From: Planctomycetaceae bacterium
Lineage (GTDB): Bacteria > Planctomycetota > Phycisphaerae > Tepidisphaerales > Tepidisphaeraceae
Assembly (NCBI GenBank): GCA_027487775.1
Contig: JAIYCY010000023.1
Location: forward strand, 1-64,000
Length of the DNA stretch: 64,000 bases
Reading direction: 5' to 3'
How positions within the stretch are numbered: position 1 is the first letter of the stretch; every line of letters starts with the position of its first letter. Below, in pieces: positions 1-64,000 of this stretch. The position numbers and the translations under genes are program-made. Under the pieces are notes generated by a model. The model saw only the letters and a program-made list of their open reading frames with translations. It was not told where the DNA came from and made no database searches.

Positions 1-611
1 GCGATTCGACGACGGATGAAGGAGTACGACTTGCTGAGCGAGCCACGATCATCCAGAATCGCCCGGGAAATGCGAGCGTAAATGCTTAACCGAATGGCAT
101 TCGGGGCTGTCCCTGTTTCTTCCCGCGTGTCTGATTCCTCTTCGCCCGACTGTAGTCTTCCAATTGCTGTTTCGACATTCAGTTGCATCTCGGGCGATTC
201 GTTCATCGAATAAAGCGACCAAGCATACTTGAGACTTGATGCAGCCAACTGCTTCTGTGTGGAGGTGAGGCAATCGATTAAATCAACAAATTCACGGGAA
301 TTCAGAAAACTGACCAATTCGAGGAAAGAGTTAGGAGTGTAACGCGACGATCCGTATTCGATCATATCGAGAAGATAAACTCCAACGGCCTTGGCTGCAG
401 ACTTGGGAAAAAGTTCAAACATGAGATGAGCATTGCAGAGACCGTGCTCAGAAAGCGTGTCACGCCGAGGATCGAATCTGTTGATCAGCTCAAGGAGTAT
501 GTCAGCGTCGCATGGCTCTTCGGTTTTATCCGCGTCTTCGAAGTGCCATTGATCAAACTGGTCACTCCATGCGGCAAGGATATCTGCTGGATTTGGCTTT
601 TCTATTCGCAT
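1..611 (-). CDS. Hypothetical protein, cut by the left window edge
   Basis: Reading the minus strand from an ATG at 611, an open frame of about 203 codons runs without a stop to base 1, so the gene continues outside the window. An in-frame TGA at 615-617 lies just upstream of this ATG, which fixes the 5' limit. The protein starts MRIEKPNPADILAAW and is acidic and rich in Ser, Glu and Leu, with no signal peptide or membrane segment and no motif I recognise. The region is less GC-rich than its neighbours. Function unknown. An ATG at 422 is an internal alternative start, but the longer frame is intact. Confidence 0.6.
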   Translation of the reverse strand, partial: MRIEKPNPADILAAWSDQFDQWHFEDADKTEEPCDADILLELINRFDPRRDTLSEHGLCNAHLMFELFPKSAAKAVGVYLLDMIEYGSSRYTPNSFLELVSFLNSREFVDLIDCLTSTQKQLAASSLKYAWSLYSMNESPEMQLNVETAIGRLQSGEEESDTREETGTAPNAIRLSIYARISRAILDDRGSLSKSYSFIRRRI

Positions 612-938
612 GGATCACCGCGTAAAGGACTGACACGAGGAAGTTTATAGTGTTCACGTCTTGGTCTTCATTTGTTTTCGGGCCACTTGCCGGATCGTAT
701 GCTCCGGCCTGTGGGCCGTCATCAGCTATTTCATCGGGTGCTCGCTGGATGATGGCTGCCTGTTGGAACGTCGCGGCTGGGGGGGGCGGTGGGGCTGATC
801 GGCTGTTCGGGCTGCTGCTGTCGAGATCCCTCCAACAAAGAAAGCCGCGTTGCGCGGCTGGTTTGGCGATCGGAATGGTCAGGCAGGGCCTGTTGAGGAT
901 CGAGGTGGGATCAACCTGGATGGGTGATCGACCTGATA
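612..938. other. Intergenic region without a convincing gene
   Basis: This stretch of about 330 bases separates the edge-truncated unknown gene from rpmA. A plus-strand frame at 650-949 has Gly/Ala/Ser-rich, unconvincing composition and runs into the rpmA 3' end, so I do not call it. The only feature I support is the rpmA terminator hairpin near 835-860. Confidence 0.5.
835..860 (-). terminator. Probable intrinsic terminator of rpmA
   Basis: AGCCGCG (843-849) and CGCGGCT (853-859) form a 7-bp perfect stem with a three-base loop. Read on the minus strand the stem is followed by TTTCTTTGTTGG, a T-rich tail, about 80 bases beyond the rpmA stop codon. Confidence 0.65.
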
Positions 939-1175
939 TCAGGCTTTGACGTGGACCTTGCGACCCTGGAACTCGACGCTGCCGTCGGTGAGGGCGAAGA
1001 TCGTGTCATCGCGGCCCATTTTAGCGCCATGGCCGGGCACGAATTTGCTGCCGCGCTGGCGGATGATGATGGAGCCGGCGGTGACAAACTGTCCGCCGTA
1101 GGCTTTGACGCCGAGGTACTGCGGGTTGGAATCGCGGCCGTTCTTGGTTGAACCGGCGCCTTTCTTATGTGCCAT
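939..1175 (-). CDS. rpmA: Large ribosomal subunit protein bL27
   Basis: A 78-residue protein starting [17 protein letters not shown], the hallmark N-terminus of bL27, whose flexible tail reaches toward the peptidyl-transferase centre. The conserved [18 protein letters not shown] and [15 protein letters not shown] segments follow, and length is normal for the family. A GAGG element sits about eight bases before the ATG. The start carries no cleavable Firmicutes-type extension. In many bacteria rplU (bL21) lies directly upstream of rpmA; here no bL21 gene is visible, and the upstream neighbour is the divergently oriented rpmB. Confidence 0.97.
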
Positions 1176-1414
1176 GACATCCTCGCTAAAAGCCCACGGC
1201 CTGAAAAAGGAGGCTTGGGGGCTTACACTGTTGCGTATGCCGGTCTCGTCACAATTCGTCCGGCGAAATCGAGCCGATCATCGTAGCGGATCGTCTTGCC
1301 GATCTCAAGTCTGGTTTTTCGGGTCTCAGGTCCGGGTTGATGGGTGAAGCGGTCGGGGATTGGGTTGTGTTGGGGGCGTTGGGCTTTGGGCTGTTGAAAA
1401 TCGATGCTTCAGGC

Positions 1415-1442
1415 TTGATCTATGGGCTGCTTTGGGTAGAGT
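1415..1442 (+). promoter_or_regulatory. Candidate promoter of rpmB
   Basis: TTGATC at 1415-1420 and TAGAGT at 1437-1442 are separated by 16 bases and lie about 28 bases before the rpmB start. Both hexamers deviate from the sigma-70 consensus, so this is a suggestion from spacing and position only. Confidence 0.35.
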
Positions 1443-1470
1443 GCGTGGCTCGATTCAACGAAAGTGATTT

Positions 1471-1734
1471 ATGCCACGCGTTTGTGCAATGACCGGTAAG
1501 CGGACCCGCATGGGCAACCAAGTGACGACCCGAGGCAAGGCCAAGCATCTTGGCGGTGTCGGGACCAAGACCACGGGCATCACTGCTCGTAAGTTCCGCC
1601 CGAACATTCAGAAGGTTCGTGCCCTGATTGACGGCAAGATCGTCCGTATCAAGGTGAGCACCAAGGCGATCAAGAGCGGCCTGATCGTCAAGCCGGTCCG
1701 CCGCAACTACAAGCCCGCCGAAGCTGTCGCCTGA
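1471..1734 (+). CDS. rpmB: Large ribosomal subunit protein bL28
   Basis: An 87-residue basic protein beginning MPRVCAMTGKRTRMGNQVT, typical of bL28: a short motif around the first cysteine, the GNxVTxxG segment, then ARKFRPNIQKVRAL and a basic C-terminus. It is a structural protein of the 50S subunit near the E site. A GAAAGTGA element precedes the ATG. It is divergent from rpmA, about 295 bases away, so both ribosomal genes probably have their own promoters in the shared gap. A strong terminator follows about 120 bases downstream. Confidence 0.96.
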   Translation: MPRVCAMTGKRTRMGNQVTTRGKAKHLGGVGTKTTGITARKFRPNIQKVRALIDGKIVRIKVSTKAIKSGLIVKPVRRNYKPAEAVA

Positions 1735-1852
1735 GCCTGTCCGCCATTCATTGCTGGCGTGGTTCTGCTTGGGTCTGCGTGGGTCTGCGATGGAGGGTGG
1801 ATTCGCGTACGGAAGTCGATTCGCGCGACCTTGGCTTTGCCTGCTGAAACAC

Positions 1853-1891
1853 ATCGATCGTCCGGCGCCTTCGGACGATCGATCTTTTTTT
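1853..1891 (+). terminator. Strong intrinsic terminator downstream of rpmB
   Basis: A perfect 12-bp stem (1853-1864 with 1872-1883) and a seven-base loop are followed by an uninterrupted run of seven T residues at 1885-1891. It separates rpmB from the amino-acid permease gene. Confidence 0.85.
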
Positions 1892-1957
1892 GATAAAATC
1901 TTTGTCACCAGGGGATTTCGGTCTGGACGATGATGTTTATCGCGCGATCATGCTGGC

Positions 1958-3430
1958 ATGTCAGACACGCCGCCCCCGTCGTCTACGCCAGGCACCGCGA
2001 ATCAGCAATCAAGTGTTGGCGGCTCTGCTTCGTTGGATCGAGTTTCGAAATCGGCGGATTCTCCCGGATTACGTCCGGTGCTGGGGCCTGGGCTGGTGAT
2101 GTTGTATGGCGTGGGGGGGATGCTCGGTGCGGGGATTTATGTGTTGATTCCGAATGTTGCCAAGACGCTCGGGAATGCGGTGTGGCTGGCGTTTGTGATT
2201 TCGATGATCGCGGCGTTGTTGACGGGTTTGAGCTATGCGTGCATTGGATCGCGATATCCGAAGGCTGCGGGGGCGGCGTATGCGACGTTGCGAGCGTATC
2301 GATTTCGCGGGCTGGCGTATGTGGTCGGGCTAGCGGTGACGGCGTCGGGTCTGACGAGCATGGCGACGGGAGCTCGTGCGATAGGGGCTGAGATTCAGAA
2401 GATGGGAGCGACGCTTCCGCCGAGCGTGATGAGTGTGATTTACCTTGCGGTGTTGGCTGGGATTGTGTTCTGGGGCATTCGTCAGTGCATGGCGATGAAT
2501 GTGGTGTGTACGACGGTGGAGGTGCTGGGGCTTTTGTTCATTATTGTGATTGGCATTGGGTATGTGGGCTCGGTGGATCTATTGCAGGGTCCGCCGCTCG
2601 CGACGGGAGCGACTGCGGTTGATTCGAAGACGGTGTTGCCGGGTGCGGCGGGTGATGGGGATGCGTTCGGATCGCTGACGCTGGCGATCGTGATGTCTGG
2701 CGCGGTGCTGACGTTTTTTGCGTTCATTGGGTTTGAGGACATTCTCAACATAGCGGAGGAGACGAAGAATCCGCGTCGGGCCATTCCGTTTGGATTGATC
2801 GGTGCGATGATGATCGCCACGGTGATTTACATGCTGGTGGCGGTGATTGCGGTGAGTGCGGTGCCGTTCGAGATGTTGCAGAAGGAGGGCTTGCGTGGCG
2901 TGGTGAAGGTGGCGGCGCCGTGGTGTCCGCCCTGGGTGTTTAGCGTGGTGCTGATTTTTGCGGTGGCGAATACGGCGTTGTTGAATTATGTGATGGCGAG
3001 TCGGCTGGTGTACGGCATGTCGAAGGCGGGTTTGTTGCCGCGTGTATTGTCGAGTGTTCATTCGAAGACGCGAACGCCTTGGTTTGCGACGCTGGTGTTA
3101 TTGGGATTGATCGTTGTGTTGGTGTTGATTGGCCGGATCAGCGACCTCGCTGCAGCGACGACGTTGTTGCTGTTGAGTGTGTTTGCGGTGGTGAATGTGG
3201 GTCTGGTGATCTTGAAGCTGAGACCGGCGGAGCCGCGCGGTGGATTCGAGGTGCCCGCGATCGTTCCGGCGCTGGGTGCGATCGTGTGTGCGGCGCTGGT
3301 CGTGGTGCGGATTCTCAATCCGCCGGGTGGGAATCAGATGGCGGCGGTCATTGCCGGATCGGTGCTGGTGTTGGCGTTGCTGTTGTATTTCGTGTTGCAT
3401 CCGCGTCAGGTGATTGTGGAGGAGAGTTGA
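1958..3430 (+). CDS. APC-superfamily amino-acid permease
   Basis: A 490-residue integral membrane protein with about twelve hydrophobic segments after a Ser/Pro-rich cytoplasmic N-terminus of about 40 residues. The first transmembrane helix carries the APC substrate-site signature GxGGMLGAGIY (about residues 51-61), and the family's FIGFEDILNIAEETKNPRRAIP segment (about 256-277) is clear. This places it with proton-coupled amino-acid/polyamine permeases of the inner membrane; substrate cannot be told from sequence. It ends about 35 residues after the last helix without a regulatory domain. The rpmB terminator upstream suggests independent transcription. Confidence 0.88.
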   Translation: MSDTPPPSSTPGTANQQSSVGGSASLDRVSKSADSPGLRPVLGPGLVMLYGVGGMLGAGIYVLIPNVAKTLGNAVWLAFVISMIAALLTGLSYACIGSRYPKAAGAAYATLRAYRFRGLAYVVGLAVTASGLTSMATGARAIGAEIQKMGATLPPSVMSVIYLAVLAGIVFWGIRQCMAMNVVCTTVEVLGLLFIIVIGIGYVGSVDLLQGPPLATGATAVDSKTVLPGAAGDGDAFGSLTLAIVMSGAVLTFFAFIGFEDILNIAEETKNPRRAIPFGLIGAMMIATVIYMLVAVIAVSAVPFEMLQKEGLRGVVKVAAPWCPPWVFSVVLIFAVANTALLNYVMASRLVYGMSKAGLLPRVLSSVHSKTRTPWFATLVLLGLIVVLVLIGRISDLAAATTLLLLSVFAVVNVGLVILKLRPAEPRGGFEVPAIVPALGAIVCAALVVVRILNPPGGNQMAAVIAGSVLVLALLLYFVLHPRQVIVEES

Positions 3431-3537
3431 CTCGATCGAGGTCGAGTTGTGGGTGAGGATGGGGTAGTGGAGTTGAGAATTGAATCGGTTAGAGTGACAG
3501 GGGTGGAATCGTCAGGGAATTGGATAAGGAGAACGCG

Positions 3538-4152
3538 ATGAGCCAATGGTATTACGGTAAAGATGGTCAGCAGCAGGGTCCGGTCGACGCCGAGACGATC
3601 AAGGGGCTTTTGGCTTCGGGTCAGCTCTCGCCGGGCGATTTGGCTTGGAAAGAGGGGATGGCGAATTGGGCGGCGATCAGCACGATCGGTGAGCTTGCGG
3701 GTGAGATGGGCGTTTCGGCTCAGCCGTCGGCAGCGTCGGTAGCGCCGGCAGCGCCTGCGAATCCTTACGGGCAGAACCAGCCATATGGTCAGGCTGGCGG
3801 ATATCAGCAGCCCGGAGCCTATCAAGGCCCAGTGGCGTATCAGGCGAACATGGGCGATCCTTCGCTGCAGGGCAAAGCCACGACCGCGATGGTGTTGGGG
3901 ATTCTGTCGATTGTGACGTCGTGTTTTGTGTGTGGTCCGATCGGGATCGGTCTGGGGATTCCTGCGATGATCATGGGTGGCAAAGCGATGGCCGCGCCGA
4001 ATCAAGGTCAGGCGAAGGCGGGCAAGACCTGCGGGATCATTGGGCTGATCATCGGTATCTTGACGACGGTGCTGAGCATCATCTACATCATCGGCATGAT
4101 CGCCGCCGGCGCGTCGGGCGCGGCCGGTGCTGGCGGTGGCTTCGGCGATTGA
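3538..4152 (+). CDS. GYF_2-domain membrane protein (DUF4339/DUF4190-like)
   Basis: About 204 residues. The N-terminus (3-52) is a GYF_2 domain: WYYGKDGQQQGPV, then a short helix and GDLAWKEGMANWAAI. A Gln/Gly/Tyr/Pro-rich linker (about 75-110) leads to two hydrophobic hairpins with many small residues, resembling DUF4190, and a Gly-rich tail. Such proteins are predicted membrane proteins with a cytoplasmic peptide-binding module; their partner is unknown. The ATG at 3538 is chosen because AAGGAG (3526-3531) lies at ideal distance; a TTG at 3520 would place that element inside the gene. Confidence 0.75.
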   Translation: MSQWYYGKDGQQQGPVDAETIKGLLASGQLSPGDLAWKEGMANWAAISTIGELAGEMGVSAQPSAASVAPAAPANPYGQNQPYGQAGGYQQPGAYQGPVAYQANMGDPSLQGKATTAMVLGILSIVTSCFVCGPIGIGLGIPAMIMGGKAMAAPNQGQAKAGKTCGIIGLIIGILTTVLSIIYIIGMIAAGASGAAGAGGGFGD

Positions 4153-4264
4153 TGCCAGTTCTCGAAACGTCTCGCACCGCTCTCAGGTTGTGAGTGTCGT
4201 CTTCGACGACATGGGTTTTAGGACATCGGCTTAAGGGCGTGAGCCGTTTCTTGATTTGGATTGC

Positions 4265-4315
4265 GCCGTCATTCGATGAGAGCCGTCATTCGATGAGAGC
4301 CGTCATTCGATGAGA
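4265..4315. repeat. Three perfect 17-bp tandem repeats
   Basis: The unit GCCGTCATTCGATGAGA occurs three times in direct succession at 4265-4281, 4282-4298 and 4299-4315. The array lies in the convergent gap between the GYF_2 gene and the glycoside hydrolase gene, ending ten bases from the latter's stop codon. Confidence 0.95.
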
Positions 4316-4324
4316 TATGTGCAA

Positions 4325-7036
4325 TCAGTTGCGCGGTTCGATCAGGTAATAGAGGGTCTCGGGGTGCAGCTCGATTCGGGCGGCGCTTGGCGGTGGATCG
4401 TTGCTTTGGATTTCGGGGATCGGTCGTCCGTTGAGATCGAGTCGTTTGACGTTCAGTTGATCGGCGTCGGGTCGGAGGAGCGTGACGGTTCCGGTGAGAT
4501 TTTGAATGACCAGCGGCGGAGTGCCGAGGGCGTCGATTCGCTTGAGTGCTCCGGTGCCGACTTTGAAGCCGTCGTTTTGATCGACGCTCATGACTTGGAG
4601 CAGCATTCGCTTGGAGTCGTTGATGGGCCGATCATCGAGGCTGATGAGCGTGACGCTGCCGTAAGGTAGTGTTGATTCGAGTAGCAGATTGGACGTTTCG
4701 AGCTTTCCAGTGTCGGCGAAGAATCCGACGAGCGAGCTGATGTGTGGCGCATCGACTTTGAGAAGGCCTCGATCGTAATCGAGCACGATTTGGCGTGTGA
4801 GGCTGGTGATGCGTCTGGCGTTTCGATCGATGAATGGCGTGATGTCGATGACGCGTGAAGTCTCGGGATTTTCTGCGATGTTCAACTCGACGCGACCGAC
4901 GAAATGAGCGAGCGGATCCAGCGTGAAGCCTGCCAACTCGTTGGCGTTTAGCGATCGGGGCGCGGGGAGTTGGGAAGGATCGGGCACATCTGCTGTGCGT
5001 ATCGCGTCGAGGTTGGGACGTTGGAAGGCTGGCGCGCCTTTGAGGGCGAAGAGGCGATCGGTGGCGAGTCCGAGGCGTGCGACGGCGGGTGCTTCGGCGA
5101 TGAGTCCGCGACGATAGGCCAGCGCGGCGGCGGGGAACTGGCCCATGACAGCGGGCGTTGCGATCGAGAATTTGGTGATGGTCGTGTCCCATCCGCTTCG
5201 ACCGTGGGCAAAGAAGTAGACGCCGTCCTGACCCTGCAGGCTCGCATAAGCGGCGGCGAGCATGGGGAACTCTGTGCGGTATCGATTGGGTGGAAGCCAG
5301 CCGATTTCGCTGACGATCGAGGGCTTGTCCTGCCAGGTGATGTCGAAGAGTGGGCTTGTGATTTCGCGATCGGCGTTTTCGGGGTTGGAGTTGTCGAAGC
5401 GGAGCATGGATCGATCAGCGAACGCATCGCCGACCTGGATCGACCATCCCGCCATCGGTCCGCGATGTCGGCCGTCGAAGTAGGCGTGTCGGTCCATGAC
5501 GTCGGCAACAGCGTTGGAGAGTTTGTCGATCGGCCCGAGCACGCGATCGTTGGCGGTCTTCCAGTTGCTGGCGACGATCAGGCCGGGATAGCCGATCGAT
5601 TTGATGTGTTGGATGGCCTTCTCGTGAAATCGTGTTTGGATGTCAAAGAGGAATCGGACCTGATCTTGTGAGCGAGAGTCTGGTCGATCGAACATGGCCC
5701 ATGCGCCAGCGAATCCGACGCGACCTTCGGCAGGCGCGTCGCCGCGCACATCGTGTTTGGGCCAGCGTGACATTGCCTTCTCGATCGATCCATATCGATT
5801 GGCGAGCCATGCGCCGAACATGGTTTCGAGCTTGTTCATGGGTTCGGCGGGGATGCGGTCGTAGGGTGCGAAGGTCCAGAAGAAGAGCGAGTCTTCGTTG
5901 ACGAGTTCGCACATTGCGACGGCGGGCTCATCTTTGAGCGCGATGCCGGTTCTGGGGTCGGGCTTGGTGAGTAGCTCTTGCCACCATGACAGATAGACGG
6001 CCTGGAACTTTTCATCGAAGTAGAGCAGTCCGAACGGGTGTGCGTCGTTGTAGCTGCCGTAACCGTCTTCGGGTTTGAGCTTGATCCAGAGCGGGAAGTA
6101 GATGGAGAGCGTGGTGTAGATGCCCTGTGCCTTCATGGCTTGGACGAAAGCGTGGACGCGTTCGATTCTTTCGACGCGACCGTTCTTTGGATCGCCGAGC
6201 AGGCCGTGCAGGCGGATCATGTTCACGCCGCGTCGGGCGAGGAATCGAGCCATCATGGCGAGTTGATCGTCGTCCATGCCGAGCGTGTCGATGCCTGTAT
6301 TGACGGCCCAGAAGCGGAGGGGCTCTTGGGTCGATGCGTGGATGAGAGTCTGCCCCTGCGCGACGATGCGGCCGTGCTGACCGGCGAAGGATTCGTTGAG
6401 ATGTCGCAGGTCGATGGGCGAGGGTTCGTCGGTGTCGGGATCGGGTTCGAACGGGAAAAATCCTGGCGTGGTTGTGCCGAGCTTCTGGCCGGGCCTTTGG
6501 GTGCCGTTTGGGGTGAAGTCGCCTTTGACGAGGAGGAAGCAATCGAGGGCTGCGGGTCCGGCGGGTTCGGTGAGTTCGATGCGGAACTTGGTCGCACCGG
6601 CGGGCAGATCAACGGAGCCGAGGGCGATCCAGTTGGCCTCGACGTGTCTGCGTAGCGTGGCGACATCGATGAGAGCGATGTCGCGCGAGGCGAGATTCCA
6701 CGGGCCGCCTTCAAAGCGATATCGGAAAGGTCCGTGCTTCCAGAAGCGTCGCGCGTAGAGTCGATACGTCCCGGCGGCGGGGATGTCGAGCTGGTATTCG
6801 GCAAAGCTGAGTGGGCGTTGGTCGGAGCTGGATCCGAGCCATGCGCCTCCCGATAGTTTTTTGGCCTGCTCTGGATTTTCAGGTGCAAAGGCATGTCGCG
6901 TGGAGAGATTGGTTGAGGCGGCGTTTTCAGCTTCCCACCAAACAAAAGACTCGCGCCCGAAGGAGGATTCGGGCGCGAGTGCGAGTAAGAGCGTGAGAAG
7001 GAGGAGAAAAGTTTTTCGCTTGGGTGAGGCGATCAT
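4325..7036 (-). CDS. Secreted clan GH-A glycoside hydrolase (GH5/cellulase-like)
   Basis: A 903-residue protein with a signal peptide (positive start, hydrophobic core about 9-20). Residues about 30-170 form a beta-rich carbohydrate-binding-like module (WWEAENAAS, YRLYARRFWKHGPFRYRF). A TIM-barrel domain follows: FWAVNTGIDTLG, GVNMIRLHG (about 270-278), the acid/base motif with Asn380-Glu381 in CELVNED, and a probable nucleophile Glu577 in VSEIGW. About 250 C-terminal residues form a beta-rich domain. It should hydrolyse a beta-linked polysaccharide outside the cytoplasm; substrate unknown. It is transcribed alone toward the GYF_2 gene. Confidence 0.8.
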   Translation of the reverse strand: MIASPKRKTFLLLLTLLLALAPESSFGRESFVWWEAENAASTNLSTRHAFAPENPEQAKKLSGGAWLGSSSDQRPLSFAEYQLDIPAAGTYRLYARRFWKHGPFRYRFEGGPWNLASRDIALIDVATLRRHVEANWIALGSVDLPAGATKFRIELTEPAGPAALDCFLLVKGDFTPNGTQRPGQKLGTTTPGFFPFEPDPDTDEPSPIDLRHLNESFAGQHGRIVAQGQTLIHASTQEPLRFWAVNTGIDTLGMDDDQLAMMARFLARRGVNMIRLHGLLGDPKNGRVERIERVHAFVQAMKAQGIYTTLSIYFPLWIKLKPEDGYGSYNDAHPFGLLYFDEKFQAVYLSWWQELLTKPDPRTGIALKDEPAVAMCELVNEDSLFFWTFAPYDRIPAEPMNKLETMFGAWLANRYGSIEKAMSRWPKHDVRGDAPAEGRVGFAGAWAMFDRPDSRSQDQVRFLFDIQTRFHEKAIQHIKSIGYPGLIVASNWKTANDRVLGPIDKLSNAVADVMDRHAYFDGRHRGPMAGWSIQVGDAFADRSMLRFDNSNPENADREITSPLFDITWQDKPSIVSEIGWLPPNRYRTEFPMLAAAYASLQGQDGVYFFAHGRSGWDTTITKFSIATPAVMGQFPAAALAYRRGLIAEAPAVARLGLATDRLFALKGAPAFQRPNLDAIRTADVPDPSQLPAPRSLNANELAGFTLDPLAHFVGRVELNIAENPETSRVIDITPFIDRNARRITSLTRQIVLDYDRGLLKVDAPHISSLVGFFADTGKLETSNLLLESTLPYGSVTLISLDDRPINDSKRMLLQVMSVDQNDGFKVGTGALKRIDALGTPPLVIQNLTGTVTLLRPDADQLNVKRLDLNGRPIPEIQSNDPPPSAARIELHPETLYYLIEPRN

Positions 7037-7045
7037 GCGGATGAG

Positions 7046-7073
7046 TTTACCCGCAGATCGACTCGGATATCAT
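7046..7073 (+). promoter_or_regulatory. Promoter of tRNA-Arg(CCT)
   Basis: TTTACC (7046-7051) and TATCAT (7068-7073) are spaced by 16 bases and end 11 bases before the mature tRNA 5' end, the expected geometry for a sigma-70 promoter. Confidence 0.6.
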
Positions 7074-7084
7074 GTTGAAGCATC

Positions 7085-7158
7085 GCCCTCGTAGCTCAGT
7101 TGGATAGAGCGCTGGTTTCCTAAACCGGAGGTCACAGGTTCGACTCCTGTCGGGGGCA
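7085..7158 (+). tRNA. tRNA-Arg, anticodon CCT
   Basis: A 74-base cloverleaf. Acceptor GCCCTCG (7085-7091) pairs with CGGGGGC (7151-7157) with one G-T pair; the discriminator is A7158. The anticodon loop TTCCTAA presents CCT and is closed by a five-pair stem. The T arm CAGG-TTCGACT-CCTG is canonical. No CCA is encoded. It decodes AGG. Confidence 0.95.
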
Positions 7159-7244
7159 ATGGCGTATTGGTTGGGTATCGGGCGAAAGTTCGAGCCTTGA
7201 TCGGCTTCTGGTGGATGTGGTTGTGCGGACTGAGGGACGGTCAG

Positions 7245-8369
7245 TTACAGGTCACGCGACTTGCGTCGGTAACCGCTGGGTGTCATTCCGGTTTGTTGAC
7301 GGAAGACGACGCTGAAGCGCGCGTTGCTCATGTAACCGCATTTTTCGGCGATCGCGGGCATGTCCATGTCTGTGTCTCGAAGCAAGTCGGTAGCACGATC
7401 GAGGCGGACTCGTCGTATCTCCTGAAGGATGCTGCGACCCATGCGGCTGATGAATCGTCTTTCGATGTTTCGTCGGCTGACCAAAACGTGGCGGACCACA
7501 TCATCGACGCCGATTCCGCTGCAGGCGTTTAGGCGGATGAATCGGACCGCCGCGACGACGGCTTCGTCATCGATCATGAGAACTTCGGTGGATTGTCGTG
7601 TGACGACAGCCTCGGGCGGGACGAGTTCGATCGTTCTTGGCGGTCGTTGACCGCGCATGAGTTGTTCGAGCATGCGTCCTGCACTGAGACCGATCTGAAA
7701 GGCAACGGGATCGATGCTGGAGAGCATGGGCCTGACCATGTCGACAAGCAGAAGGTCGTTGTCACAACCGAGCACACTGATATCCTCCGGAACGCGAATC
7801 GAGGCGAGTCTGCATGCATCGACAGCGTGCCAGGCATAGCGATCGTTAGCGGCAAAGATGGCGGTCTTGGGTGGAAGGGTGGAGACCCATTCGGTAGGGA
7901 CCTGATCCGCAGCCTCGATCACGGAAAACGGGAATCCTGCGGATCGGACGGCGGATTCAAAGGTATGCTTGCGGTGTTGGGACCAACCGACTTGGGGATG
8001 TCCGAAGAAGGCGAAGCTTCGGAAGCCCAGATCCCGGAGATACTGAAAGGCGAGCTGTCCGATTCGTTCATCATCGGGCAGGACGCTGGGGGCTTTGAGT
8101 CGATCGAGCTCGGTGAGATCGAGTGTGTGAGCGACGTTGACGAACGGGATTCGAGACTGCTGAAGTGTGCGGATGGTGGCGGCGTCGTGCAACATGAGGA
8201 CGGTGCCGTCGGTCGCTGTTCTGGGGGCATGACGAGTGGTTGTAGTTTCGTACATCTGGGGCATGACGAATTCCCAATCGCCCGCCAGCGCTGCATGCCG
8301 CATGAGTCCGCGGAGGACCTGTCGTCCGTACCCTCCGATCAGGTCGAGATTGATCGCGACACGCTTCAT
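7245..8369 (-). CDS. XylR-family regulator (LacI-type sensor fused to AraC DNA-binding domain)
   Basis: A 374-residue cytoplasmic transcription factor. Residues about 3-250 resemble the periplasmic-binding-protein-like sugar sensor of LacI/XylR regulators (VAINLD, FVNVAHT, FAANDRYAWHAVDACR, VPEDISVLGCDND, LSSIDP). Residues about 265-374 are an AraC-type double helix-turn-helix ending IAEKCGYMSNARFSVVFRQQTGMTPSGYRR. This order is that of E. coli XylR, which activates sugar genes on ligand binding. It is divergent from the prepilin, PEP-CTERM and glycoside hydrolase genes, with a palindrome in the shared gap, so it probably controls that block. Confidence 0.88.
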   Translation of the reverse strand: MKRVAINLDLIGGYGRQVLRGLMRHAALAGDWEFVMPQMYETTTTRHAPRTATDGTVLMLHDAATIRTLQQSRIPFVNVAHTLDLTELDRLKAPSVLPDDERIGQLAFQYLRDLGFRSFAFFGHPQVGWSQHRKHTFESAVRSAGFPFSVIEAADQVPTEWVSTLPPKTAIFAANDRYAWHAVDACRLASIRVPEDISVLGCDNDLLLVDMVRPMLSSIDPVAFQIGLSAGRMLEQLMRGQRPPRTIELVPPEAVVTRQSTEVLMIDDEAVVAAVRFIRLNACSGIGVDDVVRHVLVSRRNIERRFISRMGRSILQEIRRVRLDRATDLLRDTDMDMPAIAEKCGYMSNARFSVVFRQQTGMTPSGYRRKSRDL

Positions 8370-8402
8370 TCCGACTCCTGCCCCGAGGGGCTGTACGCAA
8401 AA

Positions 8403-8418
8403 CGTAAAATGATTTACG
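8403..8418. promoter_or_regulatory. Palindromic candidate operator upstream of the XylR-like gene
   Basis: CGTAAA (8403-8408) and TTTACG (8413-8418) form an inverted repeat with a four-base spacer, in an AT-rich stretch 34 bases upstream of the regulator start codon and within the divergent gap to the prepilin gene. The position fits autoregulation and divergent control; no binding evidence is available. Confidence 0.45.
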
Positions 8419-8556
8419 CATTATTTCGTAGTATGTGGGATTCTGCAAGTTAAAGTGTGCGTGGCATTTGAAAATATTGCCAAGCGGATCACTTCAGTGC
8501 AGCGGAGTTGAGTGGAGTCAAATCATTGGTCGGCAACGACCGGCGGAGTTTTTGAG

Positions 8557-9351
8557 ATGTCTGGGACATTGAATAGATCTTCTGTCAGTGGACCTTTTTC
8601 AACGCGACCCCAGCAGGGGTTCACCCTTGTGGAACTGCTTGTGGTGATTGGGATTATCGCGTTGCTGATCTCGATCCTCCTGCCCGCACTCAACCGTGTC
8701 CGTGCAACCGCCAAGTCGACGGTCTGCCTGAGCCAGTTGCGGCAGATTGGCGTGGCGAATGCGAATTATGTCGCGAGCAATCGGGGATTCATCGCGCCGC
8801 TGTACTACTTCAGTCAAAGCCAGCCGCAGACCAATACGTCCTATTTCGATATCATGAATGCGACTCTTCCCAAGTCGACGACACGGTCGATTTGGACGTG
8901 TCCCGATGCTCAGCCGGGCACTACCGAGCAGTATCCCCTGACCTATGGGGCCAATGGTCGGGTTCATGCCTACTACTGGACTGATACCCCGATTCCTACC
9001 GGCTATACGCAACAGTTAAATCGCGCTGGGAAGATTCGAAGGTCTTCTGAAGTTGTGAGCCTGGCCGATGCGTCTCAATCGAGCGGCGTGTTTACCACCG
9101 GTGGCTGGCTCAGCTGGACCGAGGTCTTCGTCGCGCCACCTTCTGGTTCGATCGACGATCAGGTCAACAGCAACAGGCGAACGACAGAAATCACAGGCTG
9201 GTTTGAGAATTCAGATCGCACCGGAGCGAACTATCACATCCGTTTTCGGCACGTCGCCGACACTCAGGCTAACGTTCTGTTTGTCGATGGGAGTGCCCGC
9301 TCGGTGCGGAAGGATGAATTGCGGTTTCGGAATCTGACGAGAAGTTACTGA
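8557..9351 (+). CDS. Prepilin-type N-terminal methylation domain protein
   Basis: About 264 residues. A short polar leader of about 20 residues ends in Gly before [24 protein letters not shown], the class III (type IV pilin/pseudopilin) signal cut by a PilD-type prepilin peptidase, with Glu at +5. The body contains CLSQLRQIGVANANYVASN and a C-terminal ANVLFVDGSA segment resembling the H-X9-DG motif of planctomycete prepilin-like proteins, although here His and DG are 11 residues apart. ATG 8557 is preferred because of the preceding GGCGGAG; a GTG at 8512 is in frame. A PEP-CTERM gene follows 89 bases downstream. Confidence 0.82.
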   Translation: MSGTLNRSSVSGPFSTRPQQGFTLVELLVVIGIIALLISILLPALNRVRATAKSTVCLSQLRQIGVANANYVASNRGFIAPLYYFSQSQPQTNTSYFDIMNATLPKSTTRSIWTCPDAQPGTTEQYPLTYGANGRVHAYYWTDTPIPTGYTQQLNRAGKIRRSSEVVSLADASQSSGVFTTGGWLSWTEVFVAPPSGSIDDQVNSNRRTTEITGWFENSDRTGANYHIRFRHVADTQANVLFVDGSARSVRKDELRFRNLTRSY

Positions 9352-9440
9352 ATCTACAATTTTTGAGGGCGGCTGGGCTGACGGGGTGTTCTCGAAGGCC
9401 CACGATGATACCGCCCATTGTTTTTGGAAGGAGAGAGATC

Positions 9441-10079
9441 ATGTTTCGGAAGTCTCTAGTTCTTGGTTCTATCGTGGCCTCCGCTTTGGTCGCAAGCAGC
9501 GCGGATGCAAGTTTCCTCGCCAACGGCGGCTTTGAAACTGCGGGTAACACGCAGTTCGGCATCCCGTCGGGCGCAGCGGGCTGGCAAGGTGCCAGCACGG
9601 TGCCTGCGACTCGAGGGGTGGTTCCCGGTTTGGCTCGCACAGGAAGTGCTTACCTGAATATGTCGGTTCCCAACGGATTCGGCGGTTCGGTCGGTCTTCA
9701 GAACTCCATCGCTGACGGTGGATTGGCCCCTCTGGTTGGTGGCGAACTCCTGACGCTGAGCCTCTGGGCGGCTGGTGATGTCGGTCCGACCGGCAACGCC
9801 CTTTACTCCCTGCGTTTTCTCAATACCAACGGCAACATTCTTTATAACTCGGGCAACATTTTCATGAATGGGCTGACCCAGAGTTATCAGCAGTTCACTT
9901 TCACCCCGCCGGCAGTGCCAGCTGGCGCAGTGGCCGCCTTCCTTGAGATCAGCACCGCAACCGGTCCGGGCGCTACCAACATTCGCGTCGACGACGTCAG
10001 CCTCGTCTTGGTCCCCGAGCCCGCCACCCTCGGCGTGCTCGCGTCGGCGGGCCTGCTCCTTGCTCGTCGCCGCCGCTGA
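9441..10079 (+). CDS. PEP-CTERM sorting-domain protein
   Basis: A 212-residue secreted protein. A signal peptide (MFRKSLVLGSIVASALVASSADA) precedes a beta-rich body starting SFLANGGFE, reminiscent of CBM4/9-like or DUF642-like jelly rolls. The C-terminus is a textbook PEP-CTERM tag: VPEPATLGVLASAGLLLA then RRRR, i.e. Pro-Glu-Pro, a membrane helix and a basic cluster, expected to be processed by an exosortase. GGAAGGAG precedes the ATG. It lies between a prepilin-like gene and a glycoside hydrolase gene under the XylR-like regulator, so a role in binding polysaccharide at the surface is plausible but inferred. Confidence 0.85.
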   Translation: MFRKSLVLGSIVASALVASSADASFLANGGFETAGNTQFGIPSGAAGWQGASTVPATRGVVPGLARTGSAYLNMSVPNGFGGSVGLQNSIADGGLAPLVGGELLTLSLWAAGDVGPTGNALYSLRFLNTNGNILYNSGNIFMNGLTQSYQQFTFTPPAVPAGAVAAFLEISTATGPGATNIRVDDVSLVLVPEPATLGVLASAGLLLARRRR

Positions 10080-10103
10080 TCGTTGATCCAATCACCCTCT
10101 ATC

Positions 10104-10136
10104 TCCCCACGCCCGGTGAACAGCCGGGCGAGGGGA
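10104..10136 (+). terminator. Hairpin between the PEP-CTERM and glycoside hydrolase genes
   Basis: TCCCC and CGCCCGG (10104-10116) pair with CCGGGCG and GGGGA (10124-10136), interrupted by one A-A mismatch, with a seven-base loop. Only TTTC follows, so this may be a leaky terminator or a processing/stability element rather than a full stop. It lies 40 bases before the next start codon. Confidence 0.45.
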
Positions 10137-10175
10137 TTTCTCCCAAGACTCATTTCGTCCACCGGAGTTCCCGCC

Positions 10176-11984
10176 ATGATGCATCAGCGTCTTCGTGCCC
10201 TCGTCCTTACGTGCTCACTCCTTGTCTTCGGCCACGCCATCACCCACGCGGCCGGCACACAACTCGTCAACACCGACGGCCAATGGAAACTGCTCCGTGA
10301 CGGGCAGCCCTATTTCATTCAAGGTGCAGGCGGGGATCGCTCCCTCGAGTTGCTCAAACAGATTGGCGGAAACTCGATTCGCACATGGGATGCCAAGGGC
10401 ATCGATGCGCTGCTCGATGAGGCGCACAAGCTCGGCATCACCGTCACCGTTGGCATCTGGCTCGATCATGAACGACATGGCTTTAACTACAGCGATCCGC
10501 AGTTCATCGCGCGACAGTTTGCCAAGGTCGAAGAGGCGGTCCGTCGTTACAAGGATCACCCCGCCGTCCTCATGTGGGCGATCGGCAACGAGATGGAGGG
10601 CGCATCCGGGGAAAACGCTGCCATCTGGTCGCATATCGAAGCCTGCGCCGCGCTCGTCAAACGTATCGACCCGACCCGACCCACCATGACCGTCATCGCC
10701 GAGATCGGCGGATCACGCGTGCAGCACATTCACAAACTCTGCCCGAGCATCGACATCATCGGCATCAACAGCTACGCCGGCGCGCCCTCGCTTCCCGGTC
10801 GTTACCGAGCTGCCGGTGGGACCAAGCCCTACATCATCACCGAGTTCGGCCCGCACGGGACATGGGAAGTCGTCAAAACCGACTGGGACGCCGCCATCGA
10901 GCCGACGAGCTCGCAGAAGGCCGATCAATACCGTCAGGCCTACACACAAGGCGTTCTCGGAGAAAAGGGCAAACTCTGCCTCGGAAGCTACGTCTTTAAG
11001 TGGGGCCATAAACAGGAAGCAACGGCGACCTGGTTCGGCATGTTCCTCAAAGACGGTTCACGCACCGCCTCTGTCGACACCATGCAGGAACTCTGGACCG
11101 GCAAGCCACCGACCAACCGCGTCCCACGGATCGAACCGTTGGCCGTCGAGACTCAGATGCTCTCGGCGGGCGCTACGTTCGTCGCTCGCGTCCAGGCGTC
11201 CGATCCCGACAACGACGCCCTTGAGGCCCGTTGGTTCCTCAAGGAAGAGGCCAAGGTTTACGGCATCGGCGGAGATGCCGAACCCGTGCCCACGCTCATC
11301 GAAGGCGCGGTCATCGAGTCATCACTCACGAGCGCGACCGTGAAGATGCCTGATCATCCCGGCCGATACCGATTGTTCGTCGAAGTTCGCGACAGCCACG
11401 GCACGAGTCACGGCGTTGCCACCGCAAACATTCCCCTTTTCATCCCGGGCGAAATCGAAGCGGGCAAAGAGCGACTCGCCGCGCCAGCCAAGTTGCCTCT
11501 GGTCCTCTACGGCGAAGGTCAAGAGGGCGTGCCGTACGTTTGGTCTGGTTGGATGGGCAAACTCGAGGCGATCGCCAACGACGAGAAGTCCAAAGATCAG
11601 CCCAAGGCTGGCGCCACGTGCATGAAGCTGTCATATAACTCTCCTGACGGCTTCGGCGGAATCGTCTGGCAATCACCGGTCAACGACTGGGGTGATGCGC
11701 CCGGCGGATTTGATCTCACGGGCGCGACGAAGCTCACCTTCTGGGCACGCGGCGCCGCCGGTGGGGAGCGCGTCGAGTTCAAGTTCGGCGTACTCGGTCG
11801 TGAAAAGGCGTTCCCCGACACCGCCGGAAGGGGCATCACCGTCGAGCTCACCCCAGCGTGGAAACAGTACACCATCGATCTTGCCGGTCTCGACCTTCGT
11901 CGAATTAAGACGGGATTTGCCTGGGTTGTTGCCAATCCGGGCCGCCCCGTCTCGTTCTATCTGGACGAAGTCCGATATGAATGA
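10176..11984 (+). CDS. Secreted glycoside hydrolase, GH2/GH-A-type TIM barrel
   Basis: About 602 residues. A signal peptide (about 1-26, ending THAAG) is followed by a short beta region and a TIM barrel: GNSIRTWDA, TVTVGIWLDHERHGF, then KDHPAVLMWAIGNEMEG with acid/base Glu139, and PYIITEFGPHG with probable nucleophile Glu223. These match catalytic motifs of GH2 C-terminal barrels and related clan A enzymes. A middle domain (about 345-440) is Ig/cadherin-like (ASDPDNDALEARWFL) and the C-terminal 150 residues resemble a galactose-binding-like carbohydrate module. Target polysaccharide unknown; it is the third gene downstream of the XylR-type regulator. Confidence 0.78.
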   Translation: MMHQRLRALVLTCSLLVFGHAITHAAGTQLVNTDGQWKLLRDGQPYFIQGAGGDRSLELLKQIGGNSIRTWDAKGIDALLDEAHKLGITVTVGIWLDHERHGFNYSDPQFIARQFAKVEEAVRRYKDHPAVLMWAIGNEMEGASGENAAIWSHIEACAALVKRIDPTRPTMTVIAEIGGSRVQHIHKLCPSIDIIGINSYAGAPSLPGRYRAAGGTKPYIITEFGPHGTWEVVKTDWDAAIEPTSSQKADQYRQAYTQGVLGEKGKLCLGSYVFKWGHKQEATATWFGMFLKDGSRTASVDTMQELWTGKPPTNRVPRIEPLAVETQMLSAGATFVARVQASDPDNDALEARWFLKEEAKVYGIGGDAEPVPTLIEGAVIESSLTSATVKMPDHPGRYRLFVEVRDSHGTSHGVATANIPLFIPGEIEAGKERLAAPAKLPLVLYGEGQEGVPYVWSGWMGKLEAIANDEKSKDQPKAGATCMKLSYNSPDGFGGIVWQSPVNDWGDAPGGFDLTGATKLTFWARGAAGGERVEFKFGVLGREKAFPDTAGRGITVELTPAWKQYTIDLAGLDLRRIKTGFAWVVANPGRPVSFYLDEVRYE

Positions 11985-12079
11985 TGCCATCGCTCGATGA
12001 AGAACGATCTTGCCCGTCCGCATGGATCTGAATCGAAGTCCCGATTGACTTGCATGCCATTCAATCTGACATCGAGTCT

Positions 12080-13204
12080 ATGGACATGCGTGCGACAAGC
12101 ATTCGCCGCGGCAACGTCCTTGTGATGGGCGTGGTGCTGATGACAGCGATGACGGCTTTCGTGAGCCTTGCGGTGGATTACGGGCGTGTGCAGGTGGCGC
12201 GATCGGAGCTTCAGGCCGCAGCAGATGCCGCGGCACTGGCGGCGACGCTTGAGTTGAGCAAAGGCTCGGGACTGGCGGGTTCAGCCGCGACGTATGTGCT
12301 CGGTGCGAATCGGGCCGATGGTGTGGCGATTAACTCCAGTCCGAACAACGTCGAGTACGGTTACTGGAATCCGCAGACGAATCAGTTTTCTCAATCGCAG
12401 ACGTCCCCTGACGCAAAGCAGGCGGTGAGGGTTCGCGCTCGGATCGGCCGCACCAACGGCGTTGTGCCGACGATCTTTGCGTCGTTGATGGGTCGAACTT
12501 CGGTCACGCCGACCGCGACAGCGGTGGCAACGCTTGCAGGCGGGGTGGGGTCGGCGCCGGGTTCATCGTCGTCGGTCTTCGTGTCGGGCCTGAGCAATGT
12601 TTACTCGGTGGACAAATCCCCGAACGCTTTCATCCATGACCAGTGGGGCGGGGAGTATCTCAACGGCGGGCCACTCTGGACGCCTTCTGGGATGTCGACC
12701 TACGGCTCGTTGGCTGCGACCAGTTCCGGCATGCCTGTTTACACGGGTGAGCGGATTCAGATTTCGGCGACCGGTGAAGCGAGTTGGCAGAGTTGGGGCA
12801 TGGGCAGTTACGCACCGCTTCGTGGGGCGGACGGGGATCCGATGTGGTCGCAGGGCCTCTTGAGCCCGGGCAACTTTCCGGGTCTCGGCATTGCAACCGT
12901 GCCGTCGGGCGCGCTGATCGCAGTCTTCGTGAATGACAACGGTCCATCGGGTACAGCGCCGCCCAACCTCGACTTCAGCACGCCTACGACACGCAATTTC
13001 AGCGAACTGAGCCCACAGTTGAATCAGGTTTTCTTTGTTGGAGACGGCAAAGACAGCTCGGGCAACTCACAGCAATTCGTTGTTCCTCCGGGCGCGACCC
13101 GCATGTTTTATGGATTTGCGGACGCACATTGTTGGCGAGACAACGCGGGCGGGTTTCATGTCACGACGACGAAACTGACACGCGGCGTGGCCCTTGTGCG
13201 ATAG
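12080..13204 (+). CDS. TadG-like pilus-assembly/secreted protein
   Basis: About 374 residues. The N-terminus RRGNVLVMGVVLMTAMTAFVSLAVDYGRVQVARSELQAAADAAALA is the Flp-pilus TadE/TadG-like pattern: one membrane helix, then Asp and an Ala-rich helix. The remaining 280 residues are Ser/Gly/Thr-rich and beta-like, exported, without a recognised enzyme motif; a TadG-type von Willebrand domain is not evident. Start is uncertain: ATG 12080 or 12086 is preferred over a TTG at 12050. A strong terminator follows immediately. No other tad genes are nearby. Confidence 0.68.
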   Translation: MDMRATSIRRGNVLVMGVVLMTAMTAFVSLAVDYGRVQVARSELQAAADAAALAATLELSKGSGLAGSAATYVLGANRADGVAINSSPNNVEYGYWNPQTNQFSQSQTSPDAKQAVRVRARIGRTNGVVPTIFASLMGRTSVTPTATAVATLAGGVGSAPGSSSSVFVSGLSNVYSVDKSPNAFIHDQWGGEYLNGGPLWTPSGMSTYGSLAATSSGMPVYTGERIQISATGEASWQSWGMGSYAPLRGADGDPMWSQGLLSPGNFPGLGIATVPSGALIAVFVNDNGPSGTAPPNLDFSTPTTRNFSELSPQLNQVFFVGDGKDSSGNSQQFVVPPGATRMFYGFADAHCWRDNAGGFHVTTTKLTRGVALVR

Positions 13205-13216
13205 CCCGGAAAGCAA

Positions 13217-13250
13217 AGACCCCTCGAGTCGATCGAGGGGTCTGTTTGAA
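13217..13250 (+). terminator. Intrinsic terminator in a convergent gap
   Basis: An 11-bp perfect stem (13217-13227 with 13233-13243) and five-base loop are followed by GTTTGAATT. It starts 12 bases after the TadG-like stop and may also act on the convergent thioredoxin gene, since the complementary strand reads CTTTGCTTT beyond the stem. Confidence 0.75.
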
Positions 13251-13288
13251 TTCGGATTCTCGTTCCTGCGTATGCAGGTCTTGTGTGA

Positions 13289-14338
13289 TTACTGAATCGC
13301 AGGAACCTGCTTGGCCTTGTAGGCTTCGAGATTCTTGGTCAGCTCTTCCGCCAGTTGGCCCGTCGAGCATGCCACGGCCTTGGTTTGCAGTTCCACTGCC
13401 TTTTCGAAATCGCCCTTCATGGCATGAGCGCGGGCGAGCGTGTCGATCGCCTCTCCGTCCTTCCATTCTGTCATTTCGCAGGATCGAGTTGCCCATGCGG
13501 CTGCGCGATCGAGGTCGCGCTGGGGCTCGAAAGGCGGGGCGGTCAGGACGATCCATGCGATTTCGTTCAATTCGCCGGAGTCTTTGGAATCTGCGGCGAT
13601 TTTGTCGAGTGCGGTGTAGACCGCGGGCAGATCGCCCTTGCCGAGCAGGACCGAGATTCGGATGCGTTCGATCATTTCGATCTGGTCGGGATATTTGGCT
13701 TCGAGTTCGCTTAGGGCTTTCAGTGCGCCGTCGAAATCCTCGCTCATCATCATTGGCATGAGTTTGGTTTGCAGCTCTTGCTGCATGGCCATTTCGGAGG
13801 CCTGCTTTTTGGCTTCCGATGTCGAGTCGTAAGTGCCGGCCTTGACCTTGGCGAGCACGTCATCGAGCTGCATCGGGTGCCCGATCCATGCGACCTTGCC
13901 CGCCTTGTCGATGATGAAGCTCGCCGGAATACCGTTTCGACCCGCGGCCCGCATCCAGGTGGTCGCCATCGCGCCGTGCTTGTCGGTCGTCTTGTTGTCC
14001 ATCACCACGCGATAGTCCATCTTGTCGCCCATCTTTTCGACGAACGGCTTCACGAGCGATTCATCTTCTTCCCAGATGTTCACGCCGAGGAAAACGACAT
14101 CCGGGTTCGCCTTCTGCAACTCGGTCAGATGAGGAATCGCCTTGATGCAAGGACCACACCAGGTCGCCCAGAACTCGACGACGTAGATCGTGCCTTCCTT
14201 CAGTTCGGTCACGGGTTCACCCTTGACCCACTCGCCGACGTCGAGCTTGGGTGCCGGATCGCCGAGCTTAAGCTCCGCCCGAACCGCGCCGACGAGGCAC
14301 ATCGTTGCCGTCATCGCCCACAAGAAAAACTTTTTCAT
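13289..14338 (-). CDS. TlpA/ResA-like exported thioredoxin with TPR-like C-terminus
   Basis: A 349-residue protein with a signal peptide (MKKFFLWAMTATMCLVGAVRA). Residues about 23-175 are a TlpA-like thioredoxin domain: LKLGDPAPKLDVGEW, VVEFWATWCGPC with redox cysteines at 61 and 64, a cis-Pro segment GIPASFIID, and GHP. The C-terminal 170 residues are helical with TPR-like repeats (FDGALKALSELEAKYP, AIDTLARAHAMKGDFEKAVELQTKAV). It should act in the periplasm as a thiol-disulfide reductase or oxidoreductase. It stands alone, facing the TadG-like gene. Confidence 0.85.
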   Translation of the reverse strand: MKKFFLWAMTATMCLVGAVRAELKLGDPAPKLDVGEWVKGEPVTELKEGTIYVVEFWATWCGPCIKAIPHLTELQKANPDVVFLGVNIWEEDESLVKPFVEKMGDKMDYRVVMDNKTTDKHGAMATTWMRAAGRNGIPASFIIDKAGKVAWIGHPMQLDDVLAKVKAGTYDSTSEAKKQASEMAMQQELQTKLMPMMMSEDFDGALKALSELEAKYPDQIEMIERIRISVLLGKGDLPAVYTALDKIAADSKDSGELNEIAWIVLTAPPFEPQRDLDRAAAWATRSCEMTEWKDGEAIDTLARAHAMKGDFEKAVELQTKAVACSTGQLAEELTKNLEAYKAKQVPAIQ

Positions 14339-14492
14339 GCCAGACTCCTGTAAATGAGGTCGCGAAATTGTAGCGTGCTGGTCTTAGGAATGCTTGAGCA
14401 AACGCGACAACGCGATTTTTTGATGACGGAAATGGTCAATTTGCCAGCCTGACGGGTTGCCAGCCACACGTCGCTTGGGCAGACTCCACGCC

Positions 14493-15929
14493 ATGCGAAA
14501 GAGCCTCGTGATCGCTGCCCGGGAATACGTGGCGGCGGTTAAGACCAAGTCGTTTGTGATCGGCATTATCCTCACGCCGTTGTTTATGTTCGGATCGGTG
14601 TGGGTGCAGAGCCAGGCACGCAAGGTTGTCGATACCCAGCCGCAGAGGGTGGCGATCGTCGACCACACCCCGAACAGCGCGTTGGCGGACGCGTTGGTTC
14701 GCGCGAACGAGCTTCGGACGAAGAACGACATCACCGACGAGACCGGCCGCGCGATCGCACCGCGATTCGACCTTGAGATTGTCCCGCCGATTCCCGACAC
14801 CGACGCCCAGCGTCTGTCGCTTGCGGATCGCGTTCGAGCGGGTGAGCTGCTGGCTTATGTCGAGATCGGCGCTGACCTTGTTAAGCCGGTCGAATCGGCA
14901 CCTGCAAGTAACATCTCGCGCGAGGCATCGACCGAAGCATTGACGGAAGCATCGACGGAGGTATCCAATGAGGAGGGCTCCAGCGCGTCGGCGTCGAGTT
15001 CCGCTGCGGGATCCAAGATCGACGCGCGGCTCATCCGCTATTCGACAGGCAGGCCGACGTACATGACCTTTCGGGAGTGGATGCGACAGGCGATCTATCT
15101 GCCGCTCTTGAGCGAGAGATCGCGAGTGTACAATTTGCCCGGCGAGACGGTGCGTGATCTTGCGGTGACGCCGACGGTGATCGAATCGCCGATGCCGGAG
15201 CGTGATGTGTCCGGTTCGACGGTGTATCCGACCAACGCGCCGACGAGCGTGACGAGCATTTTGATTCCGTCGGTGCTGTGCATTTTGATGATGTTGCCGG
15301 TGTTGATTGGGGCGAGTCCGCTGGCGATGAACGTGATTGAGGAGAAGCAGCTTCGCATTGCCGAGGTCTTGCTGGGCGGCGTGAGGCCGTTTGATCTGAT
15401 GCTTGGCAAGTTGATCGGGGGGGCTGGCGTTTCGATGACGCTTGCGTTGATTTACCTGGCGGGCAGTTTGTATGTGGCGGCCCAGCTTGATGCGGCCAAG
15501 TATTTGAATGCGCAGATGCTTGGGACGTTTGTCCTGTTCACGATGATCGCGGTGTTTCTGTACGGCGCGATTTTCGTCGCCGCGGGCGCGGCCGTGACCA
15601 ACATCAAGGAGTCGCAGGCGGTCGTCAGTCCGCTGATCATCCTGCTGGTCATTCCGGTGATGCTGATGCCGATGGTCGTACAACAGCCCGACGGGATGCT
15701 CGCGCGATTCTTGAGTTTCTTCCCGCTCACCGCACCGATGACGATCGTGGCGTTGACAGGCGTTCCGCCCGCACCGCAGTGGTGGTACATCGTGCTGTCG
15801 GGGGCGGTATCGATCGCAAGTGCGCTGGTGATCGTCTGGGCGGCGGGTCGTATCTTCAGGGTTGGCATCCTCAGCAATTCCAAGCCCGCCAGCCTCGGTG
15901 AGGCGGTGCGATGGATGGTGAAGGGATAG
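14493..15929 (+). CDS. ABC-2-type transporter permease (NatB-like)
   Basis: About 478 residues. An N-terminal membrane helix (SFVIGIILTPLFMFGSVWV) is followed by a large extracytoplasmic domain (about 45-245) and five or six helices, including VIEEKQLRIAEVLLGGVRPFDLMLGKLIG, the ABC-2 signature. This is the NatB/YhaP type, usually partnered with an ATPase for Na+ or drug export. No ABC ATPase is adjacent; downstream genes encode a two-helix membrane protein and an AAA ATPase. A Ser/Thr/Glu/Ala linker (about residues 140-175) is encoded by 12-bp repeats. ATG 14493 is chosen over a TTG at 14457. Confidence 0.82.
   Translation: MRKSLVIAAREYVAAVKTKSFVIGIILTPLFMFGSVWVQSQARKVVDTQPQRVAIVDHTPNSALADALVRANELRTKNDITDETGRAIAPRFDLEIVPPIPDTDAQRLSLADRVRAGELLAYVEIGADLVKPVESAPASNISREASTEALTEASTEVSNEEGSSASASSSAAGSKIDARLIRYSTGRPTYMTFREWMRQAIYLPLLSERSRVYNLPGETVRDLAVTPTVIESPMPERDVSGSTVYPTNAPTSVTSILIPSVLCILMMLPVLIGASPLAMNVIEEKQLRIAEVLLGGVRPFDLMLGKLIGGAGVSMTLALIYLAGSLYVAAQLDAAKYLNAQMLGTFVLFTMIAVFLYGAIFVAAGAAVTNIKESQAVVSPLIILLVIPVMLMPMVVQQPDGMLARFLSFFPLTAPMTIVALTGVPPAPQWWYIVLSGAVSIASALVIVWAAGRIFRVGILSNSKPASLGEAVRWMVKG
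14923..14963 (+). repeat. 12-bp tandem repeats inside the ABC-2 permease gene
   Basis: Degenerate units of the type GAAGCATCGACC repeat about three and a half times and encode EASTEALTEASTE in the extracytoplasmic domain. The 18-mer CATCGACCGAAGCATTGA at 14926-14943 recurs exactly at 61960-61977. Confidence 0.85.
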
Positions 15930-15988
15930 ACGCACGCACAGACGCCGGCACGGACGCACGCACAGACGCACGCACAGACGCCGGCCAT
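15929..15988. repeat. Five 12-bp tandem repeats after the permease stop codon
   Basis: GACGCACGCACA at 15929-15940, 15953-15964 and 15965-15976 alternates with the variant GACGCCGGC(A/C) at 15941 and 15977. The first unit begins on the last base of the permease stop codon. The following bases to about 16070 are also CCA/ACC-rich and simple in sequence. Confidence 0.9.
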
Positions 15989-16089
15989 CGGCATCAACTA
16001 CGACTCACCGACCACCGACCACCAAGTACCAGGTACAAGCCACCAGCCACGAGCCACAAGCAAGTTCCCATACCACTTTCCACTTCCCC

Positions 16090-16317
16090 ATGTCCTCAAC
16101 TGACGAGTTCATCGAGATCAGTGCTTCCCGCGGTCGACGCGTGCGTGGGGCGATCTTGTTCGTCGCCGTGTTGCTTGCGGTGACGATCACGTTCATCGCG
16201 GTGTTTGCGTATTTCACAGACGCGTGGGTCACCGCGATCCTTGCGGCAGCGATCATGCTTTCTTACATGGGTCTCTCTGCGTGGTGGGCATCGCGGCGTT
16301 TGTGGGATGCCCAGTAG
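16090..16317 (+). CDS. Small two-helix membrane protein of unknown function
   Basis: A 75-residue protein: polar start MSSTDEFIEISASRGRR, two hydrophobic helices (about 21-42 and 46-66) separated by FTDAW, and a basic tail ASRRLWDAQ. No known family is recognised. Codon use and position between the ABC-2 permease and the AAA ATPase, on the same strand with 66 bases to the ATPase, suggest it is real and part of that transcription unit. It could be a membrane anchor or accessory subunit. Confidence 0.6.
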   Translation: MSSTDEFIEISASRGRRVRGAILFVAVLLAVTITFIAVFAYFTDAWVTAILAAAIMLSYMGLSAWWASRRLWDAQ

Positions 16318-16383
16318 CGTCTGATGCGTGTATAAAGTGGCGACGAGTCGTGAGTTGAGGGGTTTGATTCGATCGAGGTGAGG

Positions 16384-17553
16384 ATGTCCCTGAGTTTTGA
16401 CACATTCGAGCGATACAAGCAGCGTGGCCTTGACGCGCGACGTGCTGGGCAGTGGGATTCGGCGCGGGTTTATCTTTTGGAGGCGGCGCGGACGATGCTT
16501 GAGCTGAGCAAGCAGGCGAGCACCGACAGCCTGAAAGACGCTCGCCGCGCGACGGCGGAGAAGTTTCTTGATTTGGCTCGTGATTGTGATGAGGCCAAGC
16601 GGGCCAATCGGCGTGCGCCAGCAGGCGATCGCACATCAGGCGAATCCGGCAAGCCGCGCGACCGCGCCCAGCGGGAGCAGACGGGCGAGGACAAGACCGC
16701 AGACGCCGCCGACTGGATGGTCAAGGAGAAGCCGACGCTGAAGTTTGACGATGTAGCGGGTCTTGAGGATGTGAAGACCGACATCAAGTTGAAGATGCTC
16801 TACCCGTTTACGCATGCGGAGTTGGCCGAGCGATTCGGCATCCGCGCGGGCGGAGGCGTTTTGCTTTACGGTCCGCCGGGCACAGGCAAGACGATGCTGG
16901 CCAAGGCGACTGCGGGTGAGATCGACGCCGCCTTTTTCGTCATCAGCCCCGCCGACATCCTGAGCAAATGGGTCGGTGAGGCGGAGCAGAACATCAAGAA
17001 GCTTTTTGATGCCGCGAGTCAGGAGCCGCGTTCGATCATCTTCATTGACGAGATCGAGGCCCTGGTTCCGGCGCGTCGCGACGAGGGCACGAGCGTGATG
17101 CAGCGACTTGTCCCGCAGATTCTGCAGAGCGTGGAGGGTTTCGCCAAGAGCAAGACGTCGGCGGTCATGCTCATGGGTGCGACCAACGTTCCTTGGCAGC
17201 TTGATCCTGCGATCCTTCGACCTGGTCGATTTGACGAGAAGGTTTACATTCCGCTTCCCGACCACGCTGCGCGAAGGAAGATGCTTGAGATTTATCTGGG
17301 CAAGCGACCGCTCGCCGACGATGTGGATTTCGATCGGATTGCCACGCGTCTGAACGGTTACTCTGGTGCGGACATCCGCTACATTGCCGATCGCGCGGCG
17401 ATCATACCGTTCATGAAGGCTGTTGCCGGCGAGGGTGAGCAGCAGATTGATTTGCGGATCATTGAATCGGTGATCACGGAGACGGCGCCGAGCGTCAGCC
17501 CTGAGGCGGTCAAGCGTTTCGAAGACTGGATGGCCGCGGGCGAACGTGCTTGA
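16384..17553 (+). CDS. MIT-like domain AAA+ ATPase resembling Vps4/CdvC
   Basis: About 389 residues. Residues 8-75 form a three-helix region (YKQRGLDARRAGQWDSARVYLLEAARTMLELSKQ, then RATAEKFLDLARDC) that matches the layout of MIT domains. A charged linker (75-110) precedes one AAA module: FDDVAGLEDVK, Walker A GPPGTGKT (163-170), pore-loop-like KWVGEAEQNIKKLF, Walker B IIFIDEIEAL (218-227), sensor MGATN (264-268), and arginine motif LRPGRFDEKVYIPLP. The end, PSVSPEAVKRFEDWM, resembles the Vps4/CdvC C-terminal helix. This meiotic-clade architecture suggests disassembly of polymers, possibly at membranes. ATG 16384 follows GAGGTG at good spacing. Confidence 0.8.
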   Translation: MSLSFDTFERYKQRGLDARRAGQWDSARVYLLEAARTMLELSKQASTDSLKDARRATAEKFLDLARDCDEAKRANRRAPAGDRTSGESGKPRDRAQREQTGEDKTADAADWMVKEKPTLKFDDVAGLEDVKTDIKLKMLYPFTHAELAERFGIRAGGGVLLYGPPGTGKTMLAKATAGEIDAAFFVISPADILSKWVGEAEQNIKKLFDAASQEPRSIIFIDEIEALVPARRDEGTSVMQRLVPQILQSVEGFAKSKTSAVMLMGATNVPWQLDPAILRPGRFDEKVYIPLPDHAARRKMLEIYLGKRPLADDVDFDRIATRLNGYSGADIRYIADRAAIIPFMKAVAGEGEQQIDLRIIESVITETAPSVSPEAVKRFEDWMAAGERA

Positions 17554-17559
17554 GGTAGC

Positions 17560-20142
17560 CTAGTTTTTTTTGTGGCTGACGCCGAGTGCGATGGCGAGTA
17601 CGTCATCGACGGTGTCGACGTAGTGGAACTTGACGGTTTTTTGGACTTCGTCGGGCACATCGGGCATGTCCTTGGTGTTGCGGCGTGGGATGATGACGTG
17701 CTTGATACCGGCGTTTTTGGCGGCGAGTGTTTTTTCCTTGAGTCCTCCGATGGGCAGGACGAGTCCGCGGAGTGTGATTTCGCCAGTCATGGCGACATCG
17801 TGTCGGACGGGCTTGTTGAGAAAGAGGCTGGCGAGGGCGGTGAACATGGCGACGCCTGCGCTGGGGCCGTCTTTGGGGATGGCGCCGGCTGGGATGTGGA
17901 CGTGGACGTCGGAGTCGGCGAGAAGGGCCGGATCGATGTGCATGGAAGCGGCGCGGGATTTGAGCAGGCTCATGGCGGCCTGTGCGGATTCCTTCATGAC
18001 TTCGCCGATTTGTCCGGTGAGTTGGACGTTGCCTTTTCCGGGGAATCGCGTGGCTTCGATAAAGAGGATTTCTCCGCCGACGGGTGTGTAAGCGAGTCCG
18101 GTGGCGACGCCGGGGACGCTGGTGCGTTGTGCGAGTTCGGATTCGTATTTGGGTGGCCCGAGGACTTTTTCGACGTAGGGGGGATCGACGCGGACGCGGG
18201 ATGCGGTTTCACCGACGATTTCGGCTGCGATGGCACGGCAGACGGCGCCGATGTTGCGTTCGAGGTTTCGGACGCCGGCTTCGCGTGTGTATCGATCGAT
18301 GATGAGTTTGATGGAGGCGTCGTTGAAGCTGGCGTGTTGTTTCTTGAGCCCGTTGACGCGGAGTTGTCGGGGGACGAGGTATTGCTTGGCGATGAGTTTT
18401 TTGTCGGTTTGTGTGTAGCCTGGGATCTCGATGACCTCCATGCGATCGCGTAGAGCGGCGGGGACGGTATCGAGCGTGTTGGCGGTTGCGATGAAGAGTG
18501 TTCGTGAGAGGTCGAAGGGTAGATCGAGGTAGTGGTCGGTGAAGGCGTGATTTTGTGCTGGGTCGAGGACTTCGAGGAGGGCGCTGGAGGGGTCGCCTCG
18601 GAAGTCTGAGCCGAGCTTGTCGATTTCGTCGAGCATCATGACGGGGTTGCGAGTTCCGGCCTTTCGGATTTCGGAGATGATGCGACCGGGCATGGAGCCG
18701 ATGTAAGTGCGTCGATGTCCGCGGATCTCGGCTTCGTCGCGGACGCCGCCGAGCGCGACGCGGATGAACTTTCGGCCGATGGATTCAGCGATGCTCTTGC
18801 CGAGAGATGTCTTTCCGACGCCCGGGGGTCCGACGAAGCAGAGGATGGCGCCGGCGTGTTCGATGTCTGGGGCTTGGGTGGAATCGGATTTGGGTTTTGT
18901 GTCGGTGGAGGAGGAATCGGGCGTGTGGCTGGGAGACTGCGAATCGGATGATTCGGCAGGATCGAGCGCGGGCGTCGATTCTTCGTCGGCATCGGCGGCG
19001 CCGGTGGGTTCGGAGATGACGGGAGCGGGTTCGTGTGCTGCGAGTTTGAGTTTTCGTACGGCGAGGTATTCGAGGATGCGTCGTTTGACTTTGTCGAGGT
19101 CGTGGTGGTCGCGATCGAGGATTGAGCGGGCGGCTTTTAGGTCGATTTTGTCTTCGGACTGTTTGTTCCAGGGGAGTTCGCTGAGCGTGAGGAGATAGGT
19201 GCGGATGACGCCGTACTCGGGGCTGGCCTGTGGTATGGATTCCATGCGTGTGAGTTCGCGTTGGGCTTCTTTCATCACGCGTGGCGGGAGGTCTGCGCGA
19301 GCGAGTTGTTGTCGGAGGCTTTCGGCTTCGGTGTTTCCGTCGGCATCGGCTTCGCCGAGTTCGCGTCGGATGGCGCGGACTTGTTCCTGGAGGTAGTAGC
19401 GTCGTTGGTTTTTGTCGATGGATTCTTTGACCTGGGTTTGGATTTTGGACTGCAGCTCGAGCATGTCGAGTTGCTGTGCGAGTCGCCCTGCGACGATTTT
19501 GAGACGTTTGTAGACGTTGAGTTCGTCGAGGAGTGCTTGTTTGTCGGGGACGTCGAGATTGAGATTTGCGGCGAGGAAGTCTGAGAGCGGGCCTGCGGTG
19601 GTCATGTTGTTGATGACCTGCTGGACTTCGTCGGGCGTGTTGGGTGAGAGTTCGACGACGCGTGTGGCCTGGAGTTTGACGGAGGCGATGAGTGCTTCGG
19701 ATTCCGGGCCTGCGGGGACTTGGTCTTCGAGGAGTTCGATGCGTACGGCGGGGTATGGGTCGGCCTGCGTGGTTTCGAGGACGCGGAAGCGGATGAGTCC
19801 GTGGACGATGATGGACTGGTTTCCGTCGGAGAGTTTAAGGAGTTTGAGGATGGAGCAGATGGTTCCGGTTTGGAAGAGTTCGGCGACGGGAGGTTCGTCG
19901 GCGTCTGGATCGCGCTGTGAGAGGACGGCGATAAGTTTGTCGCCTGGCATGACTTCATCGAGGGCGGCCTTGGATCGGGGTCGTCCGATGGTGAGCGGCA
20001 TGACGGTGCCGGGGAAGACGACGACGTTGCGCACGGGCAGGACGGGCAGCGTGAGAGGGATGCTGGTTTCCTGACCCGTCGGGCCGGAACGTACGACGAT
20101 ATGGGTGTCGGTGCGTTTGACGATGGTGGTGGTGTCGGACAT
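17560..20142 (-). CDS. lon: ATP-dependent protease La (Lon)
   Basis: An 860-residue cytosolic protease. The N-terminal LON substrate domain starts LPVLPVRNVVVFPGTVMPLTIGR (about 33-55). The coiled middle contains RRYYLQEQVRAIRRELGE, and the AAA module has Walker A GPPGVGKT (438-445). The protease domain holds the catalytic dyad, Ser761 in KDGPSAG and Lys804 in GGLKEK. A Ser/Asp/Glu/Pro-rich insertion (about 369-429) lies just before the Walker A motif, in a place where E. coli Lon has none. Lon degrades misfolded and regulatory proteins. The downstream AAA ATPase gene converges on it with six bases between stops; an Hsp20 gene lies just beyond its start on the same strand. Confidence 0.96.
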   Translation of the reverse strand: MSDTTTIVKRTDTHIVVRSGPTGQETSIPLTLPVLPVRNVVVFPGTVMPLTIGRPRSKAALDEVMPGDKLIAVLSQRDPDADEPPVAELFQTGTICSILKLLKLSDGNQSIIVHGLIRFRVLETTQADPYPAVRIELLEDQVPAGPESEALIASVKLQATRVVELSPNTPDEVQQVINNMTTAGPLSDFLAANLNLDVPDKQALLDELNVYKRLKIVAGRLAQQLDMLELQSKIQTQVKESIDKNQRRYYLQEQVRAIRRELGEADADGNTEAESLRQQLARADLPPRVMKEAQRELTRMESIPQASPEYGVIRTYLLTLSELPWNKQSEDKIDLKAARSILDRDHHDLDKVKRRILEYLAVRKLKLAAHEPAPVISEPTGAADADEESTPALDPAESSDSQSPSHTPDSSSTDTKPKSDSTQAPDIEHAGAILCFVGPPGVGKTSLGKSIAESIGRKFIRVALGGVRDEAEIRGHRRTYIGSMPGRIISEIRKAGTRNPVMMLDEIDKLGSDFRGDPSSALLEVLDPAQNHAFTDHYLDLPFDLSRTLFIATANTLDTVPAALRDRMEVIEIPGYTQTDKKLIAKQYLVPRQLRVNGLKKQHASFNDASIKLIIDRYTREAGVRNLERNIGAVCRAIAAEIVGETASRVRVDPPYVEKVLGPPKYESELAQRTSVPGVATGLAYTPVGGEILFIEATRFPGKGNVQLTGQIGEVMKESAQAAMSLLKSRAASMHIDPALLADSDVHVHIPAGAIPKDGPSAGVAMFTALASLFLNKPVRHDVAMTGEITLRGLVLPIGGLKEKTLAAKNAGIKHVIIPRRNTKDMPDVPDEVQKTVKFHYVDTVDDVLAIALGVSHKKN

Positions 20143-20232
20143 TGGAGTGAGACGTGAGAATCTTTAGAGGTCGTTTGAGATTCGAAAGGGGTCAGGCGAA
20201 CACAACCGAGCCCAGCATGAACAGGGGAGAGC

Positions 20233-20664
20233 TTAGGCGAGTTTGGCAACACGAATCCAGAGCAGGCCGTCGCGATAGTTGGCGTGGATGGATTCATGAT
20301 CGACGGGTTCGACGAATTCGATTTCGCGGGCGAATCGCCCGTGGTCGATTTCCATGACTTGGACGCGGAGTCGTGAGCCTGTTTCGTCGGTGCTGAGGAC
20401 GTCGAGGGGGCAGGCGGGCATGCAGCGGAGGCCCGTGAGTGAGAGGCGGTGGCGAGAGAGGTGCATGTCGATGGAATCGGCGTCGATGCCTGCGAGTTCG
20501 ACGCAGACGATGAATGAGTCGGGGGATTCGTAGACGTTGACGGGCGGCGCGAAGAGGTCGGGGGGTGTGAAGGCGTTTCCCGCGCGGGAGTAGCGATCGA
20601 GGAGGCGTGACATTTCGCGTGAGAGTTGTCCGAAGGGCATATCGGGCTGAGTCTCGACGGGCAT
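20233..20664 (-). CDS. Small heat-shock protein, Hsp20/alpha-crystallin family
   Basis: A 143-residue protein. After a short N-terminal arm (LSREMSRLLDRYSRAG) the alpha-crystallin domain runs from about 40 to 140: PPVNVYESPDSFIVCVELAGIDADSIDMHL, a variable loop, and GRFAREIEFVEPVDHESIHANYRDGLLWIRV, where most family members have ANYKDGVLxIxLPK. It is an ATP-independent holdase for unfolding proteins. ATG 20664 follows AGGAGGA, an ideal ribosome site. It precedes lon on the same strand by 90 bases, so the two stress genes may be co-transcribed. Confidence 0.9.
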   Translation of the reverse strand: MPVETQPDMPFGQLSREMSRLLDRYSRAGNAFTPPDLFAPPVNVYESPDSFIVCVELAGIDADSIDMHLSRHRLSLTGLRCMPACPLDVLSTDETGSRLRVQVMEIDHGRFAREIEFVEPVDHESIHANYRDGLLWIRVAKLA

Positions 20665-20770
20665 GGTTCCTCCTTGGCCGGTGGAGCGATCTGATGGGGC
20701 TGTGCGGATGAGTGAAAGGCTGTGTGTGTGGATGGAGTGATGGATTGGTATTGAGCGGCGTTGATGGGAA

Positions 20771-21619
20771 TCAGGGGGTTGTGGCCGGTGCGGTGGCGGG
20801 GGGAGTTGGCGTGTTGGCAGGTGTGATGGCTGGGGTGGTCGCGGGTGTTGTTTCTGGCGTGGTTGTGGTTGAATCGGTGGGTGTTGTTGGGTTGGGTGCT
20901 GAGGGGGTGTTTGCGCCGAGGAGCAGTGGCTTTTGGACTTCTGCGAGGAGTTGCTTTCGGCGTTGGACGGCGTTTCGATCGGTGTCGGTGGCGGAGGGGA
21001 GTTTTTCGATGCGGTCGTACCATTCGGCGGCGCCTTTGAAGTCTCCGCGTTGTTCTGCGATGGCGGCCAATGAGAAGAGGCTGATGGCGACGGCGCGGTC
21101 GTGTGTGGTGTAGTCGGTGAGTATTTGTCGGTAGGCGACCTCGGCGTTGGTGAGGTAGCCTTCGGCGGATTGGGTGGCGAGATTGACGACGGGTTGCGTG
21201 GTGGTGACGGCGAGTTCGGGAGCGGAGCCGAGGAGCCAGTAGACTTCGCCTTGGCCGAGGAGTGCCCATGCCTTTGAGGCGGGATCGACATCGGCGCTGA
21301 GGACGGCTCCGAATGCGGTCAGCGCATTGCCGGCGCTACTGAGCCGGGTGCTGACCATGGAAGCGCCGACATCGGGATTGGTCATGAGTTGTCGCAGGTT
21401 GCCGAGTTGGTTCCACCCGAGGGAGAGATTTTCGCGGGCGATGGCTTCGTTCTGTCGAGCGGCGCGGCCGAGGAAATTGAAGACGATCGTCGCAACGCAG
21501 ACGAGGATCAGCCCGATGGCGAGTGTGTTGCCGTATTTCTGGAAAAGTTTGGGCAGCGTGACGGTGAACCAAAAGCTGAGGTCGTTGCGTTCGAGTTCGT
21601 GTCGGCGTTCGGAGTCCAT
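20771..21619 (-). CDS. Membrane-anchored TPR-like protein
   Basis: A 282-residue protein. A cytoplasmic N-terminus (RRHELERNDLSFWFTVTLPKLFQKYGN) leads to one membrane helix (about 30-50, TLAIGLILVCVATIVFNFLG). The extracytoplasmic part is alpha-helical with TPR-like repeats (ASKAWALLGQGEVYWLLG, AVAISLFSLAAIAEQRGDFKGAAEWYDRI). The layout recalls YfgM-like ancillary SecYEG/chaperone-associated proteins, but identity is not certain. The last 45 residues are a low-complexity Thr/Pro/Ala tail. It lies upstream of hsp20 and lon on the same strand. Confidence 0.65.
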   Translation of the reverse strand: MDSERRHELERNDLSFWFTVTLPKLFQKYGNTLAIGLILVCVATIVFNFLGRAARQNEAIARENLSLGWNQLGNLRQLMTNPDVGASMVSTRLSSAGNALTAFGAVLSADVDPASKAWALLGQGEVYWLLGSAPELAVTTTQPVVNLATQSAEGYLTNAEVAYRQILTDYTTHDRAVAISLFSLAAIAEQRGDFKGAAEWYDRIEKLPSATDTDRNAVQRRKQLLAEVQKPLLLGANTPSAPNPTTPTDSTTTTPETTPATTPAITPANTPTPPATAPATTP

Positions 21620-21830
21620 AGCCTCTTGAGTTTACCCGTTCGGCTTTCGCGCGTCCAAAGGGATGAGGCGTGCAGGTTTGGAAAGCAAAAGATGCAACAG
21701 ACTGGCGAAGCTGGGCGTGAGGGATTGGCGATGTGATGTGTCTGCCTGAAGATCTCGTGGGTTGCGATGAGTTGTGGTCTGATGCGATGGAATTCGAGTG
21801 GAACTTGGATGACAGACGTGGGAGGCGAAC

Positions 21831-23168
21831 ATGCAAGAGCGGGAGACGAGACAGGTGGGGGCGGTCGCTGGTGTTTCGGAGATACCGGGCCCGAGGCCGG
21901 TGGAGGGGAAGCCTGGTCAGCCGGTGCTGAAGCTTGCGTTGCTGATGATGTTTGCCGGTTTGGGTGGTGTCTTGGGGTATTTGGTGGCAGGCAAGGGGAT
22001 GGAAGTGATTGGCGGGGCGGCGCGGGCGAGCGGATGGAGTAGAGGATGGCTGCTCTCGATGATAGTGGTGATGTTTGTGGTGTCGTGGTTTTTGACGACG
22101 TTGGTGCATGAGGGCGGGCATGCGATAGCGGGGATATTGACGGGCAGGCGGTTGTATGTTTTTTCGGTGGGGCCGATCTGGATTCAGCGGATGACGGACG
22201 GAGTGCGCGTGCGTTGGAAGCGGCTGAGTCGGTCGGTGGGTGGATGGGTATTGGCATCGGGCGGTGACGAGACGGTGCGGGGTTGGCGGTATGCGGCCTT
22301 TTTGTTGGGCGGGGTGGTGGCGAATGTGGTGGTGGGGGTGCCGTTGGTGTTGCTCTGGCAGGAGGAATCGTTGGGTTTAGAGGTCAGGTCGTTTGGTTTG
22401 GTTGCGGGATCGCTGCAGTTGTTGACGGCGTTGTTGAATCTGATTCCGTTTCGAGTGGGAGGCGGGATTCAAACGGACGGGATGGCCTTGTGGAGGCAGT
22501 TGTCGGGGCAGCGTGATCGTCGGGAGGAGGCGGTGTTGTTGGCGGTGCATGCGTTGATGGGCGGGATAAGGCCGCGTGATTGGCCGGCGTCGGTGGTGGC
22601 GCAGATGCTTGGAGGCGAAGACGCGTGGGAGGGAGTTGTTGACCGCGGCGGGTCGGTTCCGAGCCAGAGCGGGTCGGTTCCGAGCCAGGGCGGGTCGGTT
22701 CAAGGCTCAGGCGGAGCGGTTCAGGATCGCGGAGAGCGGGTTCATTCGGACATGTTGTTGTACATGCATGCGATGGACGTGGGGGAATTGGATTTGGCGC
22801 GGGTGAGATTGAAGCGTGTGCTGGAGCGGTACGATCGTCTTCCTGAGGTGAGTCGTGGCGGATTCGCGCCGGAGGTGGCATGGTTTGTGGCGAGGGTGGA
22901 TGGGGATGTGGTTCGGGCGAGGCAGTGGATGGTTGAGGCGAAGGGTGCGATGCTGGAGAAGCATGATGTGAAGCTTGCCGAGGGTGGGATCGCATGCCTT
23001 GAGGGACGCTGGGAGGACGCCCGACGGCTTGCGGATGAGGCGGAGCTTGCGATGAGGCATCCGGTGATGGTTGCGAACGAGGATGTACGTGACCGGGTGA
23101 ACGAATTGCGTCGCTGGGTGGAGACGGCGTCGGGAGCCCGGGCGGGCGAGGGGAACGGGTCGAAATGA
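21831..23168 (+). CDS. M50-type (site-2-like) membrane metalloprotease with helical C-terminal domain
   Basis: A 445-residue protein. After a 30-residue polar start, hydrophobic helices carry the zinc motif His93-Glu94-Gly-Gly-His97 (TLVHEGGHAIAG) and, about 110 residues on, NLIPFRVGGGIQTDG (Asn203, Pro206, Asp216), the second M50 signature that supplies the third zinc ligand. This predicts intramembrane proteolysis. The C-terminal 180 residues are soluble and TPR-like (LYMHAMDVGELDLARVRLKRVLERYDRLP). A Gly/Ser/Val/Gln linker is encoded by 21-bp DNA repeats. Substrate unknown; transcribed divergently from the TPR-like membrane protein gene. Confidence 0.75.
   Translation: MQERETRQVGAVAGVSEIPGPRPVEGKPGQPVLKLALLMMFAGLGGVLGYLVAGKGMEVIGGAARASGWSRGWLLSMIVVMFVVSWFLTTLVHEGGHAIAGILTGRRLYVFSVGPIWIQRMTDGVRVRWKRLSRSVGGWVLASGGDETVRGWRYAAFLLGGVVANVVVGVPLVLLWQEESLGLEVRSFGLVAGSLQLLTALLNLIPFRVGGGIQTDGMALWRQLSGQRDRREEAVLLAVHALMGGIRPRDWPASVVAQMLGGEDAWEGVVDRGGSVPSQSGSVPSQGGSVQGSGGAVQDRGERVHSDMLLYMHAMDVGELDLARVRLKRVLERYDRLPEVSRGGFAPEVAWFVARVDGDVVRARQWMVEAKGAMLEKHDVKLAEGGIACLEGRWEDARRLADEAELAMRHPVMVANEDVRDRVNELRRWVETASGARAGEGNGSK
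22648..22730 (+). repeat. 21-bp tandem repeats in the M50-type protease gene
   Basis: Units at 22648-22668 and 22669-22689 are identical except for the last base; 22690-22710 is a closely related copy, and a degenerate copy follows. They encode GGSVPSQSGSVPSQGGSVQ between the membrane and helical domains. Confidence 0.85.
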
Positions 23169-23221
23169 TCGGGCGATAGGGGCGAGCGGTCCTTTGGGGG
23201 GAGCAGGGGTGGGGTGCGGTG

Positions 23222-23247
23222 CGACAGTCTGTCGCCTTTTGGGTTTT
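23222..23247 (+). terminator. Probable terminator after the M50-type gene
   Basis: GCGACA (23222-23227) and TGTCGC (23231-23236) form a compact hairpin with a three-base loop, followed by CTTTTGGGTTTTT. It lies 54 bases beyond the stop codon. Confidence 0.6.
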
Positions 23248-23432
23248 TGAAAAGAGATATCCTTGTCCGATGACATGATCGTGCTAGTATTTGACCCTTG
23301 GAATTGGCGTCGGATGCCGGGCGGGAGTGATCGTCAGGTGCGAATCGTGCGGATCGGGAGAGCGTGTGATTCGTGGGTTGCTCGAAGGGCTTTGTGTGGC
23401 TCGATGAGCTTTTTTGAATTGAAGGAGAGAAA

Positions 23433-24140
23433 ATGCGTATCGGACAATGTGTGGTGGCGGGCGTGGTGGTGGGCGGACTGACGGCGATGGCGTCGGCGAC
23501 GCCGGCGTTCCTGCAGCCGGACGAGGCGGGCAGCAAGGATAGTTGGGTGTATCCGGGTTTCGGCCCGACGGAGCAGAACCCGAGCTTCGCGGCTTATCTG
23601 GCGGCGGGGATCGCGACGGGACAGGCTGGGCTGATCAATGCCCGCACGTTTGTTCAGTATGATCTCACCGGGCTTTCGATTGCTGCCAACGAGCAGGCGA
23701 TCGTCGGATTCACGACCACGACGAGCCCATTCGGATCCGCCGACCCGACGACCGCGCGTCCGCTGCCGATCGGTCTGCACCGCGTGACGCAAGCCTGGGA
23801 CGAAGCCACGGTGAGCGCTACCGCGCAGCCCGCGTTCCTTGTGAACCCCTCCGCGACAGCGGTCCTGACCGGCGTGGGGCAGACGGTCACTTTTGATATC
23901 ACCGCGCTGGCTCAGTCGTGGATCAGCAATCCTTCGAGCAACTTCGGTTTCGTGCTCGTCGCACCGCAACAAGTGGGCGGGCCTGCGTTCACGACGACGG
24001 TGCTGGGCTTCTTTGCGTCGTCGCGGGTCAGTTCGGCGTCGGATCGGCCGTTCTTTGAGATTTCGGTGATTCCCGAGCCTGCTGCGCTGTCGCTGTTGGC
24101 GGTCTGTGCGGGGCTGGGACTTTCGCGTCGTCGTCGCTAA
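23433..24140 (+). CDS. PEP-CTERM protein, DNRLRE-like
   Basis: A 235-residue secreted protein with signal peptide MRIGQCVVAGVVVGGLTAMASA. The body (KDSWVYPGFGPTEQNP, NARTFVQYDLTGL, PIGLHRVTQAWDEATVSA, TFDITALAQSWISNPSSNFGFVL) has the pattern of DNRLRE-type domains, beta folds found in extracellular proteins. The C-terminal tag IPEPAALSLLAVCAGLGLS then RRRR is PEP-CTERM. An AAGGAGAG element precedes the ATG. A prepilin-like gene follows 64 bases downstream, the second such pairing in the window. Binding or structural role is inferred, not shown. Confidence 0.78.
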   Translation: MRIGQCVVAGVVVGGLTAMASATPAFLQPDEAGSKDSWVYPGFGPTEQNPSFAAYLAAGIATGQAGLINARTFVQYDLTGLSIAANEQAIVGFTTTTSPFGSADPTTARPLPIGLHRVTQAWDEATVSATAQPAFLVNPSATAVLTGVGQTVTFDITALAQSWISNPSSNFGFVLVAPQQVGGPAFTTTVLGFFASSRVSSASDRPFFEISVIPEPAALSLLAVCAGLGLSRRRR

Positions 24141-24204
24141 GATAGATTGCGTCGCGTCGGTTTTTGGTAATCAGGGCAGGATTTTTTAGGCGGTTGGTCT
24201 GGTC

Positions 24205-24933
24205 ATGCGTCGCGGATTCACACTCGTCGAGCTTTTGGTTGTCATCGGCATCATCAGCGTGCTGATTGCGATTCTTTTGCCGGCGTTGTCGCGCGTGCGT
24301 GACCAGGCCAACCGTATCGTCTGCGCGTCGAACCTGCGCACGACGGGACTGGCGATCGCCAACTACGTGGCAGACAACAAGCAGCGGCTGCCTTACGTTG
24401 TCGAGCCCATCTGGCGGAGCTATTCCACCACCGCGCAGATGGATTGGAATGTCACGCCCGATGACGAAGCGCGGAGTTTCTTTAACGTGATGAAGCCGTA
24501 TCTGAAGGACGTACGGCTTTTGCGTTGTCCGGCCCAGCTTCGCGGGTATCCGTTCAACGAGCCGCTAGTCACCTACCGCATTGCATCCGCCAACAACTCC
24601 GACGGCTTGGAGCGAACGGTGGAGCAGCTCGACGGCTCACTGAGTCCGACGGGCAGCGCATCGGTGCTTTTCAATCTCAAGCTGATGAACGGTCGCAAGC
24701 ACGAGATGCGTTACGTCGAACCGCGTACGCTTCCGTGGCGCGTGCGCAAAGGCGTCGGGCCTTATTCGCTTTTGCGCGACTTCTTCCAGGTCGACCCGAC
24801 GCGATTCCAGCCCAATGGCCTGTTTCGCACGTTCGGCCCGCATCGCGATTGGTTCAACGCGTTGCGACTGGACTTCAGCGTCACGCTCGAACGCGACCCG
24901 ATCTACAACGACATCAGCGCCTACCCGCCGTGA
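24205..24933 (+). CDS. Prepilin-type N-terminal methylation domain protein
   Basis: A 242-residue protein that starts MRRG followed directly by [31 protein letters not shown]: a minimal class III leader with cleavage after Gly4 and Glu at +5. The central part ([42 protein letters not shown]) matches planctomycete prepilin-like proteins. A clear H-X9-DG ending is missing; the C-terminus ends NDISAYPP. It directly follows a PEP-CTERM gene. A role as pseudopilin-like surface or secretion partner is inferred from the N-terminus only. Confidence 0.8.
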
Positions 24934-25298
24934 GCTGGGTGCGGGTTCACCTTGGAATTGTGTACACGTCCGGCTTCTGTGTTGAATTGCTTTTTGCGAG
25001 TCTTCCGGGACTGGATTCATTCGATTCTCCGGCTATGATTCGTGAGTGGATTCGCGAATGATGCGGGCCTCGGGCCGGCGTCGTTTTCGGAACACAGGTA
25101 TCTCGGTTTTTCGTACCGGGCCACCCGCAGGGGCTGGCCCGTTTCGTTTTAGGCCTGGTCACTTGTCCGCGTGTTGTGGTGCGGTCGGGTGATCGAAGAC
25201 ATGCACACGCGTCGACGGATCGTCGCGTTGAGATCGGATTCTCACGCAAGAGAGTCGGACAATTGAATAGGGAATGCTTGAAAGGAAAGTGAGTCCCC
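24934..25298. other. Upstream region of nusA
   Basis: A 365-base gap without a convincing gene. It holds a hairpin with a T-rich tail at 25119-25152 and several GGCC-rich inverted stretches between 25060 and 25145. A TATGAT at 25034 could be a -10 box, but no good -35 lies upstream. The gap may contain the nusA promoter and a structured leader. Confidence 0.5.
25119..25152 (+). terminator. Terminator-like hairpin upstream of nusA
   Basis: CGGGCCA (25119-25125) pairs with TGGCCCG (25137-25143) over an inner CCC/GGG pairing, followed by TTTCGTTTTA. It is 185 bases after the prepilin gene and 147 before nusA, so it could end the former or attenuate the latter. Confidence 0.55.
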
Positions 25299-26729
25299 AT
25301 GAACGCAGAACTCATCCGCATCGTTGACGGGATCGCCCGTGATAAGAGCATTGATCGCGATCTCATTTATGCTGACATCGAGCAGGCGATCGCGTCGGGT
25401 TTGCGCAAGCATTTTAATGTTGAAGAGGTGAGCGAGTTTGCGGTGAGTCTCGACCGCACGACGGGTCAGATATCGGCCACGCGTTTGGGAGAGCCGATTC
25501 CGCTGAACGTGATGGGCCGCATCGGTGCTCAGACGGTGAAGCAGGTGATGATTCAGTTGATTCGTCAGGACGAGCGAGGCGCGATTTACGATGAGTTTAA
25601 GGATCGCGTGGGCACGATTGTCACGGGCACGGTGACGCGTAAGGAGGGCTCGACGCTGATCATCAACCTCGGCCGTGGCGAGGGCATTATGCCGCGTGCC
25701 GAGCAGATCCCCGGCGAGGCCCATGAGGCCGGCGAGCGTATTCAGGCGTTGATCACTGAAGTCCGCGACACACCGAGCAGTGTCAAGATCATTTTGAGTC
25801 GGACGCATCCGGAGTTGATCCGTCGTCTGTTTGAGCGTGAGGTTCCCGAGGTTGGGGAGCGTACGATCGAGATCAAGGCGCTGGCGCGTGAGCCGGGTCA
25901 TCGCACGAAGATTGCTGTTGCATCGATCGATTCCAAGGTTGATGCGGTGGGCGCGTGCGTGGGTGTGCGCGGCAGTCGTATCAAGAACATTGTAGAGGAG
26001 CTTGGTGGGGAGAAGATTGATATTGTTCGTTGGAACGAGTCGAGTCAGATTCTGATCCAGAACGCGCTGAAGCCCGCCGAGGTCGCCGAGGTGAGTTTGT
26101 GTTTCGAGTTGGGCCGCGCGATGGTGGTGGTGAAGGACGATCAGCTTTCGTTGGCGATCGGCAAGCGAGGTCAGAACGTTCGTTTGGCTGCGCGATTGAC
26201 GGGCTGGGACGTTGACATTCTCACTCCGCCGGAGTTTCAGGCGAACATTGAGCGATTGGATCGCACGTTGAAAGAGGTGGAGGGCGTGGGTCAGGAGATG
26301 GTGGACAAGATCGTGGCGATGGGCCTGATCGACGTGCGTGACATTGAGGAAGTGGGCGAGACGCCGCTGCAGGAGGACGTGGGGATGTCGCCTGAACTCG
26401 CCGAGGCGGTGGTCGATCGCTGCATCGAGGAGGCGAAGATCGTGGCGAAGGAGCAGGAGGCGAAGAAGGCCGCCGAGGCCAAGGCCAAAGCCGCCGGTCT
26501 TTTCGTTGGCCGCGGCGCCTCGGCTTCCGCGTCCGCCTCAGCCTCAGCCTCAGCCTCAGCCTCAGCCTCAGCTTCGGGACCGGTAGCCGCATCATCCGAT
26601 GCGCCCGCATCATCCGATACGCCTGCATCTCCGGATGCGCCGGCAACATCGGAAGCGTCCGCGTCCGATTTGCTGAGCGAGGTCAACAGTGTCAAGGATG
26701 CCCCGGCCCCCGAGTCCGCGCCGAAATGA
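25299..26729 (+). CDS. nusA: Transcription termination/antitermination factor NusA
   Basis: A 476-residue protein. The N-terminal RNA-polymerase-binding domain (MNAELIRIVDGIARDKSIDRDLIYADIEQAI) is followed by S1 (about 105-170, GTIVTGTVTRKEGSTLIINLGRGEGIMPRAEQ), two KH domains (GACVGVRGSRIKNIVEELGGEKIDIVRW; LAIGKRGQNVRLAARLTGWDVDI) and one acidic helix-hairpin region. It modulates pausing and termination on the polymerase. The C-terminal 90 residues are an Ala/Ser-rich low-complexity tail encoded partly by 6-bp repeats. AAAGGAAAGTGAG precedes the ATG. The usual partners rimP and infB are absent on both sides. Confidence 0.95.
   Translation: MNAELIRIVDGIARDKSIDRDLIYADIEQAIASGLRKHFNVEEVSEFAVSLDRTTGQISATRLGEPIPLNVMGRIGAQTVKQVMIQLIRQDERGAIYDEFKDRVGTIVTGTVTRKEGSTLIINLGRGEGIMPRAEQIPGEAHEAGERIQALITEVRDTPSSVKIILSRTHPELIRRLFEREVPEVGERTIEIKALAREPGHRTKIAVASIDSKVDAVGACVGVRGSRIKNIVEELGGEKIDIVRWNESSQILIQNALKPAEVAEVSLCFELGRAMVVVKDDQLSLAIGKRGQNVRLAARLTGWDVDILTPPEFQANIERLDRTLKEVEGVGQEMVDKIVAMGLIDVRDIEEVGETPLQEDVGMSPELAEAVVDRCIEEAKIVAKEQEAKKAAEAKAKAAGLFVGRGASASASASASASASASASASGPVAASSDAPASSDTPASPDAPATSEASASDLLSEVNSVKDAPAPESAPK
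26517..26576 (+). repeat. 6-bp tandem repeat in nusA
   Basis: Ten six-base units, of which six are perfect GCCTCA copies at 26535-26570, flanked by variants. They encode an alternating Ala-Ser run in the C-terminal tail of NusA. Confidence 0.9.
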
Positions 26730-26852
26730 ACATGATTGGGCGCGGGCGATGTTCTGGTGAGCGGTTGGGACGGTTGATCGGTTTGCGCGAAAAATCAGTG
26801 CGAGCGACGTGACGCAAGGCGTGTGGGAGGCTCGTCAACTTTGGAACGTGGT

Positions 26853-28004
26853 CTAGGTCGAGGTAGACCGAGATGGCGATGCCGGTCGGATGGGTGATGC
26901 CGTGCGCGAGGCGCGCGAGGTGGATGTTGGGCGTGGGGATTGTGTGTGTGTGGTGGTGGTGATGGTGGGGTTGTTTGGTGGGGTGAGGCTGTTGCGCAGG
27001 CTCGCTTTGGAGGTTGGAGTGGGGGCGGGTTCGGTGTTGATTTGGTCGAGGAGCCGCAGGAGTGCGCGTGGGTCGCGTGAGAGTTCGATGCGGAAGATGT
27101 GGGCTTGTTGGGCGAGTTGGAGTGCGGTGCGTGTGGGTTTTGAGCTTTGTGAGAGTTCGGGCATGGGCCAGGCGTGTCGGACGGCGGCTTGAGCGCTTGC
27201 GCCTGTGAGAGGTTTGAGGCTGGCCATGGCGCGTCGTCCTGGTTCGACGAGTAGGACGATGGAGCAGTCTGCGTAGTGGAGCATTTGATGTGGCGGGCAG
27301 AGGTCGTACCAATGACCGACGCAGGGTTGATGTTCGAAGTCGACGGCGAGTCGCATGCGGAGGTGTGGGACTGGGGAGCGTTCGACTTTGCCGGGGATGT
27401 GGAGGAGGAGTGACCGTCCGGCTTCTTCGCGGATGGCGGTCCATCGTGATGAGACGACGCCGTGTCCAGCGTGAGCCAGGAGAGAGAGTTCGGGTTCGAG
27501 GTTGAAGGGCGCGAGTAGGAGTACGCCGCGTCCGCGATGCGCGACGGATGGCGCGGGGATCATGACGAGTCCGCGGGGTGCGAGTACGCAAGCCAGTGGC
27601 CAGAGGATGGCGCGATCGAGGCACCGCATGGGTTCGGCTTCAGCGGCTGGTAGGACCCAGCTTCGCCAGGTTCGTTTGAGGAGGTTGATTTCGCAGAGTC
27701 CCCAGTTGTCGTCGATGAGCCAGTTTCGTTCTGCTTCGCGCCAGAGTTCTGCGCCGTCGCCGAATCTTGCGACGCAGTCTGCGTTGGTGGAGACGTGTCG
27801 TGCGACGACATCAGGGTCGTAGGGTTCGACGAGACCTTCGATGGGGTGGAATCCTTCTGGCACGGCATCGACGGCGAGTTGGCCGAGGAGGTCGTGGATG
27901 ACTTGCCTGAGTCCGGGCAGGCGCGCGGCGATTTCGACGGTGTGGCCGTGCAGGTTGAGGCGCATGACCTGTCGGTTGGGGCTGAACGTGGATGCACAGA
28001 CCAT
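26853..28004 (-). CDS. Degenerate HprK-like (HPr kinase-related) protein
   Basis: A 383-residue protein I assign cautiously. Its centre, ALACVLAPRGLVMIPAPSVAHRGRGVLLLAPFNLEPELSLLAHAGHGVVSSRW, has the layout of HprK-related kinases, where a hydrophobic strand, HxAAVxxxGRGVLL and a P-loop GPSGSGKST are followed by a Gly-rich DD segment. Here the P-loop position reads APFNLEPE, so the ATP-binding Gly-Lys-Ser is lost. The C-terminal 65 residues are a Pro/Ser/Thr/Arg low-complexity tail. It lies 88 bases downstream of the DUF6807 gene on the same strand. It could be a pseudoenzyme; alternatively an unrelated family. Confidence 0.45.
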   Translation of the reverse strand: MVCASTFSPNRQVMRLNLHGHTVEIAARLPGLRQVIHDLLGQLAVDAVPEGFHPIEGLVEPYDPDVVARHVSTNADCVARFGDGAELWREAERNWLIDDNWGLCEINLLKRTWRSWVLPAAEAEPMRCLDRAILWPLACVLAPRGLVMIPAPSVAHRGRGVLLLAPFNLEPELSLLAHAGHGVVSSRWTAIREEAGRSLLLHIPGKVERSPVPHLRMRLAVDFEHQPCVGHWYDLCPPHQMLHYADCSIVLLVEPGRRAMASLKPLTGASAQAAVRHAWPMPELSQSSKPTRTALQLAQQAHIFRIELSRDPRALLRLLDQINTEPAPTPTSKASLRNSLTPPNNPTITTTTHTQSPRPTSTSRASRTASPIRPASPSRSTST

Positions 28005-28092
28005 CAGCGGGAGTATCGGCCGATGCGGGCGATTTTCTCCAGTTTCACTCGGGCGTGGGATGTGAGGATAAGATGTGGTTGGAGCAGGAGGG

Positions 28093-28953
28093 TCAGGATT
28101 GTCGGAAGTGATCCGCGAGTCGAGCGAAGTCGAGTTTGTCCCATACGCCGTCGCGGATGTAGATGCGGTATCGGAGTTGGAGTGATTGGTTGGCGGGTAG
28201 GAGCAGGGGCTCGTGGAAGAGGAATGCTGCGTTCATGAAGTTGTATCCGTTGACGCCTCTGCAATACCAGGGTGTGGGTGAACGGAGGTTGGAGGGGTGT
28301 TCGATGAAACCGACGGAGACAGATCTGGAGGGTCCGCCGTCGACTTTGGCGTGGAGCAGGAGCCAGTCGTGGTGTTCTGAGGTGACGGATTCTGGGTTTG
28401 GTTCTTTGGGAGCGGAGGCATCGGGTCGCTGGTAGGCCATGCCGTGGAGTTCGCGGCTCATGCGGAGTGTGAGTCCGCCGTATCCGCCCCAAGTTGTGAA
28501 GGGAGTGCGGTCGAGTTCGAGGTCGGTGAGGGCGGTGAGATGGGTGTGGAAGTCGAAGCGGAGCGTGCCTGGGAGATCGGAGTGGAGTTCCTGGGTTCGG
28601 GTTTCGCGGATGACTTGTCCGAGGCGATCGCTGGACCAGAGTTGTTGGTGGGTGATGCGAGTTGCGTGTGGGCTGAGGATTTCGACGGTCGGATGTGCGA
28701 CAGAGCGTTGCACGCCGAAGGGTGGATGCTCTTCCCAGAAGTTGTCTTTGTTGATGAACTTGATGGTGAACCAGAGTCCGCGGTGCCAGACGTGATCGGA
28801 GGGTTCGAAGCCGCTGAGAACGGTGCCGGCGGCGGTGGTGATGGGATGCCATGCTGGCTTGGGCATGGTGGGGTTAAAGCGATAGGAGGCGGATCCGCAG
28901 CCTGGTGCGTGGATGTCGATGGAGTCGTTGTAGGCTTGGGTGATGCGTTGCAT
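28093..28953 (-). CDS. DUF6807 family protein (formerly annotated PmoA)
   Basis: A 286-residue protein matching the DUF6807 family by HPITTAAGTVLSGFEPSDHVWHRGLWFTIKFINKDNFWEEH and later GYGGLTLRMSRELHG and NFMNAAFLFHEPLLLPANQSLQLRYRIYIRDG. The fold is expected to be an all-beta supersandwich. The biochemical function is unknown; the name methane oxygenase PmoA attached to some homologues is not credible here. The family is frequent in Planctomycetota and often lies near sugar-related genes. ATG 28953 is chosen; the open frame extends further upstream, but across the divergent pilT gene, and is not coding there. Confidence 0.75.
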   Translation of the reverse strand: MQRITQAYNDSIDIHAPGCGSASYRFNPTMPKPAWHPITTAAGTVLSGFEPSDHVWHRGLWFTIKFINKDNFWEEHPPFGVQRSVAHPTVEILSPHATRITHQQLWSSDRLGQVIRETRTQELHSDLPGTLRFDFHTHLTALTDLELDRTPFTTWGGYGGLTLRMSRELHGMAYQRPDASAPKEPNPESVTSEHHDWLLLHAKVDGGPSRSVSVGFIEHPSNLRSPTPWYCRGVNGYNFMNAAFLFHEPLLLPANQSLQLRYRIYIRDGVWDKLDFARLADHFRQS

Positions 28954-29127
28954 GGGTCGTGAGTCTAAGCCGCTAACCTTGTGTGAGAAAGAGGGACGCA
29001 GCCGTGCGACGATTTGCCGTGTCTCGGCGTGTGGGTGAGCGGTTGAAAATGGACTAAGCTGGTGGTGCCAAGCACTTCTCTGGGGGAAGACGATCGGCTG
29101 ATGGAACGAAATCGAAGGAGGTCGGCT

Positions 29128-30192
29128 GTGGATTTCATGCGTGTGCTCAAGTTCGGGATCGATCAGAAGGCCAGCGACATTCACTTTCAGGTGGGATTGC
29201 CGCCTTATGTGCGATTGGGCGGGCATCTGCACGCGACGGATCAGGGCGTGCTGACGGAGGAGCAGCTGCATGGGTTTATTGAGTCGATCGTGCCGAATCG
29301 GTTTAAGGAGAATGTTGAGGAGCGGATGGTTGCGGGTCTGGATTTTAGTTATGCGGGTGGAGGTTCGCGATTTCGGTGTTCGGCGTATCGGCAACTGGGC
29401 GGGGCGGGGCTGGCGATGCGGATCATCCAGAATCGCATACGAACAGCGGCGGAGCTGAATCTTCCGGGGGTGATCGGAGAGATCACGATGTCGGGGCGTG
29501 GTCTGACGCTGGTGACGGGAACGACCGGCTCGGGCAAGTCGACGACGCTTGCGGCGATGATCGATCAGATCAACCATCATCATTCTGCGAAGATCATCAC
29601 GATCGAGGATCCCGTGGAGTATTTGTACACGCCGCATAAGGCGTTGATTGCGCAGTTGGAGGTTGGGACGGACACGCCGAGTTTTGAGCAGGCGCTTAGG
29701 CAGAGTTTGCGTCAGGATCCGGATGTGGTGCTGGTGGGTGAATTGCGAGACATGGAGACGCTGCGGATTGCCTTGCGAGCGGCGGACACGGGGCATCAGG
29801 TTTTTTCGACGGTGCACTCGGCGAGTGCGCCGCAGACGATCGAGCGGATCATCGCGATGTTTCCGCCGAGCGAGCACAAGCTTTTGTTGACGCAGCTGGC
29901 GGGCAATTTGGAGGCGATCATCAGCCAGCGACTGGTGATATGCCATGACGGATCACGACGGCCGGCGGTGGAGGTCTTGCGAGGCGGGCCAGTGGTGAGC
30001 AAATACATTTTGGAGGGTCGAGCGCTCGAGCTGGGTGATTACATCAAAGGTGCTGGCGGAGGGATGCAGACGTTCGATCAGGATTTGCTCGCACTTCATA
30101 AGAGCGGGCATATCACGGTGCCGGAGGCGCTACGGAATGCGAGCAATCGCGAGGCGTTGGGGATGGCGCTCCGCGGGATTGGGAAGAATTGA
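29128..30192 (+). CDS. pilT: Type IV pilus retraction ATPase, PilT/PilU family
   Basis: About 354 residues. The start MDFMRVLKFGIDQKASDIHFQVGLPPYVRLGG matches PilT proteins. Walker A GTTGSGKST (131-139), the Asp box IITIEDPVEYL, Walker B DPDVVLVGELRD (normally GExRD) and the His box FSTVHSASA follow. It hydrolyses ATP at the pilus base to depolymerise type IV pili for twitching and DNA uptake. A GTG at 29128 is selected because AAGGAGG (29115-29121) sits six bases before it; ATG 29101 lies upstream of that element. Whether it is PilT or PilU is unresolved. The prepilin-like genes here may use the same machinery. Confidence 0.9.
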   Translation: MDFMRVLKFGIDQKASDIHFQVGLPPYVRLGGHLHATDQGVLTEEQLHGFIESIVPNRFKENVEERMVAGLDFSYAGGGSRFRCSAYRQLGGAGLAMRIIQNRIRTAAELNLPGVIGEITMSGRGLTLVTGTTGSGKSTTLAAMIDQINHHHSAKIITIEDPVEYLYTPHKALIAQLEVGTDTPSFEQALRQSLRQDPDVVLVGELRDMETLRIALRAADTGHQVFSTVHSASAPQTIERIIAMFPPSEHKLLLTQLAGNLEAIISQRLVICHDGSRRPAVEVLRGGPVVSKYILEGRALELGDYIKGAGGGMQTFDQDLLALHKSGHITVPEALRNASNREALGMALRGIGKN

Positions 30193-30238
30193 ATCGTTTC
30201 TGCTCGACAATCGGGAAGAATTGCGGATGGTTTGAGGG

Positions 30239-30517
30239 ATGAAGTTCGGCCGAATCAAGCGTGAGCATTCGCGGGTGGGTGGGCTTGATGCATTGCTGGA
30301 GCGGATGTTGGAGGAGGTTGCGGGTGTTTCGCGGATCGTGCCGGGTCGGATCAAGGTTCGTCGCGGGAAGACACCGCCGGGGTTTAAGGTTCAGTATGCA
30401 ACGCCTACGGGATTGAAGTGTTTGTATACGGGTACGGGGACGGTGCAGGAGGTGTTTGTGGTGACGGATCAGCCGGAGGCGCTTCGTGCGTGGGCGGGTC
30501 AGTTCGAGAAGCAGTGA
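30239..30517 (+). CDS. Small protein resembling DUF2103 (predicted metal-binding)
   Basis: A 92-residue basic protein: RIKREHSRVGGLDALLERMLEEVAGVSRIVPGRIKVRRGKTPPGFKVQYATPTGLKCLYTGTGTVQEVFVVTD. The arrangement HSxxxGLxxxLERL, PGxI, a basic strand and xGxxQEVFxxTD resembles the DUF2103 family known from cyanobacteria and archaea, which I recall rather than could verify. Function unknown. It begins 46 bases after the PilT gene on the same strand and may be co-transcribed with it. Confidence 0.5.
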   Translation: MKFGRIKREHSRVGGLDALLERMLEEVAGVSRIVPGRIKVRRGKTPPGFKVQYATPTGLKCLYTGTGTVQEVFVVTDQPEALRAWAGQFEKQ

Positions 30518-30802
30518 CGGGGCGAGTGCTCGGTCGGGGGATGGGGTCGTGATGCGGGGGAATCAGAGGGGTTGGCGGGGAGCGTCGCTCGGGATTGAAC
30601 GAATCGAGTAGGGCGTGGCGACAAGATATTACATGCAATTTCGGGTTGGCTTAGCGCGAAGTGATTGGGGTGCTCATTGAATCTTCGCGCGGGGCGACGA
30701 GGTTGCATGTAACTCGGTGGGCACGTTTCGAGGGTTCGAGATGGCCTGGTTTCGAGCTGAACCGGTCGGCGTGAAAGGCTGGCCTTTGAAGGAGAGAATG
30801 CG

Positions 30803-31621
30803 ATGAATCGTGCGATGACTTTGGTGGGTGTGGTGGCGATGGGCATGCTGTGTGCGAGCGGTTTGGCATCGGCGGGTATTGTGGTGACAGGGGTGAGCTT
30901 TGGCGGGAGCTATACGCAGAATTTTGACGGACTTCCGCAGAGTGGGAGCGAGACTGTGACCGGACGTGGGCCGCACAATTTCAGTGCGTTGACGACGGTG
31001 ACTGCGAGCGGGATGGAAGGATGGCAGTTTGCAAATCCGGCGGGCTCGTCGGCGAACACGGAGTTTCGTGCGCAGAACGGCAGTCTTTCCGGGTCGGCGG
31101 GTCGTGGTGTGGTGAGCTTTGGCACGGACGGAGCTTCGGATCGTGCGTTGGGTGCACTTCCGACGAGCAACCAGATCAACGCCTTTGGCGTGGTGCTGAT
31201 CAACAACGCCGGCGGAGTGGTGGATACGTTGAACGTGGCGTTCGTCGGCGAGCAGTGGCGTCGTGGCGACATCAGCACGCCGAGCGTGCTGGGGTTGACG
31301 TATGGATTCGGTGGATCGATTGATGATGCTGCGACTGCGGTGGAGTCGCTGAAATTTCTGTCACCGAATCAGGCGGGCGCGACCAACAGCGCGGTGGATG
31401 GAAACGCAGTCGAGAATCAGAGCGCGATCGCGGGCGTGTTGACGGGATTGAATTGGCAGCCGGGCAGTGGGCTTGCGTTGAAGTGGACGATGAGCGAGCA
31501 GTCGGGTCAGGACGACGGTCTGGCGATCGACAGCCTTTCGATCTCAGGCCGAGCGATTCCTGAACCGGCGACGCTGGGCGTGCTTGCGTGCCTCGGGCTT
31601 GTCGCGCTTCGTCGTCGCTGA
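30803..31621 (+). CDS. PEP-CTERM sorting-domain protein
   Basis: A 272-residue secreted protein with signal peptide MNRAMTLVGVVAMGMLCASGLASA. The body begins GIVVTGVSFGGSYTQNFDGLPQSGSE, a start seen in several PEP-CTERM proteins with a beta-sandwich fold, and contains EFRAQNGSLSGSAGRGVVSFG. The C-terminus IPEPATLGVLACLGLVAL then RRR is a PEP-CTERM tag. AAGGAGAG precedes the ATG. No enzymatic motif is visible. A clear terminator follows, so it is probably monocistronic, with a 285-base upstream gap available for regulation. Confidence 0.82.
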   Translation: MNRAMTLVGVVAMGMLCASGLASAGIVVTGVSFGGSYTQNFDGLPQSGSETVTGRGPHNFSALTTVTASGMEGWQFANPAGSSANTEFRAQNGSLSGSAGRGVVSFGTDGASDRALGALPTSNQINAFGVVLINNAGGVVDTLNVAFVGEQWRRGDISTPSVLGLTYGFGGSIDDAATAVESLKFLSPNQAGATNSAVDGNAVENQSAIAGVLTGLNWQPGSGLALKWTMSEQSGQDDGLAIDSLSISGRAIPEPATLGVLACLGLVALRRR

Positions 31622-31675
31622 TGCGCCGTCACTCATTTGATCCTGCTCGAAATCGAATCGTTTGATTTGTGCAAG

Positions 31676-31708
31676 GCCCTCGCCCGACCGGCGGGGGCTT
31701 TGTGTTTT
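31676..31708 (+). terminator. Intrinsic terminator after the 30.8-kb PEP-CTERM gene
   Basis: A 9-bp stem (31676-31684 with 31690-31698, one G-T pair) and five-base loop are followed by TTTGTGTTTT. It is 55 bases past the stop codon. Confidence 0.8.
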
Positions 31709-31855
31709 GAATGGATGAAGAATTTGGAGGTGCGATGTCGCACCCAAAAGTCGAAATGTTGTTGCATCACGCCTAGACTGGCGACCTGAGGATGATTGCG
31801 ATCCAGAGCTGGGTCGCGTGTTTGGCACCGAAAAAGATCTCTGCAAGGAGCAAGT

Positions 31856-32311
31856 ATGCCGCTGGCCGTTGGATCTGTCGCCCCTGATTTCGAACTTTTG
31901 ACCCAGGATCACACGAAGAAGGTCAAGCTGTCTGACCTTCGAGGTAAGCGGGTTGTGCTGTTGTTTTATCCGATGGATTTCAGTCCGGTGTGCACGAACG
32001 AACACTGCACGTTCGGCCCGGGGCTGAGTGAGTTTGCCGGGGCGGACACGGTGGTGTTCGGCGTGTCGGTCGACAGCCCGTTCACGCATGCGGCGTTCAA
32101 GAAGCAATACAACATTCCCTACGACCTGCTCGCCGACGTCAATCGCAAGGTGGTAAAGGCCTACGACCTGTTTTTAGGCGAAGAGCCGTTCAACTGCGGC
32201 AAGCGCGGGACGGTGGTGATCGACAAGAACGGCAAGATCGCACACTGGCACGAACAGCCCGTGTTGGAAGAGCGAAAGCTCGCAGATCTTCGCAAAGCGG
32301 TCGGGGCGTGA
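31856..32311 (+). CDS. Peroxiredoxin, AhpC/TSA (BCP-like) family
   Basis: A 151-residue protein with APDFELLTQDHTKKVKLSDLRGKRVVLLFYPMDFSPVCTNEHC: the peroxidatic Cys46 in the PxxxT/SxxC context and a second cysteine at 51, the spacing of atypical two-cysteine BCP/PrxQ enzymes. Downstream elements FGVSVDSPFTHAAFKKQYNIPYDLLAD and RGTVVIDKNGKIAHW complete the thioredoxin-like fold. It reduces hydrogen and organic peroxides in the cytosol. AAGGAG lies seven bases before the ATG. It is flanked by terminators on both sides, so it is likely a single-gene unit. Confidence 0.9.
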   Translation: MPLAVGSVAPDFELLTQDHTKKVKLSDLRGKRVVLLFYPMDFSPVCTNEHCTFGPGLSEFAGADTVVFGVSVDSPFTHAAFKKQYNIPYDLLADVNRKVVKAYDLFLGEEPFNCGKRGTVVIDKNGKIAHWHEQPVLEERKLADLRKAVGA

Positions 32312-32376
32312 TCCGACCGACCGACCTCATGGCGCCGATCGCCAAGGTCGAATCGATTCGTGTGTTCGAAATTTTT

Positions 32377-32410
32377 CCGCGCCGGCTTGAGAGCTGGCGC
32401 GGTTTTCTTA
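32377..32410 (+). terminator. Intrinsic terminator after the peroxiredoxin gene
   Basis: An 11-bp stem (32377-32387 with 32392-32402, one G-T pair) with loop TGAG is followed by TTTTCTTA. It ends about 14 bases before the next start codon. Confidence 0.85.
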
Positions 32411-32423
32411 GGTTGAAGGGATC

Positions 32424-33452
32424 ATGAGCAAGCTCCGAGTCGGCATCCTGGGTTGCGGGCAGATCAGCAGCATTTATCTGAAGAATCTCACCGGTATCTT
32501 CAGCGATCGCATCGAGGTGGTTGGGATTGCGGATGTGATCCGCGAGAGCGCAGAGAAGCGTGCCGCCGAGTATGGCGGGCTCAGGGTGATCTCGCCGGAT
32601 GAAATGATCGAAGGTCGTGTGTGTGATTCGATCGTGAATCTCACGCCCGCGCCGGCGCACGATGTGACGAACCTGCGGATCGTGGAGGCGGGTCTGCATC
32701 TTTACAGCGAGAAGCCGCTGGCACTGTCGATGGATGTGGTGAAGCGTATCGATGAGGTCGCGCGATCGCGTGGGATCCGGGTGGCGGTTGCGCCGGACAC
32801 GCTGCTGGGTGCGGGCGTGCGAACGTGTGCGGAGGTGGTGCGAAGTGGTCGGATCGGCGCGCCGGTGGGATCGCTCGGATTCATTTCTGTCAAGCGATTC
32901 GACGAGCGTTACATGAATGTCTTTCGAGGTCCATGGCTGGATCTCGCGCCGTATCATGTGGGTGCGATCATCAGTTATCTGGGTCCGATCGGAGCGGTGT
33001 CTGCGATTTCGCGACCTGCGCGAGCGGATGGCGAGGGTGCGAGCCTGCCGGAGAGTGCGCGGACGATGGAGAATCCGGCGTTGACGGGTGTGGTGTTGGA
33101 GCATCGCGGCGGGGCGATATCGACATTGCTGGCGAGTTCGGAGACGTGGGCGTATGTGCCGACGCTGGTGGTGCATGGATCGCTGGGCACATTGACGGCG
33201 ACAGATCCGAATATGTTTGGTGGAGTGCCGAGAGTGCGGTCGGGCAAAGAATCGGAGGAGGCAGTGGAGTTGCTGCCGGACTTTCGCGAGAACAGTCGTG
33301 GGGTAGGCGTGTGGGATCTTGCGGGTGCGATTCATGAGTCGCGGCCTGCGGTCTTGACGAACGAGGCGGCCCTGCATGCGACGGAGGTGCTGCTGGCGGG
33401 GATCGAGTCGGGCAAAGCGGGTCGCCGTGTATCGATCGAATCGCCGGGCTGA
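32424..33452 (+). CDS. Gfo/Idh/MocA-family NAD(P)-dependent oxidoreductase
   Basis: A 342-residue protein. The Rossmann fold starts LRVGILGCGQISSIYLKNL, followed by VVGIADVIRESAEKRAAEYG, the loop NLTPAPAHDVTNLRIVEAGLHLYSEKPLALS (catalytic Lys in EKP) and the C-terminal alpha/beta domain with GPWLDLAPYHVGAIISYLGPI. These enzymes oxidise or reduce sugars and cyclitols, and the family is greatly expanded in Planctomycetota. The substrate cannot be inferred; no other sugar catabolic gene is adjacent. Confidence 0.88.
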   Translation: MSKLRVGILGCGQISSIYLKNLTGIFSDRIEVVGIADVIRESAEKRAAEYGGLRVISPDEMIEGRVCDSIVNLTPAPAHDVTNLRIVEAGLHLYSEKPLALSMDVVKRIDEVARSRGIRVAVAPDTLLGAGVRTCAEVVRSGRIGAPVGSLGFISVKRFDERYMNVFRGPWLDLAPYHVGAIISYLGPIGAVSAISRPARADGEGASLPESARTMENPALTGVVLEHRGGAISTLLASSETWAYVPTLVVHGSLGTLTATDPNMFGGVPRVRSGKESEEAVELLPDFRENSRGVGVWDLAGAIHESRPAVLTNEAALHATEVLLAGIESGKAGRRVSIESPG

Positions 33453-33561
33453 TGGTTGATGGATCGAAGGGCCGTTTGTCGGAGAGAGATTTGACGAGAG
33501 CGGCGGCCGGTTGGGTGTTCAATTCAGGGCGTTTATTGAAGGACAAGGTCGGCCGGGCCTG

Positions 33562-33590
33562 TTGGACAGAGGCAGGGGACTTGTTACAAT
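33562..33590 (+). promoter_or_regulatory. Promoter of tRNA-Ser(GCT)
   Basis: TTGGAC (33562-33567) and TACAAT (33585-33590) are spaced by exactly 17 bases and end 14 bases before the tRNA, a good sigma-70 promoter. Confidence 0.7.
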
Positions 33591-33604
33591 GCCCCATCCA
33601 CCGA

Positions 33605-33695
33605 GGAGAGGTGGCCGAGTGGCTGAAGGCGATGGTTTGCTAAACCGTTATACGGGGTCAAGTCCGTATCGGGGGTTCGAATCCCCCCCTCTCCG
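33605..33695 (+). tRNA. tRNA-Ser, anticodon GCT
   Basis: A 91-base class II tRNA. Acceptor GGAGAGG (33605-33611) pairs perfectly with CCTCTCC (33688-33694); discriminator G. The anticodon loop TTGCTAA gives GCT. The long variable arm TACGGGGTCAAGTCCGTA is typical of serine tRNAs. The T arm is GGGGG-TTCGAAT-CCCCC. No encoded CCA. Confidence 0.96.
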
Positions 33696-33799
33696 TTGAA
33701 GCGACCAAGTTCGGATCGATCGATGTTTCGTGTGATGTTTTTTGCGAGGGTGAGCGGAGATTTGCCGCAACCTCGGCAGAGGACATAGATCGGTTCCCT

Positions 33800-33870
33800 T
33801 GGGGATTGGTGTAACGGTAGCACAGCAGACTCTGGATCTGTTTGTCTAGGTTCGAATCCTAGATCCCCAG
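33800..33870 (+). tRNA. tRNA-Gln, anticodon CTG
   Basis: A 71-base cloverleaf. Acceptor TGGGGAT (33800-33806) pairs with ATCCCCA (33863-33869); discriminator G. The anticodon loop CTCTGGA presents CTG, closed by GCAGA/TCTGT. The T arm is CTAGG-TTCGAAT-CCTAG. U1 at the 5' end is typical for tRNA-Gln. No encoded CCA. Confidence 0.94.
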
Positions 33871-33931
33871 TTAAAACGCGAGCGACAACAAGAGATCAGA
33901 AATCGAGAGAGCAAGAGGATCTAACAAACGG

Positions 33932-33955
33932 CCAGCCGATGAGGCTGGTTTTTTT
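33932..33955 (+). terminator. Intrinsic terminator after tRNA-Gln
   Basis: CCAGCC (33932-33937) and GGCTGG (33943-33948) with a five-base loop are followed by seven T residues. It is 62 bases after the tRNA-Gln gene and probably ends the tRNA-Ser/tRNA-Gln unit. Confidence 0.85.
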
Positions 33956-34089
33956 GTTGAAGACGCGTCGTCATGGACGTGGTCTCTGGTTGACGTCGTT
34001 TCGTTTGTAGAAGGCGGATTTTATTCTGCGCGAATGTTTGTGGATGCGGTTGGCAGGGATGATGGGGGGATGGTGTTGGAGCAGGGCGT

Positions 34090-35994
34090 TTAGATTTGCC
34101 AGCACCAATCGTCCATGCCGGCGGCTGCGTTGCGGGGATGGGTTGGGGTGGTTGCGGGGGCTTGTGCGTTGATCCATTGGATGGCGTGCAGTTCGTCGTT
34201 GAAGAATCGGACGGCGTCACCTGCTTTTCGATCGAAGCGGAACTCGCTGAGCTGTTTGCAGAGGGTTGGGTTTACGCCAGCGATGAGGAACTGTACGCCG
34301 GACGCTTTGAGCGTTTTGCCTGTTTCGAGGAGTGCTTCGATGCCCGAGAGGTCGGTGCGATTGATGCGTTCTGCGTCGAGTAGGAGGAACCTCGCGCGCG
34401 GTCGATCGCTTAGCAGCTCGGCGACGCCATCTTCGAAGGAGGCGGCGCTGAGAAAGAAGAGCGAGCCTTCATATCGCATGACGGCCACATCATCGCGCAC
34501 TTGCCGCGCTTCGGGTGCAGGGTTGTTGTTGTTGTTGTTGTTGTTGTTGCTGAAGTGTGCGTTGATGGTTGTGTTGGATGGAGGTGTTTCCTGATCGTCG
34601 GTGGGTTGGTCGATGTGGACGAGTGTTCCGTCGCGATGCAGGGCGAGTCGTCTGACGGTGGGCCTCATGGTGCGGAGGAGGTAGAGCACCGCGCTAAGGA
34701 TGACGCCGGTGAGTACGCCGATTTCGATGCGAGGAGCGGTGAGGAGTGTGATGATGAACGTCGCGATACCGACCGCGCCGTCGGCGGAGTGAACGCGGAA
34801 TGCGTCGATCATGGGGCTGAATCGGAACAGTCCGATGACGGCGAGGATGATGATGGCAGCGAGGACGGCATCGGGGAGATGGTAGAGCAGCGGGGTGAAT
34901 GCGAAGAGAGTAATCAGCACGAGAACTGCGGAGACGATCGAAGCGAGCGGGGTGCGAGCGCCTGAGGCGAGATTGACGGCGCTGCGGCTGAACGAGCCCG
35001 AGACGGGATATCCACCGACGAAACCGGAGGCGATGTTGGCAATACCCTGGCCGAGGAGTTCTTGGTTGGTGTCGAGTCGTTGTCGTGTGCGGATGGCCAT
35101 TGCCTTGCCGGTGGCGAATGCTTCCATGGCGCCGAGGAAGGTGATCGCGCACGCGGGGATGAGCAGCGCGAGGAGTGTTGTGGAGTTGATGGTGGAGGTT
35201 GCGACTTCGGGCAGTCCGAATTCGGGCAATCCGGGGGGTATTGATCCGACGACTTTTCCACCGCGTTGTTGGAATCCGATGGCGTATGCGACAGCGATGG
35301 AGGCTGCGACGACGATGAGCACGCCGGGCATTCGAGGCGCGGCGCGTTTTAGCGCGAGCATGAGGATGAGTGATGTTGCGCCGAAGGCGAAGGTGAGCGG
35401 GTGAGTGTGTGTGGGGATGCCAGAGAGTGTTTCGAAGACGGACCTGAGGAAGAATTCGGATTGACCGCGAGGTATGCCGAAGATTTTGTCGATTTGCGAG
35501 AGTGCGATCATGATGGCGGCCGCATTGGTGAAGCCGACCATGACCGGGTGGGAGATGAAGTTGACCAGCACACCGAGTCGAAAGATCGACATGGTGATGC
35601 GGATGATTCCGGTCATGATCGCGAGGATCGCAGCGAGCGTGATGGCAAGTTTGACGTCTCCGCCGGCGTGGGCGGCGAGGACGGATCCGACCATGATCGA
35701 GGTGATAGCGACCGGGCCGGTGGCGAGTTGGCGGGATGATCCGAAGAGCGCGGCAAGGATGACGGGAAGGGTAGCGGCGTAGAGTCCGACTTGTGGCGGA
35801 AGGTTTGCGAGTTGGGCGTACGCCATCGCCTGTGGAACGAGCACGAGCGCGACGGTGACGCCTGCCAGAACATCCGCCCGCCAGACCGCGCGAGACTTCA
35901 GTTCATGCATCCAACCGAGAAACGAGATCCATCCAAGATAGCGCGAAACGATCGGTCGACGTTCGATGCTCACGATTGCGAAGCTAGTGCCCAT
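34090..35994 (-). CDS. SulP-family anion transporter with STAS domain
   Basis: About 634 residues. The signature RADVLAGVTVALVLVPQAMAYAQLANLPPQVGLYAA lies in the first helices, then LATGPVAITSIMVGSVLA, GFTNAAAIMIALSQI and GLNPxx-like GYPVSGSFSRSAVNLASGARTPLASIVSA. About 12-14 membrane helices precede a C-terminal STAS domain (about 500-610; RARFLLLDAERINRTDLSGIEALLET). It moves sulfate, bicarbonate or another anion across the inner membrane. Nine consecutive Asn, encoded by a GTT/AAC microsatellite, join the two domains. ATG 35994 is preferred, as it keeps the amphipathic YLGWISFLGW start. Confidence 0.9.
   Translation of the reverse strand: MGTSFAIVSIERRPIVSRYLGWISFLGWMHELKSRAVWRADVLAGVTVALVLVPQAMAYAQLANLPPQVGLYAATLPVILAALFGSSRQLATGPVAITSIMVGSVLAAHAGGDVKLAITLAAILAIMTGIIRITMSIFRLGVLVNFISHPVMVGFTNAAAIMIALSQIDKIFGIPRGQSEFFLRSVFETLSGIPTHTHPLTFAFGATSLILMLALKRAAPRMPGVLIVVAASIAVAYAIGFQQRGGKVVGSIPPGLPEFGLPEVATSTINSTTLLALLIPACAITFLGAMEAFATGKAMAIRTRQRLDTNQELLGQGIANIASGFVGGYPVSGSFSRSAVNLASGARTPLASIVSAVLVLITLFAFTPLLYHLPDAVLAAIIILAVIGLFRFSPMIDAFRVHSADGAVGIATFIITLLTAPRIEIGVLTGVILSAVLYLLRTMRPTVRRLALHRDGTLVHIDQPTDDQETPPSNTTINAHFSNNNNNNNNNPAPEARQVRDDVAVMRYEGSLFFLSAASFEDGVAELLSDRPRARFLLLDAERINRTDLSGIEALLETGKTLKASGVQFLIAGVNPTLCKQLSEFRFDRKAGDAVRFFNDELHAIQWINAQAPATTPTHPRNAAAGMDDWCWQI
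34522..34549 (-). repeat. Trinucleotide repeat in the SulP gene
   Basis: Nine GTT copies on the plus strand (AAC on the coding strand) encode nine successive asparagines between the membrane and STAS domains. Confidence 0.95.
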
Positions 35995-36086
35995 GTTGCC
36001 CCACTTCAAGGTTGGTCGGAACTGATCCAGCCTGCAATGACGATTCATCGTCGGTTCAACGAAGGTATCGAGAAGGTCTTGCGCTC

Positions 36087-36115
36087 TTGACAATCGTCGG
36101 CGAAAATCTAACAAT
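36087..36115 (+). promoter_or_regulatory. Promoter of tRNA-Arg(ACG)
   Basis: A consensus TTGACA (36087-36092) and AACAAT (36110-36115) with 17-base spacing end 12 bases before the tRNA 5' end. Confidence 0.75.
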
Positions 36116-36127
36116 CCCCGATTCGCA

Positions 36128-36201
<74 letters not shown>

Positions 36202-36474
36202 TTAGGACGGACGTCGGTGTGTTCCGCTTGGTCTGCCTTAAATCCCTTACAAGATGTTGTTTAAGTTGATTCGGCGGCTGTCGATTTGGCGTGTCGAGGC
36301 GTGGTTTGCCTGCGGCTTGATGATGTCGGGCCTGTGGTGATCAATGGATGGGTTAGGATTCGGTGTTGAATTGATGAATTGGGGTTTGCGTCGCCGGGCG
36401 TAATCTCGTAGTTTGAAATCACGATTCGAGAAGCGTCGCAATCGGAAATCAGGAGGTTGCGTGCGAGGTGCCGC

Positions 36475-37383
36475 GTGCGTGCGATAGTTGTGATTCCCGC
36501 CAGGCTTAGTTCGACCCGGTTCCCCGAGAAAGTTCTCGCGGACGCGACCGGTCGCCCCCTCGTCCAACATGTTGTCGATCGAGCACGACTGGCACGGCGT
36601 GCCGAGCGGATCATCGTGGCCGCCGACGATATTCGCGTGGCGCGTGCGCTTGAGCGATATGATACCGAGGTGGTGCTGACGCGCGTGGATCATCCGAGCG
36701 GCACGGATCGTATCGCCGAGGTTGCGCGGAAGGTCGAGGCGGATGTTTATGTGAACGTGCAGGGGGATGAGCCCGAGGTTGAACCGCAAGCCATCGACGG
36801 TTTGATCGAGCGACTGGAGCATCACCCCGACGAATCGATGTCGACAGCGGCCGCGCCTTTTCCGATGGGCGCGGATCCGCACGATCCGAACCTCGTCAAA
36901 GTTGTCTTGAATACGCACGGCTGCGCGATTTACTTCTCTCGCAGCCGCATCCCTGCCAATCGCGACAACCCGAGCCACGCCTCGGGTTGTTTGCTTCATC
37001 GGGGTCTGTATGCATTTCGTCATCACTTCCTCCTCGATTTTGCATCGCGCCCGCCGACGCCTTTGGAGCAACTTGAGAAACTCGAACAGCTCCGTGCGAT
37101 CGAACACGGCGATCGCATTGGCGTGATCATGACGTCACACTCCGCGCCCGGCATTGATACGCCCGAGCAATATCAGGCATTCGTCGAGCGATACCGTGCC
37201 GGACGCGGTTCGAGCAGCGCTTCTGGCATCGATTCAAGCATCGATTCAAGCAGCGATTCAAGCAGCGATTCAAATTGCCACGTTGTCCACGCGCGGTCTG
37301 AAACCCTGTCTCGCGCGATCCATGCCCATTCGTCAGCGTCGAAGTCCAATCCGCGTCCCGCCAGCCTCACGGTGAACCCATGA
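36475..37383 (+). CDS. kdsB: 3-deoxy-manno-octulosonate (KDO) cytidylyltransferase
   Basis: About 302 residues. The nucleotidyltransferase core starts AIVVIPARLSSTRFPEKVLADATGRPLVQHVVDRA, the KdsB signature, with TRVDHPSGTDRIAEVA and YVNVQGDEPEVEP (metal-binding Asp). It couples CTP and KDO to CMP-KDO for lipid A-core assembly. The family is usually about 250 residues; here about 55 extra C-terminal residues include a Ser/Asp repeat encoded by 12-bp DNA repeats. The start is uncertain: GTG 36475 has GAGGTG at four bases, whereas TTG 36457 abuts AGGAGG. Its stop overlaps the pyrG start (ATGA), so CTP synthesis and use are probably translationally coupled. Confidence 0.9.
   Translation: MRAIVVIPARLSSTRFPEKVLADATGRPLVQHVVDRARLARRAERIIVAADDIRVARALERYDTEVVLTRVDHPSGTDRIAEVARKVEADVYVNVQGDEPEVEPQAIDGLIERLEHHPDESMSTAAAPFPMGADPHDPNLVKVVLNTHGCAIYFSRSRIPANRDNPSHASGCLLHRGLYAFRHHFLLDFASRPPTPLEQLEKLEQLRAIEHGDRIGVIMTSHSAPGIDTPEQYQAFVERYRAGRGSSSASGIDSSIDSSSDSSSDSNCHVVHARSETLSRAIHAHSSASKSNPRPASLTVNP
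37225..37273 (+). repeat. 12-bp tandem repeats at the 3' end of kdsB
   Basis: GATTCAAGCATC (37231-37242) is followed by GATTCAAGCAGC at 37243-37254 and 37255-37266 and a partial unit. They encode the IDSSIDSSSDSSSDS tail of KdsB. Confidence 0.92.
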
Positions 37384-39161
37384 CACCCGACTCTCTCTTT
37401 GAAAAGATCTCTCGCACGACCGACGAGACCGAGTTCTACACGCCGATGCCTGCGGGGTATCGCAAGGGACGCACGCGCTACGTCGTCGTCTGTGGCACGG
37501 TTATCAGCGGACTGGGCAAGGGCATCTTCAGCTCCAGCCTCGCGAAGCTGCTCAAAGACAAGGGTCTGAAGGTCGCGCCCATCAAGATGGAAGGCTACCT
37601 CAACATCGATTCCGGCACGCTGAATCCGTATCGCCACGGCGAGGTGTTTGTGTTGGATGACGGGATGGAGACCGACATGGACCTCGGCACGTACGAGCGC
37701 ATGCTGGATCAGGACGTCGGGGCTGCCAACTTCACGACCAACGGGCAGATTCTCAGCAGTGTTTTGAAGAAGGAACGCGAAGGAGGATATCTGGGTCGTG
37801 ACGTGCAGGTGATTCCGCACGTGGTGGGCGAGGTGAAACTCAAGTTGCGCGAGCTGGCGGTCAAGAGCGAGGCCGACGTCGTCTTCATCGAGATCGGGGG
37901 AACCGTTGGCGACTATGAGAACATGTTTTACCTCGAAGCCTGCCGTCAGCTTGCGTTTGAGGAGGGTGAGAACAGTGTTTGTTTCGTGGCGCTGACGTAC
38001 GTTGTGGAGCCGCAGATTCTTGGCGAGCAGAAGTCGAAGGCCGCGCAGCTCGGCATCAAGCGGCTGATGGAAGTCGGGATTCAGCCGCACATCATCGCCT
38101 GCCGGGCGGGTCATCCTGTGAATGACAAGGTTCGTCAAAAGATCGCGATGTACACCAACGTGCCGATGAAGCGCGTGCTTTCGATGCACGATCTGGATTC
38201 GATCTATCTTGTGCCCGATGCGCTTCGTGATGCGGGCATCGATCGCGAAGTGTTGACGGTGCTTGATCTGCACGATCGCGTTGACCAGCCTAACGAAGAT
38301 CGTGAGCGTGAGAAGTGGCGGGGCTTTGTCGGGCGGATCGGCAAGTGCAACAAGGATGTGACGATCGCGGTGACCGGGAAATACACGAGTCTGCGTGATG
38401 CGTACGCATCGATCATCAAGGCTTGCGAGCATGCGGGAGTGTTGATGGGCGTGAACGTGAATTTGCGCTGGCTCGACACGCCGAACGTGGATGCGAACAA
38501 CGTCGCGCAGCGACTTCGAGACGTGCATGGCGTGATCGTTCCGGGCGGGTTTGGCGTGCGTGGGACGGAGGGCAAGATCGACTGCATTCGCCATTGTCGA
38601 ACGCAGGGCGTGCCGTTTCTGGGCATTTGTCTTGGCTTTCAGATGGCGGTGATCGAGTTCGCGCGGAACGTGGTGGGTTTGAAGCAGGCGAACAGCACGG
38701 AGTTTGATCCGAAGTGCGTCGAGCCGGTGATCGACATCCTGCCGGAGCAGAAGATGATCGAAGGCCTCGGCGGAAACATGCGGCTCGGCGGGAAGGATGT
38801 GGAGATTCGACCCGGCACACTGGCGGCGAAGCTCTTTGGCGAGGCGACGCTTACAAGGCTGCGTTTCCGACATCGATATGAAGTCGATCCGAAGTACGTG
38901 TCGCGTCTTGAGGAACATGGTTTGATCTTCTCCGGTAAACATCCGACGCAGCCGATCATGCAGGTGTTGGAGCTTGATACTGGCACGCATCCTTTCTTCG
39001 TCGGTACGCAGGCGCACCCGGAAATGACGAGTCGACCGCTGAAGGGTCAACCCTTCTTCCTGGGCCTTGTGAAGGCAGCCGTCGACTACGCTGCCAAGCG
39101 CCTGCCGACCACGTCATCGTCGGGAAGTGCATCGGTCCGCCCGAACGCGACTGCCCGTTGA
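37380..39161 (+). CDS. pyrG: CTP synthase
   Basis: A 593-residue enzyme that aminates UTP to CTP with glutamine and ATP. The N-terminal synthase domain has the P-loop-like VVVCGTVISGLGKGIFSSSLA and IEIGGTVGDYENMFYLEA; the glutamine amidotransferase domain has PGGFGVRGTEGKI, nucleophile Cys417 in GICLGFQMA, and His546/Glu548 in QAHPEMTSRP. Several normally rigid motifs differ from common PyrG (for example GYLNIDSGTLNPYRHGEVFVLDDGMETDMDLGTYERM and the ALTYVVEPQILGEQKSKAAQ region), so this is a divergent subgroup. ATG overlaps the kdsB stop. A terminator follows. Confidence 0.95.
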   Translation: MTPDSLFEKISRTTDETEFYTPMPAGYRKGRTRYVVVCGTVISGLGKGIFSSSLAKLLKDKGLKVAPIKMEGYLNIDSGTLNPYRHGEVFVLDDGMETDMDLGTYERMLDQDVGAANFTTNGQILSSVLKKEREGGYLGRDVQVIPHVVGEVKLKLRELAVKSEADVVFIEIGGTVGDYENMFYLEACRQLAFEEGENSVCFVALTYVVEPQILGEQKSKAAQLGIKRLMEVGIQPHIIACRAGHPVNDKVRQKIAMYTNVPMKRVLSMHDLDSIYLVPDALRDAGIDREVLTVLDLHDRVDQPNEDREREKWRGFVGRIGKCNKDVTIAVTGKYTSLRDAYASIIKACEHAGVLMGVNVNLRWLDTPNVDANNVAQRLRDVHGVIVPGGFGVRGTEGKIDCIRHCRTQGVPFLGICLGFQMAVIEFARNVVGLKQANSTEFDPKCVEPVIDILPEQKMIEGLGGNMRLGGKDVEIRPGTLAAKLFGEATLTRLRFRHRYEVDPKYVSRLEEHGLIFSGKHPTQPIMQVLELDTGTHPFFVGTQAHPEMTSRPLKGQPFFLGLVKAAVDYAAKRLPTTSSSGSASVRPNATAR

Positions 39162-39203
39162 GATTGCGGGCTCGGGAACACTCGTTCCCTCAATTCAACA
39201 GGC

Positions 39204-39258
39204 GCGCTGCGCGGTTGCGTCCGCAGGTGCGCAGCGCTTTTGCGAGTTTTTTTTGATT
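39204..39258 (+). terminator. Terminator after pyrG
   Basis: GCGCTGCGC (39204-39212) pairs with GCGCAGCGC (39229-39237) across a 16-base loop; TTTTGCGAG and a run of eight T residues follow. Confidence 0.7.
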
Positions 39259-39444
39259 TTTTCGCGATCTCTTATCGCTACGTTGGGTTTTCCTCGGAAA
39301 AGCGATCAGAACAACGTGATTCGCGCGACGATTCCGACACGCTCGCGTGCGCGTTTGTGCCGGCTCGCGAACGCCGTTTTCTTGCTTGCGCGCCGATTCT
39401 GATCGTCGTGATTCAAGCGTCGTGGGCGCGGGGGGAAGAGCGGG

Positions 39445-40182
39445 TCACTCTTGGATCAGCCGTCCGTCGCGGAGGACGAGGACACGGTCGGCTTCTTTGG
39501 CGAGTGCTCGGTCGTGTGTGACCATGACGACGGTGAGCGATTCGCGTCGATGCAGGTCTTCGATGACGTCCATGATCTGGCGTCCGGTTTGGGAATCGAG
39601 ATTGCCGGTCGGTTCGTCGGCAAGCAGGAGTCGCGGGCGGTTCATGAGAGCTCGCGCGATGGCGACGCGTTGGCGTTCGCCGCCGGAGAGTTCGGCGGGC
39701 CGATGTCGGATTCGATCGCGGAGGCCGACCTTTTCGAGAAGTTCTTCAGCGCGTGATCGGGTTTGGGTTCGACGTTTGAGGTGTCCTGCGAGCCAACCGT
39801 CGACGTGTGTGCTGAGGGTGGTGTTTTCGAGGACGTTCAGTTCGGGCAGCAGGTGATAGAACTGGAAGACGAATCCGATTTCGCGATTGCGAATGCGTCC
39901 GCGGACGCGGTGTCCGACGCGACCGATGTCGCGACCATCAAAGACGAGCGAGCCGGAGTCTGGCGTATCGAGTCCTCCCATGAGGTGGAGGAGTGTGCTC
40001 TTTCCCGACCCGCTGCGCCCTTCGATGGCGAGAAATTCGCCGGCGTTGACTGAAAGATTCACGCCTCGCAGCACCGGGAGTTCGACGCGTCCCATGCGAT
40101 ATCGTTTGGAAAGATTGACGACGTCATAGAGCGGCGAGTCTGTCGATGCTCGGGAGGGCAGGGGTGAGTCTTTTACAGTCAT
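39445..40182 (-). CDS. ABC transporter ATPase, LolD/MacB type
   Basis: A 245-residue ATPase subunit. It has VVNLSKRYRMGRVELPVLRGVNLSVNAGEFLAIEGRSGSGKSTLLHLMGGLD (Walker A), FQFYHLLPELNVLEN (Q-loop), LSGGERQRVAIARAL signature, LLLADEPTGNLDS (Walker B) and MVTHD. These features are typical of the LolD/FtsE/MacB group acting on lipoproteins, macrolides or cell-division substrates. The likely partner permease lies 6 kb away at 46159-47685 on the same strand, separated by the plus-strand phosphatase cluster. ATG 40182 is selected; the preceding TTG is in frame. Confidence 0.87.
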   Translation of the reverse strand: MTVKDSPLPSRASTDSPLYDVVNLSKRYRMGRVELPVLRGVNLSVNAGEFLAIEGRSGSGKSTLLHLMGGLDTPDSGSLVFDGRDIGRVGHRVRGRIRNREIGFVFQFYHLLPELNVLENTTLSTHVDGWLAGHLKRRTQTRSRAEELLEKVGLRDRIRHRPAELSGGERQRVAIARALMNRPRLLLADEPTGNLDSQTGRQIMDVIEDLHRRESLTVVMVTHDRALAKEADRVLVLRDGRLIQE

Positions 40183-40317
40183 CAACGACCGGTTCTCGCA
40201 AAAATGCTGATGCGTGCCAAGCCGCGTGACAGAAATTCCAGATCAGCGACTCAGGCAGTCCGAAAGCTCAAGTGATGTCGATGCGTGAATTAGTCCCGCT
40301 CTCACCGTTCAGCTTCG

Positions 40318-40340
40318 CGCAATGTTCACTCAACATTGCG
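40318..40340. promoter_or_regulatory. Perfect inverted repeat upstream of the phosphatase cluster
   Basis: CGCAATGTT (40318-40326) and AACATTGCG (40332-40340) form a perfect 9-5-9 inverted repeat, located 118 bases before the first phosphatase start and 136 bases before the divergent LolD-type start. It looks like a dimeric repressor/activator site. It does not resemble the enteric Pho box. Confidence 0.55.
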
Positions 40341-40457
40341 TGAACCTGAACCCGAAGATTGCACGACCTTGACAAGCTGAGATGACTCTCCCGGCGGATC
40401 GGCGCATGCCGATTTTGTGTTTCGCACCCACAGTCACCCTTCAATTCAGGGAGAGAA

Positions 40458-42386
40458 ATGTACAAGAAGTCGTCCGCATTGTTGTCAACAGCGTTGATCG
40501 CTCTATCCGCGTCCGCTGTGACAGCTCAGTTCCGCATCAATCCATACCTGCAGCAGCCGTCGACAGACGGGATGCTGATCAACTGGTTCACGACGAGCAA
40601 CACCCCCGGCGCGATCGAAATCACGGGTCCGGGTTTGTCTTCGCCTCTCTCGTTTAGCACGACTCCGTCGCGAGAGATCGCGTTGGATTACACGTCGGGT
40701 GAAGATGTGCAGACGATAGGCGGACTCTCGCAGGGTTCATGGTTGGTGGGCGGTTCGGGCGCGCGTGGCAACAATTACAAGCATTCGGTTGACGTTCGTT
40801 CGCTTCAGCCTGGACAGACCTACACGTACACGGTCACGCAGGGCACGGAGACATTTTCGCGTCAATTCCGCACTGCGCCGAGCAAGACCAACTGGCAATC
40901 CGTGCGGTTTGTCGCGATGAGCGACAGCGAAATCGAGCCGCTCGCACGCGTGCAGCGGACCCAGTGGGCCCCCGGTGCTGGCGCTGCCAGTCGACCTGCT
41001 GTAGGCAGCGCCTTTGCGAACAAGTTCGGGACCACAACGCTGAACGGCGCGACCGTGCTGCGTTACCCCCTGACCGAGAGCGAAGGCTTTCGACGGAACC
41101 TTCAGACGGTCGATTCGCGAAACCCGGACTTTGTGGTCATGCCCGGCGACATCGTTCAGGGCGGCGGATATCAGCCGGGCTGGGACGAGTTCTTCCGGCA
41201 TCAGGCAGGTGAGTTCGGAGACAACCTCACCAAGCGTCCGCTGATCGCTGCGATGGGCAACTGGGAGGTCTTCGCCACCGGCGTCAACGGCGGGTACAGC
41301 ACCAACACCGAGGCCAACCCACTCAACAACGGCCCGCGTTTTGGTCGTGCCAAGTACAAGAGCTACATCGATGCGCCATCCAATGGCTCGGTCAACGCGC
41401 AGGACAATTACCACCGAGTGGATTACGGTCCGGTCACGATCATCACGCTCGATTCCACCAACGGCGGCCAGCCTGGTGGATTGAACGAAGATCGCCGCGC
41501 CAACTACCCCGCCGGCACGAGACTGACTGGACGGCAATACACCGGCCCCGGGACCGACACGCAGGAGAATTTCTCCGTCGACGATTACAACGCAACCCGC
41601 GTCGATGCCGGTTACGAGCGATACGACTTCGATGATCTGAGCGACTTCAATCCCGGCAGCACGCAGTGGAACTGGGCCCGGCAGCAACTTGCCGATGCGC
41701 GAGCCAACGGGCAGATCGTCTTCGTGCAGTTCCATCACGCGCCCTTTTCGGATGGTGAGCACGGCCTGCCCATGAACCATGTCGCAAGCAGCGGTCAGGG
41801 CGGAACGCCGATGCGGCAGTATCACAGCATGTTCGAAGAGTTCGGCGTGGCAGCTGTGCTGAGTGGGCACAGCGAGATGTTCGAGCGGAGCTTTGTGGAT
41901 GAGAACCGAGACGGCCTGGGCGTGCACTATTACGACGTCGGCGTGAGCGCAGACGGGCTGCGTGGCGAGCGTCGTCTCAACGAAGCGCCCGGTGCGGACT
42001 TCTACAACCGTGAGTTGCTGAACTACAACCCATTCAGCAAGTGGTCCGCCGATCAAAGTGAAGCCGAACAGTGGCAGATGGTGGACGGCGTTCTGCAACT
42101 CGTGGACGGCGGAAAGCATTACGGTCATCTCGAAGTCAACGTCGAGAAGCTTTCGTCGGTGCTGACCGAAGGCACGCCCGCCGAGGCGGTAGCCAGGATC
42201 ACGCTCACGCCGGTTTACGTCTTCCCGCTCTTGGATGCCAATTACGATCTGATCGGCACAGAGCGTCGCGAGTACGGCGATGAAGTGACGTTGTTTCTCA
42301 ACGCTGCCGGTCAGGTGATCCCCGAGCCGGGCACGCTTGGCCTGCTCGCGAGTGCGTCGCTGATCGCACTTCGTCGTCGCAAGTGA
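40458..42386 (+). CDS. Purple-acid-phosphatase-like metallophosphoesterase with PEP-CTERM tag
   Basis: A 642-residue secreted protein. A signal peptide (1-23, ending VTAQ) precedes a fibronectin-like N-terminal domain typical of purple acid phosphatases (INPYLQQPSTDGMLINWFTTSN, LQPGQTYTYTVTQG). The calcineurin-like domain has VAMSDSE, VVMPGDIVQGG, AMGNWEV, VQFHHAPF and VLSGHSEMFER, giving metal and phosphate ligands. The C-terminal IPEPGTLGLLASASLIAL then RRRK is PEP-CTERM. It should release phosphate from organic esters outside the cytoplasm. GGGAGAG precedes the ATG. It is the first of three phosphatase genes on this strand. Confidence 0.87.
   Translation: MYKKSSALLSTALIALSASAVTAQFRINPYLQQPSTDGMLINWFTTSNTPGAIEITGPGLSSPLSFSTTPSREIALDYTSGEDVQTIGGLSQGSWLVGGSGARGNNYKHSVDVRSLQPGQTYTYTVTQGTETFSRQFRTAPSKTNWQSVRFVAMSDSEIEPLARVQRTQWAPGAGAASRPAVGSAFANKFGTTTLNGATVLRYPLTESEGFRRNLQTVDSRNPDFVVMPGDIVQGGGYQPGWDEFFRHQAGEFGDNLTKRPLIAAMGNWEVFATGVNGGYSTNTEANPLNNGPRFGRAKYKSYIDAPSNGSVNAQDNYHRVDYGPVTIITLDSTNGGQPGGLNEDRRANYPAGTRLTGRQYTGPGTDTQENFSVDDYNATRVDAGYERYDFDDLSDFNPGSTQWNWARQQLADARANGQIVFVQFHHAPFSDGEHGLPMNHVASSGQGGTPMRQYHSMFEEFGVAAVLSGHSEMFERSFVDENRDGLGVHYYDVGVSADGLRGERRLNEAPGADFYNRELLNYNPFSKWSADQSEAEQWQMVDGVLQLVDGGKHYGHLEVNVEKLSSVLTEGTPAEAVARITLTPVYVFPLLDANYDLIGTERREYGDEVTLFLNAAGQVIPEPGTLGLLASASLIALRRRK
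42333..42386 (+). repeat. 54-bp exact repeat, copy 1 (sorting-tag DNA)
   Basis: The last 54 bases of the purple-acid-type phosphatase gene, through the stop codon, are identical to 44235-44288 at the end of the phoD-type gene, including synonymous positions, although the rest of the two genes is unrelated. Confidence 0.95.
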
Positions 42387-42500
42387 ATGCGTTCATGGAC
42401 TGAACTTCGGGTCGGTGCTTCCGAGAAGGAAGCATCGACTCTTCGATCGGCTTATCAGGCCCGTCGCGTCCGCCTCTCAAACTCGAAAGGGAGAATCTTC

Positions 42501-44288
42501 ATGCGTTCGAACGCCCGCTCACTGCTGCTGCTGACTGCCGTCATCGCGGCTCTACCCGTGGTCGCACACGCCAACGAACTCGTCGTCGGCTCGGGTGATC
42601 TGACCAACAACTCGGTCGTGCTTTTCGCGCGAACCGACACGCCCGGCAACGTCAGCTTCGAGTACTCAGCCACGCCCGACTTCTCGTCGATCCTCGGCGG
42701 CGGCGCGGTGACGGTCGGCACCGACCTCGTGCCCGCCAAGCTCGACGTCACCGGGCTCGCGCCGAATCAGCAGTATTACTTTCGCGCGACCGACGCCGGC
42801 GCGCTGACCCGCGTGGGCGCTTTCAGCACACCGGCCCCCACGAGCGTGAAGCAGCCCGTCCGCATTGCCACCACCACCGACTGGCAGCAGTCTGCCCCGT
42901 TCCCCACCGTGCGCAATCTGCCCGGCCGCAACCCCGACGTCATCCTCAAGCTCGGCGACACCATCTACGCCGACACCGAAACCCGCGCCCTGCCTGGCGT
43001 CGTGCAGGCCCGCACACTTGATCAGTTCCGCACCAAGCACCGCGAGATCATCAGCCAGTCGGCCGTCAGCGCCACGCCCAACAACTTCATGGGCCAGGTC
43101 TACGCGTCGGCCCCGATCTTCAACACGATCGACGACCACGAAATCGTCGACAACTTCGCGGGCGGCGCAGCGCCAGGCGTGTCGCCCGATGCGCCCCTCG
43201 TCAACCCCGGCGAGGCCCCGCTCTTCACCGACGCAGTTCCGTTCGTGAACCAAACCCGGGCCTACCGCGATGCGATGCGGGCCTACAGCGAGTATCACCC
43301 CACGCGATCGCAGGTCTGGTCGGGCACAGGCGACGCCCGCGTCGACGGCGTGACCAAGCTCTATCGCCACCAGGATCTCGGCGGCAGCGCGAGCGTGACG
43401 ATGCTCGACAGCCGCAGCTTCCGCGATGTGCAGCTCCCGCCGGTGAGCAACCCCACCGATCCGATCGCGGTTGGCGGTTTCCTCGCCAGCACCTTCACGC
43501 CCGGCCGCACGCTGCTCGGTCGTCCGCAGCTTGATGCCGTCAAGGCCGACCTGCTCGCCGACCAGGCTTCGGGCGTGACGTGGAAGATCGTCGTCATCCC
43601 TGAGCCGATCCAGAACTTCGGCGTGGTCAATGCCGAAGACCGCTTCGAAGGCTACGCCACCGAGCGCACCGAGCTTTTGAAGTTCATCGATGACAACGGA
43701 ATCGACAACGTCGTCTTCGTAGCCGGCGACTTCCACGGCACCATCGTCAACAACCTCAGCTACCAGGTCCCCACCGCACAGGGCTTGCAGAGCATCCCGA
43801 CCAACGCGTTCGAGATCGTGACCGGCCCGGTCGGCTTCTTCAACGGACGCTTCGGCCCCGCGGTCGCGAACATCGCAGCGGCCGCAAATCTGATCACGCC
43901 TGAGCAGCTCGCCTTCTACAACTCTCTGCCCGAGGCGGGCAAGGACGCGTTCGTGCGAAACCTCGTCGACGCGCAGGTCACCCCGCTGGGCTACTCCCCC
44001 GTTGGTCTGGAAGACTCGGGCCTGAACGCCACGCTCCTGCAGGGCAGCTACTTCGCCGCCCACGGCTTTAGTTGGACCGAGTTCGACATCGACGAGCTCG
44101 AGAACCTGACGGTCACCACATGGAGCATTGACGCGTTCGACGACGCCTTCGCACTGGCCAACCCCGAAGCCGTGCTCGCGCTCGAGCCGCGCATCGTGAG
44201 CCAGTTCGTCGTCGCGCCGATTCCGGAGCCCGCAACGCTTGGCCTGCTCGCGAGTGCGTCGCTGATCGCACTTCGTCGTCGCAAGTGA
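42501..44288 (+). CDS. phoD: PhoD-family alkaline phosphatase with PEP-CTERM tag
   Basis: A 595-residue secreted phosphodiesterase/phosphomonoesterase. The signal peptide (1-24) is followed by a beta N-domain (ELVVGSGDLTNNSVVLFARTD) and the PhoD catalytic domain: IATTTDWQQS, VILKLGDTIYAD, TIDDHEIVDNF (DDHE motif), SVTMLDSRSFRD and VFVAGDFHG. PhoD enzymes are Ca/Fe-dependent and cleave phosphodiesters and monoesters. Many PhoD enzymes use Tat export; here the N-terminus MRSNARSLLLL lacks twin arginine. IPEPATLGLLASASLIAL then RRRK ends the protein. AAAGGGAGA sets the ATG at 42501, 114 bases after the preceding phosphatase. Confidence 0.9.
   Translation: MRSNARSLLLLTAVIAALPVVAHANELVVGSGDLTNNSVVLFARTDTPGNVSFEYSATPDFSSILGGGAVTVGTDLVPAKLDVTGLAPNQQYYFRATDAGALTRVGAFSTPAPTSVKQPVRIATTTDWQQSAPFPTVRNLPGRNPDVILKLGDTIYADTETRALPGVVQARTLDQFRTKHREIISQSAVSATPNNFMGQVYASAPIFNTIDDHEIVDNFAGGAAPGVSPDAPLVNPGEAPLFTDAVPFVNQTRAYRDAMRAYSEYHPTRSQVWSGTGDARVDGVTKLYRHQDLGGSASVTMLDSRSFRDVQLPPVSNPTDPIAVGGFLASTFTPGRTLLGRPQLDAVKADLLADQASGVTWKIVVIPEPIQNFGVVNAEDRFEGYATERTELLKFIDDNGIDNVVFVAGDFHGTIVNNLSYQVPTAQGLQSIPTNAFEIVTGPVGFFNGRFGPAVANIAAAANLITPEQLAFYNSLPEAGKDAFVRNLVDAQVTPLGYSPVGLEDSGLNATLLQGSYFAAHGFSWTEFDIDELENLTVTTWSIDAFDDAFALANPEAVLALEPRIVSQFVVAPIPEPATLGLLASASLIALRRRK
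44235..44288 (+). repeat. 54-bp exact repeat, copy 2 (sorting-tag DNA)
   Basis: Identical to 42333-42386, covering the second half of the PEP-CTERM tag and the stop codon. Confidence 0.95.
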
Positions 44289-44391
44289 GGTGTCGTTCGT
44301 CCCATCGCCGGCGGTCGATTTGATCGGTCGGTCGTCGGTTTGTCGTCACACAGTCTTCACATGGACGCAGGTTCTTTTTTAAGGAGAGAAG

Positions 44392-46050
44392 ATGTCTCGT
44401 AGCATTCGTTATGCCGCCTTTTCTGTTGCCGTTCTTGCAGGGACGACCAGTGCACTGGCCAATCCCAAAGCCAAGAACGTCATCCTCATGATCTCCGACG
44501 GCGCGGGCGACACGACATGGAAGGCTGCCAACCAGTGGCAGTTTGGGAACAACAGCACGCAACAGCCTTGGCAGTCGAACCCCGCGTACAAGAGCCATTG
44601 GATGAGCACCTTCCCGGGCGACACGCTTCCGCTTCCGCCGGGTCAGACCGATGTGCGTCTTGGGTTTCCCGCAGGGACCCTCCCACGTCGTCTTCCACAG
44701 TTGTGGAACGAGTTGCCCATCCCACAGAACGGCTCTTACGACATCTCTGCAGCCAATGATGACACGCCGGAAACCGTTCGTGTCTGGGCGAATGCCAACG
44801 GCTCACTTTTGGGTGATCGAGGTCCGCGGCAGGCGCTGACGCCCGTTGCCAGCAACCCGGCTGCGGTTCGACAGCTTGCGGGATTGCTCGCGGCTCAAGG
44901 ATCGGTGCGACCGCACTTCGATCAAGGCTTCGCCGCCTACGACTACCTGATCTGGAACAGCACCACGGACAGTGCCGCTGCGGGCACTGCGCTTGCTTCA
45001 GGACGTAAGACTTACAACAGCGCCATCAATTTCATCGATAATGGCACTTCGCTCGAAGCCGTGCCGTTCATCACCCAGCAGGTCAAGGCTCTGGGCAAGA
45101 AGGCGGGTGTCGTCACCACCAAACCCTTCACCGACGCCACGCCAGCGGCATTCGGCACACAGGACGACTTCCGTGACGATGAAGCCGCCATCAGCGATTC
45201 GATGATCCGCAACGGCAATCTCGATGTGATCATCACCCCGGGCCATCCGGAGTTTGGTGGAAGCTCACAAACGCTCAGCGCCGCGAACCTCGCCGCCCTG
45301 CGCGGTGGCCTCGACAACTGGACCTTTGTCGACAACAACGCAAATCTCCGAGCCATCGGGAACGGCTCGCAACCCGCCCCCGAGCGACTCTTCGGCATGG
45401 TCCCCGTTGGTGGATCGCTGAACAGCCGCAACACCACTGGTCGTAGGAATGCATACGACCCGCGATTCTACGATCCGGCCAACCCCAATGGCGCAGTGCC
45501 ATTCGTCAACCCCGACCTCGACGAGCTCTCGATGGCCGCCATCAACACGCTCAAGCAGGACCCCGAAGGCTTCTTCGTGATGATCGAAGGCGCTTCTGTG
45601 GACTCGGCTGCCCACGCCAACAACCTGCCGCAGCTCATTGAAGAGCAACTGCAATTCAATCGTGCCGTCGATCGGGTGATCAATTGGATCGAGACCGAGA
45701 GTTCATGGGACGACACACTCCTGATCGTGACCACCGATCACGCCAACGGGATGTTCCTCGGACCGGACTCTCGAACAGTCTATTTCCAAGACCCTGTCCC
45801 CGGCGGGGCGGGAGAGCTTCCTCAGGGCATCTTCTGGACCACCAACCACACCAATGAACTCGTGCCCCTCTGGTCTCGTGGTCCGGGCAGCGAACTCTTT
45901 TCGCAGCTGTTTGACGGCGTGGACCCGCGTCGTGGTCAATTCGTCGACAACACAGACGTCTATACCGTGATGAGCAGCGTCGTTCCCGAGCCGGCAACGA
46001 TGGGTCTGCTTGCGGGTGCGGCGGTCGTGGCGCTGCGTCGCCGCAAATGA
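44392..46050 (+). CDS. phoA: PhoA-type alkaline phosphatase with PEP-CTERM tag
   Basis: A 552-residue secreted enzyme of the alkaline phosphatase superfamily. After the signal peptide (1-24) come NVILMISDGAGD (metal-binding Asp), STTDSAAAGTALASGRKT with the phosphorylated Ser, VVTTKPFTDATPAAF, VMIEGASVDSAAHANN and IVTTDHANG, all active-site or zinc/magnesium ligands. It hydrolyses phosphomonoesters. A 45-residue insertion (about 55-100) is unusual. The tag VPEPATMGLLAGAAVVAL then RRRK shows independent synonymous codon choice from the other two tags. It follows phoD by 103 bases and closes the cluster before a terminator. Confidence 0.92.
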   Translation: MSRSIRYAAFSVAVLAGTTSALANPKAKNVILMISDGAGDTTWKAANQWQFGNNSTQQPWQSNPAYKSHWMSTFPGDTLPLPPGQTDVRLGFPAGTLPRRLPQLWNELPIPQNGSYDISAANDDTPETVRVWANANGSLLGDRGPRQALTPVASNPAAVRQLAGLLAAQGSVRPHFDQGFAAYDYLIWNSTTDSAAAGTALASGRKTYNSAINFIDNGTSLEAVPFITQQVKALGKKAGVVTTKPFTDATPAAFGTQDDFRDDEAAISDSMIRNGNLDVIITPGHPEFGGSSQTLSAANLAALRGGLDNWTFVDNNANLRAIGNGSQPAPERLFGMVPVGGSLNSRNTTGRRNAYDPRFYDPANPNGAVPFVNPDLDELSMAAINTLKQDPEGFFVMIEGASVDSAAHANNLPQLIEEQLQFNRAVDRVINWIETESSWDDTLLIVTTDHANGMFLGPDSRTVYFQDPVPGGAGELPQGIFWTTNHTNELVPLWSRGPGSELFSQLFDGVDPRRGQFVDNTDVYTVMSSVVPEPATMGLLAGAAVVALRRRK

Positions 46051-46071
46051 GTGAACAGGGTTCCCTTCGCG

Positions 46072-46106
46072 GGCGGTCGACTTGATCGGTCGACCGTCGG
46101 CTTTTT
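46072..46106 (+). terminator. Terminator at the end of the phosphatase cluster
   Basis: CGGTCGAC (46074-46081) pairs with GTCGACCG (46089-46096), extended by a G-T and a G-C pair, with a seven-base loop; TCGGC then TTTTT follows. The sequence closely resembles 44310-44343 downstream of phoD. Confidence 0.65.
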
Positions 46107-46158
46107 GTGTGACTGGAAGGCTTCGCCTGCGGATTGTTACTGCTGCAGGGGAGCGTGG

Positions 46159-47685
46159 TTATTCAAAGCGTAGGGCGCGGACGGGGCGAAGCATGGCGGC
46201 GCGGAGTGCGGGGACGCCCGCGCCGACGACCGCGGCGGCGATGGCGACGGCGAAGATGATGCCCGCCGCCGAGACATCGACGCGATTGGGCACCTCGTCG
46301 AATGCGTAGACATCAGGGTTCCACGGGTCAAAACCGGTGTTGGCGGCCACCCATTTGTGGATCGGGTTGATGTAATGCGTGAAGGTCCAGCCGAGCGCGA
46401 TGCCGAGAAGTCCGCCGACACATCCGATGACCGCGCCGTAGCAGAGGAAGATGTAGGCGACGGTCCATGGCGATGCGCCGACGCTTTTGAGGATGCCGAT
46501 GTCGCGCGTCTTTTCGATGACGATCATGTAGAAGATGCAGAAGATCAGTGCGACGGCGACGAGGCTGATGAAGCTGAAGAGGAACATGACGAGCGAGATT
46601 TCGTTTTCGATCGCGCCGATCCAGAGGCGTTGCTGTTCCTGCCATGTTTGGACGCGAATGGCGCCGAAGCCGGCGTTGGGGATTTGTCCTGTGGTGTCAA
46701 AGACGACTTCTTCGATGCTGCTTTTGAGTGCGATGGGATCGATGCCAGACGAGACGCTGATGTGGATTTCGCTGGTGCGTGCGGGTTCGGTTTTGGATTC
46801 GCCGGTTTTGCGGTCTTTGTAGGTGTAGCTGTTCATCTGCAGGTCGCGCTGCAGGACGTCGAAGGGGACGTAGACGTTGTTGTCGTGGACTGGGAGTTGG
46901 GTGCGTGAGCCGTGGACGATCCAGTATTGGGTGAGTGCGGGGTTGAGGGTGGTGGCGCTGCTGAGATCGTCGGCGGCGGGCACGACGGTGAGGCGTGCGA
47001 AGCGGAGTTCGAGTTGTGGTGGCCAGTCGACTTGTCCGTCGCGTTTTTTGCGAGCGCCGACGACGAGTCCGCCGACGATCATGCCCGGTCGCTCGCGTAC
47101 GCGTGCGTCGTCTGGGAGGATGAATTCATAGGGTGCGTGAGGGTAGAGATCGAAGCTGAGGCGGTTGAGTTTCCATGGTTCTGGGTAATCGACTTCGGAG
47201 TTGTAGACGAGCGTGGGCCCGAACTGCCAGACGCGATCGATGTCGGCGATGGGGATGCCGAGGACCTGGACGTAGGATTCGATTTTGTTATCGATGTTGA
47301 TGAGTGCGGCGGTTCGGATGACGGGGACGGCGGCGTCGACGCCGGGCGTTTCGCGGAGGCGTTTGATGATCGCGTCATAGTTGCTGATACCACTTTGTCT
47401 TGGCGTGGAGATGATGAGGTCGCCTGAGAGGAGTTTGAAGCTGTTGCGATATTGCGCGAGCCATCCGCCCATGACGCTGAAGACGACGAGTACGAGCGCG
47501 ACGCAGAGCGCGACGGCGAGTAGGCTGACCCAGGCGAGTCGGAGCTTGAAGAGGTATTTGTGGACGAGCGTACGAATCGCGGGCGGGCCGATGAGGTAAT
47601 GGAGAATGGCCACCCCGACGCCCGCGAGGATGGCGAAGGCGAGGAGGGCGACGAGGCTGACGAGGATGACTTGAGTGGTGCTCAC
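46159..47685 (-). CDS. LolC/LolE-type ABC transporter permease (MacB/FtsX fold)
   Basis: A 508-residue membrane protein. Two N-terminal helices (VILVSLVALLAFAILAGVGVAILHYLIG; LAWVSLLAVALCVALVLVVFSVMGGWL) precede a large periplasmic MacB-like domain (about 85-370). The C-terminal three-helix FtsX core has ISLVAVALIFCIFYMIVIEKTRDIGILKSVGASPWTVAYIFL, a pattern shared with LolC/LolE. It may extract lipoproteins or other lipidated cargo with the LolD-type ATPase at 39445-40182. The start is GTG 47685, overlapping the antitoxin stop by GTGA, so it may be translationally coupled to the upstream gene. An extra N-terminal helix compared with standard LolC is noted. Confidence 0.82.
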   Translation of the reverse strand: MSTTQVILVSLVALLAFAILAGVGVAILHYLIGPPAIRTLVHKYLFKLRLAWVSLLAVALCVALVLVVFSVMGGWLAQYRNSFKLLSGDLIISTPRQSGISNYDAIIKRLRETPGVDAAVPVIRTAALINIDNKIESYVQVLGIPIADIDRVWQFGPTLVYNSEVDYPEPWKLNRLSFDLYPHAPYEFILPDDARVRERPGMIVGGLVVGARKKRDGQVDWPPQLELRFARLTVVPAADDLSSATTLNPALTQYWIVHGSRTQLPVHDNNVYVPFDVLQRDLQMNSYTYKDRKTGESKTEPARTSEIHISVSSGIDPIALKSSIEEVVFDTTGQIPNAGFGAIRVQTWQEQQRLWIGAIENEISLVMFLFSFISLVAVALIFCIFYMIVIEKTRDIGILKSVGASPWTVAYIFLCYGAVIGCVGGLLGIALGWTFTHYINPIHKWVAANTGFDPWNPDVYAFDEVPNRVDVSAAGIIFAVAIAAAVVGAGVPALRAAMLRPVRALRFE

Positions 47686-48011
47686 GCGGTTTGGCCGCCT
47701 TTGAAGGCGATCATGCCGCGAAGGCTTTGTTCGATGTATTGCCCGAGTGTGATACCGAGTCGTCCGGCTTCGATGGAAGCGCGTTTGAGCAGTTTGGGAT
47801 CGATATCGACGACGCGAAGACCACCTCGTCGAGAGGTCTCGAAGGCGATTCGTTCGGATTGGGTCAGCGCGCGACCGATCGAAGCAGAGCGCGTGGGCTT
47901 GTCGAATTCGCGCGTCGCCTCCCGCAATTCGGCGGCGGACATTTGCCAGAACGGCTTCGTCATCTCCCCTGGCTTCTTTGTCGATCGGGTTGTTGTGGTT
48001 CGCTTGGTCAT
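47682..48011 (-). CDS. BrnA/CopG-like antitoxin
   Basis: A 109-residue basic protein. The first 55 residues (KKPGEMTKPFWQMSAAELREATREFDKP) resemble BrnA-type N-termini; the C-terminal part RGGLRVVDIDPKLLKRASIEAGRLGITLGQYIEQSLRGMIA fits a ribbon-helix-helix: a short strand, a helix and GxxLxxYIxxxL. Such antitoxins bind their toxin and repress their own operon. The upstream interrupted BrnT-like gene ends 22 bases before this start. Its stop overlaps the start of the LolC/E permease gene. Confidence 0.7.
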   Translation of the reverse strand: MTKRTTTTRSTKKPGEMTKPFWQMSAAELREATREFDKPTRSASIGRALTQSERIAFETSRRGGLRVVDIDPKLLKRASIEAGRLGITLGQYIEQSLRGMIAFKGGQTA

Positions 48012-48033
48012 ATGGCTGGATGAGTGTATCAGG

Positions 48034-48357
48034 TTATCGACGTAGCCTTCGTCGGCGTTCGGCTTGGGTCAGGTCGCGTGCGTGGATCACCATGATCCAA
48101 ATCTCATTCGATCTAACGTCCAGTTCATCGAGCGACATCGGCTTTGATCGCTACGAATCTGCAGGCTTTCGCACAAAGGTTACCTGCAGCCAGCGACCGC
48201 GCGAAGTCTGCCCGTGTACGAGAAACTTTCCATGGCCGATGTCGCGGGGATAGCCTCGACCACTGGTGCGAATGACCTCTTCTGCTTCTGAAGGGGTGAC
48301 TGCATGGGTGTTGATGTGTTCGATGTTCGCTTCATTCCAGAAGAATCGCATGATCAT
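48034..48357 (-). pseudogene. BrnT-like toxin gene interrupted by an in-frame amber codon
   Basis: Reading starts at ATG 48357 (or 48351, MRFFWNEANIEHINTHAVTPSEAEEVI) and gives 68 codons to TAG at 48153-48151. The same frame then continues for 38 codons, including NEIWIMVIHARDLTQAERRRRLRR, to TAA at 48036-48034. This second half is the C-terminus expected for the BrnT/DUF4258-like RNase toxin family (VIHARDLTxxExRR), so the TAG splits one gene. The ATG overlaps the lysS stop codon. Either the toxin has been inactivated by a point mutation or the TAG is read through; a sequencing error is also possible. Confidence 0.75.
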
Positions 48358-49859
48358 CCCTGCGGCCGCATGAGTGGGAAGAGGATGACGTCGCGGATGC
48401 TGGGTGCGCCGGTGAGCATCATGACGAGGCGGTCGATGCCGAGACCGATTCCGCCGGCGGGGGGCATGCCGTACTTGAGGGCGGTCAGGAAGTCTTCGTC
48501 GACCTGCTGCTGTTCTTCGCGATCGCCGACCTGGTGGTGGAAGTGTTCCGCCTGGACGTCGGGGTCGTTGAGTTCGGTGTAGCCGGGCGAGATTTCCTGG
48601 CCGTTGATGGCGAGTTCGTAGACGTCTGCGAAGTAGTCGTCGTCGCGGCAGCGCCGGGCGAGTGGGATGATCACGCCGGGCACGCGTGTGACGAAGCAGG
48701 GATCGATGAGCGTCGGCTCGACGAGCTTTTCGTAGAGCTCGGTGAGCTGCTCTGCGGGGTTGGCGTGGTATTTGATGTCCTTGCCGCGGTGGTTAGCGCG
48801 GATGGCTTCGAGCTTGTCGGTTGGGATGGGATTTTTGTCGAACGTCCAGCCGGTCTTTTCTTCGACGAGTTCGGACATGGTCGCGCGGCGCCAGGGGCGT
48901 TTGCTCAAGTCGATACGGCGAGTTGGCTCGCCGGCTTCACTGGTGTCTGGGAGTTTGTGGTTGATGATCAGGGTGCCCAGGACGTTTTGAGCGACGGTGC
49001 AGATCATGTCTTCGACCATGTCGGCCATCGTTTCCCACGAGCCGTAGGCTTCGTAGGCTTCGAGCATGGTGAATTCGGGATTGTGTCTCGGGCTGATGCC
49101 TTCGTTGCGGAAATTGCGGTTGATTTCGAAGACTTTGTTCATTCCGCCGACGAGGAGTCGCTTGAGATAGAGTTCAGGTGCGATGCGTAGGAAGAGTGGG
49201 ATGTCGAGTGCGTTGTGGTGGGTTTTGAACGGTCGGGCGGCCGCGCCTCCGTGGATGGGCTGGAGCATGGGCGTTTCGACTTCGAGATAGCCGCGAGCGC
49301 GGAGGAAGCTGCGGATTTCGTCGATGATGCGGATGCGTGTTTGGGCGAGTTGCATGACGTCTGGGTTGGCCCAGAGATCGACGTAGCGTTGGCGGTAGCG
49401 AGCTTCGACGTCGCTGAGACCGTCCCATTTTCCGGGCGGGGTGAGCAGGCATTTGGCGCTGATTTGGAGCGACGATGCCCAGACGGTGGTTTCGCCGGTT
49501 TTGGTGACGCCGAGGGGGCCTTGGACGACGATCTGATCGCCGAGGTCGAGGAGTCGATCGATTTCCCAGTCGAGTTCGGGGACGCGTTTTTTGTCGATGG
49601 CGACTTGGATGCGGCCGGTTTGATCCTGAATGAACATGAAGACGAGTTTTCCGAAGTCTTTTCGGAAGGTGATGCGACCTGCGACCTTGACGACAGCGCC
49701 TCCGTCGTGGCCGTCGGTTTCGGGCTTGTGCTTGGCGCGGGCGTCTGCGATCGGCATGAGATCGGCGGTGCGCTGGCCGAACGGATCGACGTGGATGAGT
49801 CGGAGTTTTTCGAGTTTTGCCCGGCGGTCGGCTTCGAGTTGGTTGGGTTGGTCAGACAT
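48354..49859 (-). CDS. lysS: Lysine--tRNA ligase, class II
   Basis: A 501-residue synthetase. The OB-fold anticodon domain (VAGRITFRKDFGKLVFMFIQDQTGRIQVAI) precedes the class II core: motif 1 LRARGYLEVETPMLQPIHGGAAARPF, motif 2 FEINRNFRNEGISPRHNPEFTMLEAYEAY, and motif 3 GIGLGIDRLVMMLTGAPSIRDVILFPLMRPQ. It charges tRNA-Lys with lysine using ATP. Length is normal. The interrupted toxin gene starts in the overlap with its stop, an organisation that places toxin, antitoxin and LolC/E-type permease genes directly downstream. Confidence 0.97.
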   Translation of the reverse strand: MSDQPNQLEADRRAKLEKLRLIHVDPFGQRTADLMPIADARAKHKPETDGHDGGAVVKVAGRITFRKDFGKLVFMFIQDQTGRIQVAIDKKRVPELDWEIDRLLDLGDQIVVQGPLGVTKTGETTVWASSLQISAKCLLTPPGKWDGLSDVEARYRQRYVDLWANPDVMQLAQTRIRIIDEIRSFLRARGYLEVETPMLQPIHGGAAARPFKTHHNALDIPLFLRIAPELYLKRLLVGGMNKVFEINRNFRNEGISPRHNPEFTMLEAYEAYGSWETMADMVEDMICTVAQNVLGTLIINHKLPDTSEAGEPTRRIDLSKRPWRRATMSELVEEKTGWTFDKNPIPTDKLEAIRANHRGKDIKYHANPAEQLTELYEKLVEPTLIDPCFVTRVPGVIIPLARRCRDDDYFADVYELAINGQEISPGYTELNDPDVQAEHFHHQVGDREEQQQVDEDFLTALKYGMPPAGGIGLGIDRLVMMLTGAPSIRDVILFPLMRPQG

Positions 49860-50063
49860 GTTGGATGGTTTGGGGCTGATGTGTTGTGGAAGGGCGTATC
49901 ATATCGAGCGAAACGTTGTGATGAGGTCAGATTTTCCAGTCTAAAAAGGGGACGAGCCGATGATAGGGACGTGACAGGGAAAGAAAAGCCTCGCCCGGAG
50001 GGCCGTTGCATCCGGACGCCCGGTGGTGTTGCGCGGTCATCGTATGATGCGCGATGTTGGGGG

Positions 50064-51455
50064 ATGCTGCGATTTGACGGTATGTGGAATCCCGTTGTGA
50101 TTGGGGCTCGTCTTCTGTTGCTGTGGGTGCTCATGGGTGGGACGGCCGTGGGTGTGAAGGCATCGGTTGAAGCGGAGGAAGTGAGCGCGCGCGAGATCGA
50201 GTTGAGTGCGGGTACGGGTGATTCTGCTGGCGTGAGGCAGGGCCCTGGGGGCGTGAGGCAGGGCACTGGGTCGGAATCGGGATCGGGCGGAGGCTCGGGG
50301 CAGGTGGGCGGGGCGAGCAGTCCGACGTTGGTGTCGTATGACAATCGTCATTATCGATTGTTGACGGATGTGGATCCTGAGCTAGCGCGGGATTTGTCGT
50401 TGCGTTTGGACGCGATGTTTGAGGAGTATTCGAGGCGATTGAGTGCGTTCGGGATCGCGAGTGTGGATCGGCTGGACGTGTATGTGTTTGCGGGGCGGAA
50501 CGCTTATTCGGCGTTCATTCAGGATCGCTTGCCGAATACGGGCGGGGTGTTCATTCCGTCGAAGAACATTTTGGCGGCTTATCTGGAGGGTCAGGGGCGA
50601 GACGCGCTGCGGCGTACGCTGCAGCATGAGGCGTTTCATCAATTCGCGCATTGGGCGATCAGCCCGAACATGCCGGTCTGGGTGAACGAGGGGATGGCGC
50701 AGGTGTTTGAGGAGGGAATCTGGACGGGTCGGCGGTTCATTCTTGAGCAGGTTCCGCCGCGACGGATCAGGCAGCTTCGGGCGGATCTTGAGGGTGATCG
50801 TCTGACGGCGTTCAAGGATTTCGTTTCGATGGATCATCGCACGTGGGCGCGGACGATGCGTGACCGCGACCGTGGGGCGACGCTTTATAATCAGGCTTGG
50901 TCGATGGTGCATTTTCTGGTGTATGCGACGAACGCGGACGGACAGCCGCTTTATCGTCAGCGGTTCTTCAACATGCTGAACGACATTCATCGCGGGACAT
51001 CGGCACAGACTGCATTTACGCGAAACTTCGGCACGAATTTCGAGGGCTTTGAACAGCGGTTTCGTGAATACGCTGCTCGGCTGACGACGACGCTGGAATC
51101 GCGTTACACCGAGAATCTCGAAGTGTTGAGCGACCTGTTGATCGAGATATCCGGCGAGGAGTCGAGGCGATTCGACGATGTCGCGCGGTTCCGGCAGCAT
51201 TTGGTGCGTGGCGGTTATCGATTGACGTACACCAAGGGCAGTTTGCGTTGGCAGAGCGATCCGGACATTTCGACCTATTTTCGAGATGCCGACGGGCGTG
51301 AGCTTTCGAGCGGGCAGTTGCAGTTTGTACCCAATCCGCGATCCCCGTTGCCGGATTTGGTGTTGCGTCCGGGCGGATCGATAGAGTATCGCGCGCGATT
51401 TTATGTGAGCGGTGAGGGGACGATCGAGCGTGAGATTTTGGTGAGGCAGCTTTAG
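50064..51455 (+). CDS. Exported DUF1570-type putative metallopeptidase
   Basis: About 463 residues. A hydrophobic N-terminal segment (VVIGARLLLLWVLMGGTAVG) suggests a signal peptide, followed by a Gly/Ser/Gln-rich linker made from a 21-bp DNA repeat. The core contains HYRLLTDVDPELARDLSLRLDAMFEEYSRRL, the zinc-type motif LQHEAFHQFAHW (HExxH), and MPVWVNEGMAQVFE with a downstream Glu, as in gluzincin peptidases and DUF1570. Proteolytic activity is predicted, not shown. The start is uncertain: ATG 50064 or ATG 50082. The open frame continues upstream antisense to lysS and is not coding there. Its stop overlaps that of the convergent HAD gene. Confidence 0.75.
   Translation: MLRFDGMWNPVVIGARLLLLWVLMGGTAVGVKASVEAEEVSAREIELSAGTGDSAGVRQGPGGVRQGTGSESGSGGGSGQVGGASSPTLVSYDNRHYRLLTDVDPELARDLSLRLDAMFEEYSRRLSAFGIASVDRLDVYVFAGRNAYSAFIQDRLPNTGGVFIPSKNILAAYLEGQGRDALRRTLQHEAFHQFAHWAISPNMPVWVNEGMAQVFEEGIWTGRRFILEQVPPRRIRQLRADLEGDRLTAFKDFVSMDHRTWARTMRDRDRGATLYNQAWSMVHFLVYATNADGQPLYRQRFFNMLNDIHRGTSAQTAFTRNFGTNFEGFEQRFREYAARLTTTLESRYTENLEVLSDLLIEISGEESRRFDDVARFRQHLVRGGYRLTYTKGSLRWQSDPDISTYFRDADGRELSSGQLQFVPNPRSPLPDLVLRPGGSIEYRARFYVSGEGTIEREILVRQL
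50228..50271 (+). repeat. Two 21-bp repeats in the DUF1570 gene
   Basis: The unit GGCGTGAGGCAGGGC(C/A)CTGGG occurs twice in succession and encodes GVRQGPGGVRQGTG in the linker. Confidence 0.85.
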
Positions 51456-52087
51456 ACCGAGTCTGGACCTGCTGATGGATGTTCGTGTTGGGGGCAGAGC
51501 GAAAACGATTTGCGATGTTTGCGGATGTCGATGCAGCGCATCCTGGCGTGCTGGGCGGCGATGAAGCCGTTGTCGGCGTCTTCGAAGACGAGGCAGTGTT
51601 CGGGCGCAACGCCGATGCGGAGGGCGGCTTCGAGGAAGATGTCGGGGGAGGGCTTTCCCCATTGGACATCGTCAGCGGTGACGACGGCGTCGAAGACGTT
51701 GTCGAGTCCGATGAGTTTGAGTGTGCGTTCGACGACGTATCGCTCCCCGCCGCTGGCGACGGCCATGGGGATGCGACCCTTTGCGTAGTTGACGACGTCG
51801 ATGACCTCGGCGATGGGTTCGACGGTGTGGGTGAGATCGAAATAGAGTTTTTCCTTTTCGATGGTGCCTTCATCGACGGGGACGTTGGTGTTGTGGCGCT
51901 CGTTGAGGATTTCGATCATGCGTCGGGTCGGCACGCCACCGAGCGCGTAGAACTCATCACTGCTGATCGATCCGCCGTAGCGTGCCATCATCGCCTGCCA
52001 CGCCCGCAGGTGCAGCGGCATGGTGTCGGCGAGGGTTCCGTCGCAATCAAAGATCAGTCCGTGTACGTCGTTGGGTAATGGAAGCAT
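51452..52087 (-). CDS. HAD-superfamily phosphatase/phosphomutase (beta-phosphoglucomutase-like)
   Basis: A 211-residue enzyme: HGLIFDCDGTLADTMPLHLRAW (nucleophile Asp in DCDGT), PMAVASGGERYVVERTLKLIGL (motif II Ser/Gly), VQWGKPSPDIFLEAA (motif III Lys) and CLVFEDADNGFIAAQHARM (motif IV acidic pair). The helical cap after motif I and the overall pattern suit the beta-phosphoglucomutase or sugar-phosphatase subgroup. Substrate unknown. It ends face to face with the DUF1570 gene, overlapping by four bases. Confidence 0.88.
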   Translation of the reverse strand: MLPLPNDVHGLIFDCDGTLADTMPLHLRAWQAMMARYGGSISSDEFYALGGVPTRRMIEILNERHNTNVPVDEGTIEKEKLYFDLTHTVEPIAEVIDVVNYAKGRIPMAVASGGERYVVERTLKLIGLDNVFDAVVTADDVQWGKPSPDIFLEAALRIGVAPEHCLVFEDADNGFIAAQHARMRCIDIRKHRKSFSLCPQHEHPSAGPDSV

Positions 52088-52295
52088 GGTGGGCTGTTCG
52101 TGTTGTCGGATGGTTGCGGCGTACTATATCCGAAGTCGGGCGCGGACCGCACGCCTCTTGCGTGTTGGCGATCGACGATCGCTCGATTCCCCGCGCTTCC
52201 CAGGTCGCAGCTCCCCAAACCGCCGGGGGGAGTTCATGCCGATGGACGATCGACGTGGCGAGGGGACGCGCTGTCTTGACGAGCGGGTGCGTTGA

Positions 52296-54152
52296 TTAGA
52301 TGGGTGAGTGATGGAGGGTGTGCGGAGTTTGTGTGACGGGGATGCGAGATGGTGTGTGTTGAGGTGTGCCGCGTCGGCGGAGGGTGAGGAGGATGGGCGC
52401 GGCGGCGATGAGCAGGAGTGTTGCGGGTTCGGGGACGATGGCGAGTGCTCGGATGAAGTCTGAGTGGAAGGCGTGGGTGAGATGGTTGTGGGTGAGGAGT
52501 GTGTGGGGTGAGGGGAGTGATTGGCCGTAGTTTCGGGCGAGTGCGAGGAGGTCGGTGAAGCCGATGTTGCCGTCGTAGTCGGCGTCGCCTTGGATCCAGT
52601 TGCCGGGTTGGTTGTAGTTGCGAGCGAGTGCGAGGAGGTCGGTGAAGTTGACGATTCCGTCGAGGTTGGTGTCGCCGAGCCGGGTGGCGCGGACGAGGAC
52701 GGCGGAGCTGTCGACGTTGAGGTTGAGCCATGTTCCGCCGTTCGGGCCGAGGAGTTGGAAGCTTTCGGCATATCCGACGCCGAAGGCGGGGTTTGATTGT
52801 GCGATGCTGCTGAGGATTCCGGCGCCGTTCCATGAGCCGTTGTTGTAGGCGGCGAGGATCATGTCGCGGACGGGCGTGGTGGGGATGGCGAGGAGCGGGT
52901 TGTAATCGACGACGAGTCCGGCGGTGCCGACATCGAGAGAGGCGTTGTCGGTGAGGGTGAGTTGTGTGATGCGGCTGGGCAGGGGCGAGGGGGCGACGGG
53001 GGCGTGTGCGACGCGTACGAGCGCGTTGTCGATGGCGATTCGTCCTGCGTCGAGGCGAGAGATTTCAACAGACCCGGAGCCGCGGACGTTGAGCGTGTGG
53101 AGAGGTTGTGATTGGCTGAGGGCGCGGATGCGGATGTTGGCGGCGGGTTCGACTTCGATGGCGAAGGCTTGTCCGGCGCTGACGGCGGTATTGATGTGAT
53201 GGTCGCCCTGGAGGACGCGGATGCGAGAGTTGATGCTTGCGGGGAGTGCGGATGAAGAGGATGCGGGCGCGAGCGTGTAGGCGTGTGGGCTGCTGAAATC
53301 GATTCGATCGACGGAGAGAGGCGCGTCGAGCGTGATGGCCCGAGGCGCGGAGATGACTGGGCCGAAGACGAGGACGGGGAAGTTGGATGTTGGAGAAGTT
53401 CCGGGGAGTCCGCCGGAGAAATGGGCGGGGGATGAGATGTTTCCGCTGGCGTCGGATTTCCAACCTGTGGCGATGGTGGATGCGTTAGCGCGGACATTTC
53501 CGTTGACGACGATGGTGACGGGGATGAGGGTTCCGTTGTTGTCGACGTTGAAGGTTTGGGTGGTTGAGAGAGGGAATTGGAGTCGGAGGTTGGAGCCGTT
53601 TTGAGAGACGGAGCCCGCGAAGTCGCCCGGCGCGGCGGGCTGATCGGCGAGATTGAGGTTGCCTGGGGTGATGCCGGCTCCGAGGAGCCCGACGCCGGTG
53701 TAGAGAATGGTTCCAGATCCGCTGATGAGGTTGTTGGTTTGGTTGAAGCTTCCGTCGAGTGCGACGGGTGCGGGCGGGCCTGCGACGCCGGAGCCGGTGG
53801 GCCCGGGGATGCCGAAGACGAGGCCATTGGCATCGATCCTGACCCCGCCGAGGAGGAAGACGACGAGATCAAAACGGAGATTGCGTGAGAGTGCGAGGGA
53901 GGTGTTGGTGATGTTGAGTTGCTCGAAGCTGTATGCGGGGAGGAGGAGTTCTGTATTGACAAAGCCAGTGAGAGAGCTGGAATCAGAATCGGAGAGCGTG
54001 GTTCCGTTGACGGTTGCGCTGATGTTGATGTTGACGCTCGACTGAGCGGGATCGACGGTGAAGTTGAAGAGGTCGGCGTGTGCGGAGGATGTGAGGATCG
54101 ACATCGCGAGGGAAGCGGATGCGACGAGGCGGGATGAGCGAGCGATGGTCAT
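52296..54152 (-). CDS. Secreted protein with dockerin-like repeats and PEP-CTERM tag
   Basis: About 618 residues. Signal peptide (about 1-28, ending SSAHA), a beta-rich N-domain (FNFTVDPAQSSVNINISATVNG), a Ser/Ala/Leu-rich central beta region and near the C-terminus two EF-hand-like dockerin repeats: GDTNLDGIVNFTDLLALARNYNQ and GDADYDGNIGFTDLLALARNYGQ. Next comes VPEPATLLLIAAAPILLTL then RRR, a PEP-CTERM tag, but followed by 24 unusual residues rich in His, Thr and Pro. Dockerin and PEP-CTERM together could mean both calcium-stabilised structure and membrane sorting. ATG 54152 with upstream GGAG is chosen; the frame is open further upstream. Confidence 0.75.
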   Translation of the reverse strand: MTIARSSRLVASASLAMSILTSSAHADLFNFTVDPAQSSVNINISATVNGTTLSDSDSSSLTGFVNTELLLPAYSFEQLNITNTSLALSRNLRFDLVVFLLGGVRIDANGLVFGIPGPTGSGVAGPPAPVALDGSFNQTNNLISGSGTILYTGVGLLGAGITPGNLNLADQPAAPGDFAGSVSQNGSNLRLQFPLSTTQTFNVDNNGTLIPVTIVVNGNVRANASTIATGWKSDASGNISSPAHFSGGLPGTSPTSNFPVLVFGPVISAPRAITLDAPLSVDRIDFSSPHAYTLAPASSSSALPASINSRIRVLQGDHHINTAVSAGQAFAIEVEPAANIRIRALSQSQPLHTLNVRGSGSVEISRLDAGRIAIDNALVRVAHAPVAPSPLPSRITQLTLTDNASLDVGTAGLVVDYNPLLAIPTTPVRDMILAAYNNGSWNGAGILSSIAQSNPAFGVGYAESFQLLGPNGGTWLNLNVDSSAVLVRATRLGDTNLDGIVNFTDLLALARNYNQPGNWIQGDADYDGNIGFTDLLALARNYGQSLPSPHTLLTHNHLTHAFHSDFIRALAIVPEPATLLLIAAAPILLTLRRRGTPQHTPSRIPVTQTPHTLHHSPI

Positions 54153-54336
54153 GATGAATGCTCCGAAGGCCGGTGTTTGGATCGGGCGGATGAAGTTTGC
54201 GTTGGGACGTTTGTGAACGGACGGCGAGACGTAGCAGGCGTGATGTTCGTCGGAGTGGATGGGTGGCGTCAAGATTTTTCTTTGGGTGGATGTGTTGGGT
54301 TTGCGTCGCGAGGCGGGAGGCCTTAGAGATTCCGGG

Positions 54337-55341
54337 ATGAACATTCTAGTGGCAGGCGGGGCGGGATATATCGGTTCTCATACGGTGCGTGCGTTGCAAC
54401 AGGCGGGGCACACGCCGGTGATTTATGACAACGGTTCTCGAGGTCATCCGTTGGTGGCGAAGCTGCTGAGCGCGCCGATGGTGTTGGGCGAGCTGGATGA
54501 CAAGGTGCTGCTGACGCGAACGCTGCGTGACCAGAAGATCGAGGCGGTCATGCACTTTGCGGCTTACGCGTATGTGGGCGAGAGCGTCGAATCTCCACTG
54601 ATGTATTATCACAACAATGTTTCGACGACGGTGACGGTGCTGGAGGCGATGCGTGATGCTGGGGTGAAGAAGTTTGTGTTCAGCAGCACATGCGCGACGT
54701 ACGGCGACCCTGAGCGCGTGCCGATCACGGAAGACCTGGCCAAGCGACCGGTAAGCCCGTACGGCCGCAGCAAATGGATGGTCGAACAGATCCTCGACGA
54801 TCATTGTCATGCGGATCGTGAATTTTCATATGCGGCGCTTCGATACTTTAATGCCAGCGGGTGCAGCCACGATGGTCTGTTGGGCGAGGATCATGATCCT
54901 GAGAGCCACCTGATTCCGAATGTGCTGCTTGCGATCATGGGCAAGAAGCCCGAGCTGACGGTCTTTGGTACGGACTATCCGACGCCTGACGGTACGAACG
55001 TTCGGGACTATATCCATGTGGAGGATCTGGCCGACGCGCACATTCGCGCGGCGGAGCGACTGGGGACGGAGGCCGGGCAGCACAGGCAGATTCTTGCGAA
55101 TCTTGGAACGGGCAACGGGTTCAGCGTGAAGCAGATCATCGCGGCCGCGGAGAAGGTGACCGGTCGGAAGGTTCCTGTGAGATACGGTCCGCGTCGATCG
55201 GGTGATGCGATTGCGTTGTGGGCGAACCCCGCGCACGCGAAGAATGTTTTGGGCTGGGAAGCCAGGTACAAGGACCCCGAAAGCATCATTCGCACTGCAT
55301 GGAATTGGTTTGAGAAGACTGGCGGGAAGTACAGCGGGTAA
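54337..55341 (+). CDS. galE: UDP-glucose 4-epimerase
   Basis: A 334-residue extended short-chain dehydrogenase: NILVAGGAGYIGSHTVRALQQAGH (NAD-binding GxxGxxG), VMHFAAYAYVGESVESPLMYYHNNV, catalytic SSTCATYGDPERVPITEDLAKRPVSPYGRSKWMVEQIL (Ser/Thr and YxxxK), LRYFNASGCSHDGLLGEDHDPESHLIPNVL and TPDGTNVRDYIHVEDLADAH. It interconverts UDP-glucose and UDP-galactose for surface polysaccharides. The ATG at 54337 starts NILVAGG. It forms a same-strand group with a small membrane protein and galU. Confidence 0.93.
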   Translation: MNILVAGGAGYIGSHTVRALQQAGHTPVIYDNGSRGHPLVAKLLSAPMVLGELDDKVLLTRTLRDQKIEAVMHFAAYAYVGESVESPLMYYHNNVSTTVTVLEAMRDAGVKKFVFSSTCATYGDPERVPITEDLAKRPVSPYGRSKWMVEQILDDHCHADREFSYAALRYFNASGCSHDGLLGEDHDPESHLIPNVLLAIMGKKPELTVFGTDYPTPDGTNVRDYIHVEDLADAHIRAAERLGTEAGQHRQILANLGTGNGFSVKQIIAAAEKVTGRKVPVRYGPRRSGDAIALWANPAHAKNVLGWEARYKDPESIIRTAWNWFEKTGGKYSG

Positions 55342-55370
55342 GATGCGTAGGTTCGGATCGCAGTGTGTTT

Positions 55371-55853
55371 ATGATGTTGGCGGTGAACATTCTCGAATTG
55401 CTCGGCGTTTGTGCGCTGATAGGTCTGGGCGTGATCGCGTTCGGATTTGTATGGCTGTTGATGCAGGTGTGGCGTGTGAAGCGAGCGATGAGTGATGCGG
55501 CGAGGCAGTTCGAGCTCGCGGTGCGGCAGGCCCAACGTCAGGCGGAGGCCGCTCATCGGCAGTCGTACGCTGATCCATCGGATGACTCATCGGATCGGCG
55601 ATCCGATCGACATGAGTTGCCCGATGCGAACGCGTCCGATGAATCGAACGCGTCGTATGAATCGAATGCGTCGTATGAATCGAATGCGGAAGTTCGACCG
55701 CAGGATGCTTCGCGTGGTTCCCACGATGCCTCGCGTGGTTCGCGTTTGCATCGGTCTGATCTGCCGATGATTGAAGGCGAGGTCATTGATCGTCGTGATG
55801 CCGATGTTGATGGCATGGGGGATGACAAAGGTGATACGGACGGGCGTCGCTGA
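55371..55853 (+). CDS. Single-helix membrane protein with repeat-encoded tail
   Basis: About 160 residues. One membrane helix (about 3-30, LAVNILELLGVCALIGLGVIAFGFVWLLMQVW) is followed by a coiled, basic amphipathic stretch (RVKRAMSDAARQFELAVRQAQRQAEAAHRQ) and an acidic, Ser/Asn/Asp-rich disordered tail encoded by short tandem DNA repeats, ending SDLPMIEGEVIDRRDADVDG. No family is recognised. It lies 29 bases after galE, which suggests co-transcription. GTG 55365 is an alternative start. Confidence 0.6.
   Translation: MMLAVNILELLGVCALIGLGVIAFGFVWLLMQVWRVKRAMSDAARQFELAVRQAQRQAEAAHRQSYADPSDDSSDRRSDRHELPDANASDESNASYESNASYESNAEVRPQDASRGSHDASRGSRLHRSDLPMIEGEVIDRRDADVDGMGDDKGDTDGRR
55641..55688 (+). 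repeat. 18-bp tandem repeats
   Basis: GAATCGAA(C/T)GCGTCGTAT occurs at 55641-55658 and 55659-55676, followed by a 12-base partial copy to 55688; it encodes ESNASYESNASYESNA. Just beyond, a second short repeat (around 55700-55742) encodes DASRGSHDASRGS. Confidence 0.9.
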
Positions 55854-55999
55854 TGTGCGTTGATCATGTGCGACGATGATGTGCGTGTTCTGAGTCACAA
55901 ATAGACCCAACACGGCAGAGACAGACCATTCCCGGCGGCTTGTTGGGGTGTTGGTCGCTCATACAATTTGACCACGCGCAGACTTCTGGAGGATCGCAC

Positions 56000-56959
56000 A
56001 TGGCCAAAGTTCGCAAAGCCGTCATCACTGCCGCGGGTCGTGGGACGCGGCAGTATCCTGCATCCACCGCCGTGCAGAAGGAGATGTTTCCGCTCGTCGA
56101 TCGGGACGGCCTGACGAAGCCAGTCGTCCAAATCATCGGCGAGGAGGCCATCGACTCCGGCATCGAAGAAATCTGCATCATCACCGCGCCGGGCGAAGAA
56201 AAGATTTATCGCGAATACTTTCGACGGCTCGATGACAATCTCGTCCGCAGCTTTCGAGGGAAGGATTGGGCGATCCTCGAAAGCGAAAAACTGCAAGCCT
56301 TCGGCGAGCGTTTGCACTTTGCCGAGCAGCACAATCCCGAAGGCTTCGGCCATGCCGTGCATCAGGCCAAATCCTTTGTCGGCGACGAGCCGTTCCTGCT
56401 CATGCTGGGAGATCACATTTACATCAGTGACATTAAGGATCGCTGCGCTCGGCAACTGATTAGAATTTATGAGCAGTACATGCTCGATGTCGTGGTCGGC
56501 GTGCAGCCGACGCTCGAGCGACTGCTTCATCTTTTTGGCGTGATCAAGGGTGAACCGATCGATGCGGTCAAGGGGATTTACAAGAGCATGCTCGTTCATG
56601 AAAAGCCCGGCGTCGATTTCGCGCGAGACCATTTGGTGACGCCGATGTTGCCGGCGGGTAATTATCTGGCGCTGTTTGGCATGTACGTCTTTTCTCCCGG
56701 CATATTTGATTCGATCGACTATCACATCCAGAACAACATTCGCGACAAGGGAGAAATTCAGCTCACCAACGCGATGGAGCACATGCGAAAGGGCTCGCCG
56801 GACAAGTTCTGGGCCGTCACCATCCAGGGCCAGCGGTATGACACCGGCATTCCGTACGGGCTGATGGAAACGCAGTTGGCCCTTGCGCTCAATGGCGTGC
56901 ATCGGACCGAGATTTGCGAGGCCATCGCCAGGATCCTTGCGATGCAGGTGAAGAACTGA
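56000..56959 (+). CDS. galU: UTP--glucose-1-phosphate uridylyltransferase
   Basis: A 319-residue nucleotidyltransferase: VRKAVITAAGRGTRQYPASTAVQKEMFPLVDRDGLTKPVVQIIGEEAIDSGIEEICIITAPGEE, the GalU-type nucleotide-binding motif (usually GxGTRxxPxTKxxPKEMLP), and later EGFGHAVHQAKSFVGDEPFLLMLGDHIYIS. It makes UDP-glucose, the substrate of the nearby GalE. The canonical KxxPKEM lysine region reads AVQKEMF, a mild deviation. TCTGGAGGA sits before the ATG at 56000. It converges on the DUF255 gene with 11 bases between stop codons. Confidence 0.9.
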   Translation: MAKVRKAVITAAGRGTRQYPASTAVQKEMFPLVDRDGLTKPVVQIIGEEAIDSGIEEICIITAPGEEKIYREYFRRLDDNLVRSFRGKDWAILESEKLQAFGERLHFAEQHNPEGFGHAVHQAKSFVGDEPFLLMLGDHIYISDIKDRCARQLIRIYEQYMLDVVVGVQPTLERLLHLFGVIKGEPIDAVKGIYKSMLVHEKPGVDFARDHLVTPMLPAGNYLALFGMYVFSPGIFDSIDYHIQNNIRDKGEIQLTNAMEHMRKGSPDKFWAVTIQGQRYDTGIPYGLMETQLALALNGVHRTEICEAIARILAMQVKN

Positions 56960-56970
56960 AGTCGTCGGCG

Positions 56971-59190
56971 TCATGCATGGAATCGCACCACGCCCGGTCT
57001 GCGGCAACTGGTGGTGTCGCAGGCTTGAAACGCGATGGACATTTCGATGGATTGTTCGGGCAGATCTTCGCGGAAGATGGCGACGATTTCGATCGAGCCT
57101 TCATACCCGCGCACCGTCGGGCCGTAGGGCAGTTCGAGTGCTCGCGCGGGGGGATACTCGATCGCATCCAGCAGCGCGGCCCATCGAGGGGCGACGCGAA
57201 GGCGAGTTGGCGTGAGTCCGAGAGATGAATCGGTGTGCGTGTCATACACGTGAAGGCCCGCCCCGATGTGAACGCTTACTTCAACGCGTCTGCGATTGAC
57301 ACGCGTTGCCCGCACGACCATTTCCGGAAAGTCGCTGGATTCGATGTCCTGTCGTGGGGATGAGATCGTCGTGAGTTCGCCTCGTTGGATGCAGCGCAAC
57401 ATGGCCGACATGGATGCGCTCATGGATTCTGCCATTCGATCGAGATGGGGTGAGAGCGATCGCGCGATCAGATCTGCTTCATCATGTCGATCCAATAGAC
57501 ACAGCGCATGTGCCATGCGGGCCGCCCCGGCGGGGAGCGGGCTGTCCGTAACGATCGGCTGTCGCACCAGCACATCGGATCGGCCTGTGGGCGTGAAGTA
57601 CAACACCGCGCCATTCGGATCGTTCTGGCGTTCGAGATAACGCTCCAGCGCGGCAGATGCGATGCGATCCGCGACGTCGCGCCAGCGTCGATCGTTGGTC
57701 GCGTGAAAGAGTGCTGTCAGGCCTGCCACCAGGAACGCTTCGTCGTCTAGGCTCGCCTCCGATCGCGTCACGCCTTCGCGAGAGCTTTGCATGATGTGGC
57801 TTGAAGCATCGACGTGGTGCGACAACAGATAATCCGCCGCTCGCATGGCGGCTTCGATGTAGCGTGGTTCGTGCAGCAGCACGGAACACTTCGCCAGGGC
57901 CTCGATCATCAGTCCGTTCCACGCGGTCAGGATTTTCGTGTCCAGGAGCGGTTGTTCGCGTGTTGCCCGGTGCTTGAGGAGCTTTTCTCTGGCTTGCACG
58001 ATCTCCGGTGCGTCTTCCTCGTCTGCCCCGAGTGGCAGATGGAGAATGTTGTGCCGCGCGACACCGTCATCATGATGCGGGTCGGCAAAGTTGGGTCCGC
58101 GATCCAGCCCATACACGCGTGCGAAACGCTCGGCATCGTGGGCGAGGATTGATTGCACTTCGTCGAGCGTCCACAGATAGCTTTTGCCTTCGCGTGCATC
58201 GACTTCCGCATCGAGGGCCGTATAAAACGCGCCGTTTGGCGAGGTCATTTCGCGCAAGACAAAGTCGCATATGCCGCGTGCCACGCGTTCGAAACGAGGT
58301 TCATCGAAGAGGTGCGCGGCATCCGCATAGACCGGTGCGAGCAGGGCCTGATCGTAAAGCATGATCTCAAAGTGCGGCACCAGCCAACGCGCATCAGTGC
58401 TGTAACGATGAAAGCCTCCGCCGAGATGATCGCGAATGCCGCCGTTGGCCATTGCGGTGAGCGTGTGTTTGAGCATTTGGGCGACGGGTGCAGGAGCGTT
58501 CGGGCGTGCGTCGAGGATCAATTGCAGCAGTGTCTGCCGTGGAAACTTCGGCGCATGTCCGAATCCGCCGTGCTTGGGCTCATAGTCTTCGCACGATCGT
58601 TCGATCCACTTCATCACCATGTCGCGGTCTGGGATCGGTCGTGGTTGGGGCGGTCGTGCGAGTTGTCGCAAAGCGTGGGTGACTTGTTCGGCTTGTTGTT
58701 CGATGTCCTGCCGTCGCTCGCTCCATGCGTCTGCGATCGCGTCACAGAGCCGTGGAAATCCGGGGCGGCCGTGTGCATCGGTGGGCGGGAAGTATGTCCC
58801 GGCGTAGAACGGCTTGAGGTCAGGCGTGAGCCAAACACTCATCGGCCAGCCACCTTGCTGGGTGAGGATTTGCGTGGCGGTCATGTACAGATGATCGAGG
58901 TCGGGCCTCTGTTCGCGATCGACTTTGATGTTGACGAAATGCCGGTTCATCTGTGCGGCGATCGCATCGTTCTCGAAGCATTCGCGTTCCATGACATGAC
59001 ACCAGTAGCACGTGGAATACCCGACCGACAGAAAGATCGGCACGTCACGGGTGCGTGCGAGCTCGATCGCGGTGGCGTCCCACGGGTGCCAATCGACCGG
59101 GTTCCATGCGTGTTGGAGCAGGTACGGGCTTTTTTCTTCGCCGAGTCGATTCGGAGATTTCCGCTTGTGTGATGTTCTGTTGGATCCCAT
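56971..59190 (-). CDS. DUF255 thioredoxin-fold/glycoside-hydrolase-like protein (YyaL family)
   Basis: A 739-residue protein. The N-terminal DUF255 thioredoxin-like domain (about 13-175) contains NRLGEEKSPYLLQHAWNPVDWHPW, SVGYSTCYWCHVMERECFEN with a CxxC pair, and LTQQGGWPMSVWLTPDLKPFYAGTYFPP. The rest is an alpha/alpha-barrel-like six-hairpin region (GGFHRYSTDARWLVPHFEIMLYDQALL). This is the YyaL/SSP411 family, common in bacteria, with unknown biochemical function. No signal peptide is visible. It is divergent from ddl with a gap of 37 bases. Confidence 0.92.
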   Translation of the reverse strand: MGSNRTSHKRKSPNRLGEEKSPYLLQHAWNPVDWHPWDATAIELARTRDVPIFLSVGYSTCYWCHVMERECFENDAIAAQMNRHFVNIKVDREQRPDLDHLYMTATQILTQQGGWPMSVWLTPDLKPFYAGTYFPPTDAHGRPGFPRLCDAIADAWSERRQDIEQQAEQVTHALRQLARPPQPRPIPDRDMVMKWIERSCEDYEPKHGGFGHAPKFPRQTLLQLILDARPNAPAPVAQMLKHTLTAMANGGIRDHLGGGFHRYSTDARWLVPHFEIMLYDQALLAPVYADAAHLFDEPRFERVARGICDFVLREMTSPNGAFYTALDAEVDAREGKSYLWTLDEVQSILAHDAERFARVYGLDRGPNFADPHHDDGVARHNILHLPLGADEEDAPEIVQAREKLLKHRATREQPLLDTKILTAWNGLMIEALAKCSVLLHEPRYIEAAMRAADYLLSHHVDASSHIMQSSREGVTRSEASLDDEAFLVAGLTALFHATNDRRWRDVADRIASAALERYLERQNDPNGAVLYFTPTGRSDVLVRQPIVTDSPLPAGAARMAHALCLLDRHDEADLIARSLSPHLDRMAESMSASMSAMLRCIQRGELTTISSPRQDIESSDFPEMVVRATRVNRRRVEVSVHIGAGLHVYDTHTDSSLGLTPTRLRVAPRWAALLDAIEYPPARALELPYGPTVRGYEGSIEIVAIFREDLPEQSIEMSIAFQACDTTSCRRPGVVRFHA

Positions 59191-59227
59191 GCATGCAGCA
59201 TAGCGCGAGGTGGGTTAAACTTCATGC

Positions 59228-60166
59228 ATGGTCGAACAACTTCATGGGCTGAGGGTTACCGTGTTGCGTGGCGGGCCGAGTTCCGAGCGGGAGATTTCTC
59301 TCGTCAGCGGCCGGGCGGTGGCTGCGGGCTTGCGTGAGTCGGGTCACGATGTATTTGAATCCGACATCTCGCCCGACGATCTTTCGGCACTGGATCGGCC
59401 CTGTGATGTGGTCTTTCCGGTGTTGCACGGCGCGTTTGGCGAGGATGGTCAGGTGCAGTCGATTCTGGAATCGCGGAGCATTCCATTCGTCGGTTCGGGA
59501 AGTCATGCGTCTGCGCTTGCGATCGACAAGCTCGCGACCAAGCGGAAGTGGATCGAGGCCGGCATTCCGACGCCGACGTTTCATGTAGCGACACGAGCCG
59601 ATCCCACGCCCGGCCCGATCGTCGGGCCATGCGTCGTCAAGAGCCTTCGATCTGGCAGCAGCATCGGCGTGCACGTCATAGCATCGGGTGATGCCAATGA
59701 GATTGCGAGGCGAATCGATGAGTTGGTCTCTGTCGAGGGTGTCGCGCTGATCGAGGAGTTTGTTCGCGGGGTCGAGATTACGGTGGGCGTTCTTCACGAT
59801 CGCACGCTGCCCGCGATCCGGATCGTTTACGACGACGGCTTTTTCGACTTCACAAGCAAGTATGGCACGAACGGGGCGACGCACAGTTTCGACACGACGC
59901 TGCCCGATCCGCTGATCCACACGATTGGCCAGACGGTGCTGGGAGCGCATCGGTTGATCGGTTGTCGAGATCTTTCACGGACAGATGTGATGATCGATGC
60001 GTCGGGGAGGTTTTATTTGCTGGAGATCAATACGTTGCCCGGCTTCACGCCGCGGAGCCTGCTGCCTGAGGCGGCGGGCCGAGCGGGCATCCCGTTCGCG
60101 ATGCTGGTCGACCAACTCGTTCGCGTCGCCGCCGAGCGCGGGCCGCGCGTGGAGCGGCAACAATGA
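59228..60166 (+). CDS. ddl: D-alanine--D-alanine ligase
   Basis: A 312-residue ATP-grasp ligase: VTVLRGGPSSEREISLVSGRAVAAGLRESGH (the family's GGxSxEREVSL), VFPVLHGAFGEDGQVQSILE, VVKSLRSGSSIGVHVI and the C-terminal SRTDVMIDASGRFYLLEINTLPGFTPRSLLPEAA with metal-binding Glu/Asn. It joins two D-alanines for peptidoglycan precursors. This suggests the organism makes peptidoglycan, in line with Phycisphaerae. No other mur genes are adjacent. Confidence 0.94.
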   Translation: MVEQLHGLRVTVLRGGPSSEREISLVSGRAVAAGLRESGHDVFESDISPDDLSALDRPCDVVFPVLHGAFGEDGQVQSILESRSIPFVGSGSHASALAIDKLATKRKWIEAGIPTPTFHVATRADPTPGPIVGPCVVKSLRSGSSIGVHVIASGDANEIARRIDELVSVEGVALIEEFVRGVEITVGVLHDRTLPAIRIVYDDGFFDFTSKYGTNGATHSFDTTLPDPLIHTIGQTVLGAHRLIGCRDLSRTDVMIDASGRFYLLEINTLPGFTPRSLLPEAAGRAGIPFAMLVDQLVRVAAERGPRVERQQ

Positions 60167-60261
60167 CGACAACGCGTACGCGCAGGCACGACGCCGCCAG
60201 TTGAGGAGGGAGTCTGTTTGCATCCCGAAGACCACCGTGGACACGAAGATCAGAATGGCGA

Positions 60262-61506
60262 CTAGGTTGTGTAGTCGGCGTTGATTCGGATGTATTCGCG
60301 CGTGAGGTCGCAGGTATAGAGGATGGCTTGGCCGGAGCCGATGCCGCAGTTGAGATGGACATCGACTTCGCGTGTGTTGAGGGATTGGCTGACGAGGGCG
60401 GGGTTGAAGGGGAGTGGGGTTCCGTGTTTGAAGAGTGTATGTCCTTGGATGTTGAGCGTGGCGCGGTCGGGATTGAAGGTGGCGTGGGTGAGACCTGCGG
60501 CACTGACGATGCGGCCCCAATTGGGGTCATTTCCGTGCATGGCGCATTTAACGAGGTTGCTGTTGGCGATGGCGCGTGCGATGAGCGCGGCGTCGTGGTC
60601 TGATTTGGCCTTCTGGACGCGGATGATGACGACTTTGGTGGCACCTTCGCCGTCGGAGACGACGAGCTTGGCGAGCTCGGTGCAGAGATCAGCGAGCGCG
60701 GAGGCGAACTTTCGCTCGGCGGGGGTGGAACTGAGCTTTGTGGTGCTGGCCCCGCTGGCGAGGATGGCGACGGTGTCGTTGGTGCTGGTGTGATCGTCGA
60801 CGAGGCAGGCATTGAAGCTGGATTGGATGCTGGAAGAGAGGAGCCGTCGGAGTTGTACGGGTGGTATGTCGGCGTCGGTGGTGAGATAGGCGAGCATGGT
60901 GGCGTGAAGTTTCTTCGACGCGTTTGGCTGTGCGGTGCGTGAGGATGGCAGGGCAAGTCGAGGGCCGATCATGCCCGCGCCTTTGACGACGCCAGCGATG
61001 GTGATGTTGCTGCGACCGATGCGGAGGGTGCGGGCGGCGGTCTTGGGGAATGCGTCGGTGGTCATGATCGCGTCGCGGAACGCGTGCGCATGAGATTCGG
61101 AGTCGCCGAGGTTTGCGAAGGCGTCGTGGATGCCGTCGCGAACCTTGGTCATGGGAAGCGGATGTCCGATGACACCGGTGCTTGAGGGGAGGATGTGCGT
61201 GGGATCCGCGTGGAGGAGCTTGGCGGTGATGTCGCACATATTGCGAGCGTCGCGTAGGCCTTGCTTGCCCGTGCAGGCGTTTGCGTTTCCGCTGTTGACG
61301 ACGATCGCGTGGAGTTTTCCGGACCGGATGTGATCGCGTCCGATTTCGACAGGCGCGGCGCAGACCTGGTTGGTCGTGAAGACGGCGGCTGCGGGGACGG
61401 GTCGATCCGCAACGAGGAGTGCGACGTCGGGCTTTCCGCTGGCCTTGATCCCGGCGCGAACGCCAGCGGCGCGAAAGCCCTTGGGGCTGAGCAGGTGGAG
61501 TGACAT
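60262..61506 (-). CDS. argJ: Bifunctional ornithine acetyltransferase/N-acetylglutamate synthase
   Basis: A 414-residue enzyme of arginine synthesis. Features: FRAAGVRAGIKASGKPDVALLVADRPVPAAAVFTTNQVCAAPV, IVVNSGNANACTGKQG, VVKGAGMIGP, HATMLAYLTTDADI with the self-cleavage Thr nucleophile, DDHTSTNDTVAILASG and CAMHGNDPNWGRIVSAAG. The precursor cuts itself before that Thr into alpha and beta chains. About 15 residues (RLALPSSRTAQPNAS) are inserted between GAGMIGP and the Thr region, compared with the usual GSGMIAPNMATML. It stands alone. Confidence 0.94.
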   Translation of the reverse strand: MSLHLLSPKGFRAAGVRAGIKASGKPDVALLVADRPVPAAAVFTTNQVCAAPVEIGRDHIRSGKLHAIVVNSGNANACTGKQGLRDARNMCDITAKLLHADPTHILPSSTGVIGHPLPMTKVRDGIHDAFANLGDSESHAHAFRDAIMTTDAFPKTAARTLRIGRSNITIAGVVKGAGMIGPRLALPSSRTAQPNASKKLHATMLAYLTTDADIPPVQLRRLLSSSIQSSFNACLVDDHTSTNDTVAILASGASTTKLSSTPAERKFASALADLCTELAKLVVSDGEGATKVVIIRVQKAKSDHDAALIARAIANSNLVKCAMHGNDPNWGRIVSAAGLTHATFNPDRATLNIQGHTLFKHGTPLPFNPALVSQSLNTREVDVHLNCGIGSGQAILYTCDLTREYIRINADYTT

Positions 61507-61536
61507 GCGCTAGAGGATAGCGAATCGCGTTCAGGA

Positions 61537-61934
61537 TCAAATGGCGGAGCGACGGTTCTGACGAGTGGCGGAGTCGTCGACGAGAGAACTGGCGCGTGAG
61601 TGTGCGTGTGGGGTGAAGGCGGTGAGTGCGGGGGCTGGCAGTGATTGGCCGTAGTTGCGTGCGAGTGCGACGAGGTCGGCGAAATCGACTTTTCCCGTGA
61701 CGTCATGGGTGAAGTTTCCGCCGGCCCAGATTTTGGAGACTGTGTTGTAGTACCGGGCGAGCGCGAGGAGGTCGCTGAATCCGACAGATCGATCGAGACT
61801 GGCATCGCCATCGAGGAGCGGTTGTCCATGTTGATGGTGCCGGTCATTTCATAGACACCCGAACCGGGCACGAGGCTTCCGACGAGGCGATGTGGCTTGA
61901 TCTGGATTTGAAGAATTGCCCGATTAACCCAATT
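61537..61934 (-). pseudogene. Frameshifted C-terminal remnant of a dockerin-like protein
   Basis: In one minus-strand frame a segment reads IQIKPHRLVGSLVPGSGVYEMTGTI (about 61910-61830). The other frame then continues DGDASLDRSVGFSDLLALARYYN and GKVDFADLVALARNYGQSLPAPALTAFTPHAHS, ending TGA at 61539-61537. The second frame has a stop just upstream, so a one-base shift near 61820 divides what looks like one protein. The two EF-hand-like repeats match those of the dockerin proteins at 52296-54152 and 63640-64000. No N-terminal part is present: the coding signal is lost at the 12-bp repeats beginning near 61940. Sequencing error is possible. Confidence 0.6.
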
Positions 61935-61939
61935 GGCAC

Positions 61940-62005
61940 GATCGAAACATCGATCGAAACATCGACCGAAGCATTGATCGAAACATCGACCGAAGCATCG
62001 ATCGA
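61940..62005. repeat. 12-bp tandem repeats next to the dockerin remnant
   Basis: About five and a half units of ATCGAAACATCG/ACCGAAGCAT(C/T)G. The 18-mer at 61960-61977 is identical to 14926-14943 in the ABC-2 permease gene. Confidence 0.9.
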
Positions 62006-62164
62006 CCGGCGTTCGATCACGGGTCGATTTCCGGGGGCATGCTTTTGCCTGGCCGATTGCAAGCGACATCTTTGTCGCAACACGGGTCGTTTTTTGACGG
62101 ATCTGCGGGACCGCACCAGCGCGCTGATGGAGTGACAATACTCGGGCCGCTGCGTGCGACAGAT

Positions 62165-63364
62165 TTATGGCCGTGGTCGGTCGGGATAATCCTGAGCGTC
62201 CTGCCATGCGACGTTGTCAATGACCTGATTTCCGCGTTCGCCGGCGATCTGAAAGGAGGTTCTGCCGAACGAGGTCGAGACGACATTGCCTTGCACGGTG
62301 TTGTTGGTTGAGAGGATCCGAAGTGCGAAGTGACGATCTGTATGGGTCGGTGCACGTGTGTCGTAGATCGTGTTTCCGACGACACGGTTTCGGTTCGCGA
62401 CCGATGGCGTGGGCTCGGCGGTCGCGTCAACGAGGTAGATCGCCTCACTGCCGGCATCGATGATCACGTTGCCCTGGATCACGTTGTCGGAAGACTGTAC
62501 GAACACTGACTGGTAGCGTGAGTTTCGGATGATGTTGCCGCGCAGCGTGTTGTGGGTGGATGATGAGAGCACAAACAGTCCGCGTCCGTGGTTCTCGATC
62601 AGGTTGTTTTCGACGAGGTTGTTGCGAGCGCCGTTGGGCAGACGAATGCCGGCGTAGCCCGAGTCGATCTGAACGGCTGAGGTGATGTGGTTGAACGCCA
62701 CGTAACAGTCGGTGTGTCCGCTGAGATTGATGCTGCCGTTTGAGATCGAGTTAAAGCGGTTGTGTGTGATGGTGATGTTCTTGCATCCGGCGCTTGCGTA
62801 GGCGGCCTTTCCGATGTTTTCGTTGAATAGATTGTTTGAGAAGGTGATGTCGGAAGAATCCTCAAGCCGCACGATGCCGCCAACGAATTCGACCTGATGA
62901 AATCCGATGTTGCGGCATCGCTGCAGCATCACGGTTCTGCTCCGGTTGTTGAGTGTGAGGTTTGCGATCACGGCTCCCTTGCCGTCGAGCCTTTTGTTCC
63001 AGAGGAGATAGTGTGACTCATCTCGCCGCTCGATGATGGTGTTTCCGATTCCATCGCCGATGAGATTCACGCCCGGGCGCAGTCGCAAGTGCCCGGCGAC
63101 GAGATAGGTGCCTCGCGGAATGTAGAGCGTGTCGTGATCCGGGTCATTGTCGATGGACACGATCGCATCGTTGAGAATGGAGGTCTGATCATCTGTGGTG
63201 TTGGGAGTGAGTCCGAAGTCCGCGGCGCTGAGCGCGCGGGACCGGGCGTATTCCGCACCGCCGACGCGCCATGCATCCGCATCGGGTGCCCCTTGCGTGA
63301 TGTCGGCATGAGACAGCAAAAGCGAAACAGCAGCGACGACTGCGCATAGTTGGCGGAGGTGCAT
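62165..63364 (-). CDS. Secreted right-handed parallel beta-helix protein
   Basis: A 399-residue protein with a signal peptide (about 1-25, ending TQG). It has the pectate-lyase-superfamily start SAADFGLTPNTTDDQTSILNDAIVSID, then IPRGTYLVAGHLRLRPGVNLIGDG, followed by many beta-helix rungs (NITITHNRFNSISNGSINLSG, NLVENNLIENHGRGLFVLSS, NTLRGNIIRNSRYQSVFVQSSDNVIQGNVI). Such proteins bind or cleave polysaccharides; catalytic residues for a specific lyase family are not evident. A NosD-like carbohydrate-binding role is an alternative. Confidence 0.82.
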   Translation of the reverse strand: MHLRQLCAVVAAVSLLLSHADITQGAPDADAWRVGGAEYARSRALSAADFGLTPNTTDDQTSILNDAIVSIDNDPDHDTLYIPRGTYLVAGHLRLRPGVNLIGDGIGNTIIERRDESHYLLWNKRLDGKGAVIANLTLNNRSRTVMLQRCRNIGFHQVEFVGGIVRLEDSSDITFSNNLFNENIGKAAYASAGCKNITITHNRFNSISNGSINLSGHTDCYVAFNHITSAVQIDSGYAGIRLPNGARNNLVENNLIENHGRGLFVLSSSTHNTLRGNIIRNSRYQSVFVQSSDNVIQGNVIIDAGSEAIYLVDATAEPTPSVANRNRVVGNTIYDTRAPTHTDRHFALRILSTNNTVQGNVVSTSFGRTSFQIAGERGNQVIDNVAWQDAQDYPDRPRP

Positions 63365-63639
63365 GGTCTAATCGTCCCCGGATCGAAGGCGGTGTGCAAT
63401 CAATTCTTTGCGTGAGCTTTGAAGTGAAACCCGCGAGGACTTTTGGGGATTGCGTGCGTCATGGCGGCAAACCCACGAGAACCTGCGGGGCATGCGTGAG
63501 GGGTTTTGCGATGCCCCAACATGGCGCAGGCCATCCCTTTGTCGGGCAGCCGATGGCTAAGAGGCTCAGCGCATGGGCTGAGGCGGAGGTATCGGACGCG
63601 GCTGGGGGTTCGAGGGGTTGGCGGGTGGTGGGATTGGGG
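63365..63639. other. Intergenic region with a weak inverted repeat
   Basis: A 275-base gap. GGGGCAT (63487-63493) and ATGCCCC (63511-63517) could pair across a 17-base loop, but no T run follows. No convincing gene is seen. Confidence 0.4.
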
Positions 63640-64000
63640 TTAGATGATGGGTTCGTTGCGGCTGGGGTTGAGCGGTTCGGCGCGATGTAGTTTGGGTGAG
63701 GAGGCATCGCGGATGAAGGAGACGGTGGCGCGAGTGGCCGAGAAAAACGACGTGGTGGCGGGTGGGCTGCCGAGAGCGCGTGCGAAGTCGGCGGGGAGGG
63801 ATTGGCCGTAGGCCCTTGCGAGGATCACGAGGTCGCTGAATCCGACGAGGCCGTCGGATGAGTAGTCGAAGTTTCCTTGGGAGTAGGTTCGTCCGGATTG
63901 GTTGAAGTTGCGGGAGAGCGCGAGCAGGTCATTGAAATCGACGCGTCGATCGCGATTGGCATCGCCGCGGAGGATGTGGAAGTTTTGGGGGTCCAGTCGG
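63640..64000 (-). CDS. Dockerin-like repeat protein, cut by the right window edge
   Basis: The minus-strand frame is open from base 64000 to a TAA at 63642-63640, giving about 119 C-terminal residues. It reads LDPQNFHILRGDANRDRRVDFNDLLALSRNFNQ and DSSDGLVGFSDLVILARAYGQSLPADFAR-like segments, i.e. two EF-hand/dockerin repeats, followed by a Ser/Thr/Ala-rich tail ending SRNEPII. No PEP-CTERM follows. The N-terminal part is outside the window, so the main domain is unknown. It is one of three dockerin-like C-termini within 12 kb. Confidence 0.75.
   Translation of the reverse strand, partial: RLDPQNFHILRGDANRDRRVDFNDLLALSRNFNQSGRTYSQGNFDYSSDGLVGFSDLVILARAYGQSLPADFARALGSPPATTSFFSATRATVSFIRDASSPKLHRAEPLNPSRNEPII

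Follow-up and report, generated by a model that had tools for sequence, protein, structure and literature searches.

The three phosphatase-family genes at positions 40458-46050 of the window (the whole stretch of DNA analysed, 64,000 nucleotides) are rather likely to form a lineage-specific tandem set of Sec-type secreted hydrolases, in which a 3′ cassette encoding the PEP-CTERM tag has been copied or converted between neighbouring genes. The cluster is a real, unusual yet lineage-specific grouping of known enzyme families, and the enzymes themselves are mostly ordinary. The copied tag cassette is more informative than the enzyme array, and it hints at how such tags spread. The features of the locus are the following:

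39445-40185, minus strand: LolD-like ABC ATPase, flanking gene (TIGR02211, 263 bits, under the cut-off of 307.75)
40307-40351, no strand given: 45-nt near-perfect palindrome between the lolD-like gene and the start of the PAP-like gene (20-nt arms, 90% complementary; z -5.8)
40458-42386, plus strand: PAP-like secreted metallophosphoesterase, 642 aa, PEP-CTERM tag (Pfam, AF2 with Foldseek, motifs)
42333-42386, plus strand: 54-nt 3′ end of the PAP-like gene (tag codons and stop), identical to PhoD 44235-44288
42409-42441, plus strand: strong intercistronic hairpin after the PAP-like gene, 14-pair stem, no T run (z -5.2)
42501-44288, plus strand: PhoD-type phosphatase/phosphodiesterase (Asp subfamily), 595 aa, PEP-CTERM tag (Pfam, PDB 2YEQ)
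44226-44341, plus strand: PhoD tag, stop and 3′ hairpin, homologous DNA to 45988-46103
44235-44288, plus strand: 54-nt 3′ end of the PhoD gene (tag codons and stop), identical to PAP-like 42333-42386
44307-44339, plus strand: hairpin after the PhoD gene, 14-pair stem partly G-U, weak T tail (z -1.6)
44392-46050, plus strand: PhoA-type alkaline phosphatase, 552 aa, PEP-CTERM tag (PF00245, PDB matches, conserved residues)
45988-46103, plus strand: PhoA tag, stop and terminator-like 3′ hairpin with T-rich tail (z -3.1), homologous to 44226-44341
46159-47685, minus strand: LolC/E-like permease, flanking gene (TIGR02212, 152 bits, under the cut-off of 362)

The tandem order given in the earlier note is confirmed: the PAP-like, PhoD and PhoA genes lie head to tail on the plus strand and are separated by short gaps. 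Its assignment of each product to a secreted phosphatase family with a signal peptide and a PEP-CTERM tag also holds, based on the Pfam domains and on the hydrophobic N-terminal signal peptide found, as judged by eye, in all three proteins. Concerning the PhoD gene, a mechanical ORF call places the start at 42387, which is unlikely; the start is probably the ATG at 42501, because it is preceded by the Shine–Dalgarno-like sequence AAAGGGAG and opens the signal peptide. LolD-like and LolC/E-like genes usually adjoin, and since both minus-strand flanks of the cluster are of these types, it is plausible that the cluster was inserted into a lolCE–lolD operon, which would now be split around it. The palindrome at 40307-40351 lies between divergent genes and is a candidate operator or leader hairpin, and none of the other loci fetched contains its core.

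The PAP-like and PhoD genes are identical over their final 54 nt, which include the stop codon, but have diverged over the 18 nt before these. These two tags are the most similar of the 1225 tag pairs in the genome, where the next longest shared run is 33 nt. The PhoD and PhoA genes share 74% identity over about 116 nt (E 1.2e-14), a region that spans the tag, the stop codon and the hairpin; the 42-nt block after the stop, which contains the hairpin, scores 54, a value that none of 5000 shuffles approaches (30 at most), and is second among the 1225 tag pairs. The 3′ UTR of the PAP-like gene does not contain the PhoD/PhoA hairpin sequence. A genome search with the PhoD tag and 3′ region returned only two strong matches, both within the cluster (the PAP-like tag, E 2e-22, and PhoA, 1.2e-14); the next match was found at 6.7e-5. 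The bodies of the three enzymes, stripped of their tags, gave no significant blastp match to one another. Across the genome, the tags of neighbouring genes are more alike than those of non-neighbours (10 vs 1215 pairs, p 3.6e-5), and neighbours also make up the three pairs with the highest tag similarity. Outside the cluster this likeness is partly due to paralogy, as the proteins of contig C33 (at least one of the top pairs) share their first ~100 aa. At 62620-65646 of that contig (G000:C33, L189) there are three PEP-CTERM genes in a row whose tags resemble one another; the 3′ regions of two of them, which include a hairpin, are nearly identical over a long stretch, and the N-terminal parts of these two are partly alike.

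The C-terminal tags are IPEPGTLGLLASASLIALRRRK in the PAP-like protein, IPEPATLGLLASASLIALRRRK in PhoD and VPEPATMGLLAGAAVVALRRRK in PhoA, and all three contain the PEP motif, the hydrophobic stretch and the basic residues of PEP-CTERM proteins. In a six-frame scan of the genome the tags score 23.8, 24.5 and 27.4 bits, respectively, against PF07589, all above the cut-off of 20.7; when whole proteins are scored (17.8, 18.5 and 23.1), only PhoA exceeds it. The genome (4.10 Mb, 34 contigs) contains about 50 PEP-CTERM tags (at least 50) and two EpsH-family exosortases (E 4e-46 and 1e-40), both over the TIGR02602 cut-off and assigned at the level of that family, with neither placed in a named subtype. 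A housekeeping exosortase, with its gene elsewhere in the genome, probably processes all three proteins. To read the shared tags as a shared export route, as was proposed before, is reasonable, but the close likeness of the three tags would stem from local copying of their DNA. The genome contains six further secreted proteins of phosphatase families, namely PhoD-like (C7, C32), PhoA-like (C29) and PAP- or metallophosphatase-like (C12, C34, C6), and all are untagged, so tagging is a property of the cluster and not of phosphatases generally (3/3 in the cluster vs 0/6 elsewhere; Fisher p about 0.012). Retention at the surface, which the earlier note took to follow from the tags, has yet to be established for PEP-CTERM systems that have been studied: the crtB study of cyanoexosortase B (PMC12188702), in which PEP-CTERM proteins were found in the culture medium, supports their export but left open whether they are released, anchored in the outer membrane or bound to polysaccharide.

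The same note described three unrelated folds, and this has to be corrected to two: the PAP-like and PhoD proteins are homologous (hhalign 97%, E 7.6e-11), and only PhoA, the profile of which matches neither of their families, is unrelated. The solved PhoD structure is most like purple acid phosphatases (PMC4223295).

The PAP-like protein contains a PAP N-terminal domain and a calcineurin-like metallophosphatase domain (Pfam: PF16656, 5.7e-7; PF00149, 3e-8). In Foldseek, the AF2 model (pTM 0.73) has PAPs as its top matches, among them kidney-bean PAP at E 3e-15; phmmer gave no match to the protein in the PDB. It resembles the plant purple acid phosphatases (kidney bean, 1KBP/4DHL) in fold, in the N-terminal PAP domain and in five of the seven metal ligands, assigned by motif on canonical positions which we take from general knowledge of PAPs; the motifs are DSE (motif I), GDIVQ, GNWE, QFHH and GHSE. 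In contrast to the plant enzymes, it has GDxxQ/E in place of the Tyr ligand and GHxE in place of GHxH. Both changes are shared by all relatives aligned: Gln or Glu stands where PAPs have the chromophoric Tyr that binds iron, and the final metal-binding His is lost. Of the label 'purple-acid-type', the fold stands, but the protein is probably not purple, because the Tyr ligand is replaced and GHxH is changed to GHxE. In view of its altered metal ligands, it is best described as a PAP-like protein and a candidate metalloenzyme.

The PhoD protein has the PhoD and PhoD_N domains (PF09423, 6.5e-41; PF16655, 3.7e-12) together with the Tyr and Asp ligands, and aligns with PDB 2YEQ (E 2.4e-15); against the NCBIfam equivalog AlkPhosPhoDBac it reaches 63 bits, far from the cut-off of 1000. 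Like the PhoD of Bacillus subtilis (2YEQ; PMC4223295), it has both domains and the LGDxIY, DDHE and GDxH motifs. It differs in having Asp for Cys180, Asp at N271 and a PEP-CTERM tag, and no twin-arginine signal was seen in it. The Asp at Cys180 is a known variant, since PMC4223295, which lists the PhoD ligands, also describes an Asp subfamily. Concerning PhoA, the Pfam match is PF00245 (2.7e-38) and PDB matches reach 4e-22. The DSA nucleophile with the catalytic Ser and the metal ligands are conserved, as in other PhoA-type alkaline phosphatases (D36, S194, D248/T250, R261, E399, D404, H408, D449, H450 and H486 are kept, by motif), but a large insert before the nucleophile sets the protein apart from other PhoA relatives. 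The AF2 model has a pTM of 0.68 and a mean pLDDT of 59.6, and the score against the NCBIfam equivalog PRK10518 (E. coli PhoA) is 108 bits, below the cut-off of 540.

Of the 298 class genomes compared, a number that counts the query genome, 38, 19 and 8 contain homologues (E 1e-30) of PhoA, PhoD and the PAP-like protein, respectively. Their C-termini vary and can be PEP-CTERM, dockerin-like, other hydrophobic-basic ends, or none. Among the PhoD homologues of the class (L053-L069), PEP-CTERM, dockerin-like repeats or other hydrophobic-basic tails are found on the same enzyme. The nearest relatives of PhoA are in three Burkholderiales MAGs (L071-L073; 65-66% identity, nearly full length, tag included) and, at about 62%, in a single genome from the same family. 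The tree groups the query with Burkholderiales (98/94), inside a clade with the same-family member, and for this reason suggests that PhoA was transferred between phyla, in either direction. The tag of the cluster PhoA resembles those of the neighbouring genes and not the Burkholderiales tag. At the loci of these four relatives, no PAP-like or PhoD relative was found. In L073, the gene upstream of the Burkholderiales PhoA also ends in a PEP-CTERM-like tag.

The most likely function would be the hydrolysis of organic mono- and diesters, by which phosphate would be released outside the inner membrane. The earlier note went further and proposed a dedicated phosphate-scavenging array; such a phosphate-regulated surface array, kept as a functional unit with a broad mono- and diesterase range, is possible, gained no independent support in this analysis and seems unlikely to us. 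In its favour are the tandem order of the three phosphatase families on a single strand, the short gaps between the genes, the largely intact catalytic sites of PhoA and PhoD, and the fact that these three are the only tagged phosphatase-family genes of the genome. The tandem of tagged phosphatases stands, but conservation, linkage and regulation as an array are not supported: neither the cluster nor any adjacent pair of its genes is conserved outside the query among the 298 class genomes, where the note had proposed a search for the same triple; the pst and pho genes that it suggested might lie nearby are on another contig (pstSCA-like at C10:2781-7312, phoU at C10:45775); and upstream of the cluster no Pho-box-like repeat exceeds background, with a consensus that comes from other phyla. 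By this consensus the cluster shows neither the Pho box nor, by gene position, the pst/pho linkage of a Pho regulon cluster, and a sigma-70 promoter scan gave nothing above chance. Simple co-transcription of the three genes is also uncertain, because both gaps hold hairpins.

The enzymes might instead serve in the turnover of matrix or biofilm (extracellular DNA, phospholipid, phosphorylated polysaccharide), with PEP-CTERM routing them into exopolysaccharide and phosphate starvation playing no part. Exopolysaccharide is tied to PEP-CTERM systems (PMC1569441, PMC12188702), and PhoD enzymes attack diesters (PMC4223295), but the genes directly next to the cluster included none identified as serving polysaccharide assembly, and we regard this role as doubtful. 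It is highly improbable that the identity of the tags reflects convergence, driven by the codon usage of the region and by selection for one and the same peptide, and not copying: the constraint on PEP-CTERM peptides and the limited range of codons in them speak for convergence, as does the 75-80% identity reached by several tag pairs of the genome, but identical codon choice over 54 nt has a P of about 3e-9 given the same peptide and the local codon usage, an excess of identity which contradicts convergence, and the PhoD/PhoA likeness extends past the stop into non-coding DNA.

Local copying followed by conversion, in either direction and by a mechanism that we infer, would be the simplest account of the tag DNA. 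A 3′ cassette, consisting of the PEP-CTERM codons and the stop and, for PhoD and PhoA, also the hairpin beyond, would have been copied between adjacent genes; later, a recent conversion would have removed all differences between the PAP-like and PhoD tags over 54 nt, with a tract that ends at the stop codon. The sharing of tag and 3′ hairpin by PhoD and PhoA would be older than the PAP-like/PhoD conversion. The moderate DNA similarity of PhoD and PhoA (74%) counts against the copying account and would fit copying at various ages and in either direction.

The locus bears on the question of how a single genome comes to have one sorting tag on dozens of unrelated proteins, because it shows recent tag conversion, at the DNA level, between adjacent enzymes with dissimilar bodies. 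None of the papers searched contains both 'PEP-CTERM' and 'gene conversion'. Tentatively, and as a possibility that we rank below an even chance, PEP-CTERM tags may spread within genomes as a 3′ cassette of tag codons, stop and transcription terminator that is copied between neighbours. If this is true, an enzyme arriving beside a tagged gene would gain the local tag or swap to it, and the cargo set of an exosortase would grow via neighbour-to-neighbour tag capture and conversion. Since the locus combines conversion with older sharing of a hairpin, such a spread is testable by comparing tag and body DNA across exosortase genomes.

The known system closest to the cluster is PEP-CTERM/exosortase sorting (Haft 2006, PMC1569441; TIGR02595/PF07589), with which it has in common the signal peptide, the PEP motif, the hydrophobic stretch, the basic end and the exosortases. 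PEP-CTERM was described there as an appended module with lineage-specific expansion, and the cluster agrees with this in that the module is appended to enzymes with tagless homologues and has expanded in one lineage. Haft 2006 (PMC1569441) infers the expansion from protein similarity, whereas the cluster shows the sharing of tags in the DNA itself: neighbours with dissimilar bodies share a converted 54-nt tract, and one pair also shares the 3′ hairpin.
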